This document shows, one piece after another, positions 1-64,000 of a DNA stretch of 64,000 nt. Position 1 is the stretch's first letter; each line of letters opens with the position of its first letter. Source of the stretch: Nocardioidaceae bacterium SCSIO 66511 (lineage in GTDB: Bacteria > Actinomycetota > Actinomycetes > Propionibacteriales > Nocardioidaceae); NCBI GenBank assembly GCA_023100825.1, contig CP095846.1, positions 2,046,001 through 2,110,000 of the forward strand, written 5' to 3'. Both the position numbers and the translations under genes were made by a program. Below the pieces are notes generated by a model that did no database searches, was not told the origin of the DNA, and saw nothing but the letters and a program-made list of their open reading frames with translations.

Positions 1-1
1 G

Positions 2-1291
2 CTGCAGACCCTCGCGATGATCACCCGTGTCCGTGCCGGGGGAGCGGTCGCGGCGCCGTTCTTGGTGGTGGCGCCGACGAGCGTCGTCCAGAACTGGGCG
101 CGCGAGAGCGAGCGGTTCACCCCCGGACTCACCACGGTGGCGATCACCGAGACCGAGGCGCGGCGGCGTACACCGTTGTCCGAGGCGGTTGCGGGTGCCG
201 ATGTCGTCGTGACCTCGTACGCGCTGTTCCGGATCGAGTACGACGCGTACGACGCGCTCGCCTGGGCGGGGCTCGTGCTCGACGAGGCGCAGTTCGTGAA
301 GAACCATCAGGCGAAGACGTACCAATGCGTCCGCAAGCTGGCCGCGCCGTTCAAGCTGGCGATCACCGGCACGCCGCTCGAGAACAGCCTGATGGACCTC
401 TGGGCCATGCTGTCGATCGTTGCGCCCGGTCTCTTCCCCAATCCGACCGCGTTCAAGGAGCACTACCGCAACCCGATCGAGCGCGGTAAGGACCCTGCGG
501 CGCTGGAGACGCTACGGCGGCGCGTACGCCCGCTGATCCGTCGCCGCACCAAGGAGCTGGTCGCCGCCGACCTTCCGCCGAAGCAGGAGCAGGTGCTCGA
601 GGTGGCGTTGTCGCCGCAGCATCGGCGCATCTATCAGACGCATCTCCAGCGGGAGCGGCAGAAGATCCTGCGGCTACTGGACGAGCCGGACGACAACCGC
701 TTCACGATCCTGCGCTCGCTCACGCTGCTACGTCAGCTCAGCCTCGACCCGTACCTCATCGACGATATGTACGCGAACGTCCGGTCGAGCAAGATCGACG
801 CGCTGCTGGACCAGCTTCGCGAGGTGGTCGGCGAAGGACATCGGGCGCTCGTGTTCAGCCAGTTCACCCAGTTCCTAGGGCGGGTCCGTGAGCGGCTCGA
901 CGCCGAGGGCGTGACGTACGCATACCTCGCCGGCACCACCCGCGACAGAGCCGCCGCGGTCGAGGAGTTCAAGGGGGGCCACGCGCCGGTGTTCCTGATC
1001 AGCCTGAAGGCCGGCGGGTTCGGGCTCAACCTCACCGAGGCCGACTACTGCTTCGTCCTCGATCCGTGGTGGAACCCCGCCGTCGAGGAGCAGGCGGTCG
1101 ACCGCGCGCACCGCATCGGGCAGACCCGTCGGGTGATGATCTACCGGCTCGTATCGGCCGACACCATCGAGGAGAAGGTGATGGAGCTCAAGGCGCGTAA
1201 GCGCGACCTGGTGGCGCGGGTGATGGACGACGCGGCGGGCGAGCTGTCCGCGCCGCTGTCGGCGAGCGACATCCGCGGGCTGCTGGGCTGA
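2..1291 (+). CDS. SNF2/SWI2-family DEAD-like helicase (C-terminal part, truncated by window edge)
   Basis: ATP-dependent DNA translocase of the bacterial SNF2 group. The reading frame is open from base 2, so the start codon and Walker A lie outside the window; the first visible residues (LQTLAMI) are the helix just after motif I. Visible motifs in order: Ia (VVAPTSVVQNW), II (DEAQ, bases 281-292), III (ITGTPLENSLMDLW), IV (VFSQFTQFL), V (ISLKAGGFGLNL) and VI (QAVDRAHRIGQ). About 430 residues are present, the two RecA lobes of a protein usually near 1000 residues. The C-terminus ends shortly after motif VI, as is normal for the family. The precise substrate is unknown; a role in DNA repair or chromosome remodelling is inference. 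Confidence 0.93.
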   Translation: MQTLAMITRVRAGGAVAAPFLVVAPTSVVQNWARESERFTPGLTTVAITETEARRRTPLSEAVAGADVVVTSYALFRIEYDAYDALAWAGLVLDEAQFVKNHQAKTYQCVRKLAAPFKLAITGTPLENSLMDLWAMLSIVAPGLFPNPTAFKEHYRNPIERGKDPAALETLRRRVRPLIRRRTKELVAADLPPKQEQVLEVALSPQHRRIYQTHLQRERQKILRLLDEPDDNRFTILRSLTLLRQLSLDPYLIDDMYANVRSSKIDALLDQLREVVGEGHRALVFSQFTQFLGRVRERLDAEGVTYAYLAGTTRDRAAAVEEFKGGHAPVFLISLKAGGFGLNLTEADYCFVLDPWWNPAVEEQAVDRAHRIGQTRRVMIYRLVSADTIEEKVMELKARKRDLVARVMDDAAGELSAPLSASDIRGLLG

Positions 1292-1364
1292 GCAGAATGG
1301 CTGCGAGCCGACGGCCGTTACCGCTACCTTGGGGCCGGTTCGCGCAACGCGGCGCCGTTCGGAG

Positions 1365-1383
1365 TGTAAAGTGCAGTTACATT
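1365..1383 (+). promoter_or_regulatory. Putative promoter -10 with overlapping dyad for the UBP-type zinc finger gene
   Basis: TGTAA and TTACA arms separated by 7 bases (1365-1381) overlap a TANNNT-type -10 hexamer TACATT (1378-1383), about 20 bases before the next start codon and just upstream of its AGGAG ribosome site. The dyad could bind a repressor. Short arms make this tentative. Confidence 0.3.
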
Positions 1384-1402
1384 CTCGGGAGTAGGAGTTG
1401 CC

Positions 1403-1660
1403 ATGCCAGGGTGTGACCATCTGGCGGGTGCGGCGAGCCCCGATCCGCCCGAAGTCCTCGAGTGCCCGGAGTGCGTCGCGGCGGACAGCACCTGGGTCGG
1501 CTTACGCCAATGCCTGGCCTGCGGGCAGATCGGTTGCTGCGACTCGTCACCAGGGCGACATGCGTCGGCACACTTCGACGTGACAGGTCATGCCACCGCT
1601 CGATCGATCGAACCCGGTGAGTTCTGGCGATTCTGCTTCATCCACCGGGTCATCGGCTGA
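1403..1660 (+). CDS. UBP-type zinc finger domain protein
   Basis: An 85-residue protein made of one UBP/BUZ-type zinc finger. Visible ligands are C4-D-H near the start, CPEC, CLACG, CC and a chain of His residues (GRHASAHFDVTGH), the cross-braced pattern of this domain. In eukaryotes the domain binds the ubiquitin C-terminal Gly-Gly; in actinobacteria its partner is unknown. The terminal part (GEFWRFCFI) stands where most homologues have W-x-W-C-Y, so the usual last segment is slightly altered. Start chosen for the AGGAG at 1393-1397, 5 bases before the ATG. It stands alone, downstream of the helicase. Confidence 0.8.
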   Translation: MPGCDHLAGAASPDPPEVLECPECVAADSTWVGLRQCLACGQIGCCDSSPGRHASAHFDVTGHATARSIEPGEFWRFCFIHRVIG

Positions 1661-1717
1661 CGCTCTCGTATCCACCTTGGCGGCGTCTGACAGAGTGGGT
1701 GTGCCACCCGACGGGGG

Positions 1718-2125
1718 ATGAGCACGGCGAATCGGATGGAGTGGATGGTGTTCAGGTATGTAGGAGCGGTTGCGCTTGCGATCGCCTTGACGATGACCGC
1801 GGCATCCGGTGCTGCGGCCGACGAAACGCCGACCACGGTCCGCGCGAAGGTCGGCGACCAGGTGCAGATCCAACAGGAGCCGCGCGGCAAGAAGTGCGCG
1901 ACCCGGCAGGAGTACAAACGGATCAAGACCAAGGGCAAGCGTGGCACGACGCTGCGTCAGGTGCGCCGGATCATCGGGTCAAACGGCAAGCGTGAGCGGA
2001 TCTCGCGCGCCAACGGTCACAAGTGGGAGATTCGCCGCTACCGGCACTGCGGGAGCAAGATCATGCACGTGTACATCAACTATCGTGACAACCGGGCGTA
2101 CTTCAAGACGGGTCGGCCCGCCTGA
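1718..2125 (+). CDS. Small secreted basic protein with BamE/BLIP-like motif
   Basis: A 135-residue protein with a signal peptide (hydrophobic stretch about residues 13-33, cleavage expected after an Ala-rich AASGAAA) and a very basic mature part. The segment YKRIKTKGKRGTTLRQVRRI matches the Y-x2-I-x2-G-x-T-x2-QV-x2-I pattern of SmpA/BamE and beta-lactamase-inhibitor-protein folds; two Cys (KKCATR, RHCGS) may pair. Start is uncertain: in-frame ATGs at 1736 and 1745 also precede the signal peptide, and no Shine-Dalgarno clearly decides. Function unknown; the fold assignment is from pattern only. Confidence 0.65.
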   Translation: MSTANRMEWMVFRYVGAVALAIALTMTAASGAAADETPTTVRAKVGDQVQIQQEPRGKKCATRQEYKRIKTKGKRGTTLRQVRRIIGSNGKRERISRANGHKWEIRRYRHCGSKIMHVYINYRDNRAYFKTGRPA

Positions 2126-2212
2126 GTGGAACCTCCGAGCCGGTCCGTCGGCTCCGCGCCCTGACCAGGTAGCGTCAGTACGTACGACTTCAGCCGCGAG
2201 AAGGAGAATCGA

Positions 2213-2683
2213 ATGAGCGATCCGAGCAGCATCGGCATGAGCTGGGCACAGCAGCCGTCCAGCGTCATGCCCAAGGATCGCGCCCACCTGCAGGAGCTGA
2301 TCGAGGAGGCCCTGCGCGAGTGGAGCGACGAGACGCCTGAACGCGACGAGGACGGCGACTTCCCGATCCGCACCGATGACGCCGAGATCATCCTGCGGCC
2401 GTTCGACGACCAGGCCGTGATGGAGCTGATGTCTCCGGTACTGGTCGAGATCACGAACCCGCCGGCCGCCGAAGAGCTCGCGAACGAACTGAACGCCCAG
2501 CCCGGGCCGATCAAGTTCATCTACACCCAGGGCGCGATCGTCGCGTTCGCGTACGTGTTCACCATGCCGTGGGTGGCCGACCACCTGAGCATCGCCATCG
2601 GCGGGCTCTCGGACACGGTCGCGAGCCTCGATGACGACCTCGACCGGCGAGTGTCGGGCGAGTACGTCGTCGAGCGCAGCTGA
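2213..2683 (+). CDS. YbjN / type III secretion chaperone-like domain protein
   Basis: A 156-residue acidic cytosolic protein. The middle (residues about 35-135) looks like the YbjN/CesT-type peptide-binding chaperone fold found as single-domain proteins in actinobacteria: an alpha segment (LQELIEEALREWSDETPERD), then strands and a helix (NPPAAEELANELNAQ). No catalytic motif is visible. The AAGGAG at 2201-2206, 6 bases from the ATG, fixes the start. Only 3 bases separate it from the Trm112-type gene, so the two are probably co-transcribed. Partner proteins are unknown. Confidence 0.6.
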   Translation: MSDPSSIGMSWAQQPSSVMPKDRAHLQELIEEALREWSDETPERDEDGDFPIRTDDAEIILRPFDDQAVMELMSPVLVEITNPPAAEELANELNAQPGPIKFIYTQGAIVAFAYVFTMPWVADHLSIAIGGLSDTVASLDDDLDRRVSGEYVVERS

Positions 2684-2686
2684 GTC

Positions 2687-2884
2687 ATGGCGATCAAGCC
2701 CGATCTGCTCGCCATCCTGGTGTGCCCGCAGGATCGCGGGCCGCTGATCGACGTCGACGGACAGTTCCTCTACAACGAGCGGCTCCGGTGTGCGTACCCG
2801 ATCCGCGACGGCGTGCCGATTCTGCTGATCGATGAGGCGCGCGACGTCGACGACGCCGAGCACGCACAGATCCTGCAACGCTGA
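2687..2884 (+). CDS. Trm112/YcaR family small zinc-type protein
   Basis: A 65-residue protein of the Trm112/UPF0434 family (LLAILVCPQD...LRCAYPIRDGVPILL). In eukaryotes and archaea Trm112 is an activating subunit of methyltransferases; bacterial single-domain forms have no settled role. Two Cys (about 13 and 34) remain of the usual zinc knuckle. It follows the YbjN-like gene by 3 bases, has only a weak ribosome site and is likely translationally coupled. A strong hairpin lies 24 bases past its stop. Confidence 0.85.
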   Translation: MAIKPDLLAILVCPQDRGPLIDVDGQFLYNERLRCAYPIRDGVPILLIDEARDVDDAEHAQILQR

Positions 2885-2908
2885 CCAGGCACTTCTGGAC
2901 CAGCGACG

Positions 2909-2945
2909 AGGCGGTTGGCGCGAACCACGTTCGCGCCAACCGCCT
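2909..2945. terminator. Bidirectional terminator between convergent genes
   Basis: A perfect 17-bp inverted repeat (arms 2909-2925 and 2929-2945, first arm AGGCGGTTGGCGCGAAC) with a 3-base loop lies between the convergent Trm112-type and ABC permease genes. It lacks a long T-tract, common for actinobacterial terminators. Position and symmetry suit termination of both units. Confidence 0.8.
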
Positions 2946-2974
2946 TTCGTTGCACCGAGGGTGCCTTCTCGACG

Positions 2975-3730
2975 CTAGTTGGACTTGCGCATCGCGGATG
3001 TACCCACGGCGACGCCGAGTACGCAGACGATCGCCGCGGCCAATGCGCCGGCACCCATCGACTGCGCGTCGAAGCTCCCGTTGAACAGATCGCGCTCGGC
3101 CTCGATGATGTACGTGAGTGGGTTGAGGTCGGAGAGCGTACGCAGCCAGCCGGGTGCCCCGTCGAGCGGCAGCATCATGCCGGCGAGCAGCAGCACCGGG
3201 AACAGGAACGTCTGCTGCACGGTCCAGAAGATCCAGTCCTGACCCTTTGCCGCGAGCGCCAGCGCGTACGACAGCGAGCCGAGCCCGACACAGAACACCG
3301 ACAGGATCACCAGGCCCACCAGCACACCGGGCAGGTGCAGCTCGAAGCTGAACGGCGTCACGATCGCCACGACGACGAACGCCTGCACGATCACCGGCAC
3401 GATCTCCTTCAGCGCGCGCCCGATCAGCAGCGACGGGCGCGACAGCGGCGTGACCAGGGTGCGCTCATGGGAGCCGGTCTGCATCTCGAACAGCAGGTTC
3501 GATCCAGTCATCGATGCGCCGAACAGGCACGACATCGCGACCACCCCGGGTACGAACCACTGCAGCGCGCTTCCGGAGCCGAGTCCGGGTACGTCGGTGA
3601 GCAGCGGCGCGAAGAGTGCCAGGAAGAACAGCGGCTGGATCATCGAGAACACGACCGTGAACGGGTCGCGGATGACCGGGCGGAGCTCTCGGGTGAAGAC
3701 GATTCCGGTGTCACGGATGAGGGTGGTCAT
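2975..3730 (-). CDS. ABC-2 type transporter permease (DrrB-like)
   Basis: Membrane half of an ABC exporter. 251 residues with about six hydrophobic segments and the ABC-2 layout: an N-terminal amphipathic region (ELRPVIRDPF), the first membrane span, a cytosolic coupling region (LVTPLSRPSLLIGRALKE) and a conserved NPLTYIIEAERDL near the last span. This matches the daunorubicin-resistance DrrB group. Its start overlaps the ATPase stop by 4 bases (ATGA), so the pair is one operon. The substrate cannot be read from sequence; drug or lipid export is the usual role. Confidence 0.88.
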   Translation of the reverse strand: MTTLIRDTGIVFTRELRPVIRDPFTVVFSMIQPLFFLALFAPLLTDVPGLGSGSALQWFVPGVVAMSCLFGASMTGSNLLFEMQTGSHERTLVTPLSRPSLLIGRALKEIVPVIVQAFVVVAIVTPFSFELHLPGVLVGLVILSVFCVGLGSLSYALALAAKGQDWIFWTVQQTFLFPVLLLAGMMLPLDGAPGWLRTLSDLNPLTYIIEAERDLFNGSFDAQSMGAGALAAAIVCVLGVAVGTSAMRKSN

Positions 3731-4755
3731 GCTGCGATCTCCTCGCGGTCGGTGCCGACGGTGGCACTGGTGGTCGATTCGTCGTTGGCGGAGTGGCCCT
3801 CGCGCAGGCTGCGGCCGGTGAGGCCGAGGAAGACGTCGTCGAGGGTCGGCCGGGTGACATCGGCGGACCGAACGGTGATCCCGGCGGTGGAGAGATCGCC
3901 GATGAGTCGGGGAAGGAGCTCGGGTCCGCTTTCTGCGCGTACCTCCACTCCGGAGCCGGTACGTGCGACAGCCGCCGCGGGTATGGCGGTCGCTACTCGT
4001 GTCGCGGCGAGCGCCGCCGCGTCGTGACTGTCGAAGCCCAGGGCGATGCGGTCGCCGCCGAGATCGGCCTTCAGCCGCTCGGCGGTGTCATCGGCGACGA
4101 TCCGGCCGTGGTCGACGACCACGATGCGCTCGGCGAGTGCATCCGCCTCATCGAGGTAATGCGTCGTGAGTACGACGGTCGTACCGAACCGCTCGCGGAG
4201 GGAGACGATGTGCTCCTGGAGGTTCGCGCGGTTCTGCGGATCGAGTCCGGTCGACGGCTCATCGAGAAACAGCAGCTCCGGTGCGTGGATGAGGCCCATC
4301 GCGATGTCGAGCCGGCGCCGCTGACCGCCCGACATCGTCGACACCTTTCGGTCTGCGACGCCGGCGAGATCGAGCGACTCGATCAGCTCTGCGGCCCGGG
4401 TACGAGCAGTACGCCGCGACAGCCCGTACGCCCGCCCCTGCGTGACCAACTCGTCGCGCCCGTGCTGCTGGTGACCGGCGCCGTTGCCTTGGCCGATGAA
4501 ACCGATCCGCCGGCGTACGTGCTTGGGGTCGCCGGTGACATCGTGGCCGGCGACCATCGCCGTGCCCGACGTCGGAGCGATGAGCGTGGTCAGCATCCGC
4601 AATGTCGTGGATTTGCCTGCGCCGTTCGGGCCGAGTAGCGCCACCAGCTCGCCCGACTCGACCGCGAGGTCGAGGCCACGTACGGCCTCGACGGTCTGTT
4701 TGCCCGAGACGAAATGCCTGGTGAGTCCGTGGGTTTCGATCATCGTCGTGTTCAT
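3727..4755 (-). CDS. ABC transporter ATP-binding protein (DrrA-like)
   Basis: 342-residue ATPase subunit. Walker A GPNGAGKST (42-50), Q-loop near 88, signature MSGGQRRRLD (141-150), Walker B LLFLDEPSTGLDP (161-173), H-loop in LTTHYLDEADALAERIVV, then the extra C-terminal domain usual in DrrA proteins. It powers the permease encoded directly downstream. The gene is divergent from the WYL regulator, 62 bases apart. A TAGCGT hexamer ends 7 bases before the ATG with no Shine-Dalgarno, which suggests a leaderless transcript. Confidence 0.93.
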   Translation of the reverse strand: MNTTMIETHGLTRHFVSGKQTVEAVRGLDLAVESGELVALLGPNGAGKSTTLRMLTTLIAPTSGTAMVAGHDVTGDPKHVRRRIGFIGQGNGAGHQQHGRDELVTQGRAYGLSRRTARTRAAELIESLDLAGVADRKVSTMSGGQRRRLDIAMGLIHAPELLFLDEPSTGLDPQNRANLQEHIVSLRERFGTTVVLTTHYLDEADALAERIVVVDHGRIVADDTAERLKADLGGDRIALGFDSHDAAALAATRVATAIPAAAVARTGSGVEVRAESGPELLPRLIGDLSTAGITVRSADVTRPTLDDVFLGLTGRSLREGHSANDESTTSATVGTDREEIAA

Positions 4756-4817
4756 GTGGACTACGCTAGGAACGCTTTAGGCCAGTTAGTGTCCGCTATC
4801 GAGATCATCCTGGAAAC
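4756..4817. promoter_or_regulatory. Divergent promoter region between ABC exporter and WYL regulator
   Basis: A 62-base spacer serves both directions. For the minus-strand exporter a TANNNT hexamer (TAGCGT, 4763-4768 on the complement) is placed for a leaderless start. The regulator gene on the plus strand has only a weak CTGGAA. A WYL protein beside the genes it controls is common, so an operator is expected here, but no clear dyad was found. Confidence 0.4.
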
Positions 4818-5777
4818 ATGTCTGGATCAAGCGCACGAATGCTCCGTCTGCTCTCCTTGTTGCAGACCCATCGCTATTGGCAGGGCACCGAGCTCGCCGA
4901 TCGACTCGAGGTCAGCTCGCGCACCGTACGCCGCGACGTCGACCGCCTGCGTGAGCTCGGCTATCCGGTCGATGCCACGCGCGGTGCGACGGGCGGATAC
5001 CAACTGCAGGCCGGCGCGTCCCTCCCGCCGCTGCTGCTCGAGGACGACGAGGCAGTTGCGATCGCCGTCGGCCTTCGTACGGCCGCGGGCGGCGTGGTGT
5101 CGGGTATCGAGGAGTCATCGGTACGCGCGCTCGCCAAGATCGTGCAGGTGATGCCGAAACGCCTCCGTCGAAGGGTCGACGCGCTGCAGGACTACACCGT
5201 GCCGGCCCCGCTGGCCGGGCCGACGATCGATGCCGTCGCACTCTCCACGCTCGCGCAGGCATGCCGCGACAGCGAGCGGCTGCGGTTCGCGTACACCCGG
5301 TACGACGGGGCTGCGGCCGACCGGCTGGTCGAACCCCACCGGCTCGTGTCCCTCGGGCGGCGTTGGTACCTCGTCGCATGGGATCTCGTACGTCACGACT
5401 GGCGGAGCTTTCGCGTCGATCGGCTCAGCGACCCGCAGCCGCAGGGAGTGCCGTTCAGACCGCGCGAGCTGCCTGCGGCGGATGCTGCCGAGTTCGTGCA
5501 GTCCGGTATTGCGGCCAGGCCGACGGAGTACGACGTACGGGTGGTCATCGAGGCGCCGGCCGAGGAGGTACGCCGCGTCGTACGCCGCTGGGGCGAGGTC
5601 GAGGAGCTCGGCGCGGACTCGTGTCGGCTCCTGATGAGCGTCGACGACCTCGAATGGCCCGGGCTCGTTGTCGCGTCAGTCGGCGCCGAGTTCACCGTGG
5701 AGGCACCCGAGGAACTACGTACGTACGTTCGCGAGGTGAGCGAACGATTCGGTCGTGCCGCGAGTCGCTCCCGTTGA
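4818..5777 (+). CDS. HTH/WYL-domain transcriptional regulator
   Basis: 319-residue DNA-binding regulator. Residues about 1-60 form a winged helix (LLSLLQTHRYWQGTELADRL, then VSSRTVRRDVDRLRELGYPV). The middle holds the WYL domain: its signature is RRWYLVAWD with a following RSFRVDRLS, which senses a nucleic-acid or small-molecule ligand in characterised relatives. A C-terminal WCX-type region follows. Being divergent from the DrrAB-like exporter it probably controls that operon (inference from context). Confidence 0.88.
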   Translation: MSGSSARMLRLLSLLQTHRYWQGTELADRLEVSSRTVRRDVDRLRELGYPVDATRGATGGYQLQAGASLPPLLLEDDEAVAIAVGLRTAAGGVVSGIEESSVRALAKIVQVMPKRLRRRVDALQDYTVPAPLAGPTIDAVALSTLAQACRDSERLRFAYTRYDGAAADRLVEPHRLVSLGRRWYLVAWDLVRHDWRSFRVDRLSDPQPQGVPFRPRELPAADAAEFVQSGIAARPTEYDVRVVIEAPAEEVRRVVRRWGEVEELGADSCRLLMSVDDLEWPGLVVASVGAEFTVEAPEELRTYVREVSERFGRAASRSR

Positions 5778-5778
5778 C

Positions 5779-6198
5779 TCAGAACTCGTCGATGGTGGCC
5801 TTGTCGCCACAGATGGAGACCACGACGTAGAACCCGCGCTGCAGACCGAACCTGTCGCCGACCCTGAGGTCGGTCGCATGTTTGCGTTCGACGCTCGACG
5901 ACTTGCCGAGGTCGAACGTGACGGTCGGCTTCTTCGCGTCGAAATCTGCCGAGTCGAACGCCACGGTGCTGCCACCCGGCAGTTTTGTGGCCTTCGTACC
6001 CACAGCGATCGCGCCCTTGCCGTCACCGGTGCACTCGTTCTCGGCGCCGGCGTGAGTCGCCGAATCGGACGCTTCGTCGTTCGTTGGTTCTTCGGCATCG
6101 GAGTCGTTGCTGCAACCGGCAAGGGCGGCCACGGCCAACAGGAGCGCCGCTGCGGTGCGTACGCCTGACGTTGGAGCGCCCACGCCCGGCCGCCTCAC
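5779..6198 (-). CDS. Lipoprotein, uncharacterised
   Basis: A 139-residue lipoprotein precursor if the GTG at 6198 is used; that codon overlaps the stop of the AIM24 gene by 4 bases (GTGA), an arrangement repeated across this window. A second GTG at 6183 would also work. Hydrophobic stretch AAALLLAVAALAGC ends in a lipobox, so the mature protein starts at Cys and is anchored outside the membrane. An acidic linker (SNDSDAEEPTNDEASD) leads to a beta-rich domain ending FYVVVSICGDKATIDEF with a likely Cys pair (ENEC and SICG). No family recognised. Confidence 0.7.
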   Translation of the reverse strand: MRRPGVGAPTSGVRTAAALLLAVAALAGCSNDSDAEEPTNDEASDSATHAGAENECTGDGKGAIAVGTKATKLPGGSTVAFDSADFDAKKPTVTFDLGKSSSVERKHATDLRVGDRFGLQRGFYVVVSICGDKATIDEF

Positions 6199-6869
6199 GC
6201 GCTCGGTGTGGGGTAGCCCTCGGACGGTTGGACGACCACGAAACCCGGGCCGTGGAACGCGTACTGCACGGCCTCGCCCGAGCCACCGCGCAGCATCGAC
6301 TTCACGTTCATGCTGTTGGTGACGTTCGGAGTCAGGTTCGCCGACCAGCAGACCGCGGCCTGCGTATCGACGTACGTCGGCTGTTGCGAACAGTCCAGGA
6401 TCGTCGGCGTGCCGTGCGATGTCAGCGCGACCATGCCCTGGCCCTGGACGAGCGTGTTGAACAGCCCGCCGGTCGCGATACCAGCACCCTTCGTACGGTG
6501 CACATCCCATTGCAAGGCGGCATCGAAGGCCAGGATCGAGGTGCCGTTGACGCTGATCCCGTCGCCTTCCAAGGCGATCAAGAAGATGTCGCTCGCGGTG
6601 TCGGCGAAGAAGACCTCGCCCTGGCCGCTCACCCGCATCAGTGGGGTGTCTTCGCTGGTCATTGCCCGCTTCACGAATTTCGCGACGCTGCCCGAGCCCT
6701 CGTGATGGAACTGGACCTGGCCCTGGTACGCGACCATCGCCCCCTTCGCGGCAAGCACATCGGGGCCGAGCGTCACTTTCAGGAGCTTCTTGTTCTGCAG
6801 GGCGAATCGATCGGCGGTCTGGATCTCGTTATGGGCCTGGGTGAAGAGGTCGCTTCGCATGGCCGCCAT
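6195..6869 (-). CDS. AIM24 family protein
   Basis: 224 residues with the all-beta AIM24/DUF124 fold seen throughout: AYQGQVQFHHEGSGS, LMRVSGQGEVFFAD, DIFLIALEGDGISVNGTSIL, GIATGGLFNTLVQGQGMVAL and QYAFHGPGFVVVQPSE are the recurring strand-Gly-turn units. Bacterial AIM24 proteins have no established activity; mitochondrial Aim24 affects membrane organisation. An alternative start is Met4. The coupled lipoprotein downstream suggests a joint envelope role, which is inference. Confidence 0.85.
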   Translation of the reverse strand: MAAMRSDLFTQAHNEIQTADRFALQNKKLLKVTLGPDVLAAKGAMVAYQGQVQFHHEGSGSVAKFVKRAMTSEDTPLMRVSGQGEVFFADTASDIFLIALEGDGISVNGTSILAFDAALQWDVHRTKGAGIATGGLFNTLVQGQGMVALTSHGTPTILDCSQQPTYVDTQAAVCWSANLTPNVTNSMNVKSMLRGGSGEAVQYAFHGPGFVVVQPSEGYPTPSA

Positions 6870-6934
6870 TATGGATGCGGTACGGGGCCGATCGACGGCG
6901 ACCCCGCTATGAACCTTCAGACGGACGGAGCAGC

Positions 6935-7378
6935 ATGTCGAATCCGGATGCCGACGACCTTGCCCGCCGCTGCGCCGAGCAGATGTGGTCGACCGATAAA
7001 GCGAGTCAGCATCTCGGGATGCGGATCCTCGAGGTACGCGCCGGGTACGCGATGCTGTCGATGGAGGTCACCGAGCTGATGGTCAACGGCCACGACATCT
7101 GCCACGGCGGCTACATCGCCACGCTCGCCGACAGCGCCTTCGCGTTCGCCTGCAACAGCCACGACGACGTGACGGTCGCGGCCGGATTCGACATCGCGTT
7201 CCTGGCTCCCGGGCGACTCGGCGATGAGCTGCGCGCAGTAGCGGCGGAGCGTACGCGCACGGGCCGCAACGGGATCTACGACGTCACGGTCTTCCGTGGC
7301 GCAGGCGAGGATGCAGAGCGGATCGCCGAGTTCCGCGGTCGGAGCCGCTCGCTCGGCCGCCCCCTTCTCAACCGCTGA
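6935..7378 (+). CDS. Hotdog-fold acyl-CoA thioesterase, PaaI type
   Basis: 147 residues. The hotdog core is plain: LGMRILEVRAGYAMLSMEV, then NGHDICHGGYIATLADSAFA carrying the HGG and Asp active-site signature of PaaI thioesterases, which hydrolyse hydroxyphenylacetyl-CoA or related stalled CoA esters. The GGAG at 6927-6930, 4 bases before ATG 6935, sets the start; an upstream in-frame ATG at 6875 is rejected. No paa catabolic genes are nearby, so the natural thioester is unknown. Confidence 0.88.
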   Translation: MSNPDADDLARRCAEQMWSTDKASQHLGMRILEVRAGYAMLSMEVTELMVNGHDICHGGYIATLADSAFAFACNSHDDVTVAAGFDIAFLAPGRLGDELRAVAAERTRTGRNGIYDVTVFRGAGEDAERIAEFRGRSRSLGRPLLNR

Positions 7379-7393
7379 TTCGTCACCCCCGCA

Positions 7394-7468
7394 CGCCTGA
7401 CTCGTCAGTCTCGCAGCGTAAGACTGACGACTCAGCGGGGCAGGACCGACGAGTCAGCGCATCAGGCG
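7394..7468. terminator. Compound inverted repeat between convergent genes
   Basis: Three related 14-15 base segments lie here: CTGACTCGTCAGTCT (7397-7411), AGACTGACGACTCAG (7421-7435) and GACCGACGAGTCAG (7444-7457). The first can pair with either of the others with one mismatch, and CGCCTGA/TCAGGCG close the whole. The last arm overlaps the stop codon of the flavoprotein gene. Most simply a bidirectional terminator. Confidence 0.6.
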
Positions 7469-8703
7469 AAGGGGGGCCGCTCGTCGAGGCGTAGCGAACG
7501 CCGGCCCGCCCAACGCCACAGCCGTGCGGTGGCGTCGCGGTCGGCGTCGGTGACCAGATTGCCCATCACGCGCAGCGCGATCGTCATCAAGAAATGCGAT
7601 CGCATCCCGATCGGGCCGAGTGCGGGCAGCAGCCGCGGCAGCGTGATCAGCCCCGCAAGTCGGCGAGCGATCGAGAAGGCCTCGCCGTACTGGCGCTGCA
7701 GCGTCGCGGGCCATCCGCATCGGAGGTCGTCGTCGGTCGCGAGCATCTCGGCGACGAGTCGACCGGTCTCCAGGCCATAGTCGATGCCCTCGCCGTTGAG
7801 GGGGTTCACGCATCCGGCGGCATCGCCGATCAAGGCCCAGTTCGGTCCGGACACTCCCGAGACGGCGCCTCCCATCGGGAGCAGCGCAGAGGTCGGTGCT
7901 CGCAAGTCGCCGTCGAGCTTCCACTCCGTACGGCGACTCTTCGCGTAGAACTGCATCAGCGGCCGCAGTGCGGCGTTTGCCGGACGCTTCTGTGTTGCGA
8001 GGGTTCCGACGCCGAGGTTCACTTCACCGTCGCCGAGCGGGAAGATCCAGCCGTACCCGGACAGCAGATCACCGCTCTCGCCGCGGAGCTCGAGGTGCGA
8101 GGAGATCCAGGGATCGTCGCTGCGTTCGGAGCGTACGTAGCTGCGTGCCGCGACGCCGTACGCGGTCGAGCGATGCCACGCACGCCCGAGCATTCTGCCG
8201 AGCGGGGAGCGAACGCCGTCGGCCACGACGAGGCGCCGGCATTCGATCGTGTTGGTCTCACCGTCGCCGCTTCGGAAGACGACCCCGCTGACCCGGTCAC
8301 CGTCGCGTCGTATGTCGACCGCGCGTGCGTCATCGACCGCACGGGCACCGGCTTTGACGGCACAGGTGCGAATGCGGTCATCGAGCTCGGTGCGGCGGAC
8401 GGCGGAGCCGTAGTCGGGAAGCGACCCACCCGGCCAAGGCAACATCAGCTCCTGACCGAACCCGTTGGCGCGTAGGCCGCGATTGGTGCCGTGCGAGCGG
8501 ATCCATTGATCGAGGCCGAGCCCGTCGAGCTCCTTGATGGCACGCGGAGTGAGCCCGTCGCCGCACGTCTTGTCGCGGGGGAACACCGCGGCATCGGCGA
8601 GGACGACATCGAGCTCATGCGCCGCAGCCCAGGCTGCCGCGGCAGCACCGGCCGGGCCGGCGCCGACGACGAGGACGTCGGTACGGTCGGGGGAGTCGCT
8701 CAC
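7462..8703 (-). CDS. Geranylgeranyl reductase family FAD-dependent oxidoreductase
   Basis: 413-residue flavoprotein. Rossmann motif VVGAGPAGAAAAAWAA near residue 12, the family signature DKTCGDGLTPRA near 45, the cavity motif GYGWIFPLGDGEVNLGVG near 225 and GDAAGCVNPLNGEGIDYGLE near 295. Relatives saturate isoprenoid chains; in mycobacteria the closest role is MenJ, which reduces one double bond of the menaquinone tail. No menaquinone genes adjoin it, so that assignment stays tentative. It is convergent with the thioesterase. Confidence 0.85.
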   Translation of the reverse strand: MSDSPDRTDVLVVGAGPAGAAAAAWAAAHELDVVLADAAVFPRDKTCGDGLTPRAIKELDGLGLDQWIRSHGTNRGLRANGFGQELMLPWPGGSLPDYGSAVRRTELDDRIRTCAVKAGARAVDDARAVDIRRDGDRVSGVVFRSGDGETNTIECRRLVVADGVRSPLGRMLGRAWHRSTAYGVAARSYVRSERSDDPWISSHLELRGESGDLLSGYGWIFPLGDGEVNLGVGTLATQKRPANAALRPLMQFYAKSRRTEWKLDGDLRAPTSALLPMGGAVSGVSGPNWALIGDAAGCVNPLNGEGIDYGLETGRLVAEMLATDDDLRCGWPATLQRQYGEAFSIARRLAGLITLPRLLPALGPIGMRSHFLMTIALRVMGNLVTDADRDATARLWRWAGRRSLRLDERPPFA

Positions 8704-8781
8704 GTACCAAGTGTCTCAGGCCGGGCACCCCGAAGCACGGCACGGGTCATGGGACCGGTCGTGCCGAGGCTGCGGCCGTCG

Positions 8782-9093
8782 TCAGGCGCGGCTGATCCGA
8801 ATGATCTCGAGCTCGGAGTTCTTCTTGCCCATTGCGCGGATGATCTCCAGCTCGCGCGCGTTGTCGGCACGCAGCGTGGCAGTGTGGCGCTTCGGGCTCT
8901 GTCGGATGATCTCGAGTTCGCTGTCGGCGCCTTGCCGGATGATCTCCAGCTCACGTTGTGCGCCGGTTTTGACGACGACATCGGAGGCGGAGTCGGGGCG
9001 TGGTGCTGCGTGGGCACTCGCCGGGATGAGTGCCGCAGTGGTAGCCACGGCGACCAGGGCGGCCGCGCCGGCGGTCAACTTTGTCGCTCTCAT
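8782..9093 (-). CDS. Small secreted protein with four ELEIIR motifs
   Basis: 103 residues: a signal peptide (MRATKLTAGAAALVAVATTA, cleavage expected after SAHA) and a mature part of about 73 residues. The mature part carries the hexapeptide ELEIIR four times, preceded by R or S, with start-to-start spacing of 11, 22 and 13 residues. Between them the sequence is polar and basic. I do not recognise the family. The ATG at 9093 has no Shine-Dalgarno but sits where a leaderless transcript would begin. A longer in-frame ORF upstream lacks signal-peptide logic and is rejected. Confidence 0.75.
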   Translation of the reverse strand: MRATKLTAGAAALVAVATTAALIPASAHAAPRPDSASDVVVKTGAQRELEIIRQGADSELEIIRQSPKRHTATLRADNARELEIIRAMGKKNSELEIIRISRA

Positions 9094-9129
9094 GCCAGAT
9101 ATGTATACCCGGTTTGGGTGGAATGTAAA
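9094..9129 (-). promoter_or_regulatory. Promoter giving an apparently leaderless mRNA for the ELEIIR-repeat protein
   Basis: On the minus strand TTTACA (9124-9129) and TATACA (9102-9107) are separated by 16 bases, a good vegetative promoter. Transcription would start about 6-8 bases past the -10, i.e. within 1-3 bases of the ATG at 9093. This island is strikingly AT-rich against the surrounding DNA. Confidence 0.6.
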
Positions 9130-9196
9130 CCCGTGGCGAGCGCAGGGCAGGCGAACGCAGCGTGACAGCTCGACCACATACGCGGGCACACGAAAG

Positions 9197-9221
9197 CGCC
9201 ACCGTGGTGACCACGGTGGCG
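9197..9221 (-). terminator. Rho-independent-type hairpin after rpmF
   Basis: Perfect 12-bp arms (CGCCACCGTGGT at 9197-9208, its complement at 9210-9221), 20 bases downstream of the rpmF stop; on the minus strand it is followed by CTTTCG. Confidence 0.75.
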
Positions 9222-9241
9222 TCGTACGCGATGCGCAGTGC

Positions 9242-9412
9242 TCAGTCGTCGGCCGAGATCAGGCCGCGCTGGTAGGCCTTGACGAGCCGTCGCGGAACCT
9301 GGATCTCGCGGCCGTTGACGTTGACGGGCACGAGATCGGCCGGCGTAGCCTTCCACTGCGAGCGTCGCGACCGCGTATTGGATCGGGACATCTTGCGCTT
9401 GGGGACAGCCAT
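9242..9412 (-). CDS. rpmF: 50S ribosomal protein L32
   Basis: 56 residues with the L32 signature [20 protein letters not shown] at the N-terminus. L32 binds 23S rRNA near the peptidyl-transferase exit. This copy has no Cys at all, so it lacks the CxxC pairs of zinc-binding L32 and is a zinc-independent form, the usual actinobacterial state. Start at the MAVPKRK Met; the upstream in-frame ATG would add 21 non-family residues. Confidence 0.96.
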
Positions 9413-9574
9413 CGTGTTTTCCTTCGAGGTCGACTTGGCGATGCCAACGGTCTTGGCCACATGCCAGGTTGCCAAGGCGCGGCGGACCGGTCACCCTGAC
9501 CGAAACACTTTATCAGGGCGGCCGCGCCGTACCCAATTCGGTGCGGCTCCTCGTTGCGGCGATAGCCTCACGCG

Positions 9575-10609
9575 GTGACCATTCGCGAGCGTGTAGGCGA
9601 TGCGGTGCGTGACTTGGCGCCGGTCTACTTCGCGGTGGTGATGGCCAGCGGGGCGATTTCGATCGCCGCACACGAGGCGGGCATCGCGTACGTCTCGGAT
9701 GCGTTGTACGTCATCGCCGCGGCGGCGTACGCCGTGCTGCTCGTGATGACGGTGTTGCGTGTCGTCGCGTACCCCGGCCAGGTGCTTGCCGACGCTCGCA
9801 ACCCGCGTCGCTCGTTCGGCTTCTTCACCCTGGTTGCGGGGTCCTGTGTACTGGCGGACCGGTTCGTCGTCGCCGGCCTGGACGCGCTCGCGTACGTGCT
9901 CCTCATCGCTTCGGGCGCGGTGTGGCTCGTGCTGGGATATCTGTTGCCCTGGCTCGCGCTCGCCCGGCGCGACGAGCACTCTGCGCACGAACAGGCGGAC
10001 GGGTCGTGGTTCATCTGGGCGGTCGCATCCCAGGCGGTCGCGGTGCTGGCGGCAACACTCGAGCCTTCGGCCGGCGCGAGTCAGCATGCGCTCGCGTTCC
10101 TCGGGTTCGTCGCCTGGGCGGTCGGTTGCTTTCTGTACGTCTGTGCCGTCGTCCTCGTGGGCCTGCGGCTGGTCTTGTACGACGTATCGCCGGAGGATCT
10201 CTCGCCGTCGTACTGGGTGGCAATGGGAGCGGCGTCGATCACCGTGCTCGCCGGGGTACGCGTCGCGGACATGCGTACGGACGTGATCGTCAGCGTGGTG
10301 CACGATCTGGCGACGGGTGTGTCGATGATGTTCTGGGCGTTCGCTACCTGGCTGTTTCCGGCCCTGGTTGCGGCGGGCTGGTGGCGGCACCGTGTGCACA
10401 GTGTTCCGCTCTCGTACGAGCCCGGCCTCTGGAGCATGGTCTTTCCCCTTGGCATGTACTCCCTCGCTAGCTTGTCGCTCGGCGACGGTGCGGGGTTGGA
10501 CTGGATCGCCGCGATCGGGCGCGGCGAACTGTGGTTCGCGCTCGTGGTGTGGGCGCTCGTCGCGCTCGCAATGGCACGGCACCTGTTCGCGCGCCGAAAC
10601 GCGCCATGA
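9575..10609 (+). CDS. TehA/SLAC1-type membrane transporter (tellurite resistance/C4-dicarboxylate family)
   Basis: 344 residues, about ten hydrophobic spans, beginning with the family motif LAPVYFAVVMASGAISIAAH. The fold is that of TehA and plant SLAC1 anion channels; bacterial members are annotated for tellurite resistance or dicarboxylate/malate export but substrates are mostly untested. Start is GTG at 9575. It is a single gene, 30 bases from the convergent ppdK. Confidence 0.82.
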   Translation: MTIRERVGDAVRDLAPVYFAVVMASGAISIAAHEAGIAYVSDALYVIAAAAYAVLLVMTVLRVVAYPGQVLADARNPRRSFGFFTLVAGSCVLADRFVVAGLDALAYVLLIASGAVWLVLGYLLPWLALARRDEHSAHEQADGSWFIWAVASQAVAVLAATLEPSAGASQHALAFLGFVAWAVGCFLYVCAVVLVGLRLVLYDVSPEDLSPSYWVAMGAASITVLAGVRVADMRTDVIVSVVHDLATGVSMMFWAFATWLFPALVAAGWWRHRVHSVPLSYEPGLWSMVFPLGMYSLASLSLGDGAGLDWIAAIGRGELWFALVVWALVALAMARHLFARRNAP

Positions 10610-10639
10610 GCCGACCGCGATGTGCCGGTACGGCGGCGC

Positions 10640-13321
10640 TCAGCCGGCGATAGCGGCGCGACCGGCCTCGAGCCGGGCGACGGGTACGCGGAACGGTGAG
10701 CAGGACACGTAGTCGAGCCCGACTTCGTGGAAGAAGTGCACCGACAGCGGGTCGCCGCCGTGCTCGCCGCACACACCGAGCTTGAGGTCGGGCTTCGTCG
10801 CACGGCCCTCCTCGGCCGCGATGCGGACGAGTCGCCCGACGCCGTCGCCGTCTATCGACTCGAAGGGAGACACGGTGAAAACGCCTTGCTCGAGGTACGC
10901 CGCGAAGAACGCCGCCTCCACGTCGTCGCGGGAGAATCCCCAGGCCGTCTGGGTGAGGTCGTTCGTACCGAACGAGAAGAAGTCGGCCTCGTCGGCGATC
11001 CGGAACGACGTGAGCGCGGCCCGCGGCAGCTCGATCATGGTGCCGATCGGGATGTCGAGCTCGACGCCCTCAGTCTGTGCGACCTCGGCGACCACGTGGC
11101 CGACCTGCTGACGTATCAGGTGCAGCTCCATCACCGATCCGACGAGCGGGATCATGATCTCTGCGCGCGGTGTGCCGCCGGCCTTGATCCGAGCGGCCGA
11201 CGCCTCGGCGACGGCGCGTACCTGCATGCCGAACAGGCCGGGTACGACGATGCCGAGGCGTACGCCGCGCAGACCAAGCATCGGGTTGGACTCGTGCAGA
11301 CGCTCGATCGCCTCCAGCAGCCGGATGTCGTCGGGGTCGGGCTCGCCGCGCTCGCGCGCGACCGCCACCTTGACCGACAGCTCCGTGCGGTCGGGAAGGA
11401 ACTCGTGGAGCGGCGGGTCGATCAACCGGATCGTGACGGGATCGCCGTCCATGGACGCCAGGAGATGTTCGAAGTCCGTGCGCTGCAACGGAAGGAGCGT
11501 GTCGAGTGCGGACTTCAGCTCTTGCGGTGTGTTCGCCAGGATCACGCGCTCGATCAGCGGGCGTCGTTCGCCGAGGAACATGTGCTCGGTGCGGCACAGG
11601 CCGACGCCTTGCGCGCCGAGGGTACGCGCACGTCCGGCGTCGTCGGCGGTGTCGGCGTTGGCGCGTACCCGCAGCCGACGTACCTCGTCGGCGTGCCGCA
11701 GCAGCCGGTCGACGGCGGGCACGAGCGCGTCGTCGGAGCCGGACTCAGACTGTGCGGCCGCGACCCCGTCGGTGAGATAACGCATCACGGGGCTGGGCAC
11801 GACGGGCACCTCGCCGGCGAACACCTCGCCGGTCGTACCGTCGATGCTGATCGACTGGCCCTCCTCGACGACGACATCGCCGCACACGATGCGCGAGTTG
11901 GCGGCGTCGACCTCGACGGCCTCGGCGCCGACGACACAAGTGCGGCCCATACCGCGCGCGACGACTGCGGCGTGTGACGTCTTGCCGCCGCGGCTGGTGA
12001 GAATGCCCGCGGCCGCGATCATGCCCTCGAGGTCGTCCGGGTTGGTCTCCTTGCGTACGAGGACCACCGGTCCGGACTTCGCCTGCTCGACCGCGCGCTG
12101 GGGATCGAGTACGACCGTACCGACGGCGGCGCCGGGGGAGGCGCCCATCGCAGTCGTCAGCAGCGTGCGTTCGGCGACCGGGTCGAACTGGGAGAACATC
12201 AGCTGGGCGAGCTGGTCGCCGGTGACGCGCGACAGAGCTTCGTCCATCGTGATGACGTTCTCGTCGACGAGCTGCGTCGCGATCCGGAACGCCGCGGGAG
12301 CCGTCCGCTTGCCGACGCGGGTCTGCAACATCCACAACTTGCCGCGCTCGACGGTGAACTCGATATCGCACAGATCGCGATAGTGCGCTTCGAGCAGCCG
12401 GATCACTCGCTGCAGCTCGTCGTACGAAGCGGGGTCGAGCTCGCGCATCTCGTCAAGCGACAAGGTGTTGCGGATGCCCGCCACGACGTCCTCGCCTTGC
12501 GCGTCGGGGAGGTAGTCGCCGTACGCGCCGGCCGCACCGGTGGCCGGATCGCGGGTGAAGGCGACGCCTGTGCCGCTGTCGGCGCCGAGGTTGCCGAAGA
12601 CCATCGTGCACACGTTGACGGCGGTGCCGAGTGCGTCGGGAATCCGCTCGCGGCGGCGATAGACCCGCGCTCGCGGGGTGTTCCACGATGCGAAGACGGC
12701 CTCGATGCAGGCGGTCAGCTGGTCGGTCGGGTTCTGCGGGAACGCCGCACCGGACTCGGTTGCGATGATCTGTTTGTACGTGTCCACGAGCGTGCGCATG
12801 TCGTCGGCGTCGAGGTCGACGTCGGCGGAGACGCCCCGCGCGGACTTGCGCTCCTCCAAGGCATCGGAGAATGCGGCGCCGTCGATGTCGAGCACCGTGC
12901 GACCGAACATCTGCAACAGGCGCCGGTACGAGTCGTACGCGAACCGATCGTTGCCGCTCGCCTCCGCGAGCCCGAGCACGGATTCGTCGTTGAGGCCGAC
13001 GTTGAGGACCGTCTCCATCATTCCGGGCATCGAGAACTTCGCACCCGAGCGCACGCTGACCAACAGCGGGTCGCGACGGTCGCCGAGGCGTTTGCCGAGG
13101 CGGTTCTCGAGTCGCAGCATCGCGCTGCGTACCTGCACCGGAAGCTCCGGCGGCACGTGACCGCGCTCCAGGAACGCACGGCACGCCTCGGTGGTGATCG
13201 TGAACCCCGGTGGCACCGGCAAACCCATTCGCGTCATCTCGGCGAGGTTGGCGCCCTTGCCGCCGAGAAGGTCCTTCTGGTCCTTGTCGCCCGTCTCGAA
13301 CGGCTGGACGTACTCGGTCAT
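10640..13321 (-). CDS. ppdK: Pyruvate, phosphate dikinase
   Basis: 893 residues, the usual length. Catalyses the reversible conversion of pyruvate, ATP and phosphate to PEP, AMP and diphosphate. N-terminal ATP-grasp region (LLGGKGANLAEMTRMG), swivelling domain with the phosphorylated His in GGKTSHAAVVARGMGRTCVV, and a C-terminal PEP/pyruvate barrel ending with FGTNDLTQ and CGEHGGDP. Start set by AGGAG seven bases before ATG 13321. It is monocistronic. In actinobacteria the enzyme supplies PEP or, in reverse, ATP from diphosphate. Confidence 0.97.
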   Translation of the reverse strand: MTEYVQPFETGDKDQKDLLGGKGANLAEMTRMGLPVPPGFTITTEACRAFLERGHVPPELPVQVRSAMLRLENRLGKRLGDRRDPLLVSVRSGAKFSMPGMMETVLNVGLNDESVLGLAEASGNDRFAYDSYRRLLQMFGRTVLDIDGAAFSDALEERKSARGVSADVDLDADDMRTLVDTYKQIIATESGAAFPQNPTDQLTACIEAVFASWNTPRARVYRRRERIPDALGTAVNVCTMVFGNLGADSGTGVAFTRDPATGAAGAYGDYLPDAQGEDVVAGIRNTLSLDEMRELDPASYDELQRVIRLLEAHYRDLCDIEFTVERGKLWMLQTRVGKRTAPAAFRIATQLVDENVITMDEALSRVTGDQLAQLMFSQFDPVAERTLLTTAMGASPGAAVGTVVLDPQRAVEQAKSGPVVLVRKETNPDDLEGMIAAAGILTSRGGKTSHAAVVARGMGRTCVVGAEAVEVDAANSRIVCGDVVVEEGQSISIDGTTGEVFAGEVPVVPSPVMRYLTDGVAAAQSESGSDDALVPAVDRLLRHADEVRRLRVRANADTADDAGRARTLGAQGVGLCRTEHMFLGERRPLIERVILANTPQELKSALDTLLPLQRTDFEHLLASMDGDPVTIRLIDPPLHEFLPDRTELSVKVAVARERGEPDPDDIRLLEAIERLHESNPMLGLRGVRLGIVVPGLFGMQVRAVAEASAARIKAGGTPRAEIMIPLVGSVMELHLIRQQVGHVVAEVAQTEGVELDIPIGTMIELPRAALTSFRIADEADFFSFGTNDLTQTAWGFSRDDVEAAFFAAYLEQGVFTVSPFESIDGDGVGRLVRIAAEEGRATKPDLKLGVCGEHGGDPLSVHFFHEVGLDYVSCSPFRVPVARLEAGRAAIAG

Positions 13322-13404
13322 CGGCTGCTCCTGCGGAATCGGGGATTCTCGGAGCATAGGGCACCGCGTCCGCGCCGCGCCGGGCGATCTGTCGGCGCGA
13401 AGCA

Positions 13405-13440
13405 GTCGACCCGAGCACCCCCGTCGGTGCTCGGGCCGAC
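13405..13440 (-). terminator. Terminator hairpin after the 204-residue secreted protein gene
   Basis: CCGAGCACC (13411-13419) and GGTGCTCGG (13426-13434) form a 9-bp stem with a 6-base loop, extendable by GTCG/CGAC outside. It lies 18 bases past the stop of the minus-strand gene. Confidence 0.65.
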
Positions 13441-13451
13441 TCACGCACGGC

Positions 13452-14066
13452 CTACTCGTACGCGGCGCGCACGAAACCGATGCAGAACGTCAGATCGCCC
13501 AAGTGGTTGGCATTGACCGACCACGCGTTCATCTCTGTCGCGGTGGGCCAGATTCCGGCGGAGAACAGTTGATCGCCCTCCAGTTGGTCGTTACCGCTGA
13601 TGTTGAAGGAGTTGCTGGTGCTCCCGAGGCCGTTGGTCGTGACCGTGCCTCGTCCGAATTCGGCCGGACCGGGATCGCGTTTCCAGAAGTGGTTGGACCA
13701 GGTCCAGTTGCCGTCTGAGTCGCCCCAAAGGGTCATCTCCGAGCAGTCCAGCGCAACCGTCGCCTCGCCCTCGTCTGCGCCCCCTCCGGTCGTGGGCGCC
13801 TGCGCAGGCTGGAGGTCGGAGCGTTGGAGTCCGGCGGCCTTCAGCGCCTGCAGTGGCTCGAGTTTTCGCCCGGACTCCCACTGTTTGCGCAGTTCGGCTG
13901 CCTGCTCAGGCGTCAGCTCGGTGGCCATTGTCTTTGCGCGGACGTCAGGTGTCTTACCCGGGTCGTCGGCAGTTGCGCTGCCCGCGGTGGCGCCGGCCGA
14001 GGCGCACGCCAGGACCGCGACAGCCGTGATCCGTGCTCCGGTCGAACGGAGTGTGTTCAGGTTCAT
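13452..14066 (-). CDS. Secreted protein, uncharacterised
   Basis: 204 residues. Signal peptide at residues 1 to about 33 (ITAVAVLACASAGATAGSATA). The mature part has a helical charged segment (TPEQAAELRKQWESGRK), a Gly/Glu linker, then a C-terminal beta domain rich in Trp, Asn and Ser (LWGDSDGNWTWSNHFWKRD) with two Cys (LDCSE, FCIGF) that may form a disulfide. No family is recognised. It is divergent from the quinone oxidoreductase gene, 172 bases away. Confidence 0.72.
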   Translation of the reverse strand: MNLNTLRSTGARITAVAVLACASAGATAGSATADDPGKTPDVRAKTMATELTPEQAAELRKQWESGRKLEPLQALKAAGLQRSDLQPAQAPTTGGGADEGEATVALDCSEMTLWGDSDGNWTWSNHFWKRDPGPAEFGRGTVTTNGLGSTSNSFNISGNDQLEGDQLFSAGIWPTATEMNAWSVNANHLGDLTFCIGFVRAAYE

Positions 14067-14238
14067 GGTGGTTCCCCCATCGTTTGTCGGACGCCGTCAC
14101 CGTCGCGTGCGGTGATATACGCACGGTTACGTTGCGATTACAGGCCCGAAAGTGGCGGCGGCACCGACTTGACCTGAACATAACTTCAGCTTCTAGGTTG
14201 CATCGAGAAAGGTTCGACAACGAGGGGAAAGAGGTCTG

Positions 14239-15207
14239 ATGCAAGCGATCAGGGTGCATGAGTTCGGTGGTCCGGCGGTATTGATTCCTGAGGACGTTCC
14301 GGAGCCCGTTGCGGGGCGCGGTGAGGTCGTCGTGCGAATGGTCGCGAGCAACGTGGGCTACCTCGACACCTTGCTCCGCAGCGGCTGGGGTGGTGAGTTC
14401 TTCCCGATCGAGCTCCCGTACGTGCCTGGTGGGGGCGGCGCTGGTCGCGTACTCCACGTCGGGCCAGACGTGGACCCCGACTGGTTGGGGCGCCGGGTGG
14501 TCGCCCGCGTCTCCGGCGGGTACGCCGAACACGCCGTTGCCAAGGCGGAGGAGCTTGTCGATGTGCCCGAGCAAGTCCCGTGGCCCGAGGCGGCGGCGCT
14601 GGTCCATGACGGGGTCACCGCTCTCGGCCTCGTACTCGAGGGCAAGATCGTGGCCGGCGAATGGGTACTCGTCGCTGCCGCTACAGGTGGTGCCGGATCG
14701 TTGGTTGTCCAGCTCGCGCGTGCCGCGGGTGCACGGGTGATTGCGGCGGCCAGGGGAGCGCAGAAGCTCGCTCTGGCAGGCGAGCTGGGCGCCGAGGTGA
14801 CGGTCGACTACTCGCTGCCCGGCTGGACCGACGACGTACGCAAGGCGGCCGGGGGCGACGGTGTCGCACTTGCCTTCGACGGTGCTGGCGGCGAGCTCGG
14901 CCGGGCGGCCTTCGACACCGTTGCCGATGGCGGGCGGTTCATCACGTACGGGAGCTCCAACGGCGACCTCGTCCAGATCGACGAGGAGGAGGCCACGCGC
15001 CGCGGGGTTCGCGCCGTCAGTTTGCTGGAGGCCGGCTCACCGGGGCTGGCGGTGATGCGGGCACGTCTCGCGGAGGCGCTCGAGTCGGTGGCGCAGGGGA
15101 GCCTCCGCCCGGTCATCGGGGCGAGTTTCCCGCTCGAGCGGGCCGCGGACGCGCACGCGTCGCTCGAGCAGCGCAAGACGATCGGCAAGTCCCTGCTGCT
15201 CGTGTGA
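14239..15207 (+). CDS. Zinc-independent quinone oxidoreductase (MDR superfamily)
   Basis: 322 residues of the medium-chain dehydrogenase/reductase type. N-terminal GroES-like domain (AIRVHEFGGPAVLIPEDVPEP), then the cofactor Rossmann region AATGGAGSLVVQLARAAGAR near residue 150, as in NADPH:quinone reductases. The catalytic zinc ligands of alcohol dehydrogenases are absent. The likely reaction is NADPH-dependent reduction of quinones or enones. Start ATG 14239 follows GAGGGGAAAGAGG. Confidence 0.87.
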   Translation: MQAIRVHEFGGPAVLIPEDVPEPVAGRGEVVVRMVASNVGYLDTLLRSGWGGEFFPIELPYVPGGGGAGRVLHVGPDVDPDWLGRRVVARVSGGYAEHAVAKAEELVDVPEQVPWPEAAALVHDGVTALGLVLEGKIVAGEWVLVAAATGGAGSLVVQLARAAGARVIAAARGAQKLALAGELGAEVTVDYSLPGWTDDVRKAAGGDGVALAFDGAGGELGRAAFDTVADGGRFITYGSSNGDLVQIDEEEATRRGVRAVSLLEAGSPGLAVMRARLAEALESVAQGSLRPVIGASFPLERAADAHASLEQRKTIGKSLLLV

Positions 15208-15256
15208 CCTGGGCTCGGCGGTCGGTTTGGCGGCGCCGGCGAGGCGTTCCGGCGCG

Positions 15257-16350
15257 TTACAGCGGCGGAATCTCCGGTGGCGTTGCCGCCGGGGTCGTTT
15301 CCAGATCACGGAGTACGAGCGACAGCGCGCGCTCCAACTGTGGGTCGTTGCCGGCGACGCGGTCGTGCGGCGCCATCACGACCTCGATATCGGGGTCGAC
15401 ACCGTGGTTCTCGACTCCCCAGCCGAAGTCCTCGAACCAGAACGAGTAGCGCGGCTGCGTCACGCTGGTGCCGTCGACGAGGCTGTATCGGCCGTCGATG
15501 CCGACCACGCCACCCCAGGTACGGGTGCCGACGACCGGGCCGAGACCCAGCGACCGGATCGCGGCGGTGACGATGTCGCCGTCGGAGCCTGCGTACATGT
15601 CGGTCACGGTGACCATCGGTCCGCGGCGCGCATCGGCGGGGTACGACGTAGGGCCGACTCCGCGGGCGAGGTCCCAGCCGATGATCCGGCGGGCGAGCTT
15701 CTCGACGACCAGCTGCGAGGTGTGACCACCGCGGTTGCCGCGTACGTCGACGATCAGCCCCTCGAGTGCGAACTCGGTACGCAGGTCGCGGTGCAACTCC
15801 GCCCAGCCCTCGGACACCATGTCTGGCACATGTACGTAGCCGATCCGGCCGTCGCTGTTGTCGTGCACCCACCGACGCCGACCGGCGACCCAGTCCTGAT
15901 AGCGCAACGGGAACTCGTCGGCGAGCGGTACGACGACGACGTTGCGGGTGTCGCCGTCGCGCCGTGCGATGGTCAGCTCGACAGGCTTGCCCGCGGAGCC
16001 GGCGAGACGTGCAGCGGGACCGGTCTGCGAGTCGACGGGACGCCCGTCGACGGCGATGATCGCATCGCCCGCAGTGACAGCGACCCCGGGCGCCGTCAGA
16101 GGCGAGCGTGCGGCACGTCGCGACGACTCACCCGGCACGATCCGGCCGGACACCCACCCGCGTACCCAGGTGCCGGCTTGACCCCAGAAGGTGAGCCGAG
16201 TGCTCGGCCCGCCGTCGACGGGCGCCACGTACACCTCCTTGGCACCGCCGCGCGTCGCAGTCCAGGCGATACGGGTGCCGTCGGGTGAGATACGCGGCGA
16301 CTGCGCGGGCGTGTGGTCGGAGCTGACGCGGTACGCGCGCCCGCCGTCGT
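15257..16350 (-). pseudogene. Tricorn-type S41 protease remnant (5' end replaced, propeller deleted)
   Basis: Tricorn proteases are about 1050-1100 residues: beta-propellers, PDZ, S41 catalytic domain. Here about 50 residues of the first propeller (GGRAYRVSSDHTPAQSPRIS to RLTFWGQAGTWVRGW) run directly into the PDZ domain (AGDAIIAVDGRPVD) and an apparently intact catalytic domain (YVHVPDM, RGNRGGH, nucleophile in MYAGSDGD, VENHGVDPDIE). Some 550 residues are missing and the first 30 or so are replaced by the dispersed repeat, in frame. No authentic start codon or ribosome site remains; the frame stays open to 16609 through the repeat. A residual product cannot be excluded. Confidence 0.8.
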
Positions 16351-16473
16351 GCCGGTGGTGGTTGCTTACCAAGTAGACATGGTGACACCCCGCTTTGCAT
16401 GGCAGATTCTCCATGCAAAGCGGGAGGTTGCCGTGCTCGCTGGTACGCCCGTGGCCACCGTGACAGGAGGTCA
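16351..16473 (+). repeat. Dispersed intergenic repeat, copy A (hairpin module only)
   Basis: About 123 bases that align base for base with 45831-45953 and, inverted, with 34581-34706. Order: CCGGTGGTGGTTG, ACCAAGTAGACATGGTGA, a hairpin, then GGTTGCCGTGCTCGCTGGTACG. The hairpin has perfect 14-bp arms (16389-16402 CCCGCTTTGCATGG; 16411-16424) and an 8-base loop. The left module of the full element is absent; instead the sequence abuts tricorn coding DNA at about 16350. It ends just before the stop of the sigma factor gene. Confidence 0.85.
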
Positions 16474-16478
16474 GTGAG

Positions 16479-17411
16479 TCAGCGCCCGCGCTTGCGTGCC
16501 TGCTTCGCTTCCCGGTCCAGCGCCCACGCATCCGCCACCGGACCCAGGTGGGCGAGCTTGTCCGGGCTGGCGACGCTGCGGATCGCCTGGATCTGCCCAT
16601 CGAGCACATCGAGCGCCAGCGTGGCGAGTACCTTGTCGTCGCGATCGCGAACGATGGCGCCGGGCTGGCCGTTCACCTCGCGCTGGTCCATTCGTACGTC
16701 GAGCGTTGCGAGCACCGGGATGTTCAATGCGAGCACCCGCGCAACGTTGTCGGCTCCGACCACTGCGTTCGCGAACACGGGGGCCTTGCCTCCGCCGTCA
16801 CCGACCATCTGGACGTCGGCGGCAAGGAGATCCTTAAGGGCACTGACATCGCCGTCGCGGATCGCGTCGAAGAAGCGGGCCGCGAGCGCCTCGCGTTCGC
16901 GCCTGTCGGCCTCGAACCGTGGTCGACCGTCGTCCATGTGCCGTCGTGCCCGGACCGCCAGTTGCCGCGCGGCCGCCTCGGAGCGTCCGACGGCAGCCGC
17001 GATCGCCGCGAAATCGAACCCGAACACGTCGCGAAGCACGAACACCGCGCGCTCCAGCGGGCTGAGGCGCTCCAGCAGCAACAGCGCGGCCATCGACAGC
17101 GAATCGGCCAGCTCGGCCGAGCGGTGCGGATCGTCATAGCTGTCGGTGAGGACGGGTTCGGGAAACCAGGGCCCGACGTACGCTTCGCGGCGTACGCGGG
17201 CAGATTTGAGTACGTCGATCGAGATCCGGGTCACGACCGCCGACAGGTACGCCTTGGCCGATGCGGGCTTCGCTCCGGCCGCCTCGTAGCGCAACCAGGT
17301 CTCCTGCACGGCGTCCTCGGCCTCGGCGACGCTGCCGAGGATGCGGTACGCGATGGCGAACAACAGCGGCCGCAGCTGCTCGAACTCGTCGATCCGGTGG
17401 TCGTCGCTCAC
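16479..17411 (-). CDS. ECF41-type RNA polymerase sigma factor (SigJ-like)
   Basis: 310 residues. Sigma region 2 (FEQLRPLLFAIAYRILGS..AEDAVQETWLRY), region 4 (LSPLERAVFVLRDVFGFDF..AAIAAAVGRSEAAARQLAVRAR) and a SnoaL-like C-terminal domain. The linker WFPEP and the C-terminal DGGGK and SPDKL correspond to the three motifs (WLPEP, DGGGR, NPDKL) that define ECF41. In this group the C-terminal domain acts as a built-in regulator instead of an anti-sigma factor. GTG start at 17411 overlaps the upstream epimerase stop by 4 bases; ECF41 genes normally sit beside such oxidoreductase/epimerase genes. Confidence 0.92.
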   Translation of the reverse strand: MSDDHRIDEFEQLRPLLFAIAYRILGSVAEAEDAVQETWLRYEAAGAKPASAKAYLSAVVTRISIDVLKSARVRREAYVGPWFPEPVLTDSYDDPHRSAELADSLSMAALLLLERLSPLERAVFVLRDVFGFDFAAIAAAVGRSEAAARQLAVRARRHMDDGRPRFEADRREREALAARFFDAIRDGDVSALKDLLAADVQMVGDGGGKAPVFANAVVGADNVARVLALNIPVLATLDVRMDQREVNGQPGAIVRDRDDKVLATLALDVLDGQIQAIRSVASPDKLAHLGPVADAWALDREAKQARKRGR

Positions 17412-18322
17412 GAGATCTCGACCTCGAATCCCTGCCGCCAGGACGGGTATTGCGGTTCCCACCCGAGCTCGCGTTTGGCCTTGGCGTTGGAGAACGCGCG
17501 GCCCTCGGTCATCATGCTCACCATCATCTCGCCTGCGAGCGGTCGCGCCAGCCAAGCCGGTATCCGCAATGGAGGCTTCGCTCCGGCACATCGCGCGAGG
17601 TGCGGCAGCCAAGCGCTTACCGGCGCAGGCTCGTCATCCACGATATTGAAGACTCCGGTCGCCTTCTGCTCCACCGCGAGGACGGTCGCCCGAGCGGCGT
17701 CGTCGACGTGGACCCAGGAGAAGTACCCGGTGCCACCGCCGACGATCGGCACCAGCCGTTTGCGTACGAAGCGCACCTGATCGTCATGAGACCCCGCCCC
17801 GTAGAACCCGCCGTAACGCAGTACGGCGCCGCCGGCGCGGACGACCACGTCCTCGAGATGGCGGATCGCCGCCGTACCTTCGGTCTCCTCGAGCGGATCG
17901 TCTTCGGTCTTCACCCATCCGCCCTCGTGCGCGCCGTTCATGCTCGCGTGCCCCTGCGCGACGACGTGGGAGACGCCGGTTGCCTCGGCCGCCGCGAGTA
18001 GATGGTCGATCCCGTCGGTGCGGAGACGGTTCGTCGGTGCGAAGAAGCGATCGGCCTTGCGCGGGTTCGCACTGCCGGCGTGTGCCTGTGACAGCCCCGT
18101 CATCTGGCTCACGATCACGTCGGGTGCGGCGGCAGCGACCGCCTCGCCGACCGCAGCCGCGTCCAGGCCGTCCATCACCACAGCCCGTGCGCCGAGGTCG
18201 CTCAACAGCCGGAGCTTGTCGGTTGTCGTCGTTGTCGCGGTGACGTCGTGGTCGCGGGCCACCAACTGCGCCACGAGCGGCCGCCCGATCACGCCGGTTC
18301 CGCCCGCTACGAAGACTCGCAT
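17408..18322 (-). CDS. NAD(P)-dependent epimerase/reductase, ECF41 partner
   Basis: 304 residues of the extended short-chain dehydrogenase type: FVAGGTGVIGRPLV at the N-terminus binds NAD(P); later segments (LRYGGFYGAGSHDD, YFSWVHVDDAARATVLAVE, FNIVDDEPAPVSAWLP) are typical of epimerases. Substrate unknown. It is the first gene of a two-gene operon with the ECF41 sigma factor, and as a likely sigma target it may be autoregulated with it. ATG at 18322 has AGGAG about 9 bases upstream. Confidence 0.88.
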   Translation of the reverse strand: MRVFVAGGTGVIGRPLVAQLVARDHDVTATTTTTDKLRLLSDLGARAVVMDGLDAAAVGEAVAAAAPDVIVSQMTGLSQAHAGSANPRKADRFFAPTNRLRTDGIDHLLAAAEATGVSHVVAQGHASMNGAHEGGWVKTEDDPLEETEGTAAIRHLEDVVVRAGGAVLRYGGFYGAGSHDDQVRFVRKRLVPIVGGGTGYFSWVHVDDAARATVLAVEQKATGVFNIVDDEPAPVSAWLPHLARCAGAKPPLRIPAWLARPLAGEMMVSMMTEGRAFSNAKAKRELGWEPQYPSWRQGFEVEIS

Positions 18323-18511
18323 CCTGATCACTCCTCGGCTTCGGAATCTGCCTCCACCACCCGAGACGAGTTGGCGACGTACCGAGTGACATGTCCGACG
18401 TAGGTCACCTGCGCCGCGCCTCCGCCGATACCGACGGCGAATCCCCGATGCTGGGGTTGCCGGGACCGCGTTGTCAGGGCCGGTCGCTACGGTCGCGGAG
18501 GAGGTGGAGCC

Positions 18512-19636
18512 ATGAAGTTCATCGCAAGCGCCGACTGGCAGCTCGGCATGGCTGCTGCCTTTCTCGACGACGAAGCGCGGCCCCGCTACACCCAGGCGCG
18601 TTTCGATGCGATCGCCGCCATCATGACGCTCGCCGAGGCACGCGATGCGTCGTTCGTCGTGGTCGCGGGCGATGTGTTCGAGTCCAACCACCTCGATCGT
18701 TCCGTCCTCGCGCGGGCGTTCGAAGCGCTGCGTACGACCGACGTGCCGGTGTATCTGCTGCCCGGCAATCACGACCCGCTCGACGCCAGCTCGATTTACA
18801 GCTCGCGGCAGTTCCGCAGTGGGTGCCCGGCCCATGTCCACGTACTCGACTCGACCGAGCCGATGCCCGTCGACGGTGCTGACGTTGAGCTGGTCGGCGT
18901 CCCGTGGTTCACCAAACGCCCCCTGACCGATCTGGTCGCTGCCGCACTGGCGACGCTCGAGCCAGCAGGTACCCGACGAGTGCTCGTCGGCCACGGCCGC
19001 GTCGGCGCGCTGAACCCCGATCGCCATGACCCGGCGGTCGTCGATGAGACCGCGCTGCGGTCAGCGGTCGACGACGGCCGCATCTCGTTCGCCGTGCTCG
19101 GCGATCGCCACGCCACGTACGCCGTGAGCGATGCGATCTGGTACCCCGGCACCCCCGAGGTCACGGCGCGCCGCGAGGTAGACCCCGGCAACGTGCTGGT
19201 CGTCGACCTCGACGAGTCGGGCCCGAGTGTCGAGACGGTCACCGTCGGCGGGTGGACGTTCGCGGAGCACGCCGCCGAGCTCACCCACGACGCCGACGTC
19301 GATGCGCTCCAGCGCACTCTCGACGAGCGTACCGACAAGCACCGCACGGCGATCTGGCTCCGCCTCACCGGCAGCTTGTCCGTGGCCGGGCAGGCGCGGC
19401 TCGACGATGTGCTCGAGCGCGCCGGTGACGTGTACGCCCACGTCGCAGTCGTCGGCGGGCCCGGAGACCTGGTCGTCGTACCCGATGACCACGACTTCTC
19501 CGACCTGGCGCTCGTCGGTGCGTCGCGCTCGGCCGTCGACGACCTCGTCCGGCAGGCGAATGCCGACGGGCGAGACGCGCGTACCGCCCAGGATGCGCTC
19601 GGTCTGCTCTATCGACTCACCCGGAGCGACCGATGA
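18512..19636 (+). CDS. SbcD/Mre11-like metallophosphoesterase nuclease subunit
   Basis: 374 residues. Calcineurin-like motifs in order: SADWQLGM (residue 6), VVAGDVFESNHLD (about 50), LPGNHDPLD (about 85), VGHGRVG (about 160) and LGDRHATYAV (about 195). It is the nuclease partner of the coiled-coil ATPase directly downstream, with a 4-base ATGA overlap. The usual D-x-H of motif I is D-W-Q here, a change I associate with an actinobacterial subfamily. Expected role: processing DNA ends and hairpins. GAGGAGGTGGAG precedes the ATG. Confidence 0.88.
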   Translation: MKFIASADWQLGMAAAFLDDEARPRYTQARFDAIAAIMTLAEARDASFVVVAGDVFESNHLDRSVLARAFEALRTTDVPVYLLPGNHDPLDASSIYSSRQFRSGCPAHVHVLDSTEPMPVDGADVELVGVPWFTKRPLTDLVAAALATLEPAGTRRVLVGHGRVGALNPDRHDPAVVDETALRSAVDDGRISFAVLGDRHATYAVSDAIWYPGTPEVTARREVDPGNVLVVDLDESGPSVETVTVGGWTFAEHAAELTHDADVDALQRTLDERTDKHRTAIWLRLTGSLSVAGQARLDDVLERAGDVYAHVAVVGGPGDLVVVPDDHDFSDLALVGASRSAVDDLVRQANADGRDARTAQDALGLLYRLTRSDR

Positions 19637-22263
19637 GGATCCACCGCATCTCGCTCGAGCACTTCCGCGGCGTCGACTCCACCACGGTTGAGCTCGCCGA
19701 CGGCGTGACGATCGTCGAGGGTCCCAACGAGGCGGGCAAGTCCACGATCGCCGAGGCGATCTCGCTGTTGTTCGACCACCGCGACTCCTCGCGCCGCCAA
19801 GAGGTACGCGCGGTGCACCAGGTCGGCGCCGATGTGGGTCCGTACGTCGAGGTCGAGCTCACGGTCGGCGACTACGAGGTGACGTACGCGAAACGCTTCC
19901 TGCGCCGTCCGTCGACCTCGCTGCACATCACTGCGCCGACGCCCGAGCAGCTCACCGGACGCGAAGCACATGAGCGGATGAGCACCATCCTGAAGGAGAC
20001 GCTCGACGACGCCCTGTGGTCCGCGATGCGTGTCGCACAGGGTTCGTCGCTCGACCAGGCCGATCTCGCCGATGTGGGTGTGCTGCGTGCGGCGCTCGAC
20101 GACGGGTCGTCCGACGGCGCCGCGGGCGAGTCCGATCAGGATCTCCTACGGCGCGTTGCCTCGGAATACACCCGGTACTTCACCCCCAACACCGGGCAGC
20201 CGACCGGTGAGCTCAGCGCGGCGGTCGACGCATATGAGTCGGCGCGCAGCGAGTATGACCGGCTGAGCGAGGAGCTCGAGTCGGTCGACGCGCACGTGCG
20301 CAGGTATGCCGCGATCGATGCCGAGGTCGACCGCCTTGGCGAGGAGGAGTCCGAGCACGCGGCCCGCCTCGCCGATGCGAGACGGCGCGAGCGGGGGCTC
20401 GGTGAGCTGCGCGCTTCCCATGAACACGCGGTCGCTGCCGTCGAGGCCGCGTCGATCCGGCTGCGCGATGCCGGCACCGCGGTCGGCGTCCGTTCTCAGC
20501 TCGTCTCCGAGCTGGGGGAGCGCCGCACCACCCTGACCGGGCTTGAAACGGAGGTGGCAGCGCGGCGTGACGACGTCACCGCGCTCGACCGCGAGGCCGA
20601 CGAGGCCGCCGTACGCGCCCGCGAAGCTCGCGCAGAAGTACGCGAGCGCGAGGAGGCCTACCGGGCGGCGACCGATGCGGCGCACACGATCCGGCTCGGC
20701 CGTGAGGCGGCTGACCTGGAAGAACGCGTCGAGCGGGCCTCGCAGGCCCGTGCCGACGCCGTGACCGCCGAGTCGGTGCTGGCCGCAGTCCGCGTCGACG
20801 ACGCGGGGCTCGAAGAAGTGGTCGAGCTCGAAGCGGCCGTACGTACCGCGACCGAGCTTCGCCGGCTCGGCGCATCGGTCCTCGACGTAGAGACGCTCGG
20901 CGACGCCGAGGTGCGCATCGACGGGGGCGACCCCGACGCGGATGGTCGTCGCGCCGTCGTCGCGCCGACGACCGTCGAGGTTCCCGGCGTCGTTCGGGTG
21001 ACCGTCCGACCGGGCCGCGCCGACGACGAGCAGGCGGCCGAGGTCGAACGCGCCGAGGCGGCACTCGCCGCGGCTCTCGATGACGCCGGCGTCGCCGACG
21101 TACGCGCGGCTCGTGACGCGGTCGCTTCGGCTCGCGAAGCGCGGGCTGCGAGCGAGCTCGCCCGTGCCCGGATGCGCGACGCCCTCGGTGACGTCGATGA
21201 CCTCGAGTCGCTCGCCGCAACCGCCGCTGCTACCCGCGAACGCCATACGGAGCTGAGCTCGCGTCACGACGGCGATATGCCGGAGTCGATCGCTGCGGCC
21301 GACGACCTTGCGACCATTGCGAGACACGCGTACGACGATGTATCGCGGGTCGTCGACGAGCTCGACGGGGTAGTCCGCGAACGCCAGTCCGCGCTCTCGT
21401 CCGCGCGGGAGGCATTGGCGAAATGCGAGCAACAGCATGAGGGCGAGTCCGTTGAGGCCGAACGCGTATCCGAGCGGCTGAGCACTGCCCGCGCCGAAAC
21501 GAGTGACGACGAGCTGGACGAAGCCGTCGCCGATGCACGCACGGCTCTCGATGAGGCCGTCCACGAACGCGATCGGGCTGACGCCGCGCTCGCCGCGGCC
21601 GAACCCGACGTACTCGCCGAGCGTCTGGCCAACGCCGAGGCAGTCGGCGAGCGGCTGGCGCGCGCTCGCCGTGAGCTGGAGGATGAGAAGCAGCAGATCA
21701 CCGGCAAGCTCGACGGGTTCGCATCTCGCGGACTGCACGATCAGCACGAGGCCGCCGCTGCGGCGCTCGAGCACGCAGAGAGCGAGCTCGCCCGCATCGA
21801 ACGCCGCGCCGATGCGGCCAGATTGCTCTACGACACGCTTCGCGAGCATCGAGACACCGCGCGACGCCGGTACATCGCTCCGTACCGCGCCGCGATCGAA
21901 GGTCTCGGCCGGGTTGTGTTCGGTCCGGACCTCTCCGTCGAGATCACCGACGAGCTCACCATCGCGGCCCGCACGCTTGCCGGGCGTACGGTCTCCTTCG
22001 GCTCACTGTCCGGCGGCGCGCGGGAGCAGCTCGCGATCATCGGGCGACTCGCAGTCGCATCGCTGGTGGATCCCGCAGACGGGGCGCCACTGATTCTCGA
22101 CGATGCTCTCGGCCACGCCGATCCCGAGCGACTCGAGCGGATTGCGGCGATCCTCAACCGTGCAGGAGAGCACCACCAGGTCATCGTGCTGACCTGCCAC
22201 CCCGAACGCTTCCGCACGATGACGGCTGCGGCGACCGTGCGACTCGCCTCGGTGAGCCGCTGA
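19633..22263 (+). CDS. SbcC/Rad50-like ATPase with coiled coil
   Basis: 876 residues. Walker A GPNEAGKST (30-38), long charged Ala/Arg/Glu heptad region (about 180-760) forming the coiled coil, then the signature FGSLSGGAREQLAIIGRL and Walker B LILDDALGHAD near the C-terminus, ending with an H-loop-like LTCHPERF. The middle (about 405-480) is a less helical insert instead of a clear CxxC zinc hook, which I do not see. Together with the upstream SbcD-like gene it forms an end-processing nuclease. Shorter than E. coli SbcC (1048). Confidence 0.88.
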   Translation: MRIHRISLEHFRGVDSTTVELADGVTIVEGPNEAGKSTIAEAISLLFDHRDSSRRQEVRAVHQVGADVGPYVEVELTVGDYEVTYAKRFLRRPSTSLHITAPTPEQLTGREAHERMSTILKETLDDALWSAMRVAQGSSLDQADLADVGVLRAALDDGSSDGAAGESDQDLLRRVASEYTRYFTPNTGQPTGELSAAVDAYESARSEYDRLSEELESVDAHVRRYAAIDAEVDRLGEEESEHAARLADARRRERGLGELRASHEHAVAAVEAASIRLRDAGTAVGVRSQLVSELGERRTTLTGLETEVAARRDDVTALDREADEAAVRAREARAEVREREEAYRAATDAAHTIRLGREAADLEERVERASQARADAVTAESVLAAVRVDDAGLEEVVELEAAVRTATELRRLGASVLDVETLGDAEVRIDGGDPDADGRRAVVAPTTVEVPGVVRVTVRPGRADDEQAAEVERAEAALAAALDDAGVADVRAARDAVASAREARAASELARARMRDALGDVDDLESLAATAAATRERHTELSSRHDGDMPESIAAADDLATIARHAYDDVSRVVDELDGVVRERQSALSSAREALAKCEQQHEGESVEAERVSERLSTARAETSDDELDEAVADARTALDEAVHERDRADAALAAAEPDVLAERLANAEAVGERLARARRELEDEKQQITGKLDGFASRGLHDQHEAAAAALEHAESELARIERRADAARLLYDTLREHRDTARRRYIAPYRAAIEGLGRVVFGPDLSVEITDELTIAARTLAGRTVSFGSLSGGAREQLAIIGRLAVASLVDPADGAPLILDDALGHADPERLERIAAILNRAGEHHQVIVLTCHPERFRTMTAAATVRLASVSR

Positions 22264-22304
22264 GGGTCCTACCGCGCCGATGCGCCGTACGGCAGGCTTG
22301 GAGC

Positions 22305-22760
22305 GTGAGCCTGAACGACTACCGGTTCGTCAGCCGCTGGCGGGTCGACGCCGATCGCGACGCAGTCTTCGACGTCCTCGCCGACCTGCGTTCGTACCCG
22401 CACTGGTGGCGCGAGGTACGCGAGGTCGAACCCGTCGACGAGGAGAACGCCTCCGTCACCGCGAGGTCTCTGCTGCCGTACACCCTGAGGTTCACTCTCA
22501 CCCGCCGCATCGAGGACCGTGCCGCCGGGGTGCTGCAGGTGGACATGGGCGGCGACCTCGACGGTTGGGCCAGGCTCACGCTGCAACCGGGACACACCGG
22601 CTGCGGGCTGCTGTACGAGCAGCGGGTCACGGTCGGCCGCCGACTGCTTCGTTTGGCTGCGCCGTTCGCTCGCCCGGCGCTGCGCTGGAACCACGCGGTG
22701 ATGATGCGATCGGGCGAACGCGGCCTTGCTGCGTATGTGTCTCGTCCGGCGGTGCAGTGA
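22305..22760 (+). CDS. SRPBCC/polyketide cyclase-like protein
   Basis: 151 residues with the START/SRPBCC helix-grip pattern: YRFVSRWRVDADRDAVFDVL at the start (strand then helix), YPHWWREVREVEPVD next, and a C-terminal helix (APFARPALRWNHAVMM). Such domains bind hydrophobic ligands; the ligand here is unknown. Start is GTG 22305. Its stop overlaps the kinase start by 4 bases (GTGA), so the two are translated together. Confidence 0.8.
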   Translation: MSLNDYRFVSRWRVDADRDAVFDVLADLRSYPHWWREVREVEPVDEENASVTARSLLPYTLRFTLTRRIEDRAAGVLQVDMGGDLDGWARLTLQPGHTGCGLLYEQRVTVGRRLLRLAAPFARPALRWNHAVMMRSGERGLAAYVSRPAVQ

Positions 22761-23860
22761 GGTTCGCAGGCGTCGACATCGGTACGAGCGGACTGAAGCT
22801 CGCGGTGCTCGACGAGACGGGAGCGGTGGTCGCGGAGCGGGCTGCTGCGTACCGCACCCTCGAGTCGCGACCGGGGTGGTGCGAGATCGACCCGTACGAA
22901 TGGCTGCGTTCCTTCGACTCGGTCGCCGCTGATGTGCACGGCGCGACGGCGATCGGCTGCACCGGCCAGATGCACGGCGTGGTGCTGACCGGGCGTGACG
23001 GCGAACCCGTACGTCCCGCGATTCTGTGGCCGGACCGGCGCGCGAGCGACATCGTCGCGGAATGGGTACGCACGGACACCCTCGCCGATCTGGGCACGCC
23101 GCGCCTGCCCGGTTATGCCGCGGCCATCCTGGCGTGGCTGCACCTGCACGAGCCGACGACGGCGGCGAAGGTGGAGACCGTGTGGTTCGCCAAGGACTGG
23201 CTGCGCGCGCAGCTGACCGGCGATCGCACCGCCCGCACCGACCGATCGGATGCCGCGGGCTCCCTGCTGTGGGACCCGCGCACGCAAGACTGGTCCGACA
23301 CCGCGGCCGAGACCGCCGGTATCGATCGACGTCGGCTGCCCGCTGTACGCCCGTCGGCCGAGGTCGTCGGGCACTGGGGTGGCGCATCGGTCGTCGTCGG
23401 CGCGGCCGATACGGCCGCGGCGCTCGTCGCGTACCGCGAGATCGACGATGGAGGGTCGAGCGCGGTCGCGTACGTCAACCTCGGCAGCGGTTGCCAGGTG
23501 CTGCGTGCCGACACCGACTGGCATCGACCGGTCGATACCGCAGAGGCGGTGTTCGCCGACGCGGGAGCCGGTTGGTACACGATGTATGCGTTCGACGCCC
23601 GCGCCATGCCGTCTCGTGGGACGCTGCTCGATGCGGTAAGTGATGCCGTGACGCGGCTGAACGTCGGCCGGGTTGTCGTCGGAGGAGGCAGGGCAAGTGA
23701 TCCCGAGCTTCGCGCAGCGCTGGCGCGGAGGCTTGAGCTACCCCTCGCGTACGCTCCGTTACGGAGTCTTTCGGCATGTGGGGCAGCGATTCTTGCCGCA
23801 CAGCCGATAGCACCTAGGATCGGTCTCCGACGCGGAACCGTCGAGGTGAGCCCGGACTGA
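22757..23860 (+). CDS. FGGY-family carbohydrate kinase, compact form
   Basis: 367 residues beginning at the GTG that overlaps the SRPBCC stop. N-terminal phosphate loop FAGVDIGTSGLKLAVLDE, TGQMHGVVL and ILWPDRRA, KDWLRAQLTG and TDRSDAAGSLLWD are as in xylulokinases. The C-terminal ATPase lobe is short: family members run 480-520 residues. The lost part includes most of the second actin-like lobe, although an adenosine-type GGGRASDPELRAALA and a final ACGAAILAA remain. Either a minimal active sugar kinase or a degrading one; the sugar is unknown. Confidence 0.82.
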   Translation: MRFAGVDIGTSGLKLAVLDETGAVVAERAAAYRTLESRPGWCEIDPYEWLRSFDSVAADVHGATAIGCTGQMHGVVLTGRDGEPVRPAILWPDRRASDIVAEWVRTDTLADLGTPRLPGYAAAILAWLHLHEPTTAAKVETVWFAKDWLRAQLTGDRTARTDRSDAAGSLLWDPRTQDWSDTAAETAGIDRRRLPAVRPSAEVVGHWGGASVVVGAADTAAALVAYREIDDGGSSAVAYVNLGSGCQVLRADTDWHRPVDTAEAVFADAGAGWYTMYAFDARAMPSRGTLLDAVSDAVTRLNVGRVVVGGGRASDPELRAALARRLELPLAYAPLRSLSACGAAILAAQPIAPRIGLRRGTVEVSPD

Positions 23861-23877
23861 TCTGGAGGAGAAGCACG

Positions 23878-24441
23878 ATGAGGCAGTACGTAGCCGCAAC
23901 AGTCGTGCTCGCATGCGTCCTGTCCGGCTGCGCGTCGGCGCAGGACATCGCCACCGACGTGCCGAAGGGCGGAGACAACGGCAAGGGCAACCACGGCGGC
24001 AAGCGCGACAACGGCGGCAACACCGACGGCAAGAAGAAGCAGAAGAAGAACAAGAACAATAAGGGCAAGAAGAAGCCGCTCGAGGTGAAGCTGCGCAACG
24101 TCGTGGGATCGGTCAAACGCTTCTCCAGCCCGTCGAAGAACATCGGCTGCCAGATCACCGGCGACGGAGTTCGGTGCGATATCAACAAGCGGCGGTACAA
24201 GCCGCCGCGCAAACCCGCCTGTGACCTCGCCTTCGGCAACGCGCTCTCGGTCGGTGACGGCGAGCCGGACTTCGTCTGTGCCGGCGACACCGTGCTCGGC
24301 GCCAGCACGCAGCTCGGCTACGGCACGGCGACCCGCGTCGGTGACTACGGCTGCCAGAGCAGGCGCGACGGAATGCGCTGCTACAACCTGCGTACTGGGC
24401 GCGGATTCCTGCTGTCCCGCGAGCTGTACGAGTTCTACTGA
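23878..24441 (+). CDS. Lipoprotein with Lys/Asn-rich linker and DUF6636-like domain
   Basis: 187 residues. Lipobox in VVLACVLSGCAS (Cys20). Residues about 33-65 are a low-complexity Gly/Asn/Lys tether. The C-terminal domain (FSSPSKNIGCQITGDGVRCD to FLLSRELYEFY) has evenly spaced Cys (GCQ, RCD, ACD, VCAG, GCQS, RCYN) that suggest three disulfides and resembles the actinobacterial DUF6636 pattern. GGAGGAG lies 8 bases before the ATG. Surface-exposed; function unknown. Confidence 0.78.
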   Translation: MRQYVAATVVLACVLSGCASAQDIATDVPKGGDNGKGNHGGKRDNGGNTDGKKKQKKNKNNKGKKKPLEVKLRNVVGSVKRFSSPSKNIGCQITGDGVRCDINKRRYKPPRKPACDLAFGNALSVGDGEPDFVCAGDTVLGASTQLGYGTATRVGDYGCQSRRDGMRCYNLRTGRGFLLSRELYEFY

Positions 24442-24496
24442 TCGGTAGTCAGCGGCGACACACCATCGTCGACGATCCGGTACCGAACGATCCTGG

Positions 24497-25276
24497 GTGC
24501 GAGAGACTTTCCGAGTGACGCTACGAACCCGGCTGCGACAGCTGACCGTCGTCGACATCGCGATGATCGTGCTCGCGCTGGTGTCGGTCGTTCTCCTGCT
24601 GTATGCGGACTACGGCAATGTCGACGACAAGACGTACGACCGCCTGCGGATCATCGACATCGCGATCTGCGCCGTGTTCGCGGTCGAGTTCATCTGGCGT
24701 TGGCGGCGAGAGGGGTGGCGCCGAAGCTTCTTCTGGCGCAACTGGTTCGAGATCCTCGGCATGATCCCGCTGTCGTACCCGGCGCTTCGGTCGTTCCGGC
24801 TGTTGCGGGTCGTTGTCATGGTGGCACGACTCGCTCGGCTCACCGACCGCGCCGCCGGTGCGCCGTTGAGTGACCGGATCCTGTCGAAGGTGCTGTCGCC
24901 CGTCGTCGAACAGATCAAACATCCGATCACGCTGGCCGTGCTCGAGGAGGTGAGCGAGGTCCTGCGCGCGGGGCAGTACAACCACAATGTCGCGCGGGCC
25001 TTGGAGGAGAACCGCGACGAGCTACGCGCGATGATCCTGGAGAAGATCAAGGAAGACCGTCGGATGGGGCGCCTGTCGATCCTGCCCTTCCACGACCGGG
25101 TGATCGAGGCGAGCACCGACACGTCGATGCGGGTCATCCTCGCCGTCCTCGAAGACGCGCGTACCGAGGAGCTGATCAACGACGTGCTGCGGGAGAACAT
25201 CCTGCAGATCCGTCACGACGTACGCGAGCTCGGCGTCTCCGGTGCGGCTCGCGAGGCCGAGTCGAGAGAGATCTGA
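24497..25276 (+). CDS. Voltage-sensor-like membrane protein without a pore
   Basis: 259 residues. Residues about 18-120 hold four hydrophobic segments like S1-S4 of voltage-gated channels: VDIAMIVLALVSVVLLLYAD (S1), IIDIAICAVFAVEFIWRWRR (S2), the FFWRNWFEILGMIPL segment (S3) and an Arg-ladder helix LRSFRLLRVVVMVARLARL (S4). No S5-pore-S6 or selectivity filter follows; instead there are about 130 residues of soluble, helical, charged sequence. Start is GTG 24497. Could be a voltage-responsive regulator or a proton channel; both are inference. Confidence 0.75.
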   Translation: MRETFRVTLRTRLRQLTVVDIAMIVLALVSVVLLLYADYGNVDDKTYDRLRIIDIAICAVFAVEFIWRWRREGWRRSFFWRNWFEILGMIPLSYPALRSFRLLRVVVMVARLARLTDRAAGAPLSDRILSKVLSPVVEQIKHPITLAVLEEVSEVLRAGQYNHNVARALEENRDELRAMILEKIKEDRRMGRLSILPFHDRVIEASTDTSMRVILAVLEDARTEELINDVLRENILQIRHDVRELGVSGAAREAESREI

Positions 25277-25306
25277 GCTCCGCCGCGGGTTGGAGACGGC
25301 CGGTCG

Positions 25307-27460
25307 TTACGCGTCGGTCGCCAGCACCAGCGGAAACACGGCCTCAGCGCCGGCAAGCCGCAACGTACGGGCGGCAACGGCGAGGGTCCAGCCGGTGACG
25401 ACACGATCGTCGAGGAGCAACACGCGCCGGCCGATGACACCGGAAGGGTCCGACAGCGCGAACCGCTGCGCGACCGCGGCGAGTCGTTGTGCGGAGTTCG
25501 TCGCGCCTTGACCGGGCTCCGCGTGGCCGTCGATGCGTAGCCGGGCGACGACCGGCCAGCCCGTGTAGCGGGACATACCGTCGGCGAGGTGCTCGGTGAG
25601 GAGTGGTCGCGTGAGCGAGTCGACTCCGACAATGGCATCGGGACCGCCGCCGTCGGGCCACTCCCAGTCGTCGAGCACCGCGACGAGTGCATGTCGCAGC
25701 GGCACCGGGGCCTCGCGGTCGGGCGCGCCCGCCGCGAACAGATCGCGTACGTGCTGGCCCAGACCGAGATCGGTCATTCGGGCAACGGCCATGCCCTGCT
25801 CCGCCTGCTCGCCGGGTGGGATCTTGCCGCGCAGGTCGACTCCGAGGTTGGTCATCGCGCTGGGCCACATCCGCCGCGGCGCGATGGCGACGCCGGCCCT
25901 GCCGAGCCACTGGCGCGCGGCGTCCATCGCCTCGGTCGAGACCTCGGTCGGCAGCGCGAGAGCGTCGCAGTTATCGCACCGCCCGCATGGCTTGGCCTCC
26001 GGATCATCGAGCGCCGCACGGAGGAACTCCAGGCGGCACCGCTCGCTCGACTCGTACTCGAGCATCATTGCCTGCTCGCGTTCACGCGCCTGGGCAACGC
26101 GCTGGTAGCGCTCGGCGTCGTACGTCCACTGCTCGCCGGTCGACTCCCAGCCGCCACGTACGCGGCGCACCGCACCGTCGACGTCGAGCACCTTCAGGAG
26201 CATCTCGAGACGCGTCCGGCGAAGCGCAACCCGCGTCTCGAGTGTCGCAACGGAGATCGGACCGGCCGCATCGGCGAGCGCGTCGAGGGTCTCGTGCACC
26301 TGCTCGCCGGGCGGGAACGACAACGAACCGAAGTACGCCCACACGGCGCGGTCCTCCTGACCGGGCAGGAGGACGACGGTGGCGTTCTCAACGGCGCGGC
26401 CCGCGCGGCCGACCTGCTGGTAGTACGCGATCGGGCTCGGGGGTGCGCCGACATGGACGACGAAGCCGAGATCGGGTTTGTCGAAGCCCATGCCGAGGGC
26501 GGAGGTGGCGACGAGCGCCTTGACTCGGTTGTGCAGCAGGTCGTCTTCGGCGGCGAGGCGCTCGGCCTGCTCGGTCTGGCCGGAGTACGCGCGTACGTCG
26601 TGGCCGCGCTCACGCAGGAAAGCCGCGATGTCTTGGGTCGCGGCGACGGTGAGGCAGTAGATGATGCCCGAACCGTCGAGCTCGTCGAGGTGGTCGGCGA
26701 GCCAAGCCAAGCGACTTGCCTGGTCGGGCAGGCGTACGACGCCGAGGTGCAGCGACTCGCGGTCGAGGGTGCCGCGCAGCACGAGCACGTCGTCGAGCGT
26801 CGCCGTGCCGGTGACGGACAGCTGCTCGGCGACGTCGGCGGTCACGCGTTCGTTTGCAGTCGCGGTCGTGGCGAGCACCGGGATGCCCGCGGGTAGGTCG
26901 GCGAGCAGCGTGCGGATACGCCGGTAGTCGGGGCGGAAGTCGTGGCCCCAGTCGGAGATGCAGTGCGCCTCGTCGACGACGAGCAGGCCGGCGCTGCGGG
27001 CGAGGTCGGGCAGGACGTTATCGCGAAACGACGGGTTGTTGAGCCGCTCGGGGGAGACCAGCAGCACGTCGACCTCGCCGCGGGTGATCGCGTCGTAGGT
27101 CTCCTGCCAGGCCTCCGGGTTGGTGGAGTTGATCGTGACCGCACGGATGCCCGCTCGCTCGGCCGCGTCGATCTGGTTGCGCATCAGCGCGAGCAGCGGC
27201 GAGACGATGACGGTCGGGCCGGCGCCCTCGTTGCGACGCAGCGCGGTGGCGACGAAGTACACCGCCGACTTGCCCCACCCGGTGCGTTGGACGACGAGTG
27301 CCCGACGACGGCCGACGGCGAGCGCTTCGATGGCGGTCCACTGGTCGTCACGCAGCCGTGCATCGGGCGAACCGACCAACGCCTGCAGTACGGACTCCGC
27401 CCGCGCGCGTATATCGGCGGGGGAGTCGGCGGCGGGCGGGTGGCCGGACGGGTCAGTCAT
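25307..27460 (-). CDS. recQ: RecQ-family DNA helicase fused to phosphoribosyltransferase-like domain
   Basis: 717 residues. Helicase core: QRTGWGKSAVYF (motif I), LVVDEAHCISDWGHDFRPDY (II), ATTATANERV (III), then RecQ lobe 2 with YYQQVGRAGRA (VI) and the zinc cluster ending KPCGRCDNC. A winged-helix-like region follows, and the last about 150 residues end in VLLLDDRVVTGWTLAVAART, which resembles the PRPP-binding loop of type I phosphoribosyltransferases. This fusion recurs in actinobacteria; whether the domain is catalytic is unknown. ATG at 27460 is the first Met of the family-like sequence. Confidence 0.92.
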   Translation of the reverse strand: MTDPSGHPPAADSPADIRARAESVLQALVGSPDARLRDDQWTAIEALAVGRRRALVVQRTGWGKSAVYFVATALRRNEGAGPTVIVSPLLALMRNQIDAAERAGIRAVTINSTNPEAWQETYDAITRGEVDVLLVSPERLNNPSFRDNVLPDLARSAGLLVVDEAHCISDWGHDFRPDYRRIRTLLADLPAGIPVLATTATANERVTADVAEQLSVTGTATLDDVLVLRGTLDRESLHLGVVRLPDQASRLAWLADHLDELDGSGIIYCLTVAATQDIAAFLRERGHDVRAYSGQTEQAERLAAEDDLLHNRVKALVATSALGMGFDKPDLGFVVHVGAPPSPIAYYQQVGRAGRAVENATVVLLPGQEDRAVWAYFGSLSFPPGEQVHETLDALADAAGPISVATLETRVALRRTRLEMLLKVLDVDGAVRRVRGGWESTGEQWTYDAERYQRVAQAREREQAMMLEYESSERCRLEFLRAALDDPEAKPCGRCDNCDALALPTEVSTEAMDAARQWLGRAGVAIAPRRMWPSAMTNLGVDLRGKIPPGEQAEQGMAVARMTDLGLGQHVRDLFAAGAPDREAPVPLRHALVAVLDDWEWPDGGGPDAIVGVDSLTRPLLTEHLADGMSRYTGWPVVARLRIDGHAEPGQGATNSAQRLAAVAQRFALSDPSGVIGRRVLLLDDRVVTGWTLAVAARTLRLAGAEAVFPLVLATDA

Positions 27461-27498
27461 GCGAGTGACCGTACCCAAGGGTGCGGACAATCCGCCAA

Positions 27499-27566
27499 GC
27501 CCGCTGAGCCGGACGTACGAGCGTCGACACGCGCTCGTGTCGCATGGAGCGTCCCGCTCAGCGGGC
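27499..27566 (-). terminator. Branched hairpin terminator after secDF
   Basis: Arms 27499-27515 and 27550-27566 (GCCCGCTGAGC pairs with GCTCAGCGGGC and continues through GGACG/CGTCC with one mismatch). Inside is a second stem CGACAC/GTGTCG. It starts 7 bases past the secDF stop and separates it from recQ. Confidence 0.7.
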
Positions 27567-27572
27567 AGGAGA

Positions 27573-30164
27573 TCAGAGTTCGCCTGACTCCCGGCCGCCG
27601 GCCGCGACATTCGCGTACGGGTCGGCGACCTTGTTCTTCTTCTTCGCCTCGGCTCGTTCCGCGGGCCAGATCCGCTCCATCAGCAGCGCAAGCGGCGATG
27701 CGGTGAAGATCGAGGAGAAGATGCCGATGCCGAGACCGAGCAGCAACGCAATCGAGAAGTCGGTCAACGACGAACCGCCGAGGAACGCCAACGCGCCCAG
27801 GATGAACATCGCGCCGAGACCGGTGTTGATCGTACGCGGCAGCGTCTGCAGCAGCGCATCGCTGGTCACATCGGACAGAGTCCGGTCGGGCTCTTCTCGT
27901 CGTCGTTCTCGGATGCGGTCGAACACGACGATCGTGTCGTTGACCGATAGGCCGATGATAGACAGGATCGCGGCCAGGAACACGCCGTCGATGGGCTTGT
28001 CCAACCAGGCGAAGACACCGACCACGGCGATCACGTCGTGCACCATCGCGAGTACGGCCGACAGCGCCCACGTCCAGCGGAACCGGAACGCCAGATAGAT
28101 CATCTGGGCTGCGACCGCGACACCGAACGCGATCAACGCCTTGTTGCGGAGCTCCTCGCCCAGCGTCGGCTCGATCGTCGTCGCGCTCTCCTGCACGACG
28201 TCCTCGCCGACGGACGCGACGGCCGCCTCGACCTCCTTCGCCTCGTCGTCGGAGATCTCGTCGGTACGAACGCTGATGTTGGGGATGTCCTGGTTGGCGT
28301 TGCCCGACTCCTGGACGACCGCCTGCGGGAAGCCGGCGTCGGCGACCGCTGCGCGTGCGTCGTCGACATCGATCTCCTGCGAGGTGGAGTACTCCAGCAC
28401 GCGGCCGCCGGTGAACTCGACGCCGAGGTTCATCCCGCGCACGAGCATGCCGCCGATCGCGACGATGACGATCGCCGCAGAGACCGCCAGCCAGGTGGTA
28501 CTGCGCTTCATCAGCCGCACGCCGCTGTTGTTCAGCCACTCGCGGATCTTTCCTTGGCCGGCGATGCCGGTGATCGACGGGTGGTTCTTCGCCCAGGCGC
28601 GGCGGACGAGCCAGTCGGTGAGGACCCGCGCGATCAGCAGCGCGGAGATCATCGAAGCGATGACACCGAGCGACAGCGTGACACCGAAGCCCTTCACCGG
28701 ACCGGAGGCCAGGAAGAACAGCAGCGCGCCGGCCAGCAACGTCGTGACGTTGGAGTCGATGATCGCGCTCCACGCCTTGCGATAGCCCGTGTCGAGTGCC
28801 GGGCCGAGGCCCTCGCCTCGTCGCTTCTCGTACTCCTCACGCGCTCGTTCGAAGATCAGCACGTTCGCGTCGATCGCCATACCGATCGACAGCACGAAAC
28901 CGGCGAGGCCCGGCAACGTCAGGGTTGCTCCGAGCATCACCAACATCGCGTACGAGATCGCGGCGTACGACGCCAGCGCGATGGTCGCCATCAGGCCGAC
29001 GAGGCGGTACACGAACAGAATGAAGATGCCGGTGACGGCGATACCGATGATCGCCGCTTCGATGGAGGCGTCGATCGCCTCGTCGCCGAGGGTCGGGCCG
29101 ACGACGCGCTCCTCGATCGGTTCGATCGGCACCGGCAGGGAACCGCCCTTGATCAGGGTTGCGAGATCGTCTGCCTCGGCGTTGGAGAAGTCGCCGGTGA
29201 TCTGGGTGCTGCCTTGGTTCTGGACGCCGTCCTGCACCTCGGGTGAGGAGATAACCTCGCCGTCGAGCACGATCGCGATGCGGCGCTTCGGGTCACCGAG
29301 CTGGTTCTGCTGTGCGGCGGTGGTGATCTGCTCCCATTTGTCGCCGCCCTTGCCGCTGAAGTCGATCGCGACGACCCAGGCGTTCGTACCTTCTTGCTCC
29401 TGCTGGGCAGATGCGTCCTTGACGTCGTCGCCGGTGAGCGCGGCCGGGGCGAGCTTGATGATGTCGCCGCCCTCGGTCTTCATCACCGCGGGCTTATTCG
29501 GGTTGATCTGCTCGATTCCGGCCTCGTCGTCGGACTCCTTCGACGAGCCGTTGTCGCCGGAGTCCTCGCCGTCGGAGTTTTCGTCGGAGGTCGAGCCCTG
29601 GTCGGAGCCTTCGTCGGACCCGGAACCGTCCTTCGGCTCGTCGCCGTCCTCGGGCGCGACCCGATTGGCGCCGTCGTTCGCGGGCGACTGCTGGTCTTCC
29701 GGCAGCTTCTGTCCGGGGAGGTTCTCGTCGCCGTTGTTGCTGTCGTTGCCGCCTTGAACCTGTTCGTTCTGCTCGAACTGCTTGAGCTCCTGCTCGGTCG
29801 CCGACCCGGTGACCGTATGGAAGGTCAGCTGGGCGGTCGTGCCGATGACTTCCTTGGCCTGCTCGGGATCCTGCTCACCCGGCAGCTCGACGATGATGCG
29901 CTTCTCGCCGGAGCGGGTCAGCGTCGGCTCGGAGACGCCGAGCGCGTCGACGCGACCGCGCAGGATCTCCAGCGTTCGGTCGGTCGCCTCGGCGTCGGCG
30001 TCGACCGTTTCGGTGCTTTTCGTCTCGTACGTGAGCTGCGTGCCGCCGGACAGGTCGAGGCCAAGCGTGGCGGAGTTGGTGAGGGCGGTGTAAACCGCGA
30101 TGACGACGATGAGCAACGCCGCGACGGCGCGCCAGATGGGCGCCTTTGAGCGTGAGGATGCCAA
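27573..30164 (-). CDS. secDF: Fused protein translocase subunit SecDF
   Basis: 863 residues joining SecD (1 to about 545) and SecF (about 550-863) in one chain; actinobacteria normally have separate genes. SecD part: first span VAALLIVVIAVYTA, LGLDLSGGTQLTYE, a periplasmic region with a low-complexity Asp/Ser/Gly/Asn insert (about 135-215), then the membrane block with GFVLSIGMAIDANVLIFERA. SecF part: GVEFTGGRVLEY, MVHDVIAVVGVFAW and LSVNDTIVVFDRIRE. It uses proton flow to pull secreted proteins from SecYEG. TTG start at 30164 follows GGAG by 7 bases. It is not in the usual ruvB-yajC-secD-secF-relA setting. Confidence 0.93.
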   Translation of the reverse strand: MASSRSKAPIWRAVAALLIVVIAVYTALTNSATLGLDLSGGTQLTYETKSTETVDADAEATDRTLEILRGRVDALGVSEPTLTRSGEKRIIVELPGEQDPEQAKEVIGTTAQLTFHTVTGSATEQELKQFEQNEQVQGGNDSNNGDENLPGQKLPEDQQSPANDGANRVAPEDGDEPKDGSGSDEGSDQGSTSDENSDGEDSGDNGSSKESDDEAGIEQINPNKPAVMKTEGGDIIKLAPAALTGDDVKDASAQQEQEGTNAWVVAIDFSGKGGDKWEQITTAAQQNQLGDPKRRIAIVLDGEVISSPEVQDGVQNQGSTQITGDFSNAEADDLATLIKGGSLPVPIEPIEERVVGPTLGDEAIDASIEAAIIGIAVTGIFILFVYRLVGLMATIALASYAAISYAMLVMLGATLTLPGLAGFVLSIGMAIDANVLIFERAREEYEKRRGEGLGPALDTGYRKAWSAIIDSNVTTLLAGALLFFLASGPVKGFGVTLSLGVIASMISALLIARVLTDWLVRRAWAKNHPSITGIAGQGKIREWLNNSGVRLMKRSTTWLAVSAAIVIVAIGGMLVRGMNLGVEFTGGRVLEYSTSQEIDVDDARAAVADAGFPQAVVQESGNANQDIPNISVRTDEISDDEAKEVEAAVASVGEDVVQESATTIEPTLGEELRNKALIAFGVAVAAQMIYLAFRFRWTWALSAVLAMVHDVIAVVGVFAWLDKPIDGVFLAAILSIIGLSVNDTIVVFDRIRERRREEPDRTLSDVTSDALLQTLPRTINTGLGAMFILGALAFLGGSSLTDFSIALLLGLGIGIFSSIFTASPLALLMERIWPAERAEAKKKNKVADPYANVAAGGRESGEL

Positions 30165-30231
30165 GGGACTACTCCGGAGGAGGGAGCGGCGGTGAGCCGC
30201 TCAGGGGGTCAGCGTGGGGTCGGAAGCGGCG

Positions 30232-30630
30232 TCAACGCGGCGGCGCGCGGCCCTGCGGAGTGGTGAGGTCGTACGAATGCCAAGGAGCCACGACCGGCTC
30301 GGCGACGGCCAGCGTATCGCTGGGTAGGTCGAGGTCCGGCTCATCGGCCGTGACGGCCAGCGGTGTCCACGGAACGGCGCGGTGCAGCGGTTGCTCGGAG
30401 CGATCGACGCCGACGCTGACCCGGGTCTTCGTCGGCTGATGGCCGACGATCTTCTCCGAGTCGACGGTGTGTGTGGTCACCGGTGCTGCCGACGCGGTGT
30501 TGGCGCTGGCGATGATTCCCGCCATCGACGCGATGACGAACGCAACGCCGGACAGCACGCTCACCACGGCCGACGGCATGCGTGAGCGCCGCGCTGTACG
30601 CGCGGTCACGGTGTCGGGGCGGGTGAGCAC
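30232..30630 (-). CDS. Hypothetical secreted or membrane-anchored protein
   Basis: 132 residues from GTG 30630, or 115 from an ATG at 30579. One hydrophobic segment (VVSVLSGVAFVIASMAGIIA, about 22-42) ending ANTASA looks like a signal peptide. The rest is Pro-rich and acidic with no motif. It precedes secDF by 67 bases on the same strand. No Shine-Dalgarno is clear and I recognise no relatives; the coding call rests on the signal peptide and lack of a competing frame. Confidence 0.45.
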   Translation of the reverse strand: MLTRPDTVTARTARRSRMPSAVVSVLSGVAFVIASMAGIIASANTASAAPVTTHTVDSEKIVGHQPTKTRVSVGVDRSEQPLHRAVPWTPLAVTADEPDLDLPSDTLAVAEPVVAPWHSYDLTTPQGRAPPR

Positions 30631-30753
30631 CGGGACAGTCTAGAGGAGAGGTCCGAACGCGTGGCGTACGGCACATGCCGGCCACCGACGGCTCACCCTC
30701 TCGTCACGAGGAAGCATCCGCACGGAAACGCTCGATTCCTAGCGTCGTCGGCC

Positions 30754-32040
30754 ATGGTGACAAAAAGAGCAATGGTGATGGCGACCGTGGCCGGGGGAGT
30801 GGCGGCGTTGGTCCTGGGGATGCCAGGGGTCGGTACTGCCGACGATCCTGCGTCCTCGAAGGCTGCGGGCGGTGAACGAGCCGGAACGCTTCCGCTCGGT
30901 GACGACGATCTGGTCGAATCGCGAGACACTCGTTCGCTCGCTCCAGGCGTGACGCTGACCAGCATCGTGCGTGGTGATGAGCCCGCCGAGGAGGACGAGT
31001 ACGAGACCACGACTCGCGGTCCGTGGCAGGTGCAGGTGCTGCGGATCAACCCGCGAAAGGCCGACGGGCGGTTGTTCGCGATCTACGGTGCGGATCTGGC
31101 GAAGACGGAAACGACCTCCGCACTCGCTGAGCAGTCCGGAGCGCTTGCGGCGATGAACGCGAGCTTCTTCACGTTCACGGCGTCCGAGGAGTACCCCGGC
31201 GATCCGGTCGGTACCGGGATCTACGACGGCACGCTGCTCAGCGAGCCCGTCCGAGAGAACCCGAACGCGCTCGCCGTGCTGGTCGACAGCCGGCGGGATC
31301 GGGTACGGATCGAGAAGCCGTCCTGGTCCCGTGTCGTCACCAACAAGCGGTCGGGCCACAGCGCCCAAGTCGAGTACCTGAACCATCCGCCGGTCGTACC
31401 CGAAGACTGCGCCGACCTCGACGACCAGCGGGAATGCACGACCGACGGCGACCTCTCGCTGTTCACTCCGCAGTTCCACGAGCGCACTCCGAGCGGTGCC
31501 GGGTTCGAGGCGGTTCTCGATGCCCGCGGGTGTGTCGTTCGTACTGCTCGAACGCGGGGCACGGCGCTCGAGCCGGATCAGACCGCCCTGCAGGCCACGG
31601 GCCGTGACGTACTTGCCCTCGAGCTCGCTGCCGGCAACGGCTGTGTCCGGCAACGCGAGGTCCTGACCGATGAGAGCGGTCGGCGGTTGCGGGTCGGTGA
31701 GGACACGTTTGGTGTCACGGGCAGGTACGAGCTCGTCCGCGACGGCGAGAACGTCGCGCCCGGCGTCAGCGACGACTTCACGAACCGGAACCCCCGCTCG
31801 GCGATCGGCACCACCCGCGGCGGGGAAATCGTGCTGTTCACCGTCGACGGCCGCCAGCCGGCGAGCGTCGGGTCGACCTTGCAGGAGACCGCAGAGGTCG
31901 CGAGGTCGCTCGGGCTGGTCCAGGCGGCGAACCTCGACGGGGGCGGCTCGACCACAATGGTGGCAGAGGGCGAGGTCGTGAACTCGGTCAGCGGCACGCA
32001 GGAGCGGTCGGTCGGCGACGCGCTGGTCTACACGAGGTAG
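30754..32040 (+). CDS. Secreted phosphodiester glycosidase family protein (NAGPA-like)
   Basis: 428 residues from ATG 30754 (an upstream in-frame ATG adds a non-signal stretch). Signal peptide MVMATVAGGVAALVLGMPGVGTA. The NAGPA/phosphodiester glycosidase domain occupies the second half: ALAAMNASFFTF, NPRSAIGTTRGGEIVLFTVDG and the hallmark AANLDGGGSTTM with GDALVYTR at the end. Relatives cleave sugar-phosphodiester bonds; in cell-wall contexts they may act on teichoic acids. The actual substrate is unknown. Confidence 0.87.
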   Translation: MVTKRAMVMATVAGGVAALVLGMPGVGTADDPASSKAAGGERAGTLPLGDDDLVESRDTRSLAPGVTLTSIVRGDEPAEEDEYETTTRGPWQVQVLRINPRKADGRLFAIYGADLAKTETTSALAEQSGALAAMNASFFTFTASEEYPGDPVGTGIYDGTLLSEPVRENPNALAVLVDSRRDRVRIEKPSWSRVVTNKRSGHSAQVEYLNHPPVVPEDCADLDDQRECTTDGDLSLFTPQFHERTPSGAGFEAVLDARGCVVRTARTRGTALEPDQTALQATGRDVLALELAAGNGCVRQREVLTDESGRRLRVGEDTFGVTGRYELVRDGENVAPGVSDDFTNRNPRSAIGTTRGGEIVLFTVDGRQPASVGSTLQETAEVARSLGLVQAANLDGGGSTTMVAEGEVVNSVSGTQERSVGDALVYTR

Positions 32041-32162
32041 GGATCGGGGATCCCGTGGCCGGCATCGCGAGTGATCGCGGTGTCGGCACGCTCTCGCTCC
32101 CTTGGTACGGTGCCCGCCCTTATCCGGACGGGCGCTGAGCGTCTGTATTTCCGAGGAGTTCG

Positions 32163-33050
32163 ATGACAGACGTCACGATCGAGAAGGTCGTCGTAGCCGA
32201 GTCCGACGCCGGTCCGTACGCCCTGACGACCGGCCCGGACGGTGCGCTGTGGTTCACGCTCGTACACAGCTCCCAGGTCGGGCGGTTGGTGCCGGGCGAG
32301 CAGCCCGTACTGCACCAGGTCGGCGATGGCGCCGGGCCGACGATCGTGACGAACGGCCCGGACGGCGCTGTCTGGGTAACCGAGTACCACGGGCATCGAC
32401 TCGCTCGCGTCGCCATAAACGGCGCGGTCGACGAGTTCGAGGTTCCGACGCAAGAGGCAGGTCCGTACGGGATCGCCGCCGGGCCGGATGACGCACTGTG
32501 GTTCACCGAGATCAACGCCGATCGCATCGGCCGGATCACGACCAGCGGCGCGGTGAGCGAATACGAGCTGCCCGTGGAGAAGGGCGCGTTCCCGTCGGCG
32601 ATCGTTCGTGGCCCCGACGATGCTCTGTGGTTCACGATGAACCAGGCGAACGCGATCGGGCGCATCGACACAAGCGGAGCGGTCGATGTCCACCCGCTGC
32701 CGACCGACGGTGCTGCTCCGGTCGGCATCACGAGCGGATCCGATCGACTGTGGTTCGTGGAGATCGATGCCGGCCAGGTGGGTTCGATCGACCTCGCCGG
32801 TGAGATCACGGAGTACCCGTTGCCCGACCGAAGCGCGCGGCCGCATGCGCTCGTTGTCGCCTCCGACTCGGCGGTCTGGTTCACCGAATGGGGCGCCAAC
32901 CGGATCGGCAGACTCGCGCCCGGCGGCGCGATCGAGTCGTACGACCTGTCGACGGCCGGCTCGGAGCCGCACGGCATCGCAATCGGCCCGGACGGCGCCG
33001 TTTGGGTGGCTCTCGAGACCGGTGCGCTCGCTCGAGTGACGGTCGGGTGA
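32163..33050 (+). CDS. vgb: Virginiamycin B lyase (streptogramin B lyase)
   Basis: 295 residues, the family's exact length, built of seven propeller repeats each holding a DALWFTE-like strand. The enzyme opens the ring of type B streptogramins by breaking the ester bond without hydrolysis. By my count His228 (RPHAL), His270 (SEPHG) and Glu285 (ALETG) fall at the positions established as catalytic in Staphylococcus aureus Vgb (H228, H270, E284), and Tyr19 matches Tyr18. Single gene with its own start (ATG 32163, after GAGGAGTTCG). Cytosolic. A streptogramin may not be its natural substrate. Confidence 0.88.
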   Translation: MTDVTIEKVVVAESDAGPYALTTGPDGALWFTLVHSSQVGRLVPGEQPVLHQVGDGAGPTIVTNGPDGAVWVTEYHGHRLARVAINGAVDEFEVPTQEAGPYGIAAGPDDALWFTEINADRIGRITTSGAVSEYELPVEKGAFPSAIVRGPDDALWFTMNQANAIGRIDTSGAVDVHPLPTDGAAPVGITSGSDRLWFVEIDAGQVGSIDLAGEITEYPLPDRSARPHALVVASDSAVWFTEWGANRIGRLAPGGAIESYDLSTAGSEPHGIAIGPDGAVWVALETGALARVTVG

Positions 33051-33103
33051 CGACACCGGGCATTGACCCGCGCGGTGGGCCGACGACTCGCTAAGGTGCG
33101 GCC

Positions 33104-34267
33104 ATGAGCCAATCGCCCTCGGGAGACGATCCAGTCGTACGCGCGCTCGATGAGCTCGTTCGGTCGGGGCAGATTCCGCCGGAGCGGGCCCGTGCCGCGT
33201 ACGAAGGAAGCCTTGGCCGCAACACACCTCCGCCCGCGAGCGACCCGCCGACCGGCACGGTCGATCAGCCGGGCCGCCAGCTCGGACTCGAGAACGCCGC
33301 GATCGCCATCGGTGTCGGACTGCTCGGCGCCACGGTTGGCATCGCAGCGACCTTCTCGCGCGAGACGTCCGACCTCGACGTGTCGAACTTCCTGCTCGGC
33401 GTGATCGCGTCGCTCGCACTGCTCGGCGGTGCGGGCGCCGCGTACTTCTTCGTCAAGGACGACGTGCGTCGGCGCAACCTCGCCGCCTGGCCCGGCGCGA
33501 TCGGCGCCGCCGGTGCAGGTGTGATGCTGGGTGTGCTGCTCGACGACGATCCGACGACCGGCTATCTCGCCGGTGCCGTCACCACGCTGCTCGCCGTGGT
33601 CGGGTACTACCTGGTCCGTCGCGGCGCGTACGTCGTGGTCGCGATCCTCGGCTTGCTGAGCATCTACGGCTCGCTGGTCGACGACATCGTCGACCTGGGC
33701 AGTTCCGAAGGCGACAGCACCGCGCTGTCGGTCTCGGCAGCCCTGATGGTCTTCGCGATCGGGGTCACGGCTGCCGGATGGCGGCTCCCGACGCGCGATC
33801 TCGGCGCCATCTTCGTCGGAGCCCTGACCGTGGTCGCGTACGCGGGCCTGCTGGTGGTGCTGACGGTCGTTGCGGCCTTCGAGCGATCGTTCGGACCTGC
33901 GACGTCAAGCGTTCTCGGTGCGGCGTCGGGTTCGTCGCGTGACGCCGACCGGTTCAACGACGACATCTCCTTGACACTGCTGTTCGCGGCGATCCTGGTT
34001 GTCGGCTGGGCGGCGTGCTCCGTGCTCACCGGGCACACGGGCTATCGCGTGCTGATGCTGGTGATGGTGTCGTCGGTCGTACCGCTCGCCGTCGTCGGCC
34101 TCGCGGTCGAACACCCATCGTGGTGGAGCCTCGGCGCGGGTGTCATCGGCGCCGTCATGCTCGGGGCCGTCGGCCTGCGCGCGCTCGGGCTCATCGGCGA
34201 TTTCGGGCAACGCCCGCCTTCGCGCCCCAGCGGCGGAGGCCCGATCGACCTCGACCAGCCGCACTGA
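33104..34267 (+). CDS. Multi-span membrane protein, uncharacterised
   Basis: 387 residues. A soluble N-terminus (about 1-60) includes VRALDELVRSGQIPPERARA, a short helical motif like SHOCT or other oligomerisation helices. About ten hydrophobic segments follow, in pairs rich in Ala/Gly/Val, with charged loops (FVKDDVRRRN, RLPTRDL). No transport or catalytic motif is visible. The tail is Pro/Gly-rich (PPSRPSGGGPIDL). Downstream is the repeat block. Confidence 0.75.
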   Translation: MSQSPSGDDPVVRALDELVRSGQIPPERARAAYEGSLGRNTPPPASDPPTGTVDQPGRQLGLENAAIAIGVGLLGATVGIAATFSRETSDLDVSNFLLGVIASLALLGGAGAAYFFVKDDVRRRNLAAWPGAIGAAGAGVMLGVLLDDDPTTGYLAGAVTTLLAVVGYYLVRRGAYVVVAILGLLSIYGSLVDDIVDLGSSEGDSTALSVSAALMVFAIGVTAAGWRLPTRDLGAIFVGALTVVAYAGLLVVLTVVAAFERSFGPATSSVLGAASGSSRDADRFNDDISLTLLFAAILVVGWAACSVLTGHTGYRVLMLVMVSSVVPLAVVGLAVEHPSWWSLGAGVIGAVMLGAVGLRALGLIGDFGQRPPSRPSGGGPIDLDQPH

Positions 34268-34274
34268 GGTCGTT

Positions 34275-34440
34275 TGTACGCCTTTGGTGCGACTACCCGA
34301 CTGCCCGGTTCCGGCACGCTGTCGGCCCCGACTTCCTTTGGCTGGGTAAAAGACGCGGCGACGCGCGGAGGCGGCTCTTCGGTTCGGTTGCTCGGCGGCT
34401 TTCCCGGCACTTTGGGGTGGTTTCGGGGTAAGGTTGGGTG
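34275..34440 (+). repeat. Dispersed repeat, left module (copy B prime, forward)
   Basis: About 145 bases matching the left half of the full element at 45655-45800: a CTTTGGTGCGACTACCCG block, CGCTGTCGGCC, then GTAAAAGACGCGGCGACGCG and GGTTGCTCGGCGGCTTTCCC. It lies in the opposite direction to copy B, so the two left modules face each other across 34440-34580. Its right half has diverged beyond confident alignment. Confidence 0.75.
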
Positions 34441-34580
34441 CTTCCCAAGGCGGGTTGTCACGGTCCACGGGACGTGTCCCTTGGGTCAGTGCGGTTTGCC
34501 GTGGGGCGTACGACTGCGGGCTGCGGTTTGCCTTGGTACCAAGGCAAACCGCACGACGGTTGGCGCGAGGCGGTACGACT
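34441..34580. repeat. 32-bp perfect palindrome and short repeats between inverted modules
   Basis: Bases 34522-34553 are a perfect 32-bp palindrome: half-site TGCGGTTTGCCTTGGT followed immediately by its complement. A partial copy of the half-site (TGCGGTTTGCCGTGG) lies at about 34492-34506 in direct orientation. No gene is visible. As DNA it could extrude a cruciform or bind a dimer; as RNA it is a 14-15-bp hairpin. It occupies the place of the conserved hairpin in the other repeat copies. Confidence 0.8.
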
Positions 34581-34882
34581 GAGTGAACTCCTGCCACGGC
34601 AGCCACGTACGTACCGACGGGCACGGCAACCTGTCACTCTGCACGGTGTCCCTGCCGTGCACAGTGGAGTTTCACCATGTCTACTTGGTAAAGCACCACC
34701 ACCGACCCCGCAAAAGCCGACCGGAACCCGTTAGCCGGCGGCGAACCTCACCCGATAGCTGCGGCTCCCGCGTCGCCGCGTCTTTTGCCGAGCCGTCCCA
34801 GTGGGGAAGGCCGACAGCGCCGAGAATCGGGCAGTCGGTTGGTCGTACCGAAGGAGCGGGAAAGCCGACAGCGACGAGGAGT
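34581..34882 (-). repeat. Dispersed intergenic repeat, copy B (full, inverted)
   Basis: About 300 bases which, read on the minus strand, align along their length with 45655-45957. Hairpin module 34581-34706: arms CACTCTGCACGG (34635-34646) and 34655-34666 with one mismatch and an 8-base loop, flanked by GGCACGGCAACCTG and TTTCACCATGTCTACTTGGT. Left module 34707-34882 includes the CGCGTCGCCGCGTCTTTTGCC core. No gene of its own; a 159-residue ORF across it is not supported. The remaining 34883-34989 shows nothing recognisable. Confidence 0.88.
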
Positions 34883-34989
34883 AATGCGTCGGGTGGTCGC
34901 ACTGAGCCGGATTCAAAGCCCTCCGCTGGGCCGCACGTTTCGGCCCGATTTCGGGCGATTCTGGGGCAGATACGTGCGGCCCAGGCGGG

Positions 34990-36321
34990 CTACGCGAGGG
35001 CTCCCATCGGATCCCAGGCCGGGAGTACGACCGGCTCGGAGTCCATCGCCTGCTGCAGCTGAGCGGGCAACGACGAGCGGCGTACGGCGATCTCGAAGAC
35101 GTGCTCGCCGAACCAGTTGTCGTTCATGGTGTAGAAGCCCTTATCGGCGCGCTCGGTGCCCCAGCTGTTCTCGACCCGCCAGCGTCGCGGCTCACCGTCG
35201 ACGAGGTCGACGCCGGTGAAGAGCATCGCGTGGGTCATCAGCGAGTCGTGGAACAGCAGCCGATCGGCCTTGTCCATTGTGCTGTCGCTTCGGTAGACCG
35301 CGTCGAAGTCGTAGAGCTCGGCGTCCCACATGCCGAGCTCGGGGTTACACATCTTCTCGGTGTCGCAGCCGAACCACACGGGCTCGCCGCCCACGATCGC
35401 GTCGACGGCGAGCGACTTCATCTGCTCTGCCTCGACGTTGAGGTACGTGACGGGCGGTCCTCCGACGACGTTGCCGAGATGCTCGACGGTGTACGTACGC
35501 CCGTACGTGCTCTTCGGCCGCGGATCGTGTACGACGCAGACGTACTCGTCCAGGGGGACCGTCACGTAGCGTTCGGCGAACTCCAGCGGAGTCATCTCGC
35601 CGTCGCGGTGGAAGCCCTTGTCCTTATCGGCCCACTGCCACAGGAACGACGCAGGGGGAGTGCCGAGATGGATGCTGAGCAGACGGTGGATCGCTGCGAG
35701 CGCTGACTCCTTGTGCGACTGCAGCGCATCGGCGTCGTCGCCCGCGGCGGCGCGGGTACGAAGATCGAGCGCTGCACGGCGCAGGACCGCAGAGATATCG
35801 CGGTTCATCGGGGCGGTCTTGCTGGACGACCAGGTCTCGGGCATCGCGACCTTCGGTACCAGGCCGTGCTTTCGTACGAGCGCGGTGAACATGTTCCACT
35901 GCCCACCGTCCTCGGCCGGGGTTTCGAGCAGATGCGCCACCGTGCGGTCGTCGACGTCACGGTCGGCGGTCGCGATGATCGACTCCAGCCAGTGGTTCGC
36001 CTTCTCGAACTTGTCCCAGAACAGCAGGTAGTTCTGGGAGAACTCGAAATCTTTCACGCCCAGCTTCCTCGCCGCACCTGCGCGCAGGAGGTTCGTACCG
36101 GCGAACAGCCAGCAGCGTCCGCTCTGCTTCTGGTCGGTGGCGTCCCAGTCGTCGAGCAGGTTCGAGACCGAGTGGTCGATGCTCGTCACGACCCGGCGGT
36201 CGAGCGCGATGTCGTTGACGGGGGTCTTCGTGACGGCGTTCTGCATCATCCGCAGCGTCGGGTCGGAGTCGAACTCCTTCCCGAGGCGGTCGAGCAGGTC
36301 GATGGACAACGCGCGAGTCAT
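34990..36321 (-). CDS. pepC: Aminopeptidase C / bleomycin hydrolase (C1B cysteine peptidase)
   Basis: 443 residues, normal for the family. Papain-like catalytic residues: Cys70 in QKQSGRCWLFAG, His in SLMTHAMLFTGVD, Asn in RVENSWGTERADKG. These enzymes form hexameric cytosolic cages whose C-terminus reaches the active site and makes them aminopeptidases; bleomycin hydrolase activity is typical. The C-terminus here (DPMGALA) is about the expected length. ATG 36321 follows GAGGGGACC. Single gene. Confidence 0.95.
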   Translation of the reverse strand: MTRALSIDLLDRLGKEFDSDPTLRMMQNAVTKTPVNDIALDRRVVTSIDHSVSNLLDDWDATDQKQSGRCWLFAGTNLLRAGAARKLGVKDFEFSQNYLLFWDKFEKANHWLESIIATADRDVDDRTVAHLLETPAEDGGQWNMFTALVRKHGLVPKVAMPETWSSSKTAPMNRDISAVLRRAALDLRTRAAAGDDADALQSHKESALAAIHRLLSIHLGTPPASFLWQWADKDKGFHRDGEMTPLEFAERYVTVPLDEYVCVVHDPRPKSTYGRTYTVEHLGNVVGGPPVTYLNVEAEQMKSLAVDAIVGGEPVWFGCDTEKMCNPELGMWDAELYDFDAVYRSDSTMDKADRLLFHDSLMTHAMLFTGVDLVDGEPRRWRVENSWGTERADKGFYTMNDNWFGEHVFEIAVRRSSLPAQLQQAMDSEPVVLPAWDPMGALA

Positions 36322-36369
36322 TGAGGTCCCCTCGTGAACGGTAAGACAGTACGAACAGCCTATGGGTTG

Positions 36370-37725
36370 CTACGTGAGGTCCGCGACCGCCGTCTCGATG
36401 GCGCGATGGAAGGTCGGGTACGCCCAGAGCGAGTGGGCCAGCGTAGCGACGGGAACCTCGCTGCGGACGGCGACGGCGAGGGCGCCGAGCACCTCGCCGC
36501 CCGACGGACCCGCGCTGGTCGCTCCGACGAGTACGTCGCGATCGGCATCCACGACGAGCTTGATGAATCCTTCGTTGCCGACCTTGTGCAAGAAGCCGCG
36601 GGTGCTCGCGGTCAGGTCGGTGTAGCCCGTATGTACGCGCACGCCCTGCTCACGCGCCTGCGACTCCGTGAGACCGACCGCGCCGATCTCGGGGTCGGTG
36701 AACGTGACGCGGGGGAGCGCGCGATAGTCGCCGTCGGGTCCTTCGTTGCCGAGGATACTGCGCACGGCGATTGCCGCCTGGTACATCGAAACGTGGGTGA
36801 ACGCGCCCTTGCCGGTGATGTCGCCGATCGCCCACAGCCCATCGGACACACGCTGTTGCGCGTCGGTATCGATCGAGCGCGCCGACTCGTCGATGCCGAG
36901 TGTGTCGAGTCCGATGTCGCCGATGTTGGGCGTACGCCCGGATGCGACCAGGAGCCGCTGCGCGTAAACGACCTCGCCGCTGACGGTGACCGCGAACTCG
37001 TTCCCGTCGTGAGCGACCGCCGACACCGCGGCTCCGGTGCGTACGTCGATGCCCTCGCGCTCGAACACTGTCGCAAGCAGTGCGCTCGACTCCGGCTCCT
37101 CCGGCCCGAGGATCCGCGGTGCGGCCTCGAGAACTGTTACCTGCGTGCCGAAACGGGCGTACGCCTGAGCGAGCTCGAGCCCGATCGCGCCGCCGCCGAT
37201 GACGATCAGCGACTCGGGGAGGTCATCGGACTCGAGGATGCCGTGGTTCGTCCAGTACGGCGTCTCGGCGAGCCCGTCGATCGGAGGCACAGCGGCCGAA
37301 GTGCCGGTGTTGAGCAGGATCCCGCGTCTCGCTGAGTACTCGGCATCGCCGACTCGTACGCGCCCGCGCCCGGTGATGACCGCCGTGCCGCGGACCAGGG
37401 TGGCGCCGCGACGGGCGAGACGCTCGGCAGCGACGGTGTCGTCCCAGTTGTCGGTCGCTTCGTCGCGGATGCGGCGTGCGGCGATCGCGAAATCGGCGCG
37501 GACGTCTGCAGTGCCGGCGAGCTCGGGAACGCGGCGAGCCTCGGCGAGGGCGTTCGCTGCGCGGATCAGCATCTTCGACGGGATGCAACCCCAGTAGGGA
37601 CATTCGCCGCCCACCAGGCTGCGCTCGACGGCGACGACATCCAAACCTGCCTCCGCGAGCTTGCCCGCGGCATCCTCGCCACCTGGTCCGGTGCCGATCA
37701 CAATGACATCGCACTCGGTTGGCAC
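36370..37725 (-). CDS. Pyridine nucleotide-disulfide oxidoreductase (class I flavoprotein)
   Basis: 451 residues from GTG 37725, preceded by GAGGGG. FAD motif VIGTGPGGEDAAGKLAEAG (9-27), redox disulfide Cys42/Cys47 in GGECPYWGCIPSKML, NAD(P) motif VIGGGAIGLELAQAYARFG and a second FAD contact GLWAIGDITGKG. The dimerisation domain carries an ending WAYPTFHRAIE, in which the H-R replaces the H-P-T-x-x-E of lipoamide dehydrogenase; this end resembles the mycothione/mercuric reductase side of the family. Substrate not assignable. A structured stretch of about 85 bases lies upstream. Confidence 0.85.
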   Translation of the reverse strand: MPTECDVIVIGTGPGGEDAAGKLAEAGLDVVAVERSLVGGECPYWGCIPSKMLIRAANALAEARRVPELAGTADVRADFAIAARRIRDEATDNWDDTVAAERLARRGATLVRGTAVITGRGRVRVGDAEYSARRGILLNTGTSAAVPPIDGLAETPYWTNHGILESDDLPESLIVIGGGAIGLELAQAYARFGTQVTVLEAAPRILGPEEPESSALLATVFEREGIDVRTGAAVSAVAHDGNEFAVTVSGEVVYAQRLLVASGRTPNIGDIGLDTLGIDESARSIDTDAQQRVSDGLWAIGDITGKGAFTHVSMYQAAIAVRSILGNEGPDGDYRALPRVTFTDPEIGAVGLTESQAREQGVRVHTGYTDLTASTRGFLHKVGNEGFIKLVVDADRDVLVGATSAGPSGGEVLGALAVAVRSEVPVATLAHSLWAYPTFHRAIETAVADLT

Positions 37726-37808
37726 GCTCGTCCCCTCTCGACGTCTGTGCCTTGACGGTACGCGCACCGAACCTCGTACGCACGCGGCGACGTGGGGGAG
37801 AGCCCGGG

Positions 37809-37892
37809 TGCGTCGGGCCGGGAGCGCCTCACGGCGCGTGGCCGCTCGTAGCGGCTTCATTTTGGGACCCGGGGCTACCGCGGCCCGACGCA
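37809..37892 (-). ncRNA. Candidate structured 5' leader RNA (three-way junction)
   Basis: Minus-strand transcript: a closing stem of 12 perfect pairs (37881-37892 with 37809-37820, TGCGTCGGGCCG) encloses two hairpins, GCCGCT-ACG-AGCGGC (37841-37855) and GCGCC-GTGA-GGCGC (37824-37837). The GTGA loop is a GNRA tetraloop only on the minus strand, which favours that strand as the RNA. It lies 83 bases before the flavoprotein start and 9 bases after the previous gene, so it could be a regulatory leader or a complex terminator. I match it to no known riboswitch. Confidence 0.45.
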
Positions 37893-37901
37893 GGGACGAG
37901 C

Positions 37902-38501
37902 CTAACGCAACAGGCCAAGTCTTTCCTGTCGGGCGGCGTGCTGCAGGGCCTGCCCGGTTTCGACCAGCCGGGCCGCGCTCAGCGTCGAACTGGGCGGGTC
38001 GTCGGCGAGGTGCGCGCGTCCGACGCCGACGAGGCGGGCGAACGCTGCGGCGCGGTCGAGAGTGCTGGCCAGATCGGAGCCGACGACGCCGCGGATCAGC
38101 GTGTCGACGAGCTCAGCGACCTCATGCGGGCCAGGTGGGTCGACGACACCGGCGATGACCTCGTCGACGGGTGCGAACTGCTTACCAGCCGCGAACTCGC
38201 GCGCCGCCAGCTCGGGCTCGCGACGAACCCACGTACGGAGTACGTACAGCCGCCAGAGGCACCCGGGAAGTGAATCGTCGGGCGCACCGGCCCACAGCTC
38301 GGCAAGGGAGTCCAGACCCTCGTCATCGGCGAGATGGAGGACTCGGTCGACGATCACCTGATCGTCGGTGTCGCGTGCACCGCGCACGAGCAATGCAGCG
38401 ACGCGTGCACCGGCTTCGAGGCGCTCGGCCGGGTCGGGCGCACCAGGCTGATCCTCGAACATCTCAGGACCGGGCATCGCCGGTCTGTCGAACTGGCTCA
38501 C
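37902..38501 (-). CDS. Conserved actinobacterial hypothetical protein
   Basis: 199 residues, mostly alpha-helical and acidic, without Cys pairs, signal peptide or membrane spans. Segments such as LEAGARVAALLVRGARD, GCLWRLYVLRTWVRREP and EVAELVDTLIRGVVGSDLA look like a helical bundle. I recognise a protein of this kind as common in the order but know no function. ATG 38501; it sits 15 bases before the NlpC/P60 gene stop on the same strand, so these may be co-transcribed. Confidence 0.65.
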   Translation of the reverse strand: MSQFDRPAMPGPEMFEDQPGAPDPAERLEAGARVAALLVRGARDTDDQVIVDRVLHLADDEGLDSLAELWAGAPDDSLPGCLWRLYVLRTWVRREPELAAREFAAGKQFAPVDEVIAGVVDPPGPHEVAELVDTLIRGVVGSDLASTLDRAAAFARLVGVGRAHLADDPPSSTLSAARLVETGQALQHAARQERLGLLR

Positions 38502-38516
38502 CGCACCAGCGTACGG

Positions 38517-39572
38517 TCAGTGCGCGTCGGGGAGAATGCGGCGGGCACCGGCGTACTCCCAGTAGTAGCGATGCTCTTTCAGTGGTACGTACTCCAACGG
38601 ACTCTCCTCGGTGTCGGAGTTCGATGGCGCGTCGATGACGTACCCGTCGCCCGCGTACATGCCGACGTGGTGGATGCGGCTCTCGCCGAAGAACACGAGG
38701 TCGCCGGGGCGCAGGTCGTCCTCGGCGACGGGGGTGCCCGTCTCGAACTGAGGGCCGGCATCGCGCGGGATGCGTACGCCGTGCACCGCGTACACGGTGT
38801 GGGTGAAGCCGGAGCAGTCGAACCCGTACGCAGAGGTGCCGGCCCACAGGTACGGCAGGCCGAGGAACTCCTTGCCGGTGCGCACGAGGTCGTTACCGGA
38901 CGGCGCGGGGATGTCGCTCTCGTCGTCATAGACCGCAACGTCGTCGGCGGGCAGCCAGCCAGGACCCTTGGGGGTTGCGACCCGGACCGAGTCGCCCACC
39001 CGGCGCAGCTTCGGGAGCCTGGTGTTCATCGAGAGGTCCATCATCGTCGCGCCACCGCGGCGCCCCTTCGTCAGGCGTGTCGAGGTCGACGTGACCATCG
39101 CGAACGGTCGCGAGTCGAGCGCGTCACCGTACTTTTCGGCTTGCCGGAGCTGCGCTGCCGGGACCCAGCCCGGGTAGCCGAGGTCGTTGCGCGGCGTCGG
39201 CTGACCGTGCACCGCCACCTTCACCCAGTCGCCGGACGTCTCCAGCACGCTGACTTCCGTGCCGAACAACGCCTGCGTTTCGAGGTCGCCGATCAGGTCG
39301 CGCCGCTCGGCGAGCGACATCGTGTCGATCCAACCGGAGATGTCGACCGGGTCGCCGGTCGCCTGCGCATCGAGCGGCCGGTCGCGACCGGGCTCGACCC
39401 ACGCGGTCGCGACCGAGACGTCGACGTACGCGGTGTCACCCGGCTGCGGGAAGGCAGCGGGTGTTGACACCTCGTCCGGCGCGGACGTGGCCGCGCCTGT
39501 CATGGTGCCGGAGATGGTTACTGCCGCGAGGAAGACGGTTGCGGTACGAGTACGGATCGATGACAGACGCAT
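38517..39572 (-). CDS. Secreted NlpC/P60 peptidoglycan hydrolase
   Basis: 351 residues from ATG 39572 (GGAGGTACC upstream). Signal peptide 1 to about 31. The middle holds two SH3-like repeats (TEVSVLETSGDWVKVAVHGQ with GWVPAAQL; DSVRVATPKGPGWLPADDV). The C-terminal NlpC/P60 domain has the catalytic Cys in GFDCSGFTHTVY, His in HHVGMYAGDG and the DLVFFG turn. It cleaves peptide stems of peptidoglycan (usually D-Glu to diamino acid) outside the cell. Confidence 0.92.
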   Translation of the reverse strand: MRLSSIRTRTATVFLAAVTISGTMTGAATSAPDEVSTPAAFPQPGDTAYVDVSVATAWVEPGRDRPLDAQATGDPVDISGWIDTMSLAERRDLIGDLETQALFGTEVSVLETSGDWVKVAVHGQPTPRNDLGYPGWVPAAQLRQAEKYGDALDSRPFAMVTSTSTRLTKGRRGGATMMDLSMNTRLPKLRRVGDSVRVATPKGPGWLPADDVAVYDDESDIPAPSGNDLVRTGKEFLGLPYLWAGTSAYGFDCSGFTHTVYAVHGVRIPRDAGPQFETGTPVAEDDLRPGDLVFFGESRIHHVGMYAGDGYVIDAPSNSDTEESPLEYVPLKEHRYYWEYAGARRILPDAH

Positions 39573-39656
39573 GGCGGTACCTCCGTTCCGTACCATTTCG
39601 TACCAGAGCCCTTACCACAAGGGGTTTCCGGCGACAGTGGTCGAGTCCGCGCCGGG

Positions 39657-40505
39657 TCAGCGAGTGCGAGACGCCTCGTCGGTGCGAACCGGCGCCGGCT
39701 TCTTCGTACGCGCGCCGCGAAGGAACAGTGTCATCACCGGAATGAGGTACGCGAGCCATACTCCGACCTGTAGCCAGGTGGGGTTCGGCTGGAAGTTGAC
39801 CGTGCCCTTGAGCAGGGTGCCGACCCAGCTGTCGGGCGGGATCGTCTCGCTGATGTCGAAGGCGAGGTTGTAGAGCCCGGGCAGGAAATCGGCCTCCTGC
39901 AGATCGTGGAAGCCGTACGCGAGTACGCCCGCGGCGACGACGATCAGCAGTGCTCCGGTGATCGTGAAGAAGCGAGACAGGTTGATCCGGAGCGCACCAC
40001 GGTAGATCGCGTACCCGAGCAAGGTCGCCACGGCCAGGCCCAAGACGATGCCGAGCAGCGGTACGGCGGTACTCGATGACGACTGCGCGGCCGCCCAGAA
40101 GAACAGCGACGTCTCGACACCTTCGCGTCCGACGGCGAGAAATGCGACCGTGGTCAGCGCCAGAGGGCCGAGTTCGAGCGCCTGGTCGAGCTTGCCTTGC
40201 AGCTCGCCCTTGAGCCCGCGTGCGGCGCTGCGCATCCAGAACACCATCCAGGTCACGAATCCGACCGCGATGATCGACAGGCTGCCGCCGAGCAGCTCTT
40301 GCTGCTCGAACGTCATCGCACGCGAGGTGAACTGCAGAACCGCCCCGATGGTGAGCGCGAGCACGATGGCGATGCCGACGCCGAGCCAGATCGCCGGCAA
40401 CTGGCCTCGACGACCGGTCTTGACGAGATATGCGACGAGGATGCTGACGATCAGGGCGGCCTCGAGTCCCTCGCGCAGACCGATCAGGAAGTTCGCCAGG
40501 AGCAT
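39657..40505 (-). CDS. efeU: FTR1-family high-affinity iron permease (EfeU-like)
   Basis: 282 residues, seven hydrophobic spans, with both iron-binding REGLE motifs of the family: REGLEAA (residue 11) and REGVETS (about 128). It imports iron across the membrane; in the EfeUOB system the partners EfeO and EfeB help, but neither is encoded next to this gene. A DtxR/IdeR-like box lies 20 bases upstream, so it is expected to be induced by iron starvation. Confidence 0.9.
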   Translation of the reverse strand: MLLANFLIGLREGLEAALIVSILVAYLVKTGRRGQLPAIWLGVGIAIVLALTIGAVLQFTSRAMTFEQQELLGGSLSIIAVGFVTWMVFWMRSAARGLKGELQGKLDQALELGPLALTTVAFLAVGREGVETSLFFWAAAQSSSSTAVPLLGIVLGLAVATLLGYAIYRGALRINLSRFFTITGALLIVVAAGVLAYGFHDLQEADFLPGLYNLAFDISETIPPDSWVGTLLKGTVNFQPNPTWLQVGVWLAYLIPVMTLFLRGARTKKPAPVRTDEASRTR

Positions 40506-40524
40506 GTGCTCTCCTCGCTCGGAC

Positions 40525-40545
40525 GGTTAGGTGTGCCTAACCAAC
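40525..40545 (-). promoter_or_regulatory. DtxR/IdeR-like iron box upstream of efeU
   Basis: GGTTAGGTGTGCCTAACC has perfect 7-base arms (40525-40531, 40536-40542) and fits the TTAGGTTAGSCTAACCTAA iron-box consensus at most positions. It sits between the RNase D stop and the efeU start, overlapping the expected promoter. Confidence 0.8.
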
Positions 40546-41775
40546 CTACAGACCGTCGAGGACTTCCGCGAGACCAGGGGCAGTCAGATCGACCTGCCAC
40601 TGCCGCGCGCCGTGGGTGGTGAGCGCGGCCGCGACGTTGTCGGGTGAGACGGGATCGGGGGGTTCCCAGGCGAGTCGACGCACGCTGTCGGGTGCCAACA
40701 GGTTCTCGGCGGGCAGGTCGTGCTCCTCGGCGAGCTGCGTGATGACCTCGCGAGACGCGCCGAGTCGCGCGGCCGCGGCCGGGAACTTCTCGCTCCAGGC
40801 ACGTGCCGGAGGCGGACCGTCGTACCTGGCCGCGACACCGGGTAGCTCCGAGTCGGGTAAGGCGAGGGCGGAGCCGACGGCGTCGACCCATTCGTCGAGA
40901 TGTCTGCGGGCAGACCGGTTGCGCATCGCGGGCAGCGCCCGCAGCGCGGACCGATCGCGCGGTTGTGCCGAGGCCACGGCGACGATCGAGGAGTCCTGCA
41001 GCACGCGGCCGGGCGCGGTGTCGCGGGAGGCCGCGATCTGGTCACGGGCGTTCCACATCGCACGTACGATCGCGAGCTGGCGTCGCCCGCGCGCGCGGTG
41101 GATGCCGGAGGTGCGTCGCCAGGGCTCGCTTCGCGGTGCCGGACCGGTGAAGTCGAGCAGCGCCTCGAACTCCTGCGCCGCCCACTCGCGTTTGCCCGAA
41201 GCCTCCAGGCGCTCCTCGATGGCGTCGCGCAGCTCTGGGAGCACCTCGACGTCGAGCGCGGCGTACTCGAGCCAGGGTTCGGGCAGTGGCCGAGTCGACC
41301 AGTCGACGGCCGAGTGCTCCTTCGCGAGGGTGTGGCCGAGCAGGGTTTGTACGAGGGACGCCAACCCGACCCTCGGGAGGTTCAGCAGCCGGCCGGCGAG
41401 CTCGGTGTCGAAGAGTCGGCGGGGGACCAACCCGATCTCGCGCAGGCACGGGAGGTCCTGGGTGGCTGCGTGCAGGATCCACTCGGTGTCACCGACGACG
41501 TCGTCGAGCGGAGTGAGGTCGTCGAACGCGACCGGGTCGACCAGATGCGTTCCGGACCCGCGCCGGCGTAGCTGCACGAGGTACGCGCGCGCGGAGTACC
41601 GATAACCGGATGCGCGCTCGGCATCGAAGGCGACCGGGCCTTCGCCTTCGGCGATCGCGGCAATGGTCTCCGCAAGCGCGTCGGCGTCGTCATCGACCGC
41701 AGGCAGGGGTTCCCTGAGTCGCAGGGGTGGCAGGCTCTCCTCGGAGGAGGAGGCGTCGGAGTTGCCTTCGGTCAA
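40546..41775 (-). CDS. rnd: Ribonuclease D-like 3'-5' exonuclease with HRDC domain
   Basis: 409 residues. DEDDy nuclease motifs: Exo I FDAERASGY (D-x-E), Exo II around HAATQDLPCLREIG, Exo III WLEYAALDVEVLPEL (Y-x3-D). An HRDC domain (ARGRRQLAIVRAMWNARDQIA) follows at about 230-300. RNase D trims the 3' ends of tRNA and other stable RNAs. It lies 3 bases after the DUF3000 gene, an arrangement common in actinobacteria. Confidence 0.92.
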   Translation of the reverse strand: MTEGNSDASSSEESLPPLRLREPLPAVDDDADALAETIAAIAEGEGPVAFDAERASGYRYSARAYLVQLRRRGSGTHLVDPVAFDDLTPLDDVVGDTEWILHAATQDLPCLREIGLVPRRLFDTELAGRLLNLPRVGLASLVQTLLGHTLAKEHSAVDWSTRPLPEPWLEYAALDVEVLPELRDAIEERLEASGKREWAAQEFEALLDFTGPAPRSEPWRRTSGIHRARGRRQLAIVRAMWNARDQIAASRDTAPGRVLQDSSIVAVASAQPRDRSALRALPAMRNRSARRHLDEWVDAVGSALALPDSELPGVAARYDGPPPARAWSEKFPAAAARLGASREVITQLAEEHDLPAENLLAPDSVRRLAWEPPDPVSPDNVAAALTTHGARQWQVDLTAPGLAEVLDGL

Positions 41776-41778
41776 GAC

Positions 41779-42360
41779 CTATCCTCTGCGGGCTCGGCGG
41801 CTCGGCAGCATCGCGACGCCGGGCGCAAGGGGCGGTAACCCTGCGACCGTACACAGCAGATCACCCCAGGCGGAGACGTGGCCCCCGATATCGGAGGTCG
41901 GAGTCCAGGAGGCGCGGATCTCGAGCTGACCCGATGATCCGTCATCGGCGAGGCCGCCGAATCCCTCCGACGCGATCGTGGTGACGCTGCCACTCGGCGC
42001 GATCAGAGTCGCGTCGTTCGCTTCGAGCGCATCGGTGAGCCAGGTCCAGCCGACCTCGGCTATCACCGGGTCTCGAAGCATCTCCGGGTCGACGTCGGCA
42101 CGGGCGAACGTGACGAGGCGGAACGTGCCGTGCCACGCATCATTGCCCGTCGGGTCGTGCAGTAGGACGATGCGTCCGGTGCCGACCTCGTCGCCCGCGA
42201 CGAGGATGTCGCCCGTCATCGCCGCCGAGTACGGTGCGATCCGCTGGGGAGCGGGCATGTCCTCGCATCGGATCTCGGGGCGCAGAGGGGCGGCTCGCAA
42301 CTGCTGGAGGGCGCTCTCAAACTCCGGAGGTGGGCCGTCCAGCTCCTTTCCGGCTGCCAT
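41779..42360 (-). CDS. DUF3000 family protein
   Basis: 193 residues with features of the actinobacterial DUF3000 family: FESALQQLRAAPLRPEIRCE and MPAPQRIAPYSAAMTGDI near the N-terminus, AEVGWTWLTDALEA in the middle and GGHVSAWGDLLCTVAGLPPL near the end. Cytosolic; function unknown. It begins the operon with RNase D and is divergent from hemE, 70 bases away. Confidence 0.88.
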   Translation of the reverse strand: MAAGKELDGPPPEFESALQQLRAAPLRPEIRCEDMPAPQRIAPYSAAMTGDILVAGDEVGTGRIVLLHDPTGNDAWHGTFRLVTFARADVDPEMLRDPVIAEVGWTWLTDALEANDATLIAPSGSVTTIASEGFGGLADDGSSGQLEIRASWTPTSDIGGHVSAWGDLLCTVAGLPPLAPGVAMLPSRRARRG

Positions 42361-42430
42361 ACCTGCAGCCTAGGCTGAGCAGGCCAGACCTGACGCCTCG
42401 ACTCGCCGCGCCACCTGCGACGATTACCGC

Positions 42431-43483
42431 GTGTCGTCGCCATCTGTCTCCGATAGTCCGTTCCTCGCCGCCTGCAGGCGCGAGAGTCCCGCGCACGTTC
42501 CCGTGTGGTTCATGCGCCAAGCGGGCCGCTCGCTTCCCGAGTACCGAGCCGTACGCGAGGGCGTGCCGATGCTCGAGGCGTGCGCGACACCCGACCTGAT
42601 CGTCGAGATCACGATGCAGCCGGTGCGCCGGTACGGCGTCGACGCGGCGATCTTCTTCTCCGACATCGTGGTCCCGCTCAAGGCGATCGGGGTCGACCTC
42701 GACATCGTCCCCGGCACCGGTCCGATGGTCGAGCGGCCGATCCGCAGCGAGGGCGAGCTGTCGCAGCTACGTGACCTCGTACCCGACGACGTGCCCTACA
42801 TCAGCGAGGCCGTGACGGCGCTCGCCGGCGAGCTGGGCGGTACCCCGCTGATCGGCTTCGCCGGAGCACCCTTCACCCTCGCCTCGTACCTGATCGAGGG
42901 CGGCCCGTCGCGCGACCACCGGCGTACGAAGGCCCTCATGTACGCCGAACCACAGCTGTGGCACGCGTTGCTCGGACAGCTCGCCCGCATCGCTGCGGCC
43001 TTCCTGCGGGTCCAGATCGAAGCCGGCGCGAGTGCCGTGCAGCTGTTCGACTCGTGGGCTGGTGCGCTGTCGCCGGAGGACTACCGGACGTACGTCCAGC
43101 CGCACTCGGCCGCAGTGCTGGCCTCGGTCGCCGACCTGGGCGTACCCCGCATCCACTTCGGCGTCGGCACGGGTGAGCTCCTCGCCGATATGGGTGATGC
43201 CGGCGCGGAGGTGGTCGGCGTCGACTGGCGGGTTCCGCTCGACCAGGCGACGCGACGGATCGGTCCCGAACGAGCCGTCCAGGGCAACATCGACCCGACC
43301 TTGGTGTTCGCGCCGACCGAGGTCATGACCGATGCGGCGGCACGCGTACTCGATGCGGGTGCGGCCGCGCCGGGCCACGTCTTCAACCTCGGTCACGGCG
43401 TATTACCGCAGACCGATCCGGACGCGTTGTCCAGGCTCGTCGACTTCGTGCACTCGTACGAACCCGCGACGGGTCGCGCATGA
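42431..43483 (+). CDS. hemE: Uroporphyrinogen decarboxylase
   Basis: 350 residues. Converts uroporphyrinogen III to coproporphyrinogen III by four decarboxylations. The family signatures are present: [16 protein letters not shown] (substrate-binding Arg) near residue 22, Asp in [41 protein letters not shown] and FNLGHGVLP at the end. Start is GTG 42431. The stop overlaps hemG by 4 bases. Confidence 0.97.
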
Positions 43484-44904
43484 GTCAGCCCGCACGACCG
43501 AGGATCGCCGTCGTCGGCGCGGGCATTGCGGGCGCCGCTGCGGCCGAGGAGCTGAGCGTCCTGCTCCCCGATGCGGAGTTGCTCGTCCTCGAGTCGAGCG
43601 ATCGGCTCGGCGGCAAGCTGCATCGGGTCGAACTCGCCGGCGCAACCGTCGACGTGGGCGCGGAGTCGATGCTTGCACGGCGCCCGGAGGCGCTCGACCT
43701 CGCGACGAGAGTCGGCCTTCGCGACGCGATCATCCACCCCGTCACGACCAAGGCCGCACTGTGGACCCGTGGGTCTCTGCGCCCGCTCCCACCGACCGTG
43801 ATGGGCGTACCCGCCGATGTCGATGCGCTCGCCGAGAGCGGGGTCATCTCGCGCGTGGGCATGATCCGCGCCGTCGTACCGCGCCGGCGCACTCCGCTGA
43901 CCGCGGATGTGTCCGTCGGCGACTATGTCGCGGCGCAGCTCGGCGACGAGGTCTGCGACCGACTGTTGGAGCCGCTGCTCGGCGGGGTGTACGCGGGCCA
44001 CGCGCGTTCGTTGTCGCTGCTGGCCGCCGCACCGCAGATCGCCGCACTCGCCGACCGAGACGGGTCGTTGATCGAGGCGGCCGCGCAGGCCCGACGCGAG
44101 AAGCCGGACCCTGGCGGTCAGGTGTTCGCCGGGCTTCGTGGGGGAGTCGGTCAGCTCGCGCCCGCCGCACTCGAGTCGTCGGGCGCAACGGTCCGTCGCC
44201 GCGCGACCGTACGAGAGCTTCGCCGGTCTCCGCGCGGGTGGCAGCTGACGGTGGGACCGACCACCGATGTCGAAGTGATCGACGCCGACGCCGTCGTCCT
44301 CGCGACTCCCGCAGCGCCGTCGGCTCGGCTGCTGTCAGGCATCGCAGAGGCGGCCTCGACCGAGCTCGCGTCGCTCGAGTACGCCAGCATGGCGATCGTG
44401 TCTTTGGCCGTGCCACGGGCCGCGATCGACGGCCTCCCGCACTCGTCGGGATTCCTGGTGCCGCCCGTCGACGGTCGGGTGATCAAGGCCGCGACTCTCT
44501 CTTCGCGTAAATGGGGCTGGGTCGACGAGGCGAGCGGCGATCTTGTCGTCCTGCGCGCGTCGGTCGGGCGGGCGGGTGAGGCAGAGCTCCTGCAGCGTGC
44601 CGACGACGAGCTGGTCTCGCTCGCGGTCGCCGACCTTCGCGCCGCCGTCGGCCTACGCGGCGAGCCGGTCGACTCACATGTCCAGCGGTGGGGCGGAGCG
44701 CTGCCGCAGTACGCGGTCGGCCACCTCGACCTCGTCCGCCGAGTCGAGGAGTCGATCGCTGCCGTGCCGGGTCTCGAGGTCGCCGGAGCCGCGTACTCCG
44801 GCGTCGGTATACCCGCCGTGATCGCTACCGCGCGTCGGGCGGCCGAGCGAGTGGCGAACCACCTACGTTCGCGCACCGGCGCAAGGGAGACAATGGAGCC
44901 ATGA
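43480..44904 (+). CDS. hemG: Coproporphyrinogen III / protoporphyrinogen oxidase (HemY/CgoX type)
   Basis: 474-residue FAD enzyme. FAD motif [15 protein letters not shown] at residue 10, followed by [17 protein letters not shown], and at the C-terminus [19 protein letters not shown]. With hemQ downstream, the actinobacterial enzyme is expected to oxidise coproporphyrinogen III to coproporphyrin III. Coupled at both ends by ATGA overlaps (43480-43483, 44901-44904). Symbol usage varies (hemY, cgoX). Confidence 0.94.
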
Positions 44905-45608
44905 CCCGAGCAGCGAACGCCGGCAAACGCGCCAAGGAGATCAACGACACGATCCGCTACACGATGTGGTCGGTGTTCCGGCTACGCGAGCAGATCGGCG
45001 AGGGGGAGCGGGCCTGGCTCGCGCAGCCCGTCGAGGAGTTGTTCGAGCAGCTCGAGCGCAAGGACGTCACGATCCGCGGCACGTACGACGTGAGCGGCCT
45101 TCGCGCCGACGCCGATCTGATGATCTGGTGGCATTCGGAGTCCTCGGACTCGCTGCAGGACGCGTACAACCAGTTCCGCTCGACCGGGCTCGGCCAGCGG
45201 ATGGACGCGGTCTGGTCGCAGCTCGCCGTGCACCGCCCGGCGGAGTTCAACAAATCGCACGTACCCGCCTTCATGGCCGACGAGGAGTCACGCGCGTACC
45301 TGTGCGTCTACCCGTTCGTACGGTCCTACGAGTGGTACCTGCTGCCCGACGACGAACGCCGCGACATGTTGCGCGAGCACGGCATGCAGGCTCGCGACTA
45401 CCCGGACGTACGCGCCAACACGGTGCCTGCGTTCGCACTCGGCGACTACGAGTGGATCCTGGCCTTCGAGGCCGATGAGCTCTATCGGTTGTCGGACCTG
45501 ATGCGTGAGCTGCGTGCCAGCCGGGCGCGCCGCCACGTGCGTGAGGAGATCCCGTTCTACACCGGTCGCCGCCGCCCGATCGGCGAGATCGTGCAGTCGA
45601 TGCCGTAG
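44901..45608 (+). CDS. hemQ: Coproheme decarboxylase (chlorite dismutase family)
   Basis: 235 residues. Last step of the coproporphyrin-dependent pathway: two propionates of coproheme are oxidatively decarboxylated to give haem b, using peroxide. Family features: [56 protein letters not shown] with the reactive Tyr region, MLREHG with the likely proximal His. ATG 44901 has GGAG upstream; longer in-frame ORF starts inside hemG are rejected. The ferrochelatase hemH is not in this window. Confidence 0.94.
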
Positions 45609-45654
45609 GTCGCGTCGGCTTCAGCGCTTCTTACGGGCGAACACTCGCCGCCTC

Positions 45655-45957
45655 GGCGCTCGTCGCTGTCGGCTTCCCGTCCAACTTCGGTACGAGTACC
45701 CGCCCGCCCCGCTGGCTTCGCTGTCGGCCTTCCCTGCGTGGTCGGACGGGCTAAAGACGCGGCGACGCGGGAGCCGCAAGTACGGGGCTCGGTTTGCTTG
45801 CCGGCTTTCCCGATTCGGTGGCCCATGCGGGCCGGTGGTGGTCGTTCACCAAGTAAACATGGTGAAACTCCACTCTGCATGGCAGATTCGCCGTGCAGAG
45901 TGGCAGGTTGCCGTGCCCGCTGGTACGCCGGAGGCCACCGTGGGAGGAGTTCACTCA
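45655..45957 (+). repeat. Dispersed intergenic repeat, copy C (full)
   Basis: The reference copy: left module 45655-45830 (CGCTGTCGGCTTCCCG, CTTCGGTACGAG, a second CGCTGTCGGCCTTCCC, AAAGACGCGGCGACGCGGG) and hairpin module 45831-45957 (CACCAAGTAAACATGGTGA, arms 45870-45882 and 45891-45903 with one T-G pair, 8-base loop, GGTTGCCGTGCCCGCTGG, end GGAGGAGTTCACTCAC). It fills the gap after hemQ. The rest of 45609-46054 shows nothing else recognisable. Confidence 0.88.
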
Positions 45958-46054
45958 CGCGCGCCGTCCGCCGTCGCTATGGACCGCCGCCGATGAGTTT
46001 CGCCGCTGATCGTCGTCTGTCGTTCGTACGCATCGACGAGCACCAGGAGTCAGC

Positions 46055-46636
46055 ATGACCGCGATCTACACCTTCGACGTGTTCTCCAGCCTCGACGGGT
46101 TCGGCTCCGTCAGCGGCGGTGACTGGAGCGGTTACTGGGGCAAACAGGGTCCGGAGCTGCTCGACCACCGCCTGGCGCTGTACGACGAACCACAGCGCAT
46201 GGTCTTCGGCGCCAGCACGTACCGGGCTTTCGCGCAGATGCTCGCCGAGAGCACCGACGACTCCGACGTACGCGACCCGTGGGTCACGCGGATGCGTCAT
46301 CTCCCTGCAACGGTCGTTTCGAACACGCTCGAGGAGCCGCTCGACTGGCCCGACGCAACCGTCGTTCCCGGCGACGCCGTCGACGTGGTCGCCCGGCTGA
46401 AAGCGGAGTCCGCGGTGCCGTTGCGCTCGCACGGCAGCTTGTCCATGAACCGCGCGCTTATGGCTGCCGGTCTGGTCGATCGTGTTCAGGTGACGGTGTT
46501 CCCGGTGATCACTGGCGAGAACGGATCCGAACCGGTGTTCGCGGGCGCTGCCGATTTCGACCTGGACCTGATCGAGACACGCACGTTGGACGGGCGCACC
46601 CAGCAACTCATCTACCGGCCCAGCCTGCACGGTTGA
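46055..46636 (+). CDS. Dihydrofolate reductase-fold family protein (RibD C-terminal type)
   Basis: 193 residues. RibD_C/DHFR-like fold: IYTFDVFSSLDGFGSV at the start, MVFGASTYRAFAQML (nucleotide-binding helix), RMRHLPATVVSNTLEEPLDW, then VPLRSHGSLSMNRALMAAGLVDRVQVTVFPVI. Such proteins are NADPH-dependent reductases of unknown substrate; the residues of true folate enzymes are not conserved. It is followed after 32 bases by a second member of the same broad family. Confidence 0.85.
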   Translation: MTAIYTFDVFSSLDGFGSVSGGDWSGYWGKQGPELLDHRLALYDEPQRMVFGASTYRAFAQMLAESTDDSDVRDPWVTRMRHLPATVVSNTLEEPLDWPDATVVPGDAVDVVARLKAESAVPLRSHGSLSMNRALMAAGLVDRVQVTVFPVITGENGSEPVFAGAADFDLDLIETRTLDGRTQQLIYRPSLHG

Positions 46637-46668
46637 GCCTGGGCGCAACGCAGAGATCGAGGAAGCTC

Positions 46669-47277
46669 ATGACCAGAGTCATCGCAGAACAGACCATCTC
46701 GGCAGACGGCTACGCTGCCGGACTGAACCAGTCGGAGGAGCGCCCCTTCGGCGACGACGCCGGCGATGGGTGGGGCAACCGGCTGCACGCGTGGATGTTC
46801 GACGACGGCGAGGAGAACGCCGCCGAGGTCGAACGGATCAATGCCGCGGGAGCGGTTGTCATGGGGCGGAACATGTTCGGTCCGGTACGCGGGGAGTGGG
46901 ATCGGCAGTGGAACGGCTGGTGGGGCGACAACCCGCCGTTCCACGCCCCGGTCTTCGTACTCACCCACCATCCGCGCGATCCGCAGCCGATGGAGGGTGG
47001 CACCACGTACTACTTCGTCACTGACGGCATCGAGTCGGCGCTGTCACAGGCGCGCGAGGCGGCGGGCGACGCCGACGTCTCGATCCACGGCGGTGCGAGC
47101 ACCATCAACCAGTATCTCGCCGCCGCCCTCGTCGACGAGCTGCGGCTGCACGTCGTGCCGGTCACGATGGGTGCGGGAGTGCGCATCTTCGACGGTGTAC
47201 CACCGCTGAGCCTGCGGCAGCTGGACTCGCGGGTCGCGAGCTCGGTGACGCATCTGAGCTACCAGGTGCTGCCCTGA
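46669..47277 (+). CDS. Dihydrofolate reductase-fold family protein, second copy
   Basis: 202 residues from ATG 46669, with GAGGAAG 5 bases upstream; the longer in-frame ORF runs into the previous gene and is rejected. Same fold: AEQTISADGYAAGLNQSEE, AGAVVMGRNMFGP, APVFVLTHHPRDPQPMEGG, VSIHGGASTINQYLAAALVD and LRLHVVPVTMGAGVRIF. Identity to its neighbour is low, so this is not a recent tandem duplication. Substrate unknown. Confidence 0.86.
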   Translation: MTRVIAEQTISADGYAAGLNQSEERPFGDDAGDGWGNRLHAWMFDDGEENAAEVERINAAGAVVMGRNMFGPVRGEWDRQWNGWWGDNPPFHAPVFVLTHHPRDPQPMEGGTTYYFVTDGIESALSQAREAAGDADVSIHGGASTINQYLAAALVDELRLHVVPVTMGAGVRIFDGVPPLSLRQLDSRVASSVTHLSYQVLP

Positions 47278-47292
47278 TCGTACGAGGCAGAG

Positions 47293-47697
47293 CTACGCCG
47301 ACGGATTGAGCCGCAGCGCCACGCCGTTGATGCAGTAGCGCTGGTCGGTCGGCGTCTGGTGCCCCTCACCCTCGAAGACATGGCCAAGATGGGAGCCGCA
47401 GTTCGCGCAGCGCACCTCGACGCGCTTCATGCCGAGCGAGTTGTCCTCGATGTACTCGACCCGATCTTCGGCGAGCGGCGTCCAGAATGCCGGCCAGCCG
47501 CAATGCGCATCGAACTTCGTCTCGCTGGAGAACAGCTCCGCGCCGCAGCCGCGGCATGCGTAAACGCCGACAGTTTCATCGGTCTCGTACGGGCTGCTGA
47601 ACGGGCGCTCGGTGCCGGAGTTACGGAGTACGTCGTACTCCTGCGGGCTCAGCTCGGAACGCCATTCGTCATCGGTCTTGGTCACGTCGTACGCCAT
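47293..47697 (-). CDS. msrB: Peptide-methionine (R)-S-oxide reductase
   Basis: 134 residues from ATG 47697. Repairs methionine-R-sulfoxide in proteins. Zinc-binding pairs YACRGCGAE and RCANCGSHLGHVF, catalytic Cys in DQRYCINGVALRL, substrate pocket HCGWPAFW. Start chosen because MAYDVTKTDDEWRSELSPQE is the family N-terminus. Convergent with the DHFR-fold gene, 15 bases apart. Confidence 0.96.
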   Translation of the reverse strand: MAYDVTKTDDEWRSELSPQEYDVLRNSGTERPFSSPYETDETVGVYACRGCGAELFSSETKFDAHCGWPAFWTPLAEDRVEYIEDNSLGMKRVEVRCANCGSHLGHVFEGEGHQTPTDQRYCINGVALRLNPSA

Positions 47698-47728
47698 GCT
47701 TCCAGCGTACGACCGCACCGAAGGGGCG

Positions 47729-48256
47729 CTACATTCCGTCGACGCCCTCGCCGGCTCCGGCGCTCTGCTCATCGAGCGTCTCGTGCTCCAGCAGATGCAG
47801 GCACGGCACCTCGAGCTTGCGTCGCGCGCGCGAGGTCCAGTCGAGGTGGAAGAACTCGGAGACGACATGCGGCTCGGTCAGCACGATCGCCTCGCTGCCG
47901 TCGACCTTCTTGATCAGTGACGCCAACGCGCGTACCGGATCTTCGCGGGTGAGCTGGGCGGTGGTCTGCTGCCGGCGCTGCTGCAGCAGGGCGACGCTTG
48001 CGTCGAGTTCCTGCTGCGCGGTGTTGTCGATGCTCTCCTGGATCATCTCGACCTCGCTGGAGTCCGGCGAGACCACCGGGACGAGTTCGGGGCCGCCGAG
48101 GGCGCCGAGAGAGGTGGTGAGCTGACCGGCGGCATCCTCGACCGGCATCACCAGGTGATAGCGGACGGGCTCGTCGAGTGCTTCGTGTAGGGCGACGACC
48201 TGATCGGCGTCGACCTCGGTGAGCTGATGCTCGATCAGGAGTGCGACGTTGTACAT
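47729..48256 (-). CDS. Conserved actinobacterial hypothetical protein (UspA-like fold suspected)
   Basis: 175 residues from ATG 48256, with GAGGAGAGAGGG upstream. It begins MYNVALLIEHQLTEVDADQV and alternates strands and helices (VRYHLVMPVED, GSEAIVLTEPHVVSEFFHLD, VPCLHLLEHET), which suggests a Rossmann-like or universal-stress-like fold. An Arg-rich RARRKL precedes the last strand. I recognise the sequence type as conserved in actinobacteria but know no function. It sits between ligC and msrB on the same strand. Confidence 0.7.
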   Translation of the reverse strand: MYNVALLIEHQLTEVDADQVVALHEALDEPVRYHLVMPVEDAAGQLTTSLGALGGPELVPVVSPDSSEVEMIQESIDNTAQQELDASVALLQQRRQQTTAQLTREDPVRALASLIKKVDGSEAIVLTEPHVVSEFFHLDWTSRARRKLEVPCLHLLEHETLDEQSAGAGEGVDGM

Positions 48257-48299
48257 CGGGAATCCCTCTCTCCTCGGAGGCGTCCCCCGTACCCTAACT

Positions 48300-49391
48300 T
48301 TACCCCTCGCCGCCCGCCGAACCGAGCACTTCCGCCAAGTCGAAGGACACGACCTCCTCGAGCTGGGCGTACGTGCACGACGTCGGCTCCCGGTCGGTGC
48401 GCCAGCGCTTGAACTGCGTGGTGTGCCGGAACCTCGTGCCTTCGAGGTGGTCGTACCCCACCTCGGCGACGAGACGGGGTTCGAGGGGTACGAACGACAG
48501 GTCTTTACCGGCGTTCCAGCGACTCTCGCCGCCCGGTCGGCGATCTCCGGTCTCCGGGTCGTCGCCGGCGTAGGCGCCCCACGGATGCTCCGACATCGGA
48601 ATGCGGAGCCGGTCGAGCTGCGGCACCATCTCGGCGCGCACCTCGGCGCGGAATGATGCGCTGACGCCGACATGCTGGAGCACGCCCTTGTCGTTGTAAA
48701 GACCGAGCAGTAGCGAGCCGAGCAGCGGCTTCTCAGGTGTCGACGTCTTGTGCAGCCGGTATCCCGCGACAACGACGTCGGCAGTACGTGTGTGCTTGAT
48801 CTTCAGCATGCTGCGTTCGCCCGGCGCGTACGTAGAACCGAGGAGCTTGGCCACGACACCATCGAGGCCGGCGCCCTCGAACTGGTCGAACCACACGTTC
48901 GCCTCGTTCTCGTCCTGCGTCACAGGCGTCAGGTGCAGCGGCGCTTCGACCGATGCAAACGCGTCGATGAGCCGCTCGCGCCGGTCTGCGTACGCGACCC
49001 CGAGCAGATCGTCGTCGCCTTCGGCGAGCAGGTCGAATGCGACGTACGAAGCGGGTGTCTGTTCTGCGAGCAGGTTGACCCGTGACTCCGCCGGATGGAT
49101 CCGGTTCAGCAGATGCTCGAACTCCAGGCGGCCGTTGTCGACGATGACGGCCTCGCCGTCGAGCACGCACCTGCTGGGCAGCGCCGATTCCGCGATCGCG
49201 CGGGCGACCTCCGGGAAGTAGCGCGTGAGCGGTTTGGTCGACCGTGCGTACAGTTCGACGGAGTCCTCATCGCGAAACACGACGCAGCGGAAACCGTCCC
49301 ACTTCGGCTCGTACGCGTAGCTGCCGCCCGGGATCCGGGTGACCGACTTCGCGAGCATCGGTTTGAGCGGGGGCTGGAGCGGCAACGTCAT
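48300..49391 (-). CDS. ligC: ATP-dependent DNA ligase, LigC type
   Basis: 363 residues. Seals nicks with ATP. Adenylation motif I EPKWDGFR (nucleophile Lys30), motif III-like YVAFDLLA, motif IV GLDGVVAKL, motif V SMLKIKHTRTADVVV, then an OB fold ending near KRWRTDREPTSCTYAQL. Length and lack of nuclease or polymerase domains match mycobacterial LigC, used in base-excision or end repair. Its start overlaps the reductase stop by 4 bases. Confidence 0.94.
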   Translation of the reverse strand: MTLPLQPPLKPMLAKSVTRIPGGSYAYEPKWDGFRCVVFRDEDSVELYARSTKPLTRYFPEVARAIAESALPSRCVLDGEAVIVDNGRLEFEHLLNRIHPAESRVNLLAEQTPASYVAFDLLAEGDDDLLGVAYADRRERLIDAFASVEAPLHLTPVTQDENEANVWFDQFEGAGLDGVVAKLLGSTYAPGERSMLKIKHTRTADVVVAGYRLHKTSTPEKPLLGSLLLGLYNDKGVLQHVGVSASFRAEVRAEMVPQLDRLRIPMSEHPWGAYAGDDPETGDRRPGGESRWNAGKDLSFVPLEPRLVAEVGYDHLEGTRFRHTTQFKRWRTDREPTSCTYAQLEEVVSFDLAEVLGSAGGEG

Positions 49392-50122
49392 GAGGTCCTC
49401 CGGTTGCGTACGTAGCGGGCGAGGAGGACGTCGTCCTCATAGAGCAGATGTCCGAGGGTCAGCGCCCGGTCGACCGTCTGCGAGCCGACGCTGATCCGAG
49501 TCGCGCCGTCGGCTGCCAGCCGCGGGGCGACGGTCAGGCACAGCTCATCGACCACATCTGCCTCGATCAGCGCGCCGAACAACGACGGGCCACCTTCACA
49601 CAGGATTCGGTTCAGGCCGCGTTCGGACAAGGCCGCGGGGACCGCCGCGAGGTCGGTCTCGTCGTAGCCGGCAACGATCACATCGCAGTGTTCGCGTAGC
49701 GACTCGACTCGTTCGGCCGGTGCGCTGCCGGCGGTGACGACAAGGGTCGGCGCGGCCGTGGATCCGCGATGCACAAGGGGCTTCGGCACATCCAGGGAAG
49801 CCGACACCACTGCGATCTGGGGGAGCGGTGCCAACCCGAGAGACTCGCGGAGCTCGCCGTCGACCTCATCGGGACGGACCGGTTCGTACCCTTCGTGGCG
49901 GGTCGTGCCGGCCCCGACGAGGATCACATCCGCCAGGCTGCGCAGTAGAGCGAAGACGCTTCTGTCGACGGCCGGGGAGATGCTCGCCGACAGACCGTTC
50001 GCGCCGGTTGCGGCGCCGTCGACCGTCGATACGAAGTTGGCGCGGAGCCAGGTTCGGCCCTCGGGATACGCGTACGCATCGATGAGTCCGGCCTTGTCCG
50101 GGACCGGCGAGATGAACGACAT
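49388..50122 (-). CDS. RibD C-terminal-type pyrimidine reductase family protein
   Basis: 244 residues. RibD_C/DHFR fold: WLRANFVSTVDGAATGANGL, FALLRSLADVILVGAGTTRHEGYEP (nucleotide-binding helix) and NRILCEGGPSLFGALIEADVVDELCLTVAP. In riboflavin synthesis this domain reduces the ribosylamino-pyrimidinedione with NADPH; stand-alone actinobacterial copies outside rib clusters may act on other flavin or deazaflavin-related compounds. No rib genes adjoin. ATGA overlap with ligC. Confidence 0.85.
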   Translation of the reverse strand: MSFISPVPDKAGLIDAYAYPEGRTWLRANFVSTVDGAATGANGLSASISPAVDRSVFALLRSLADVILVGAGTTRHEGYEPVRPDEVDGELRESLGLAPLPQIAVVSASLDVPKPLVHRGSTAAPTLVVTAGSAPAERVESLREHCDVIVAGYDETDLAAVPAALSERGLNRILCEGGPSLFGALIEADVVDELCLTVAPRLAADGATRISVGSQTVDRALTLGHLLYEDDVLLARYVRNRRTS

Positions 50123-50227
50123 ACCCCGATCCTGCCATTGACCGCCCCCGGGCCCGCATGTTCGACGAGAAGCGGCAGGCGTGTCTCGTACCGAACGTGC
50201 CGGACCGGGGACGTCGGGGTGCGACGA

Positions 50228-50977
50228 TCAAGCGGGGATGGGCACCAGGTCGACCGCACCGACTGCGTAACGCGCGAGTACGACGCGGGCGATCTCCTCG
50301 TCGACCCCGAGCGGCGCCGACACCGCGACCGCGCCGGCTTCGAGCGCGAGCTCGGCCGCGCGGTCGGGCAGGAAGCCCGGCGCGAGGAACATCGAACCGA
50401 CCGCGATGTGCCGCCTGCCGTCGGCTCGGAATGCGCGTACGGCCTCACCCGTCGCCGGGGGAGCAGCGGTCGCGAATGCGGCGACCGCCGGCAGGTTATG
50501 GCGCACGCCCCAGGTACGGGCCGCACGTTGCATCGCCTGGTTCGCGGCCGAGTCGCTGGAGCCTGCGGCCGCGAGGACCAACGCGTCCAGCTCGCGTACG
50601 CGAGCCTCGGCCAGAGCCGTACGAAGGCGCTTGTCGAGCAGGTCGAACAGCGCCGCTTCGACGCCGAGAACGTCGGTCGCATGTACCCGGAGATCCGGGT
50701 GCCGAGTCGTCGCCGACGCGATCACTGCGGGGATGTCGACCTTCGCGTGGTACGCATCGCTGATCAGCAGCGGCACGATCACGATCTCGTCGTACCCCTC
50801 GGCGTACAACCGGTCGATCACATCGCCGGCGAGCGGATCGGACAGCTCCAGGAAGGCCGGTTCGACTCGCAGGTCGGGACGCATCCGCGCGACCTCGTTC
50901 GTGAGTGCTGTGATGGTTGCGGCTGAGCGCGGGTCTCGGCTCCCGTGTGCGAGAGCGACCAGTGCCGGTGCGGTCAC
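50228..50977 (-). CDS. Sirohydrochlorin chelatase family protein (CbiX/SirB-like)
   Basis: 249 residues from GTG 50977 with GAGGAGG upstream. Two CbiX repeats: LVALAHGSRDPRSAATITAL with the metal-binding His, YDEIVIVPLLISDAYHAKVDIP with a second His, then a degenerate second half (VLAAAGSSDSAANQAMQRAA, IAVGSMFLAPGFLPDRAAEL). Likely inserts iron into sirohydrochlorin to make sirohaem, the cofactor of the sulfite reductase in the same operon. Last gene of that operon. Confidence 0.87.
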   Translation of the reverse strand: MTAPALVALAHGSRDPRSAATITALTNEVARMRPDLRVEPAFLELSDPLAGDVIDRLYAEGYDEIVIVPLLISDAYHAKVDIPAVIASATTRHPDLRVHATDVLGVEAALFDLLDKRLRTALAEARVRELDALVLAAAGSSDSAANQAMQRAARTWGVRHNLPAVAAFATAAPPATGEAVRAFRADGRRHIAVGSMFLAPGFLPDRAAELALEAGAVAVSAPLGVDEEIARVVLARYAVGAVDLVPIPA

Positions 50978-51035
50978 TGTGTATTCCTCCTCTGCGGATG
51001 GTCGTTGTTGTTCTTGTTCATCAGTGAGCGGCGGG

Positions 51036-51755
51036 TCATGCGTGTATCCCGCATTCGGTCTTCGAGCGCCCCGCCCAACGCCCGCTGCGGACTTCGGCGC
51101 CGGCCTCGACTCGCTGCGTGCACGGCCAGCATCCGATCGACGGGTAGCCGTCGTACTGCAGCGGATTGACGAGCACGCCGTTCTCCTGGATGTAGCGGTC
51201 GACGTCATCGGACGTCCAGCGGGCGAGCGGCGACACCTTCACTTTCTGCTTGCCGGCATCCCACCCGACGACGGGAGTGATGACTCGGTTGTGGGTCTCC
51301 TCACGGCGTAGCCCGGTCGCCCATGCCTCGTACGAGCCGAGCGCCTGCTGCAGCGGCTGCACCTTGCGGAGGAAGCAGCAGCGATCCGGACTGGACGCGA
51401 ACAGATCCTTGCCCTCACTGGCATCCTGCGCGGCGACGCTCTGCTCCGGCTCGACCGTGATCAGGTTGACCGGCATCGTCGCCGCCACCGCGTCACGCGT
51501 ACCGATCGTCTCGGCGAAGTGGTAGCCCGTGTCGAGAAACACGACGTCGATGCCGGGCGCGACCTTCGAGGCGATGTCGATCAGCACAGCGTCGGCCATC
51601 GACGACGTGACGCAGAATCGCTTGCCGAACGTCTCGACCGCCCACTGGACGATGATGGACGCGGGCGCGAGCTCCAGCTCGGCACCGGCGACCGTCGCGA
51701 TGTCGCGGAGCTCGTCCGCGCTGCGACGGTCGACGCCGATATCGGTGATCGTCAT
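51036..51755 (-). CDS. cysH: Adenylyl-sulfate reductase (CysH, iron-sulfur type)
   Basis: 239 residues. Reduces activated sulfate to sulfite with thioredoxin. The paired cysteines RCCFLRK and GCWPCTQRV are the four ligands of a [4Fe-4S] cluster, which marks APS reductases as opposed to PAPS reductases; the C-terminal KTECGIH carries the catalytic Cys. The pyrophosphatase-type loop is FCVTSSMADAVL. ATG 51755 overlaps the small CxxC protein stop (ATGA). Confidence 0.94.
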   Translation of the reverse strand: MTITDIGVDRRSADELRDIATVAGAELELAPASIIVQWAVETFGKRFCVTSSMADAVLIDIASKVAPGIDVVFLDTGYHFAETIGTRDAVAATMPVNLITVEPEQSVAAQDASEGKDLFASSPDRCCFLRKVQPLQQALGSYEAWATGLRREETHNRVITPVVGWDAGKQKVKVSPLARWTSDDVDRYIQENGVLVNPLQYDGYPSIGCWPCTQRVEAGAEVRSGRWAGRSKTECGIHA

Positions 51756-51922
51756 GCCGATGCACCTCCCTGTGTGTACGTACCGGAGAGCAGCCCCACG
51801 AAGCGCAGACCGAATGCCCGCATGCAGGAGCGGCACTCCCACTCGCCGTGCTTCTCACCGTGTGGGCGAAGGTCTTCGTCGCCGCAGTACGGGCAATGGA
51901 ACGGAACGGCGCGCCTGCTCAT
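51752..51922 (-). CDS. Small double-CxxC zinc-ribbon protein of the sulfur operon
   Basis: 56 residues: MSRRAVPFHCPYCGDEDLRP then WECRSCMRAFGLRF, i.e. two CxxC pairs 18 residues apart that should form one zinc ribbon or hold an iron-sulfur cluster. It is overlapped by 4 bases on both sides (sirA stop, cysH start), so its expression is locked to these enzymes. Small proteins in this place are common in actinobacterial sirA-cysH operons; a role in cluster delivery or electron transfer is inference. Confidence 0.82.
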   Translation of the reverse strand: MSRRAVPFHCPYCGDEDLRPHGEKHGEWECRSCMRAFGLRFVGLLSGTYTQGGASA

Positions 51923-53607
51923 CTCAGCACCGCCTCGTCGGCGCGCCCGACCCATTGGGCGAACAGCTCACCGTCTTCGCGCTCGGCGAGGTACGTACGC
52001 GTGAGCCGCTCGACGTAGTCGGCCAGGCCGTCGCCGGTGACCTTGTGCGCGCGCAGCTTGCGGCCGAATCCCGCTTCGAGTCCGAGTGCACCGCCGAGGT
52101 GCACCTGGAAGCCCTCGACCTGCTCGCCGTTCTCATTGACGACCAGCTGGCCCTTGAGGCCGATGTCGGCGGTCTGGATCCGCGCGCAGGAGTTCGGGCA
52201 GCCGTTGACGTTCACGCTGATCGGGGTGTCGAGCTCCGGTACGCGGCGCTCGAGTTCGTCGATCAGCTCGGCGGCACGGTCCTTGGTGTTGATGATCGCG
52301 AGCTTGCAGAACTCGATGCCCGTGCAGGCCATGGTGTTTCGGCGCCAGGCCGACGGCCGCGCGTACAGGCCGAGGTGCTCGAGCGCTCCGATGAGTGACT
52401 CGACGCGATCCTCTTCGATGTCGAGGATCAGCAGCTTCTGGTGCGCGGTCGTTCGTACGCGACCGCTGCCGTGCTGCTCCACGACGTCGGCGACCTTGGC
52501 CAGCAGCGAACCCGACACCCGGCCGACGGTCAGCGCGGCGCCGACGTAGTAACGGCCGTCCTGCTGCTTGTGCACCCCGACGTGGTCGCCCGGTGTGTGC
52601 GGTGCCGGCGCCTCCGGTCCGTCCGCGAGCGGGCGGCCGAGATACTCGGTCTCGAGTACGTCGCGGAAGCGCTGCACGCCCCAGTCGGCGAGTAGGAACT
52701 TCAACCGGGCACGCGTACGCAGCCGACGGTAGCCGTAGTCGCGGAAGATACCGGTGACGCCTGCCCACACCTCCGGGACGTCCTCGAGCGGAACCCAGAC
52801 ACCGAGCCGCTGGGCGAGCATCGGGTTGGTGGACAGGCCACCACCGACCCAGAGGTCGAAACCGGGTCCGTAGTCGGGGTGCTCGACGCCGACGAAGGCG
52901 ATGTCGTTGATCTGCGGCACCGTGTCGTGGCTCGGATGGCCGCTGATCGCGGTCTTGTACTTGCGCGGGAGGTTGGAGAACTCCTTGCTACCGATGTAGC
53001 GGCGTTCGATCTCCTCGACCGCCCACGTGCCGTCGATGATCTCGTCGGCGGCGATACCGGCGACGGGGCTGCCGAGGATGACGCGCGGGCAGTCACCGCA
53101 CGCCTCCTGCGTGGTCAGGCCGACCGCCTCCAGCTTGCTCCAGATGGTGGGGACGTCCTCGATGCGTACCCAGTGCAGCTGAATGTTCTGCCGGTCGGTC
53201 AGGTCGGCGGTGTCACGGCCGTACGTGGTCGACAGTTCGGCGATGGTACGGAGCTGGCCGAGATCGAGTTGGCCGCCGTCGATGCGTACGCGGAGCATGA
53301 AGTAGCTGTCCTCGAGCTCCTCGGGCTCCAGCGTCGCGGTCTTACCGCCGTCGATGCCGGGGCGGCGCTGGGTGTAGAGGCCCCACCAGCGGAAGCGTCC
53401 ACGCAGGTCGACGGGGTCGATCGACGCGAAGCCGCCGTGCGCGTAGATGTTCTCGATCCGGGCGCGGACGTTGAGTGCGTCGTCGTCCTTCTTGACCTGT
53501 TCGTTGGAGTTCAGCGGCTCGCGGTAACCGAGAGCCCACTGTCCGCTGCCTTTCTGGGCTTTGCGTGGCTTCGCGTTACGTACCGGAGCGTCGGTCGTCG
53601 TGGTCAT
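51919..53607 (-). CDS. sirA: Ferredoxin-dependent sulfite reductase (SirA/NirA type)
   Basis: 562 residues. Reduces sulfite to sulfide with six electrons from ferredoxin. Two ferredoxin-like half domains; the [4Fe-4S]/sirohaem Cys are in ACTGIEFCKLA and NVNGCPNSCARIQ. The Tyr of GLYTQRRPG and the Cys of EACGDCPR match the covalent Tyr-Cys pair of Mycobacterium NirA. DRQNIQLHWVRIEDV and basic sulfite-binding residues are also present. AAGGA 9 bases before ATG 53607. First structural gene of sirA-CxxC-cysH-chelatase, preceded by a leader peptide. Confidence 0.95.
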   Translation of the reverse strand: MTTTTDAPVRNAKPRKAQKGSGQWALGYREPLNSNEQVKKDDDALNVRARIENIYAHGGFASIDPVDLRGRFRWWGLYTQRRPGIDGGKTATLEPEELEDSYFMLRVRIDGGQLDLGQLRTIAELSTTYGRDTADLTDRQNIQLHWVRIEDVPTIWSKLEAVGLTTQEACGDCPRVILGSPVAGIAADEIIDGTWAVEEIERRYIGSKEFSNLPRKYKTAISGHPSHDTVPQINDIAFVGVEHPDYGPGFDLWVGGGLSTNPMLAQRLGVWVPLEDVPEVWAGVTGIFRDYGYRRLRTRARLKFLLADWGVQRFRDVLETEYLGRPLADGPEAPAPHTPGDHVGVHKQQDGRYYVGAALTVGRVSGSLLAKVADVVEQHGSGRVRTTAHQKLLILDIEEDRVESLIGALEHLGLYARPSAWRRNTMACTGIEFCKLAIINTKDRAAELIDELERRVPELDTPISVNVNGCPNSCARIQTADIGLKGQLVVNENGEQVEGFQVHLGGALGLEAGFGRKLRAHKVTGDGLADYVERLTRTYLAEREDGELFAQWVGRADEAVLR

Positions 53608-53697
53608 GGAGCGCGTCCTTCGAGCTGGTGGACACGCGGGGCTCGGGCGTCAGAGGTTCATTCGGCGCTGAACGAAGAGGCAGCCCGGCGACCGCGT

Positions 53698-53716
53698 GCC
53701 CGAGGGGAGTTCGGGC
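53698..53716 (-). promoter_or_regulatory. Possible attenuator hairpin after the sulfur-operon leader peptide
   Basis: GCCCGA/TCGGGC (6 bp, 7-base loop) begins 3 bases past the leader peptide stop at 53720, inside the footprint of a terminating ribosome. A second small stem GTTCA/TGAAC (53656-53673) lies nearer sirA. Mutually exclusive folding controlled by leader translation is plausible but the stems are short. Confidence 0.35.
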
Positions 53717-53719
53717 GGG

Positions 53720-53806
53720 TCAGACCGGGCGACACATCATGCTGCGCACACGACCGAGGTCGACGTGACGTCGAACCACCAGGTGTGTGGAAACCGCAGC
53801 GAGCAT
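53720..53806 (-). CDS. Short leader peptide of the sulfite reductase operon
   Basis: 28 codons from ATG 53806, or 19 from GTG 53779, ending at 53720, 112 bases before sirA. The peptide core is VVRRHVDLGRVRSMMCRPV. Actinobacteria carry short leader ORFs with the pattern R-R-H-V-D-L-x-R-V-x-S-x-x-C before sulfur-metabolism genes; this fits closely, including the near-terminal Cys. It is probably regulatory: a ribosome slowed at the Cys codon would alter folding of the downstream RNA. Shine-Dalgarno is weak, as expected for a leaderless or initiation-poor leader. Confidence 0.75.
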   Translation of the reverse strand: MLAAVSTHLVVRRHVDLGRVRSMMCRPV

Positions 53807-53848
53807 GGCAAGAAGTCTCGGCGACGGGAGCGCCACCTGACAAACACT

Positions 53849-53887
53849 GATCTTACTATTTGGACTTTGCGCCCGAATAGTAAGATC
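53849..53887. promoter_or_regulatory. 39-bp AT-rich inverted repeat, candidate operator
   Basis: Perfect 12-base arms GATCTTACTATT (53849-53860) and AATAGTAAGATC (53876-53887) with a 15-base spacer. Both arms contain TANNNT -10-like words (TACTAT, TAAGAT). It lies 43 bases upstream of the leader peptide start, where the sulfur-operon promoter is expected. Two sites about 2.5 helical turns apart suit a dimer pair or a tetrameric repressor. The rest of 53888-53976 shows nothing. Confidence 0.6.
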
Positions 53888-53976
53888 GTGTTCGATGGAG
53901 ACGTGGATCGTCGCAGGTCAGCGTCTTGCACAGGCTGAGCCGTGCGACGCCGATCACAGCCGTGGAGCGGCCCGTT

Positions 53977-54855
53977 TCAGTCCGCTTCGGTGAGGTGGGC
54001 GCGAAGTGCCGCGCTCAGTGGAGTGGGCTCACGGCCGATCAGATCGGCGAGGGCGGGGTTCACTGTTGCGAACTCCTTGGCCCGGCTGGCCATGAAGATG
54101 CCGATGAACTGTCGGGCGTACTCGGCGGGGACGCCGTTCTCGATCAGACGCTCCGAGAAGGTGTCGTCCGGTTCTGTCGTGCGCACGCACGGGCGTCCGG
54201 TGGCCCCGGTGGCGATCCGGGACACATCGTCGAAAGTGAATGCTTCCCCGGCCGTCAGTGGGGGAGTTGGGCCATTGAAGCGGCCCTCGTCGGCGAGGAT
54301 CGCGGCGGCGGCGTCGGCAAGATCGGCGTGTGTCGTCCAGCTCACCGGTCCATCGGCGGGAAGTGTGAGCTGCCCCGACACCCATGCCCGGTCGAAGAAC
54401 TGCAGCGCGCTATCGGTGTAGAAGCCGTTGCGCAGGGCGGTGAACGGTACGCCGCAGGTACGCAGGATCTCCTCGGTGGCGGCGTGGTCGCGGCACGCCT
54501 GGAAGTGTGATGCCGCGTCCGCGCCCATCTGGCTGGTGTAGAGGATCCGGCGAGCGCCTGCCGCGACGGCGGCGTCGATGGCGGCACGGTGCTGCTCGAC
54601 GCACTCGGTGCCGAGCTTGTCGACCGAGATGATGAGCACCTGGGTGGCGCCCTCGAAGGCGTGGGTCAGGCTCGCGGCGTCGGTGAAGTCGCCCCGGCGA
54701 ATGCGTATCCCACGGTCGACGAGCGCCTGAGCCTTCTGTGGCTCACGGACGCTGACGCCGATCTCGCTCGCCGGGATCAGGGTCTGAAGTCGTTCGACGA
54801 TTCGGCTTCCGAGTTTGCCGGTCGCTCCGGTCACGATGATCATTGAGTTCTCCAT
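53977..54855 (-). CDS. NmrA/QOR2-like NAD(P)H-binding oxidoreductase
   Basis: 292 residues. MIIVTGATGKLGSRIVERLQ at the N-terminus (Gly-rich loop), GDFTDAASLTHAFEG, ILYTSQMGADAASHFQACRD and VPFTALRNGFYTD are as in QOR2-type quinone reductases and NmrA-like redox sensors. Met5 (MIIV) is an alternative start. Divergent from a TetR-family gene, 72 bases apart, with operator-like dyads between them; that gene probably represses it. Confidence 0.88.
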   Translation of the reverse strand: MENSMIIVTGATGKLGSRIVERLQTLIPASEIGVSVREPQKAQALVDRGIRIRRGDFTDAASLTHAFEGATQVLIISVDKLGTECVEQHRAAIDAAVAAGARRILYTSQMGADAASHFQACRDHAATEEILRTCGVPFTALRNGFYTDSALQFFDRAWVSGQLTLPADGPVSWTTHADLADAAAAILADEGRFNGPTPPLTAGEAFTFDDVSRIATGATGRPCVRTTEPDDTFSERLIENGVPAEYARQFIGIFMASRAKEFATVNPALADLIGREPTPLSAALRAHLTEAD

Positions 54856-54892
54856 TGTTCCAATGGAAACGAAAGATTGGTATCAGTGATAG
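54851..54892. promoter_or_regulatory. Operator-like dyads, one resembling the tet operator core
   Basis: TATCAGTGATAG (54881-54892), centred on one base, equals the core of the classical tetO2 site. A second perfect dyad TCCATTG-TTC-CAATGGA (54851-54867) covers the oxidoreductase start codon. The region also holds the AT-rich promoter sequence for both genes. Binding by the adjacent TetR-family regulator is the natural inference. Confidence 0.6.
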
Positions 54893-54927
54893 TAACACCG
54901 GAATCGCTCATGCAGTAGCATCGATTC

Positions 54928-55650
54928 ATGATCACCCCACCACGTACGGCACCCGCAGGGCGCGACGAGACCCGGCGGCGCGTGATCGACGCCGCGATCG
55001 ACCTGCTCGACCGCGACGGGCGCGATGCGGTCACCACCCGCGCTGTTGCCGATGCCGCCGGGGTGCAGGCCCCGGCCATCTATCGCCTGTTCGGTGACAA
55101 GGACGGTCTGCTCGACGCAGTGGCCGAGCACGGGTTCGCCACTTTCGTGGCCTCGAAGAACGTCGACCCGGACCCGGACGACCAGATTGCAGACCTGCGA
55201 GCGGGCTGGGACCTCGCAGTCGAGTTCGGTCTGTCGAACCCGGCGCTGTACACCCTGATGTACGCCGAGCCGAGGCGCGAGTCGCCGGCCACCAAGGCGG
55301 GCATGGAGATTCTGATGGGCCGAATCCGACGACTTGCCGTCGGCGGTTGGCTGCGTGTCGACGAACGGCTCGCGGCCCAGATCATCCATGCAACGGCGCG
55401 CGGTGCGGTACTCACCTGGCTGTCACTGCCCGAAGACAGCCGGGATCCTGCGCTCCTGGCAACGCTGCGCGAGGCGATGGTTGCGGCCATCACGACCGAG
55501 GATCCGGTCGTCGGCGAGGCGACTCCGTCTGCGGCCGCGCAGGCGTTTCGCGCCAGCCTGCCCGACCAGACGCCGCTCAGCGACGGTGAGCGGCGGTTGT
55601 TGACGGAATGGCTGGACCGACTGGCGGCCGACCCCAGCTCCACGCAGTGA
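54928..55650 (+). CDS. TetR/AcrR-family transcriptional regulator
   Basis: 240 residues. N-terminal HTH: RRRVIDAAIDLLDRDGRDAV, TTRAVADAAGVQAPAIYRLF, GDKDGLLDAV is the canonical TetR DNA-binding domain (about 17-65). The C-terminal ligand domain is helical with ALYTLMYAEPR and IIHATARGAVLTWLS. It likely represses the divergent oxidoreductase gene and itself from the dyads between them. Ligand unknown. Confidence 0.92.
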   Translation: MITPPRTAPAGRDETRRRVIDAAIDLLDRDGRDAVTTRAVADAAGVQAPAIYRLFGDKDGLLDAVAEHGFATFVASKNVDPDPDDQIADLRAGWDLAVEFGLSNPALYTLMYAEPRRESPATKAGMEILMGRIRRLAVGGWLRVDERLAAQIIHATARGAVLTWLSLPEDSRDPALLATLREAMVAAITTEDPVVGEATPSAAAQAFRASLPDQTPLSDGERRLLTEWLDRLAADPSSTQ

Positions 55651-55824
55651 CCAGGACGAAGGTGGACGATCCGTTCGCGCAGCGTCACGGTGAGATGCGA
55701 CGTCCCGTCGATAACAGCCGTGCGTCGAGCGTCGGTGGGGCTAGGGCGAAATTCGGATGCGCCGTCGCGTACGGCGACGTAGCGTTCACCACGTCGACCA
55801 GAACCGATAGAGGAGGTGGGGGAC

Positions 55825-55881
55825 ATGGCCGAGCTGAAGCGATCGAACCACGCACCTTCCCACCGCCGCCGTCGCGCCTGA
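55825..55881 (+). CDS. 18-residue highly basic micro-ORF upstream of rsgA
   Basis: ATG 55825 follows a strong Shine-Dalgarno (GAGGAGGTGGGGG, about 4 bases away) and runs 18 codons: MAELKRSNHAPSHRRRRA. It ends 29 bases before the rsgA start. The ribosome site is stronger than most in the window and no larger frame uses it. The composition resembles very small rRNA-binding proteins of actinobacterial ribosomes but I do not recognise this sequence. It could also be a leader ORF for rsgA. Confidence 0.5.
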   Translation: MAELKRSNHAPSHRRRRA

Positions 55882-55910
55882 CGCCACGCGGACTCACAGA
55901 AAGCCTCTCG

Positions 55911-56987
55911 ATGCACGATTCAGTCGATTCTGCGTACCCTCATGCCCTCATCCACCTTGGTTGGGACGACCGCTGGGCCGCCATGCTCGGTGAGACTTCG
56001 CTGCGGCCGGCCCGCATCACTCGGGTCGACCGCGGGCTCTACGGCGTACACGCGGCTGACGGCCCAGGACGGCACGGGCTCGGCCCGAACCTGCTCGAAG
56101 CGACAGCCCACGACCCGGTCGACGGGCCCTGCGTCGGTGACTGGGTCACCTTGCGGGACTGGTCCGACGATCGCGTCACCATCGACGCCGTGCTGCCCCG
56201 GCGCACCGTATTGGTACGCGCCCAGGTCGGCGGCACCTCCCGAGACCAGGCCCTTGCCGCGAACGTGACGACGACCGCGGTGGTCGCGGGTCTGGACCAG
56301 CAGCCGTCGATGACCAAGCTGGAGCGCCTCGTCGCACTGGCTTGGGAGAGCGGCGCGGCTCCGGTTGTCGTACTCACGAAGGCCGATCTCGCGCCCGATG
56401 CGGACGACGTCGCTGCCGATCTGATGGCCGTCGCGCCCGGTGTCGAGGTGATCTGCGCGAGCGTCGTCGACGGTCGCGGCCTCGACCGAGTACGCGAGCT
56501 GGCGGCCGAGGGCACGGTCGCTCTCGTCGGCTCGTCGGGTGCCGGGAAGTCGACGCTCATCAACGCGCTCGTGGGTGCCGAGATGCTCGACACCCGCACG
56601 ATTCGCTCCGACGGTCGCGGCCGGCACACCTCCGTACGGCGCGAGCTCGTGGTGCTGCCGTCCGGCGGGTGCCTGATCGATACGCCGGGGGTACGCGGCG
56701 TCGGCCTGTCCGATAGCGGACACGGCCTTGCGGCGGCGTTCACCGACGTCGAGGACTTGATCGCACAGTGCCGATTCGCCGACTGCGGCCATGACACCGA
56801 GCCGGACTGCGCGATCCGGGCGGCGCTCGACGACGGGACGCTCGACGTACGCCGCTACGAGAGCTGGCAGAAGCTGCAGCGAGAGGTGGCGTGGATGGCG
56901 CGGCGCAAGGACGCCCGACTCCGTGCTGAGGAGCTCAAGCGCTGGAAGCAGCGTACGAAGAACAACCGATCGGCTCGCCGGGACTGA
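55911..56987 (+). CDS. rsgA: Ribosome small subunit-dependent GTPase RsgA
   Basis: 358 residues. Matures the 30S subunit by GTP hydrolysis. N-terminal OB fold (GDWVTLRDWSDDRVTIDAV), circularly permuted GTPase with motifs in the order G4 (VVLTKADL), G1 (VGSSGAGKSTLINAL) and G3 (LIDTPGVRGV), and a C-terminal zinc knuckle CRFADCGHDTEPDCAI. ATG 55911 is chosen because the fold begins there; the frame is open further upstream without family sequence. Bases 55651-55824 hold no gene that I can see. Confidence 0.95.
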   Translation: MHDSVDSAYPHALIHLGWDDRWAAMLGETSLRPARITRVDRGLYGVHAADGPGRHGLGPNLLEATAHDPVDGPCVGDWVTLRDWSDDRVTIDAVLPRRTVLVRAQVGGTSRDQALAANVTTTAVVAGLDQQPSMTKLERLVALAWESGAAPVVVLTKADLAPDADDVAADLMAVAPGVEVICASVVDGRGLDRVRELAAEGTVALVGSSGAGKSTLINALVGAEMLDTRTIRSDGRGRHTSVRRELVVLPSGGCLIDTPGVRGVGLSDSGHGLAAAFTDVEDLIAQCRFADCGHDTEPDCAIRAALDDGTLDVRRYESWQKLQREVAWMARRKDARLRAEELKRWKQRTKNNRSARRD

Positions 56988-56991
56988 CGCT

Positions 56992-58401
56992 CTATGCGTC
57001 CTGGATGCGTGCCCATCCGTGGTCCTGCTCCACCTCGTACGCGAGCTCGAGCAGCGTGCGCTCGTCGCCGTGTGCCGCGGAGAACTGCACGCCGATGGGC
57101 AGGCCGGCATCGGACATCGCCATCGGAAGTGACACCGCGGGGCCGCCGGTCGCGTTGTTCAGCGGCGTGAACGCGACGTAGCGCAGCAGTCGATCGAAGA
57201 GTTGCTCGAAGGGCTGCGCCGGCGACAGGTGGCCGAGCTGCGGTGTCGTATGTGCCAGAGTCGGCGACAGCACCACGTCGTAGTCGGCGAAGATCTGGGC
57301 GTACGCGTGCTCGGACTTGCGCAGCCGGTAGATGACTCCGGGCGTACGAAGCAGATGCCGGCGGAACTCCGCAGTCAGCCCGCGGGTGAGGTTGTCGGTA
57401 CGTTTCGCATCGAAGTCGCGGCCGAGCGTGCGCCGCCCGGTCGCGCTGATCGCCGCAGCGAGCACGCCCCAGTAGTGCGCGAAGTCGTCGGCGAACTGCC
57501 GCTCGACCGGCATCGGCATCTCGACGACGTCATGGCCTGACGAGGTCAGTCGGCTCGCTGCTGCGGCAACGGCCCATCGGGTCTCGTCGTCGGTCGCGTG
57601 CCCGGTCACGGACTCGGTCAGGACCCCGACCCGCAGTCGGCGCGAGGACGGGCCGACGACCAGGCCGATACGCGGGAACCGCGGGTTCGCGTACACCTTT
57701 TCGGCGCCGGCGAGGAAGTGTGCGGTGTCTCGGACGCTGCGGCTGACGATGCCCTCGCTCACGATCTTCACCGGTGCGCCGGCCGAGAACGCCTCCGAGC
57801 GCGTACGCCCTCGGGTCGGTTTGAGGCCGACGAGCCCGCAGGCCGCGGCGGGGATCCGGATGGACCCGCCGCCGTCGTTCGCATGCGCGATGGGCAGCGC
57901 GCCCGAAGCGACCAGCGCCGCAGACCCGCCGGATGAGGCGCCGGGGGAGTAGGCGGTGTTCCACGGGTTGCGCGTCGGCGGAGCATCGGCGAACTCGGTC
58001 GATGCGTTGAACCCGAACTCGGGTAGCCGACTCTTGCCGACACCGATCAGGCCCTGCGCGAGCAACTGGCGTACGAAGTCTCCGTCGTCGGCTGCCGGCT
58101 GTGGCGTGAACGCGGACGACCCCTGCCCGGTCGGGAGCCCGGCGCGGTCGGAGTTGTCCTTGATGATCGTGGGTACGCCCGCGAACGGTCCGGTGTGCTG
58201 GTCGACGGCCGATTTGCGGGCTCGATCGAAGTCGGAGACGACGACGGCGTTCAGCTCCGGCTCGACCTTCTCGATGCGTGCGATGGCGGCCTCGATGGCC
58301 TCCAGCGAGCTGATCTGGCCGTCGCGGATCCGGGCTGCGACTCCTACTGCGTCATCATCGCCGAGCGCATCGTCGCTGAATGCGTGCACATGGGTCGCCA
58401 T
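56992..58401 (-). CDS. Amidase signature family enzyme
   Basis: 469 residues. Ser-cisSer-Lys hydrolase: catalytic Lys in VPTIIKDNSDRAGLPT (about 83), Gly/Ser-rich core NTAYSPGASSGGSAALVASG with the cis-Ser, and nucleophile Ser in NDGGGSIRIPAAACGLVGLKPT. Hydrolyses a carboxamide; members range from nylon-oligomer hydrolases to peptide amidases, so the substrate is not assignable. It is convergent with rsgA, 4 bases apart. Confidence 0.92.
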   Translation of the reverse strand: MATHVHAFSDDALGDDDAVGVAARIRDGQISSLEAIEAAIARIEKVEPELNAVVVSDFDRARKSAVDQHTGPFAGVPTIIKDNSDRAGLPTGQGSSAFTPQPAADDGDFVRQLLAQGLIGVGKSRLPEFGFNASTEFADAPPTRNPWNTAYSPGASSGGSAALVASGALPIAHANDGGGSIRIPAAACGLVGLKPTRGRTRSEAFSAGAPVKIVSEGIVSRSVRDTAHFLAGAEKVYANPRFPRIGLVVGPSSRRLRVGVLTESVTGHATDDETRWAVAAAASRLTSSGHDVVEMPMPVERQFADDFAHYWGVLAAAISATGRRTLGRDFDAKRTDNLTRGLTAEFRRHLLRTPGVIYRLRKSEHAYAQIFADYDVVLSPTLAHTTPQLGHLSPAQPFEQLFDRLLRYVAFTPLNNATGGPAVSLPMAMSDAGLPIGVQFSAAHGDERTLLELAYEVEQDHGWARIQDA

Positions 58402-58491
58402 CGGCTGCCTCTCGCCTCGTCATCGGGTACAGCCCGCAGCGTACCAATCGGTAACTTCTGTCGTCGTCCCTGAAGCGCTGGCAACGACGGG

Positions 58492-58824
58492 TCACAGCGA
58501 CGGTCGTACCAGCCCGTCGGCGACCGACGCCGCCGCGTTCAGATGCTCCGCGAGCCGGCGCGACTCGTCGGCGGTCAGTTCGCCGCTGCGATCTTCGAGC
58601 GAGATCCACACCGCGGGCAGCATCGTGCCGTCGTCGAACTCCGACGCACCGGCTTCGACGCGTACGGCGCCGGTGCCGTCTCGTGGCACCGACGGCCAGG
58701 TGGCGGCGAGGTGTTCGCGTACGTACCCCGAGTCGACGGCCGACCACCGATGTTCGGGTGTGTCTTGGCGAATGCAGAACTGCGGGCACGGCGTGTTGTC
58801 GGGCGCGGCCTGGCCGTCGTTCAT
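58492..58824 (-). CDS. Small hypothetical protein (DUF6907-like)
   Basis: 110 residues from ATG 58824 (AGAGGA upstream). N-terminal Cys/His cluster CPQFCIRQDTPEHRW could bind zinc. The middle predicts strands (AVRVEAGASEFDD, LPAVWISLED) and the end is a helix (TADESRRLAEHLNAAA). The pattern resembles DUF6907 proteins of actinobacteria; I am not certain. The longer in-frame ORF reaching into the tRNA is not used. Confidence 0.6.
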   Translation of the reverse strand: MNDGQAAPDNTPCPQFCIRQDTPEHRWSAVDSGYVREHLAATWPSVPRDGTGAVRVEAGASEFDDGTMLPAVWISLEDRSGELTADESRRLAEHLNAAASVADGLVRPSL

Positions 58825-59010
58825 CGATTCCTCTCGCAGGTGGCGCCAATTGCGGTGAGTCGCGAATCCGCCGGGCTCAGAGACTCGGCCGGGTTCGCAT
58901 TCAGCAGTATGGCGCTCGGGCGCGTACCTTGCCCGACGACGCGCGGTAGTCGATCGAACCGATCGGGTGACGGAGAGCGACGAGGATGAAGTGACCTCAG
59001 AAGTTGTTGC

Positions 59011-59085
59011 TGGTGGGCGATACAAGAATTGAACTTGTGACCTCTTCCGTGTCAAGGAAGCGCGCTACCACTGCGCCAATCGCCC
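59011..59085 (-). tRNA. tRNA-Val (GAC)
   Basis: Cloverleaf on the minus strand: acceptor GGGCGAT pairs with ATCGCCC, anticodon loop TTGACAC gives GAC, T-arm GTTCAATTC, discriminator A and an encoded CCA (59011-59013). First in a Gly-Cys-Val cluster read right to left. Confidence 0.96.
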
Positions 59086-59108
59086 GTGCCCCGGTCGTAC
59101 CGGGATCG

Positions 59109-59179
59109 AGGTGGAGACGGGATTCGAACCCGTGTACACGGCTTTGCAGGCCGTTGCCTCGCCTCTCGGCCACTCCACC
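59109..59179 (-). tRNA. tRNA-Cys (GCA)
   Basis: Minus-strand cloverleaf: acceptor GGTGGAG/CTCCACC, anticodon loop CTGCAAA gives GCA, T-loop GGTTCGAATCC, discriminator U as required for Cys. No encoded CCA. Confidence 0.96.
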
Positions 59180-59218
59180 AGATAGTGCTTGGGAGGTGGG
59201 CCTGCATGACCCGCTCCG

Positions 59219-59290
59219 AGCGGACGACGGGATTCGAACCCGCGACCCTCACCTTGGCAAGGTGATGCTCTACCACTGAGCCACGTCCGC
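59219..59290 (-). tRNA. tRNA-Gly (GCC)
   Basis: Minus-strand cloverleaf: acceptor GCGGACG/CGTCCGC, anticodon loop TTGCCAA gives GCC, GGTTCGAATCC T-loop, discriminator U. No encoded CCA. Promoter-proximal member of the cluster. Confidence 0.96.
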
Positions 59291-59386
59291 ATGCGCTCCA
59301 AGAACAGTCTCTTTGGAGGCGTTCGAAACCTTAGCCGATCGCGACCGTCGAGACCAAACCGGGGCGGCTTGGGTAGCGTGTCGACC

Positions 59387-60208
59387 ATGCGCGTGTGGAT
59401 CAACGGCCGACTGCTCGACCGTAGCGATGAGCCCGCCGTCAGCGTTCTCGACCACGGGATCACGGTCGGAGACGGCGTGTTCGAGACGGCTCAGATCGTC
59501 GACGGTCAAGCGTTCGCCTTGACGCGCCATCTCGATCGGCTGACCACTTCGGCGCTCGGCCTCGGGCTCGCGCCGCCCGATACCGAGGCTGTACGCGCAG
59601 GTGCGAAGGCGGTCATCGAGGCCCAGGAGATCCCGTACGGAGCATTGCGGATCACGGTGACGGCCGGGATCGGCCCGCTCGGGTCGGCTCGGCTGGACAG
59701 CGAGCAGACGGTCATCGTCGCCGCGCAGCCGATCAAGCGCCCCGGGCCCACGACTGCGATCGTCACTGTGCCGTGGCCGCGTAACGAGCGCGGCGTTCTC
59801 GCCGGCCTCAAGACCACGTCGTACGCCGAGAACGCGCTGCTCGTGTCGCGTGCGCGAGCCGAAGGCGCGACGGAGGCGGTCATGCCCAACACCGTCGGCG
59901 AGCTCTGCGAGGGGACGGGATCGAACGTGTTCTACGTACTCGACGGCACGCTCGTCACGCCGACGCTCGCCTCCGGGTGCCTGGCCGGCATCACCCGGGC
60001 GCTGGTCACGGAGTGGTGCGATGTCGTCGAGCGCGACGACACGATCGACGTGCTGCACACCGCCGACGAGGTCTTCCTGACCAGTTCGACGCGCGCGGTG
60101 TTGCCGGTGCATGCGGTCGACCATCGTTCGCTCGATGCGCCCGGACCCATCACCCGAGACGTCCTCGAGACATGGGAGCGCAGGGTCAAGGACGACGTCG
60201 ACCCGTGA
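59387..60208 (+). CDS. Class IV aminotransferase / aminodeoxychorismate lyase-like
   Basis: 273 residues, fold type IV PLP enzyme. Catalytic Lys in GLKTTSYAENALL (about 145), substrate/PLP residues in VGDGVFETAQIVDG at the start and GELCEGTGSNVFYVLDGTLV, LASGCLAGITRALV and VFLTSSTRAVLPVH at the end. This arrangement is nearest to PabC (4-amino-4-deoxychorismate lyase) but D-amino and branched-chain aminotransferases share it. ATG 59387 starts the family-like WINGRLLDRSD. Single gene between tRNAs. Confidence 0.86.
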   Translation: MRVWINGRLLDRSDEPAVSVLDHGITVGDGVFETAQIVDGQAFALTRHLDRLTTSALGLGLAPPDTEAVRAGAKAVIEAQEIPYGALRITVTAGIGPLGSARLDSEQTVIVAAQPIKRPGPTTAIVTVPWPRNERGVLAGLKTTSYAENALLVSRARAEGATEAVMPNTVGELCEGTGSNVFYVLDGTLVTPTLASGCLAGITRALVTEWCDVVERDDTIDVLHTADEVFLTSSTRAVLPVHAVDHRSLDAPGPITRDVLETWERRVKDDVDP

Positions 60209-60250
60209 TTTCAGCGCGCCGGCCGGGTGCGTTAAGGTTGCGACGCTAAG

Positions 60251-60322
60251 GGGCGATTGGCGCAGTGGTAGCGCGCTTCGTTCACACCGAAGAGGTCACT
60301 GGTTCGAACCCAGTATCGCCCA
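60251..60322 (+). tRNA. tRNA-Val (CAC)
   Basis: Plus-strand cloverleaf: acceptor GGGCGAT/ATCGCCC, anticodon loop TTCACAC gives CAC, T-arm GGTTCGAACC, discriminator A, no encoded CCA. The body is close to the Val-GAC gene 1.2 kb away, so the two are likely relatives by duplication. Bases 60323-60492 show nothing recognisable. Confidence 0.96.
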
Positions 60323-60492
60323 CCCTTGTCTGCGCATTGGCGGATTTGCCCGCCGAAGTACGTTGTCCTGCCAGTACGGCGGCTCCTATTGGCCCGACCG
60401 CGTACCTCGGCGGTTGATGCGTCGCCATGATCTGAGCGATATCGCGCGGCGGGGACCGCACGGCGCGATGATAGGAGCGCGGGTACGCCACA

Positions 60493-61029
60493 GTGGATCG
60501 ACCCGTACCGGAGGCGTACGTGTCGAGACTCAAGCGATTCGTGACCGGTCCGCCGGGCCGGACCATCGGTTCTCTGGTGTGTGCGCTGCTCGTCCTTTAC
60601 GGCTTCCCGACCGAGCTCGCCTTCCGGCGCGACGCCGTCGGGCTGGTCTGTCTCGTCGTCGGCACGGTCGGCATGTCGTGGCTCGTCGCCGTGCAGATCC
60701 AGCGCATGACCGCACAGAAGAACCGTCCGAGCAGACGGCTGGGCGGGGTACTCAGCCTGATCGCCATCGCAACGTGCTTCTTCGCGCTCACGTACTACTT
60801 GATAGAGGTCAACGCACCGCGGCAGTTCGACGGTCTCTCCACGCGGACCGATGCGTTGTACTACGCGGTCGTCACGCTCGGCACCGTTGGGTACGGCGAC
60901 GTGCACGCCGTCGGCCAGATCGCTCGCATCGCGACAATGGTGCAGGTTGTCTTCAACCTGATCGTGATCGGCGCGCTGCTCGCAGTGTCGTCGTCACTGC
61001 TGGCCGAGCGACTCAGCAGACGCGACTAG
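60493..61029 (+). CDS. Two-pore-domain-like potassium channel protein
   Basis: 178 residues. Selectivity filter TLGTVGYGDVHAVGQIAR near residue 130, between a span (VLSLIAIATCFFALTYYLIE) and a last span (ATMVQVVFNLIVIGALLAVS). Two more hydrophobic segments precede. The filter is canonical, so a tetrameric K+ channel is likely; no cytosolic RCK domain follows. Start GTG 60493 has only a distant AGGAG, so a slightly later start is possible. Confidence 0.88.
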   Translation: MDRPVPEAYVSRLKRFVTGPPGRTIGSLVCALLVLYGFPTELAFRRDAVGLVCLVVGTVGMSWLVAVQIQRMTAQKNRPSRRLGGVLSLIAIATCFFALTYYLIEVNAPRQFDGLSTRTDALYYAVVTLGTVGYGDVHAVGQIARIATMVQVVFNLIVIGALLAVSSSLLAERLSRRD

Positions 61030-61048
61030 CGGGCGTTAGCGTTCGCAC

Positions 61049-61291
61049 ATGGCAGAGAACGTGGACGACTCGTCCGACGACGGCGAGTTCTGGCTCTGGG
61101 TCGAGGTGTTCCTGGCCGGCTGCCTCGCGTTCCTGATGTTCGACGCGCTAGCAGTCTCGCGGGGCTGGATGAGCGAGGAACCACTTTCGTGGGGACAGGC
61201 TCAGGTGGCGCTGGGCGGCGTGCTCCTGGTGTGGCAAGGCCGCAAGGCGATGCGTGCCGCGCGCAAGATTCGCGCTCGTCGGGCCGAGTAA
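61049..61291 (+). CDS. Small membrane protein, uncharacterised
   Basis: 80 residues: acidic N-terminus (MAENVDDSSDDGE), two hydrophobic segments (WVEVFLAGCLAFLMFDALAV and QVALGGVLLVWQG) and a basic tail (KAMRAARKIRARRAE), so both ends are likely cytosolic with a short outside loop. It follows the K+ channel by 19 bases and may be co-transcribed. No family recognised. Confidence 0.6.
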   Translation: MAENVDDSSDDGEFWLWVEVFLAGCLAFLMFDALAVSRGWMSEEPLSWGQAQVALGGVLLVWQGRKAMRAARKIRARRAE

Positions 61292-61314
61292 CTGAGCGGC
61301 TACGGCGCAGGGCA

Positions 61315-61704
61315 CTAGCCCGGGATCGCCCGGTACGTGAGCGCCGCGACGCCATCGTCGTACGTGGTGGCGCTCGTGGGTTCGAGGCCGGGAATGGCGT
61401 CGATCTGGTCGTACCAGCACCTGCCCTTCGAGACGACCGGATAGACGAAGAAGCGATACTCGTCGACGAGTCCGAGACGTACGAAGGTCTGCGCCAGTGT
61501 CGCCCCGCCGGACAGGTGGATGTCGCCACCGGGCTGCGCGGTCAGGTCGGCGACGAACGCGCGGATGTCGTCGTCGCCACGGACCCGGACCCCCTCGGCG
61601 TTGGTCCAGCCGAGGTCACCCGTTTCTGCGGACGAGAAGACGTACTTGTCTGACGGGCGAACATCGACATCGAGGGGCATCGTTGCTCCGCGGTACGTGG
61701 TCAC
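61315..61704 (-). pseudogene. Dihydrofolate reductase-fold protein, N-terminally truncated
   Basis: 129 codons corresponding to the C-terminal two thirds of RibD_C/DHFR-like proteins (usually about 180 residues): KYVFSSAETGDLGW, FVADLTAQPGGDIHLSGGAT, LAQTFVRLGLVDEYRFFVYP. The first strand with the SLDGF motif and the first nucleotide-binding helix are missing, and the sequence upstream (61705-61848) does not supply them in any frame that I can see. Probably a decayed gene; a short functional form is less likely. Confidence 0.6.
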
Positions 61705-61848
61705 AGCGTATCCGGCTCCGCGGAGGCGGCCGACGTTTCACAACGCGGTGGGCACCGCGAAAGTCGGGTGCCGATAGCATCGACGCGTCGATACCGTGGC
61801 GGATGCGGAAGCATTCGGCGTCCGCCTCAGCCATCCGAAGGAGAAGCC

Positions 61849-63825
61849 GTGTCCGAGCTGAACGTCATCGTGATCGCCGCCGCCGAGCGAGCCGAGCGCA
61901 CGGTGACGACGGGCACGAAGGCGTGGGAGCTGTTCGCCGATGATCCGGAGATCATTGCGGCTCGCGTCGACGACGACCTACGCGACCTTTCGTACGAGCT
62001 GCGCGACGGTGACACCGTCGAAGGCGTTGCGATCGACAGCCCCGACGGGCTCGACATCCTGCGCCACTCGACGGCCCACGTGATGGCGCAGGCTGTGCAG
62101 GATCTCTACCCCGAAGCCAAGCTCGGCATCGGCCCGCCCGTCGAGAACGGCTTCTACTACGACTTCGACGTCGCCGAGCCGTTCACACCCGACGATCTCG
62201 CCAAGATCGAGACCCGCATGCGCAAGATCGTCAAGGAGGGTCAGAAGTTCGCGCGTCGCGACATCTCCGACGACGACGCGCGCGAGGAGCTGTCCGACGA
62301 GCCCTACAAGCTCGAGCTGATCGGGCTGAAGAGCACCGCGGGCGACGCAGCCGAAGGAGCCAGCGTCGAGGTCGGCGAAGGCGGCCTCACGATGTACGAC
62401 AACCTCAAGCGCGACGGCGAGCTCGCCTGGACCGACCTGTGTCGTGGTCCGCATCTGCCCACCACCAAGCGCATCCCGGCGTTCAAGCTGATGCGGGTCG
62501 CCGCCGCGTACTGGCGGGGCAACGAGAACAACAAGCAGCTCCAGCGCATCTATGGCACCGCGTGGCCGAGCAAGGACGCTCTTGCCGACTACTTGCACCG
62601 GCTCGAGGAGGCGGAGCGCCGCGACCACCGAAGGCTCGGCCGCGAGCTCGATCTGTTCAGCTTCCCCGACGAGCTGGGCTCGGGGCTGCCGGTCTTCCAC
62701 CCGAAGGGCGGTGTGCTCAAGCGGGAGATGGAGGACTACGTCCGTCGGCGGCACATCGAGGAGGGCTTCGAGTACGTAGGTACGCCGCACATCACCAAGG
62801 AAGGCCTCTTCGAGACCTCCGGGCATCTGTCGCACTTCGACCACGGGATGTACCCCCCGATGGAGCTGGAGGGCGTCAACTACCGCCTGAAGGCGATGAA
62901 CTGCCCGATGCACAACCTGATCTACCGCTCCCGCGGCCGGTCGTACCGTGAGCTGCCGCTGCGGTTGTTCGAGTTCGGTTCCGTCTACCGGTACGAGAAG
63001 TCGGGCGTCGTGCACGGGCTCACCCGCGTACGCGGCATGACCCAGGACGACTCGCATTCGTACGTGACCGCCGAGCAGGCCCCCGACGAGATCAAGCATC
63101 TGCTGAGTTTCGTGCTCGGGCTGCTCAAGGACTTCGGGCTCGACGATTTCTACCTCGAGCTGTCGACTCGCGACGACAAGGGCAAGTTCATCGGCTCCGA
63201 CGAGGAGTGGGCGGTCGCGACCAAGGTTCTCGAGGACGTCGCGAAGGAGACCGGGCTCGAGCTCGTACCCGACCCAGGTGGGGCCGCGTACTACGGGCCG
63301 AAGATCTCTGTGCAGTGTCGCGACGCGATCGGACGGTCCTGGCAGCTGTCGACGATCCAGTACGACTTCAACCAGCCCGAGCGGTTCGAGCTCGAGTACA
63401 CCGCCGCAGACGGCTCGCATCAACGCCCGGTGATGATCCACTCCGCGAAGTTCGGCTCGATCGAGCGGTTCATCGGCGTACTGACCGAGCACTACGCGGG
63501 TGCGTTCCCTCCGTGGCTGGCGCCGGTTCAGGTCGTCGGCATCCCGATCGCCGAGCGGCACGTCGACTACCTGTACGACGTCGCAGCCCGCCTGAAAAAG
63601 CGCGGCATCCGCGTCGAGATCGATGAGTCCGATGACCGGATGCAGAAGAAGATCCGCAATGCACAGCTGCAGAAGGTGCCGTACATGCTGATCGCCGGCG
63701 ACAAGGACGTCGAGGCGGGGGCGGTTTCGTTCCGATACCTCTCCGGTGAGCAGGACAACGGCGTTGCCGTCGATGAGGCGGTCGAGCGCATCGCGACGGC
63801 CGTCGCGGAGCGGGCCTCAGCGTGA
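61849..63825 (+). CDS. thrS: Threonine-tRNA ligase
   Basis: 658 residues. TGS domain (about 1-65), editing domain with [16 protein letters not shown], catalytic core with zinc ligand Cys in [13 protein letters not shown], motif 2 ([22 protein letters not shown]) and motif 3 region, [10 protein letters not shown], then the anticodon-binding domain ([20 protein letters not shown]). GTG 61849 is set by AAGGAG at 61838-61843. No T-box leader is seen upstream. Stop overlaps the HIT-domain gene by 4 bases (GTGA). Confidence 0.97.
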
Positions 63826-64000
63826 CACACGAAGAGCCCGATCTGGAGCACCGCGAAGGCGTCGGCATGCCCGACCGACTGCAGCGGCTCTGGACCCCGC
63901 ATCGGATGGCCTACATCAAGGGCGCATCCGAAGACGGCGCCGATGAGGAATGTCCGTTCTGCCGGATCCCGAAGCTGTCCGACGACGACGGGCTCATCCT
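63822..64000 (+). CDS. HIT-domain nucleotide hydrolase/phosphorylase (N-terminal part, cut by window edge)
   Basis: Starts at GTG 63822 overlapping the thrS stop. The visible 59 residues include [15 protein letters not shown] and [18 protein letters not shown], the N-terminus of actinobacterial HIT proteins (diadenosine-tetraphosphate phosphorylase-like) that regularly follow thrS; the H-x-H-x-H active site lies beyond the edge. The CPFC pair likely helps bind zinc. Confidence 0.88.

Follow-up and report, generated by a model that had tools for sequence, protein, structure and literature searches.

The window analysed here is a 64,000-nt stretch of the single-contig, 4.61-Mb genome of Nocardioidaceae bacterium SCSIO 66511 (G000). 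At positions 16389-16424 it contains a hairpin with a perfect 14-bp stem and an 8-nt loop (copy A). Folded as RNA, this hairpin reaches a predicted -25.7 kcal/mol (z -7.0), and 0 of 200 shuffled sequences were equally stable. Two related hairpins lie elsewhere in the window, one with a single T-G pair (copy B) and one with a single G-G mismatch (copy C; Table 1). The three-copy description given by the sequence-only reading thus fits, and the flanks that it had described as nearly constant are similar over 126-159 bp. The window contains six 12-bp stems that enclose an 8-nt loop and have no more than one mismatch; eight first-order Markov resamples contained 0-1 each. Copies A, B and C account for three of these stems, and a fourth shares the element of copy C.

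At positions 16357-16372, copy A runs into the predicted 5' end of a minus-strand gene (15257-16372). The start of this gene may be miscalled, or the element may extend into the coding region. A coding role of the element itself was rejected: the frame that is open through the hairpin of copy A meets a stop in other copies (aAAGTGAcag), and the variable letters alter amino acids, as judged by eye and not by a formal test. A plasmid or phage origin was likewise set aside, with positions 45620-45980 unmatched in plasmid and phage collections, from which near records are possibly absent. At copy B, a right arm was looked for and none was found. The window holds another perfect palindrome, with arms of at least 14 bp, at 2912-2942; it lies outside this repeat family.

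Table 1. Features of the three element copies in the window.
Feature	Position in window	Strand	Remarks
Copy A, three-part core without outer arms	16357-16446	+	From own-genome copy searches; alignment row L093
Copy A, palindrome 1	16360-16391	+	TTACCA...TGGTGA core, diverged
Copy A, central hairpin	16389-16424	+	Arms 16389-16402 and 16411-16424; loop 16403-16410
Copy A, third part	16426-16447	+	Degenerate palindrome GGTTGCC...GGTACG; delimited partly by sister-genome comparison
Copy C, type 2 composite	34349-34785	-	Inverted arms AAAGACGCGGCGACGCG at 34769-34785 and 34349-34365
Copy C, extra palindrome	34523-34552		Perfect, typical of type 2 elements; GCGGTTTGCCTTGGTACCAAGGCAAACCGC
Copy C, three-part core	34611-34700	-	Alignment row L094
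Copy C, central hairpin	34634-34667	-	One G-G mismatch
Copy B, outer unit	45637-45752	+	Iterated in other own-genome copies
Copy B, left arm and three-part core	45753-45926	+	Left arm 45753-45769; core 45837-45926
Copy B, central hairpin	45870-45903	+	One T-G pair

The complete element consists of three abutting inverted repeats: palindrome 1, the central hairpin with its 8-nt loop, and a second or degenerate palindrome. Their centres are spaced by 31 bp and the unit measures ~90-115 bp. In G000, 33 copies are part of 295-302 bp composites whose ends are inverted arms (AAAGACGCGGCGACGCG); another 12, of type 2, belong to composites of 407-449 bp with an extra 34-nt palindrome. The arms have 124 matches in this genome (1 + 3 in the control). 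Both are present at 48 of the 84 sites matched by a palindrome 1 pattern, forming terminal inverted repeats that belong to the G000 composites only, and outside them units of ~50 bp are iterated. The core within inverted-end composites and the iterated outer units recall MITEs and BOX-like modular repeats, although target-site duplications were unreadable in 14 site comparisons and a parent transposon did not show among the most frequent protein families beside the elements. Four G000 copies (L065, L085, L089 and L139) represent a core variant with an extra small hairpin between palindrome 1 and the central hairpin.

Elements in the sister genome G001 are simpler. A 22-bp palindrome is followed by the central hairpin and then by a second palindrome (15 of 37) or a degenerate one (22 of 37). 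Copies with two palindromes space them by exactly 62 nt in 15 of 16 cases and by 63 nt in one, and eight pairs of the palindrome core are invariant across 37 sequences; these G001 statistics omit L016, which has a one-base insertion, and the diverged second palindrome of L153. Such regularity might be expected of double-stranded protein-binding sites, either phased palindromic operators or sites for a nucleoid protein, with about three helical turns (31 bp) from each of the three dyads to the next. The constant centre spacing in G001 and the core that does not vary within that genome would suit a binding array, and the independent Y/R variation on the arms of the central hairpin resembles degenerate half-sites. 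However, abutting stems of one fixed length would give the 31-bp spacing as well, pairing is kept between genomes although the cores differ, and the outer pairs of palindrome 1 in G001 change on both sides, which a sequence-reading dimer would not need. We regard a protein-binding array as improbable.

A DNA search of G000 gave 40 scored copies of 91 candidates. The palindrome 1 pattern matched 84 times (1 + 1 in a reversed-pattern control), which leaves 81 family members after three are subtracted; L103, L114 and L087, which belong to the family barely or not at all, are excluded from all G000 counts. The strands are mixed along the chromosome, with 16 plus and 21 minus below 2.3 Mb and 22 plus and 25 minus above, and a role as chromosome-orientation signal was rejected. 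At the DNA level, matches are confined to the genus (2 of 58 genomes, G000 included), and the exact relaxed palindrome pattern matched 6 of 294 genomes of the family. Training on 53 sequences from six genomes gave a covariance model (R1) that reached further: at E<=0.001 it matched 75 of 197 family genomes in 20 of 26 genera, where 6 of the 75 had supplied training sequences and the E-values are rough, with 22 or 11 candidates scored per genome. Among 394 genomes drawn from the whole class, R1 matched 17 at E<=1e-6, 15 from the same family and 2 from one other. Copies are alike within a genome and unlike between genomes, as seen for 10 copies in G036 and 8 in G108. Four genera were first found by a pattern blind to the central hairpin, and in at least two of these an analogous layout is visible by eye (G006, G022). 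Among the open papers of PubMed Central we found no account of such repeats in Nocardioidaceae, which does not prove that none exists.

The two genomes of the second family (f12; G322 and G416) gave 8 and 10 R1 matches, respectively, among 11 scored candidates each, and transfer between families may have occurred. In a collection of public contigs that omits near relatives, a pattern for the core has no match. A more general palindrome pattern, GGTTTACCANNNNNNTGGTAAACC, matches 14 stretches there, of which 5 come from Pedobacter and most of the remainder from other Bacteroidota; it perhaps represents an unrelated palindrome family.

The elements prefer the 3' ends of genes. Based on gene calls by a simple codon-usage caller trained on 11 ORFs, the gaps that hold the 81 G000 copies are convergent in 34 cases, tandem in 39 and divergent in 8, and those of 33 G001 copies are convergent in 7, tandem in 24 and divergent in 2, with 6 more copies at locus edges. 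Among 44 correctly placed loci of other genomes, some of them orthologous or duplicate, 31 are convergent, 12 tandem and 1 divergent; L212, L220, L230 and L233 lie beyond the assumed coordinates, which explains all four cases that had appeared to be inside genes. The intergenic bases of the window are 14% convergent (1,047 of 7,656), 45% tandem and 41% divergent. In the other genomes, the edge of the element is often at most about 30 nt from a stop codon.

This convergent and 3' location, together with the very stable hairpins, poses the question whether the element is a structured RNA of 3' untranslated regions. It could act as a bidirectional terminator or as a stabiliser of mRNA 3' ends, with its pairing selected in the transcript. 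Several observations speak against this. Next to tandem genes, the element points either way almost equally often (23:16 in G000, 13:11 in G001). TTTT is rare in the element rows, occurring in 1 of 76 (G000), 1 of 37 (G001), 2 of 34 (a cross-genome set) and 0 of 17 (G036), and the element does not show the stem plus T-run that marks an intrinsic terminator. No terminator-like site was called at copy A; near copy C there are two weak terminator calls versus 1.0 expected. Finally, at copy A no family of Rfam 15 scores above its gathering threshold; the six weak matches there are microRNA models that stay below it.

The turnover of the element resembles that of mobile DNA. Of two sister genomes, G036 carries 18 distinct elements and G097 carries 3. 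Two sites are common to both, and the third G097 element is at none of the G036 sites examined. The left flanks of 15 more G036 sites were sought in G097 and located in 14 cases, with 85-99% identity, and 0 of these 14 G097 loci gave an R1 match even at E<=1. This means that the element is missing from one genome at 14 of 16 comparable sites; the direction of these changes, gain or loss, is unpolarised. Both flanks are alignable by eye at 12 of the 14 loci. One locus (L320) retains a lone hairpin with the same central sequence. At another (L324), an unrelated 17-bp terminator-like stem takes the place of the element, which speaks for a structured RNA; presence and absence between sister genomes in general argues against such an RNA. 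No target-site duplication was readable in the 14 comparisons. The genus provides a further case: copy C lies between convergent genes that G001 also has, with no element in the gap. The window further contains, in this gap, a native palindrome (CTGGGCCGCACGT...ACGTGCGGCCCAG, within 34910-34990), with a diverged counterpart in G001 (CCCCGTGAGCCGCACGT...ACGTGCGGCTCACGGGG, L009).

Short extragenic palindromes in many copies that are species-specific, located at 3' ends and present or absent at orthologous sites are the hallmark of REP and REPIN sequences, and the proposal of a REP-like element in the sequence-only reading was a good guess. Its further suggestion of a REP-type transposase is not supported. 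The RAYT transposase domain (Y1_Tnp, PF01797) is absent from both genus genomes, G000 and G001, and occurs in only 2 of 197 family genomes, G004 and G010, with one R1 match in G010 and none in G004. If both draws of 197 genomes are identical, as their handles suggest, 74 of the 75 element-bearing genomes lack PF01797. The 25 Pfam families most often seen in neighbouring proteins (40 loci in other genomes; 118 of 162 flanking ORFs in G000) include no transposase and are ordinary metabolic and regulatory families.

The sequence tags of known REPs fail as well. GTAG or CTAC occurs in 28 of 76 rows (G000), 3 of 37 (G001), 6 of 34 (cross-genome set) and 1 of 17 (G036), and CGTC or GACG in 16 of 76, 19 of 37, 19 of 34 and 14 of 17, respectively, the high G036 figure stemming mostly from paired flanks beside the stop codon. 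Judged by these counts and by the alignment consensus, the element itself has no conserved unpaired GTAG or CGTC tag. Since both the tag and RAYT fail, we do not file the element as a REP. The REPs of the GTAG and CGTC superfamilies, in the portions of Di Nocera et al. (2013, PMC3733652) drawn on here, are likewise numerous short species-specific palindromes near the 3' ends of convergent or co-directional genes, and the CGTC repeats likewise have no dedicated transposase. They differ from the element described here in consisting of one unit of 20-40 bp or a dimer, as opposed to three abutting palindromes without a conserved tag; the terms Nocardioid-, actinobacter- and Streptomyces have 0 occurrences in the main text of that paper. 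REPINs, as outlined in parts of Bertels and Rainey (2011, PMC3116915), resemble the element in layout: their mobile unit comprises two inverted repeats that flank a hairpin-forming spacer, and compensatory changes in the hairpins are reported as common. In contrast to the element, whose spacer is itself a separate hairpin with an 8-nt loop and whose genus genomes have no PF01797, those REPs are moved by RAYT.

Could the elements be decaying relics of classical RAYT-driven REPs that have lost their transposase? The REP-like layout, the 3' location and the presence of PF01797 in G004 and G010, the latter with its R1 match, are consistent with this. Yet in G000 and G001, whose copies are many and fresh-looking, the Y1 domain does not occur, G004 has the domain without an R1 match, and the unpaired tag is absent, and a relic origin seems very unlikely to us.

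Three copies are too few for covariation to be demonstrated from the window alone. The G000 alignment comprises 76 copies (74 distinct rows), without L065, L085, L089 and L139 (hairpin insertion) and L125 (partial). It yields a covariation score of 0.100 versus 0.091 in shuffled alignments (reached in 1 of 500), 17 cells changed on both sides versus 7.8 (2 of 500), and 6 pairs with both-sided change versus 3.7 (28 of 500). The column in which T-A, C-G and T-G had been read as compensatory does not behave as such: in 77 G000 rows it contains TG 48, CG 21, TA 5, CA 2 and GG 1, which shows that the two arms vary independently. In G001 the same column holds CA 15, TA 9, CG 7 and TG 6 (n=37). The overall signal in G001 is modest, with a score of 0.175 versus 0.118 and 53 both-sided cells versus 26.1 (0 of 500 shuffles each). 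It arises from the outer pairs of palindrome 1 (columns 5/34, 7/32 and 8/31 changed on both sides) and from two pairs of the central stem, and on the two stricter measures, the number of pairs with both-sided change (8 versus 6.8; 141 of 500) and of further pair types (24 versus 22.8; 167 of 500), it is close to the shuffles. In G036 the excess is slight (0.075 versus 0.057; 17 of 500), and a structure slid by one column still reaches 0.066.

Across genomes, covariation is strong. The cross-genome set contains 34 sequences from 34 genomes, one locus each, with L238 and second copies left out. In it, 22 of 25 pairs changed on both sides versus 15.5 in shuffles, the score is 0.577 versus 0.145 (at most 0.117 for slid structures), and further pair types number 67 versus 46.3, each with 0 of 500 shuffles reaching the observed value. 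The set is biased in that 32 of the 34 loci were fetched by R1, which rewards pairing, and 5 of 34 had helped to train it. Folding the cross-genome alignment without constraint returns the same two hairpins. Compensatory change of the kind claimed from the three copies is borne out between genomes, whereas inside G000 it is weaker than claimed.

Strong covariation across genomes would also be expected of a structured RNA. If an RNA strand, or one strand of single-stranded DNA, were under selection, G-T should exceed A-C on that strand. This test, which the sequence-only reading had proposed in the form of G-U pairs, gives a mixed picture. On the plus strand of the element, G000 shows G-T:A-C ratios of 85:24 in the central hairpin and 73:18 in palindrome 1, mostly from four columns, and palindrome 1 of G001 shows 15:4, as an RNA or a single DNA strand would predict. 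The central hairpin of G001 (34:37), G036 (9:12 in the central hairpin, 3:6 in palindrome 1) and the cross-genome set (12:11 and 14:13) do not show such an excess.

The loops provide a second line of evidence, since both orientations occur, which argues against selection in a transcript. In G036, the loops of palindrome 1 read TC 11, GA 5 and TG 1, and those of the central hairpin GAAACTTC 8 and GAAGTTTC 4 (n=17 each). The central loops of G108 read GAAGTTTC 4 and GAAACTTC 2 (n=8), and the loop centre in G001 reads AA 20 and TT 10 (n=37). At orthologous sites of G036 and G097, with flanks 92-95% identical, the loop is inverted in the central hairpin of one pair (L213/L248) and in palindrome 1 of another (L223/L244). 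The central stem of the latter also carries a G-C to A-T double change, and the former shows uncompensated arm differences as well; a third readable orthologous pair (L249/L253) has one-sided changes only. Such inversions and double changes at orthologous sites could also come from gene conversion by another copy.

Both loop orientations, the double change at an orthologous site, the mixed G-T/A-C balance and the near-even gene orientation suggest to us that the covariation arose, at least in part, in the DNA itself. The G-T excess in G000 is compatible with a role in RNA as well. Overall, we consider it rather unlikely, though far from negligible, that a structured 3' RNA accounts for the element. 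Compensatory changes and loop inversions are known from template switching, in which DNA is copied across a hairpin, and arm-to-arm copying of this kind can yield compensatory changes without selection on structure (Monttinen and Loytynoja 2022, PMC8794818, in the portions cited here). In rRNA genes that study counts 69 loop-only inversions and 6 with a compensatory change. Loop inversions are rare there; here, by contrast, three genomes commonly show the loop in either orientation. The sequence-only reading was right about the pairing, which between genomes is kept through changes on both sides. Its step from covariation to selection on a nucleic-acid structure is weakened, because the inverted loops point to arm-to-arm copying in DNA, and as a whole its interpretation is partly supported.

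With its three-part architecture, its family-wide spread in species-specific sequences, its preference for 3' ends and its presence or absence at orthologous sites, the element is, in our somewhat favoured reading, a non-autonomous REP/REPIN-like mobile palindrome that is moved by an enzyme other than a Y1/RAYT transposase and altered in DNA by hairpin arm copying and loop turning. In this process, the unit would fold into hairpins in single-stranded DNA or extrude as a cruciform, and the non-RAYT enzyme would act as the mover. Copies would persist mainly just after stop codons, where they presumably do little harm. In the folded state, one arm may be copied from the other, or the loop may be turned round, by template switching or cruciform resolution. 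Arm copying would keep the arms complementary as their letters change. The loop inversions and part of the covariation could thus arise through arm copying and loop turning, without the need for selection on RNA.

A bolder version, which we put forward with considerable doubt, holds that mobile triple palindromes spread through the whole family without RAYT, that an undescribed mobiliser places them beside stop codons, that frequent arm copying and loop inversion in place drive the evolution of their stems, and that their compensatory changes result from mutation and not from selection on RNA. Covariation normally counts as proof that an RNA is functional. The element could therefore provide a natural case for measuring how frequently compensatory changes stem from the copying of DNA hairpins, and it would indicate a route by which REP-like palindromes spread without a known transposase.

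In G000 itself, the unit appears to have been built into larger composites with inverted ends, and it now shows no loop inversion and little covariation. Inverted loops number 0 of 76 in this genome, so the loop-turning mechanism rests on the other genomes and not on the window copies. Additional to its 81 copies, G000 carries an element of the simpler G001 type at 3288347-3288436 (L201) and, near it, a lone perfect palindrome at 3289607-3289628 (L114).
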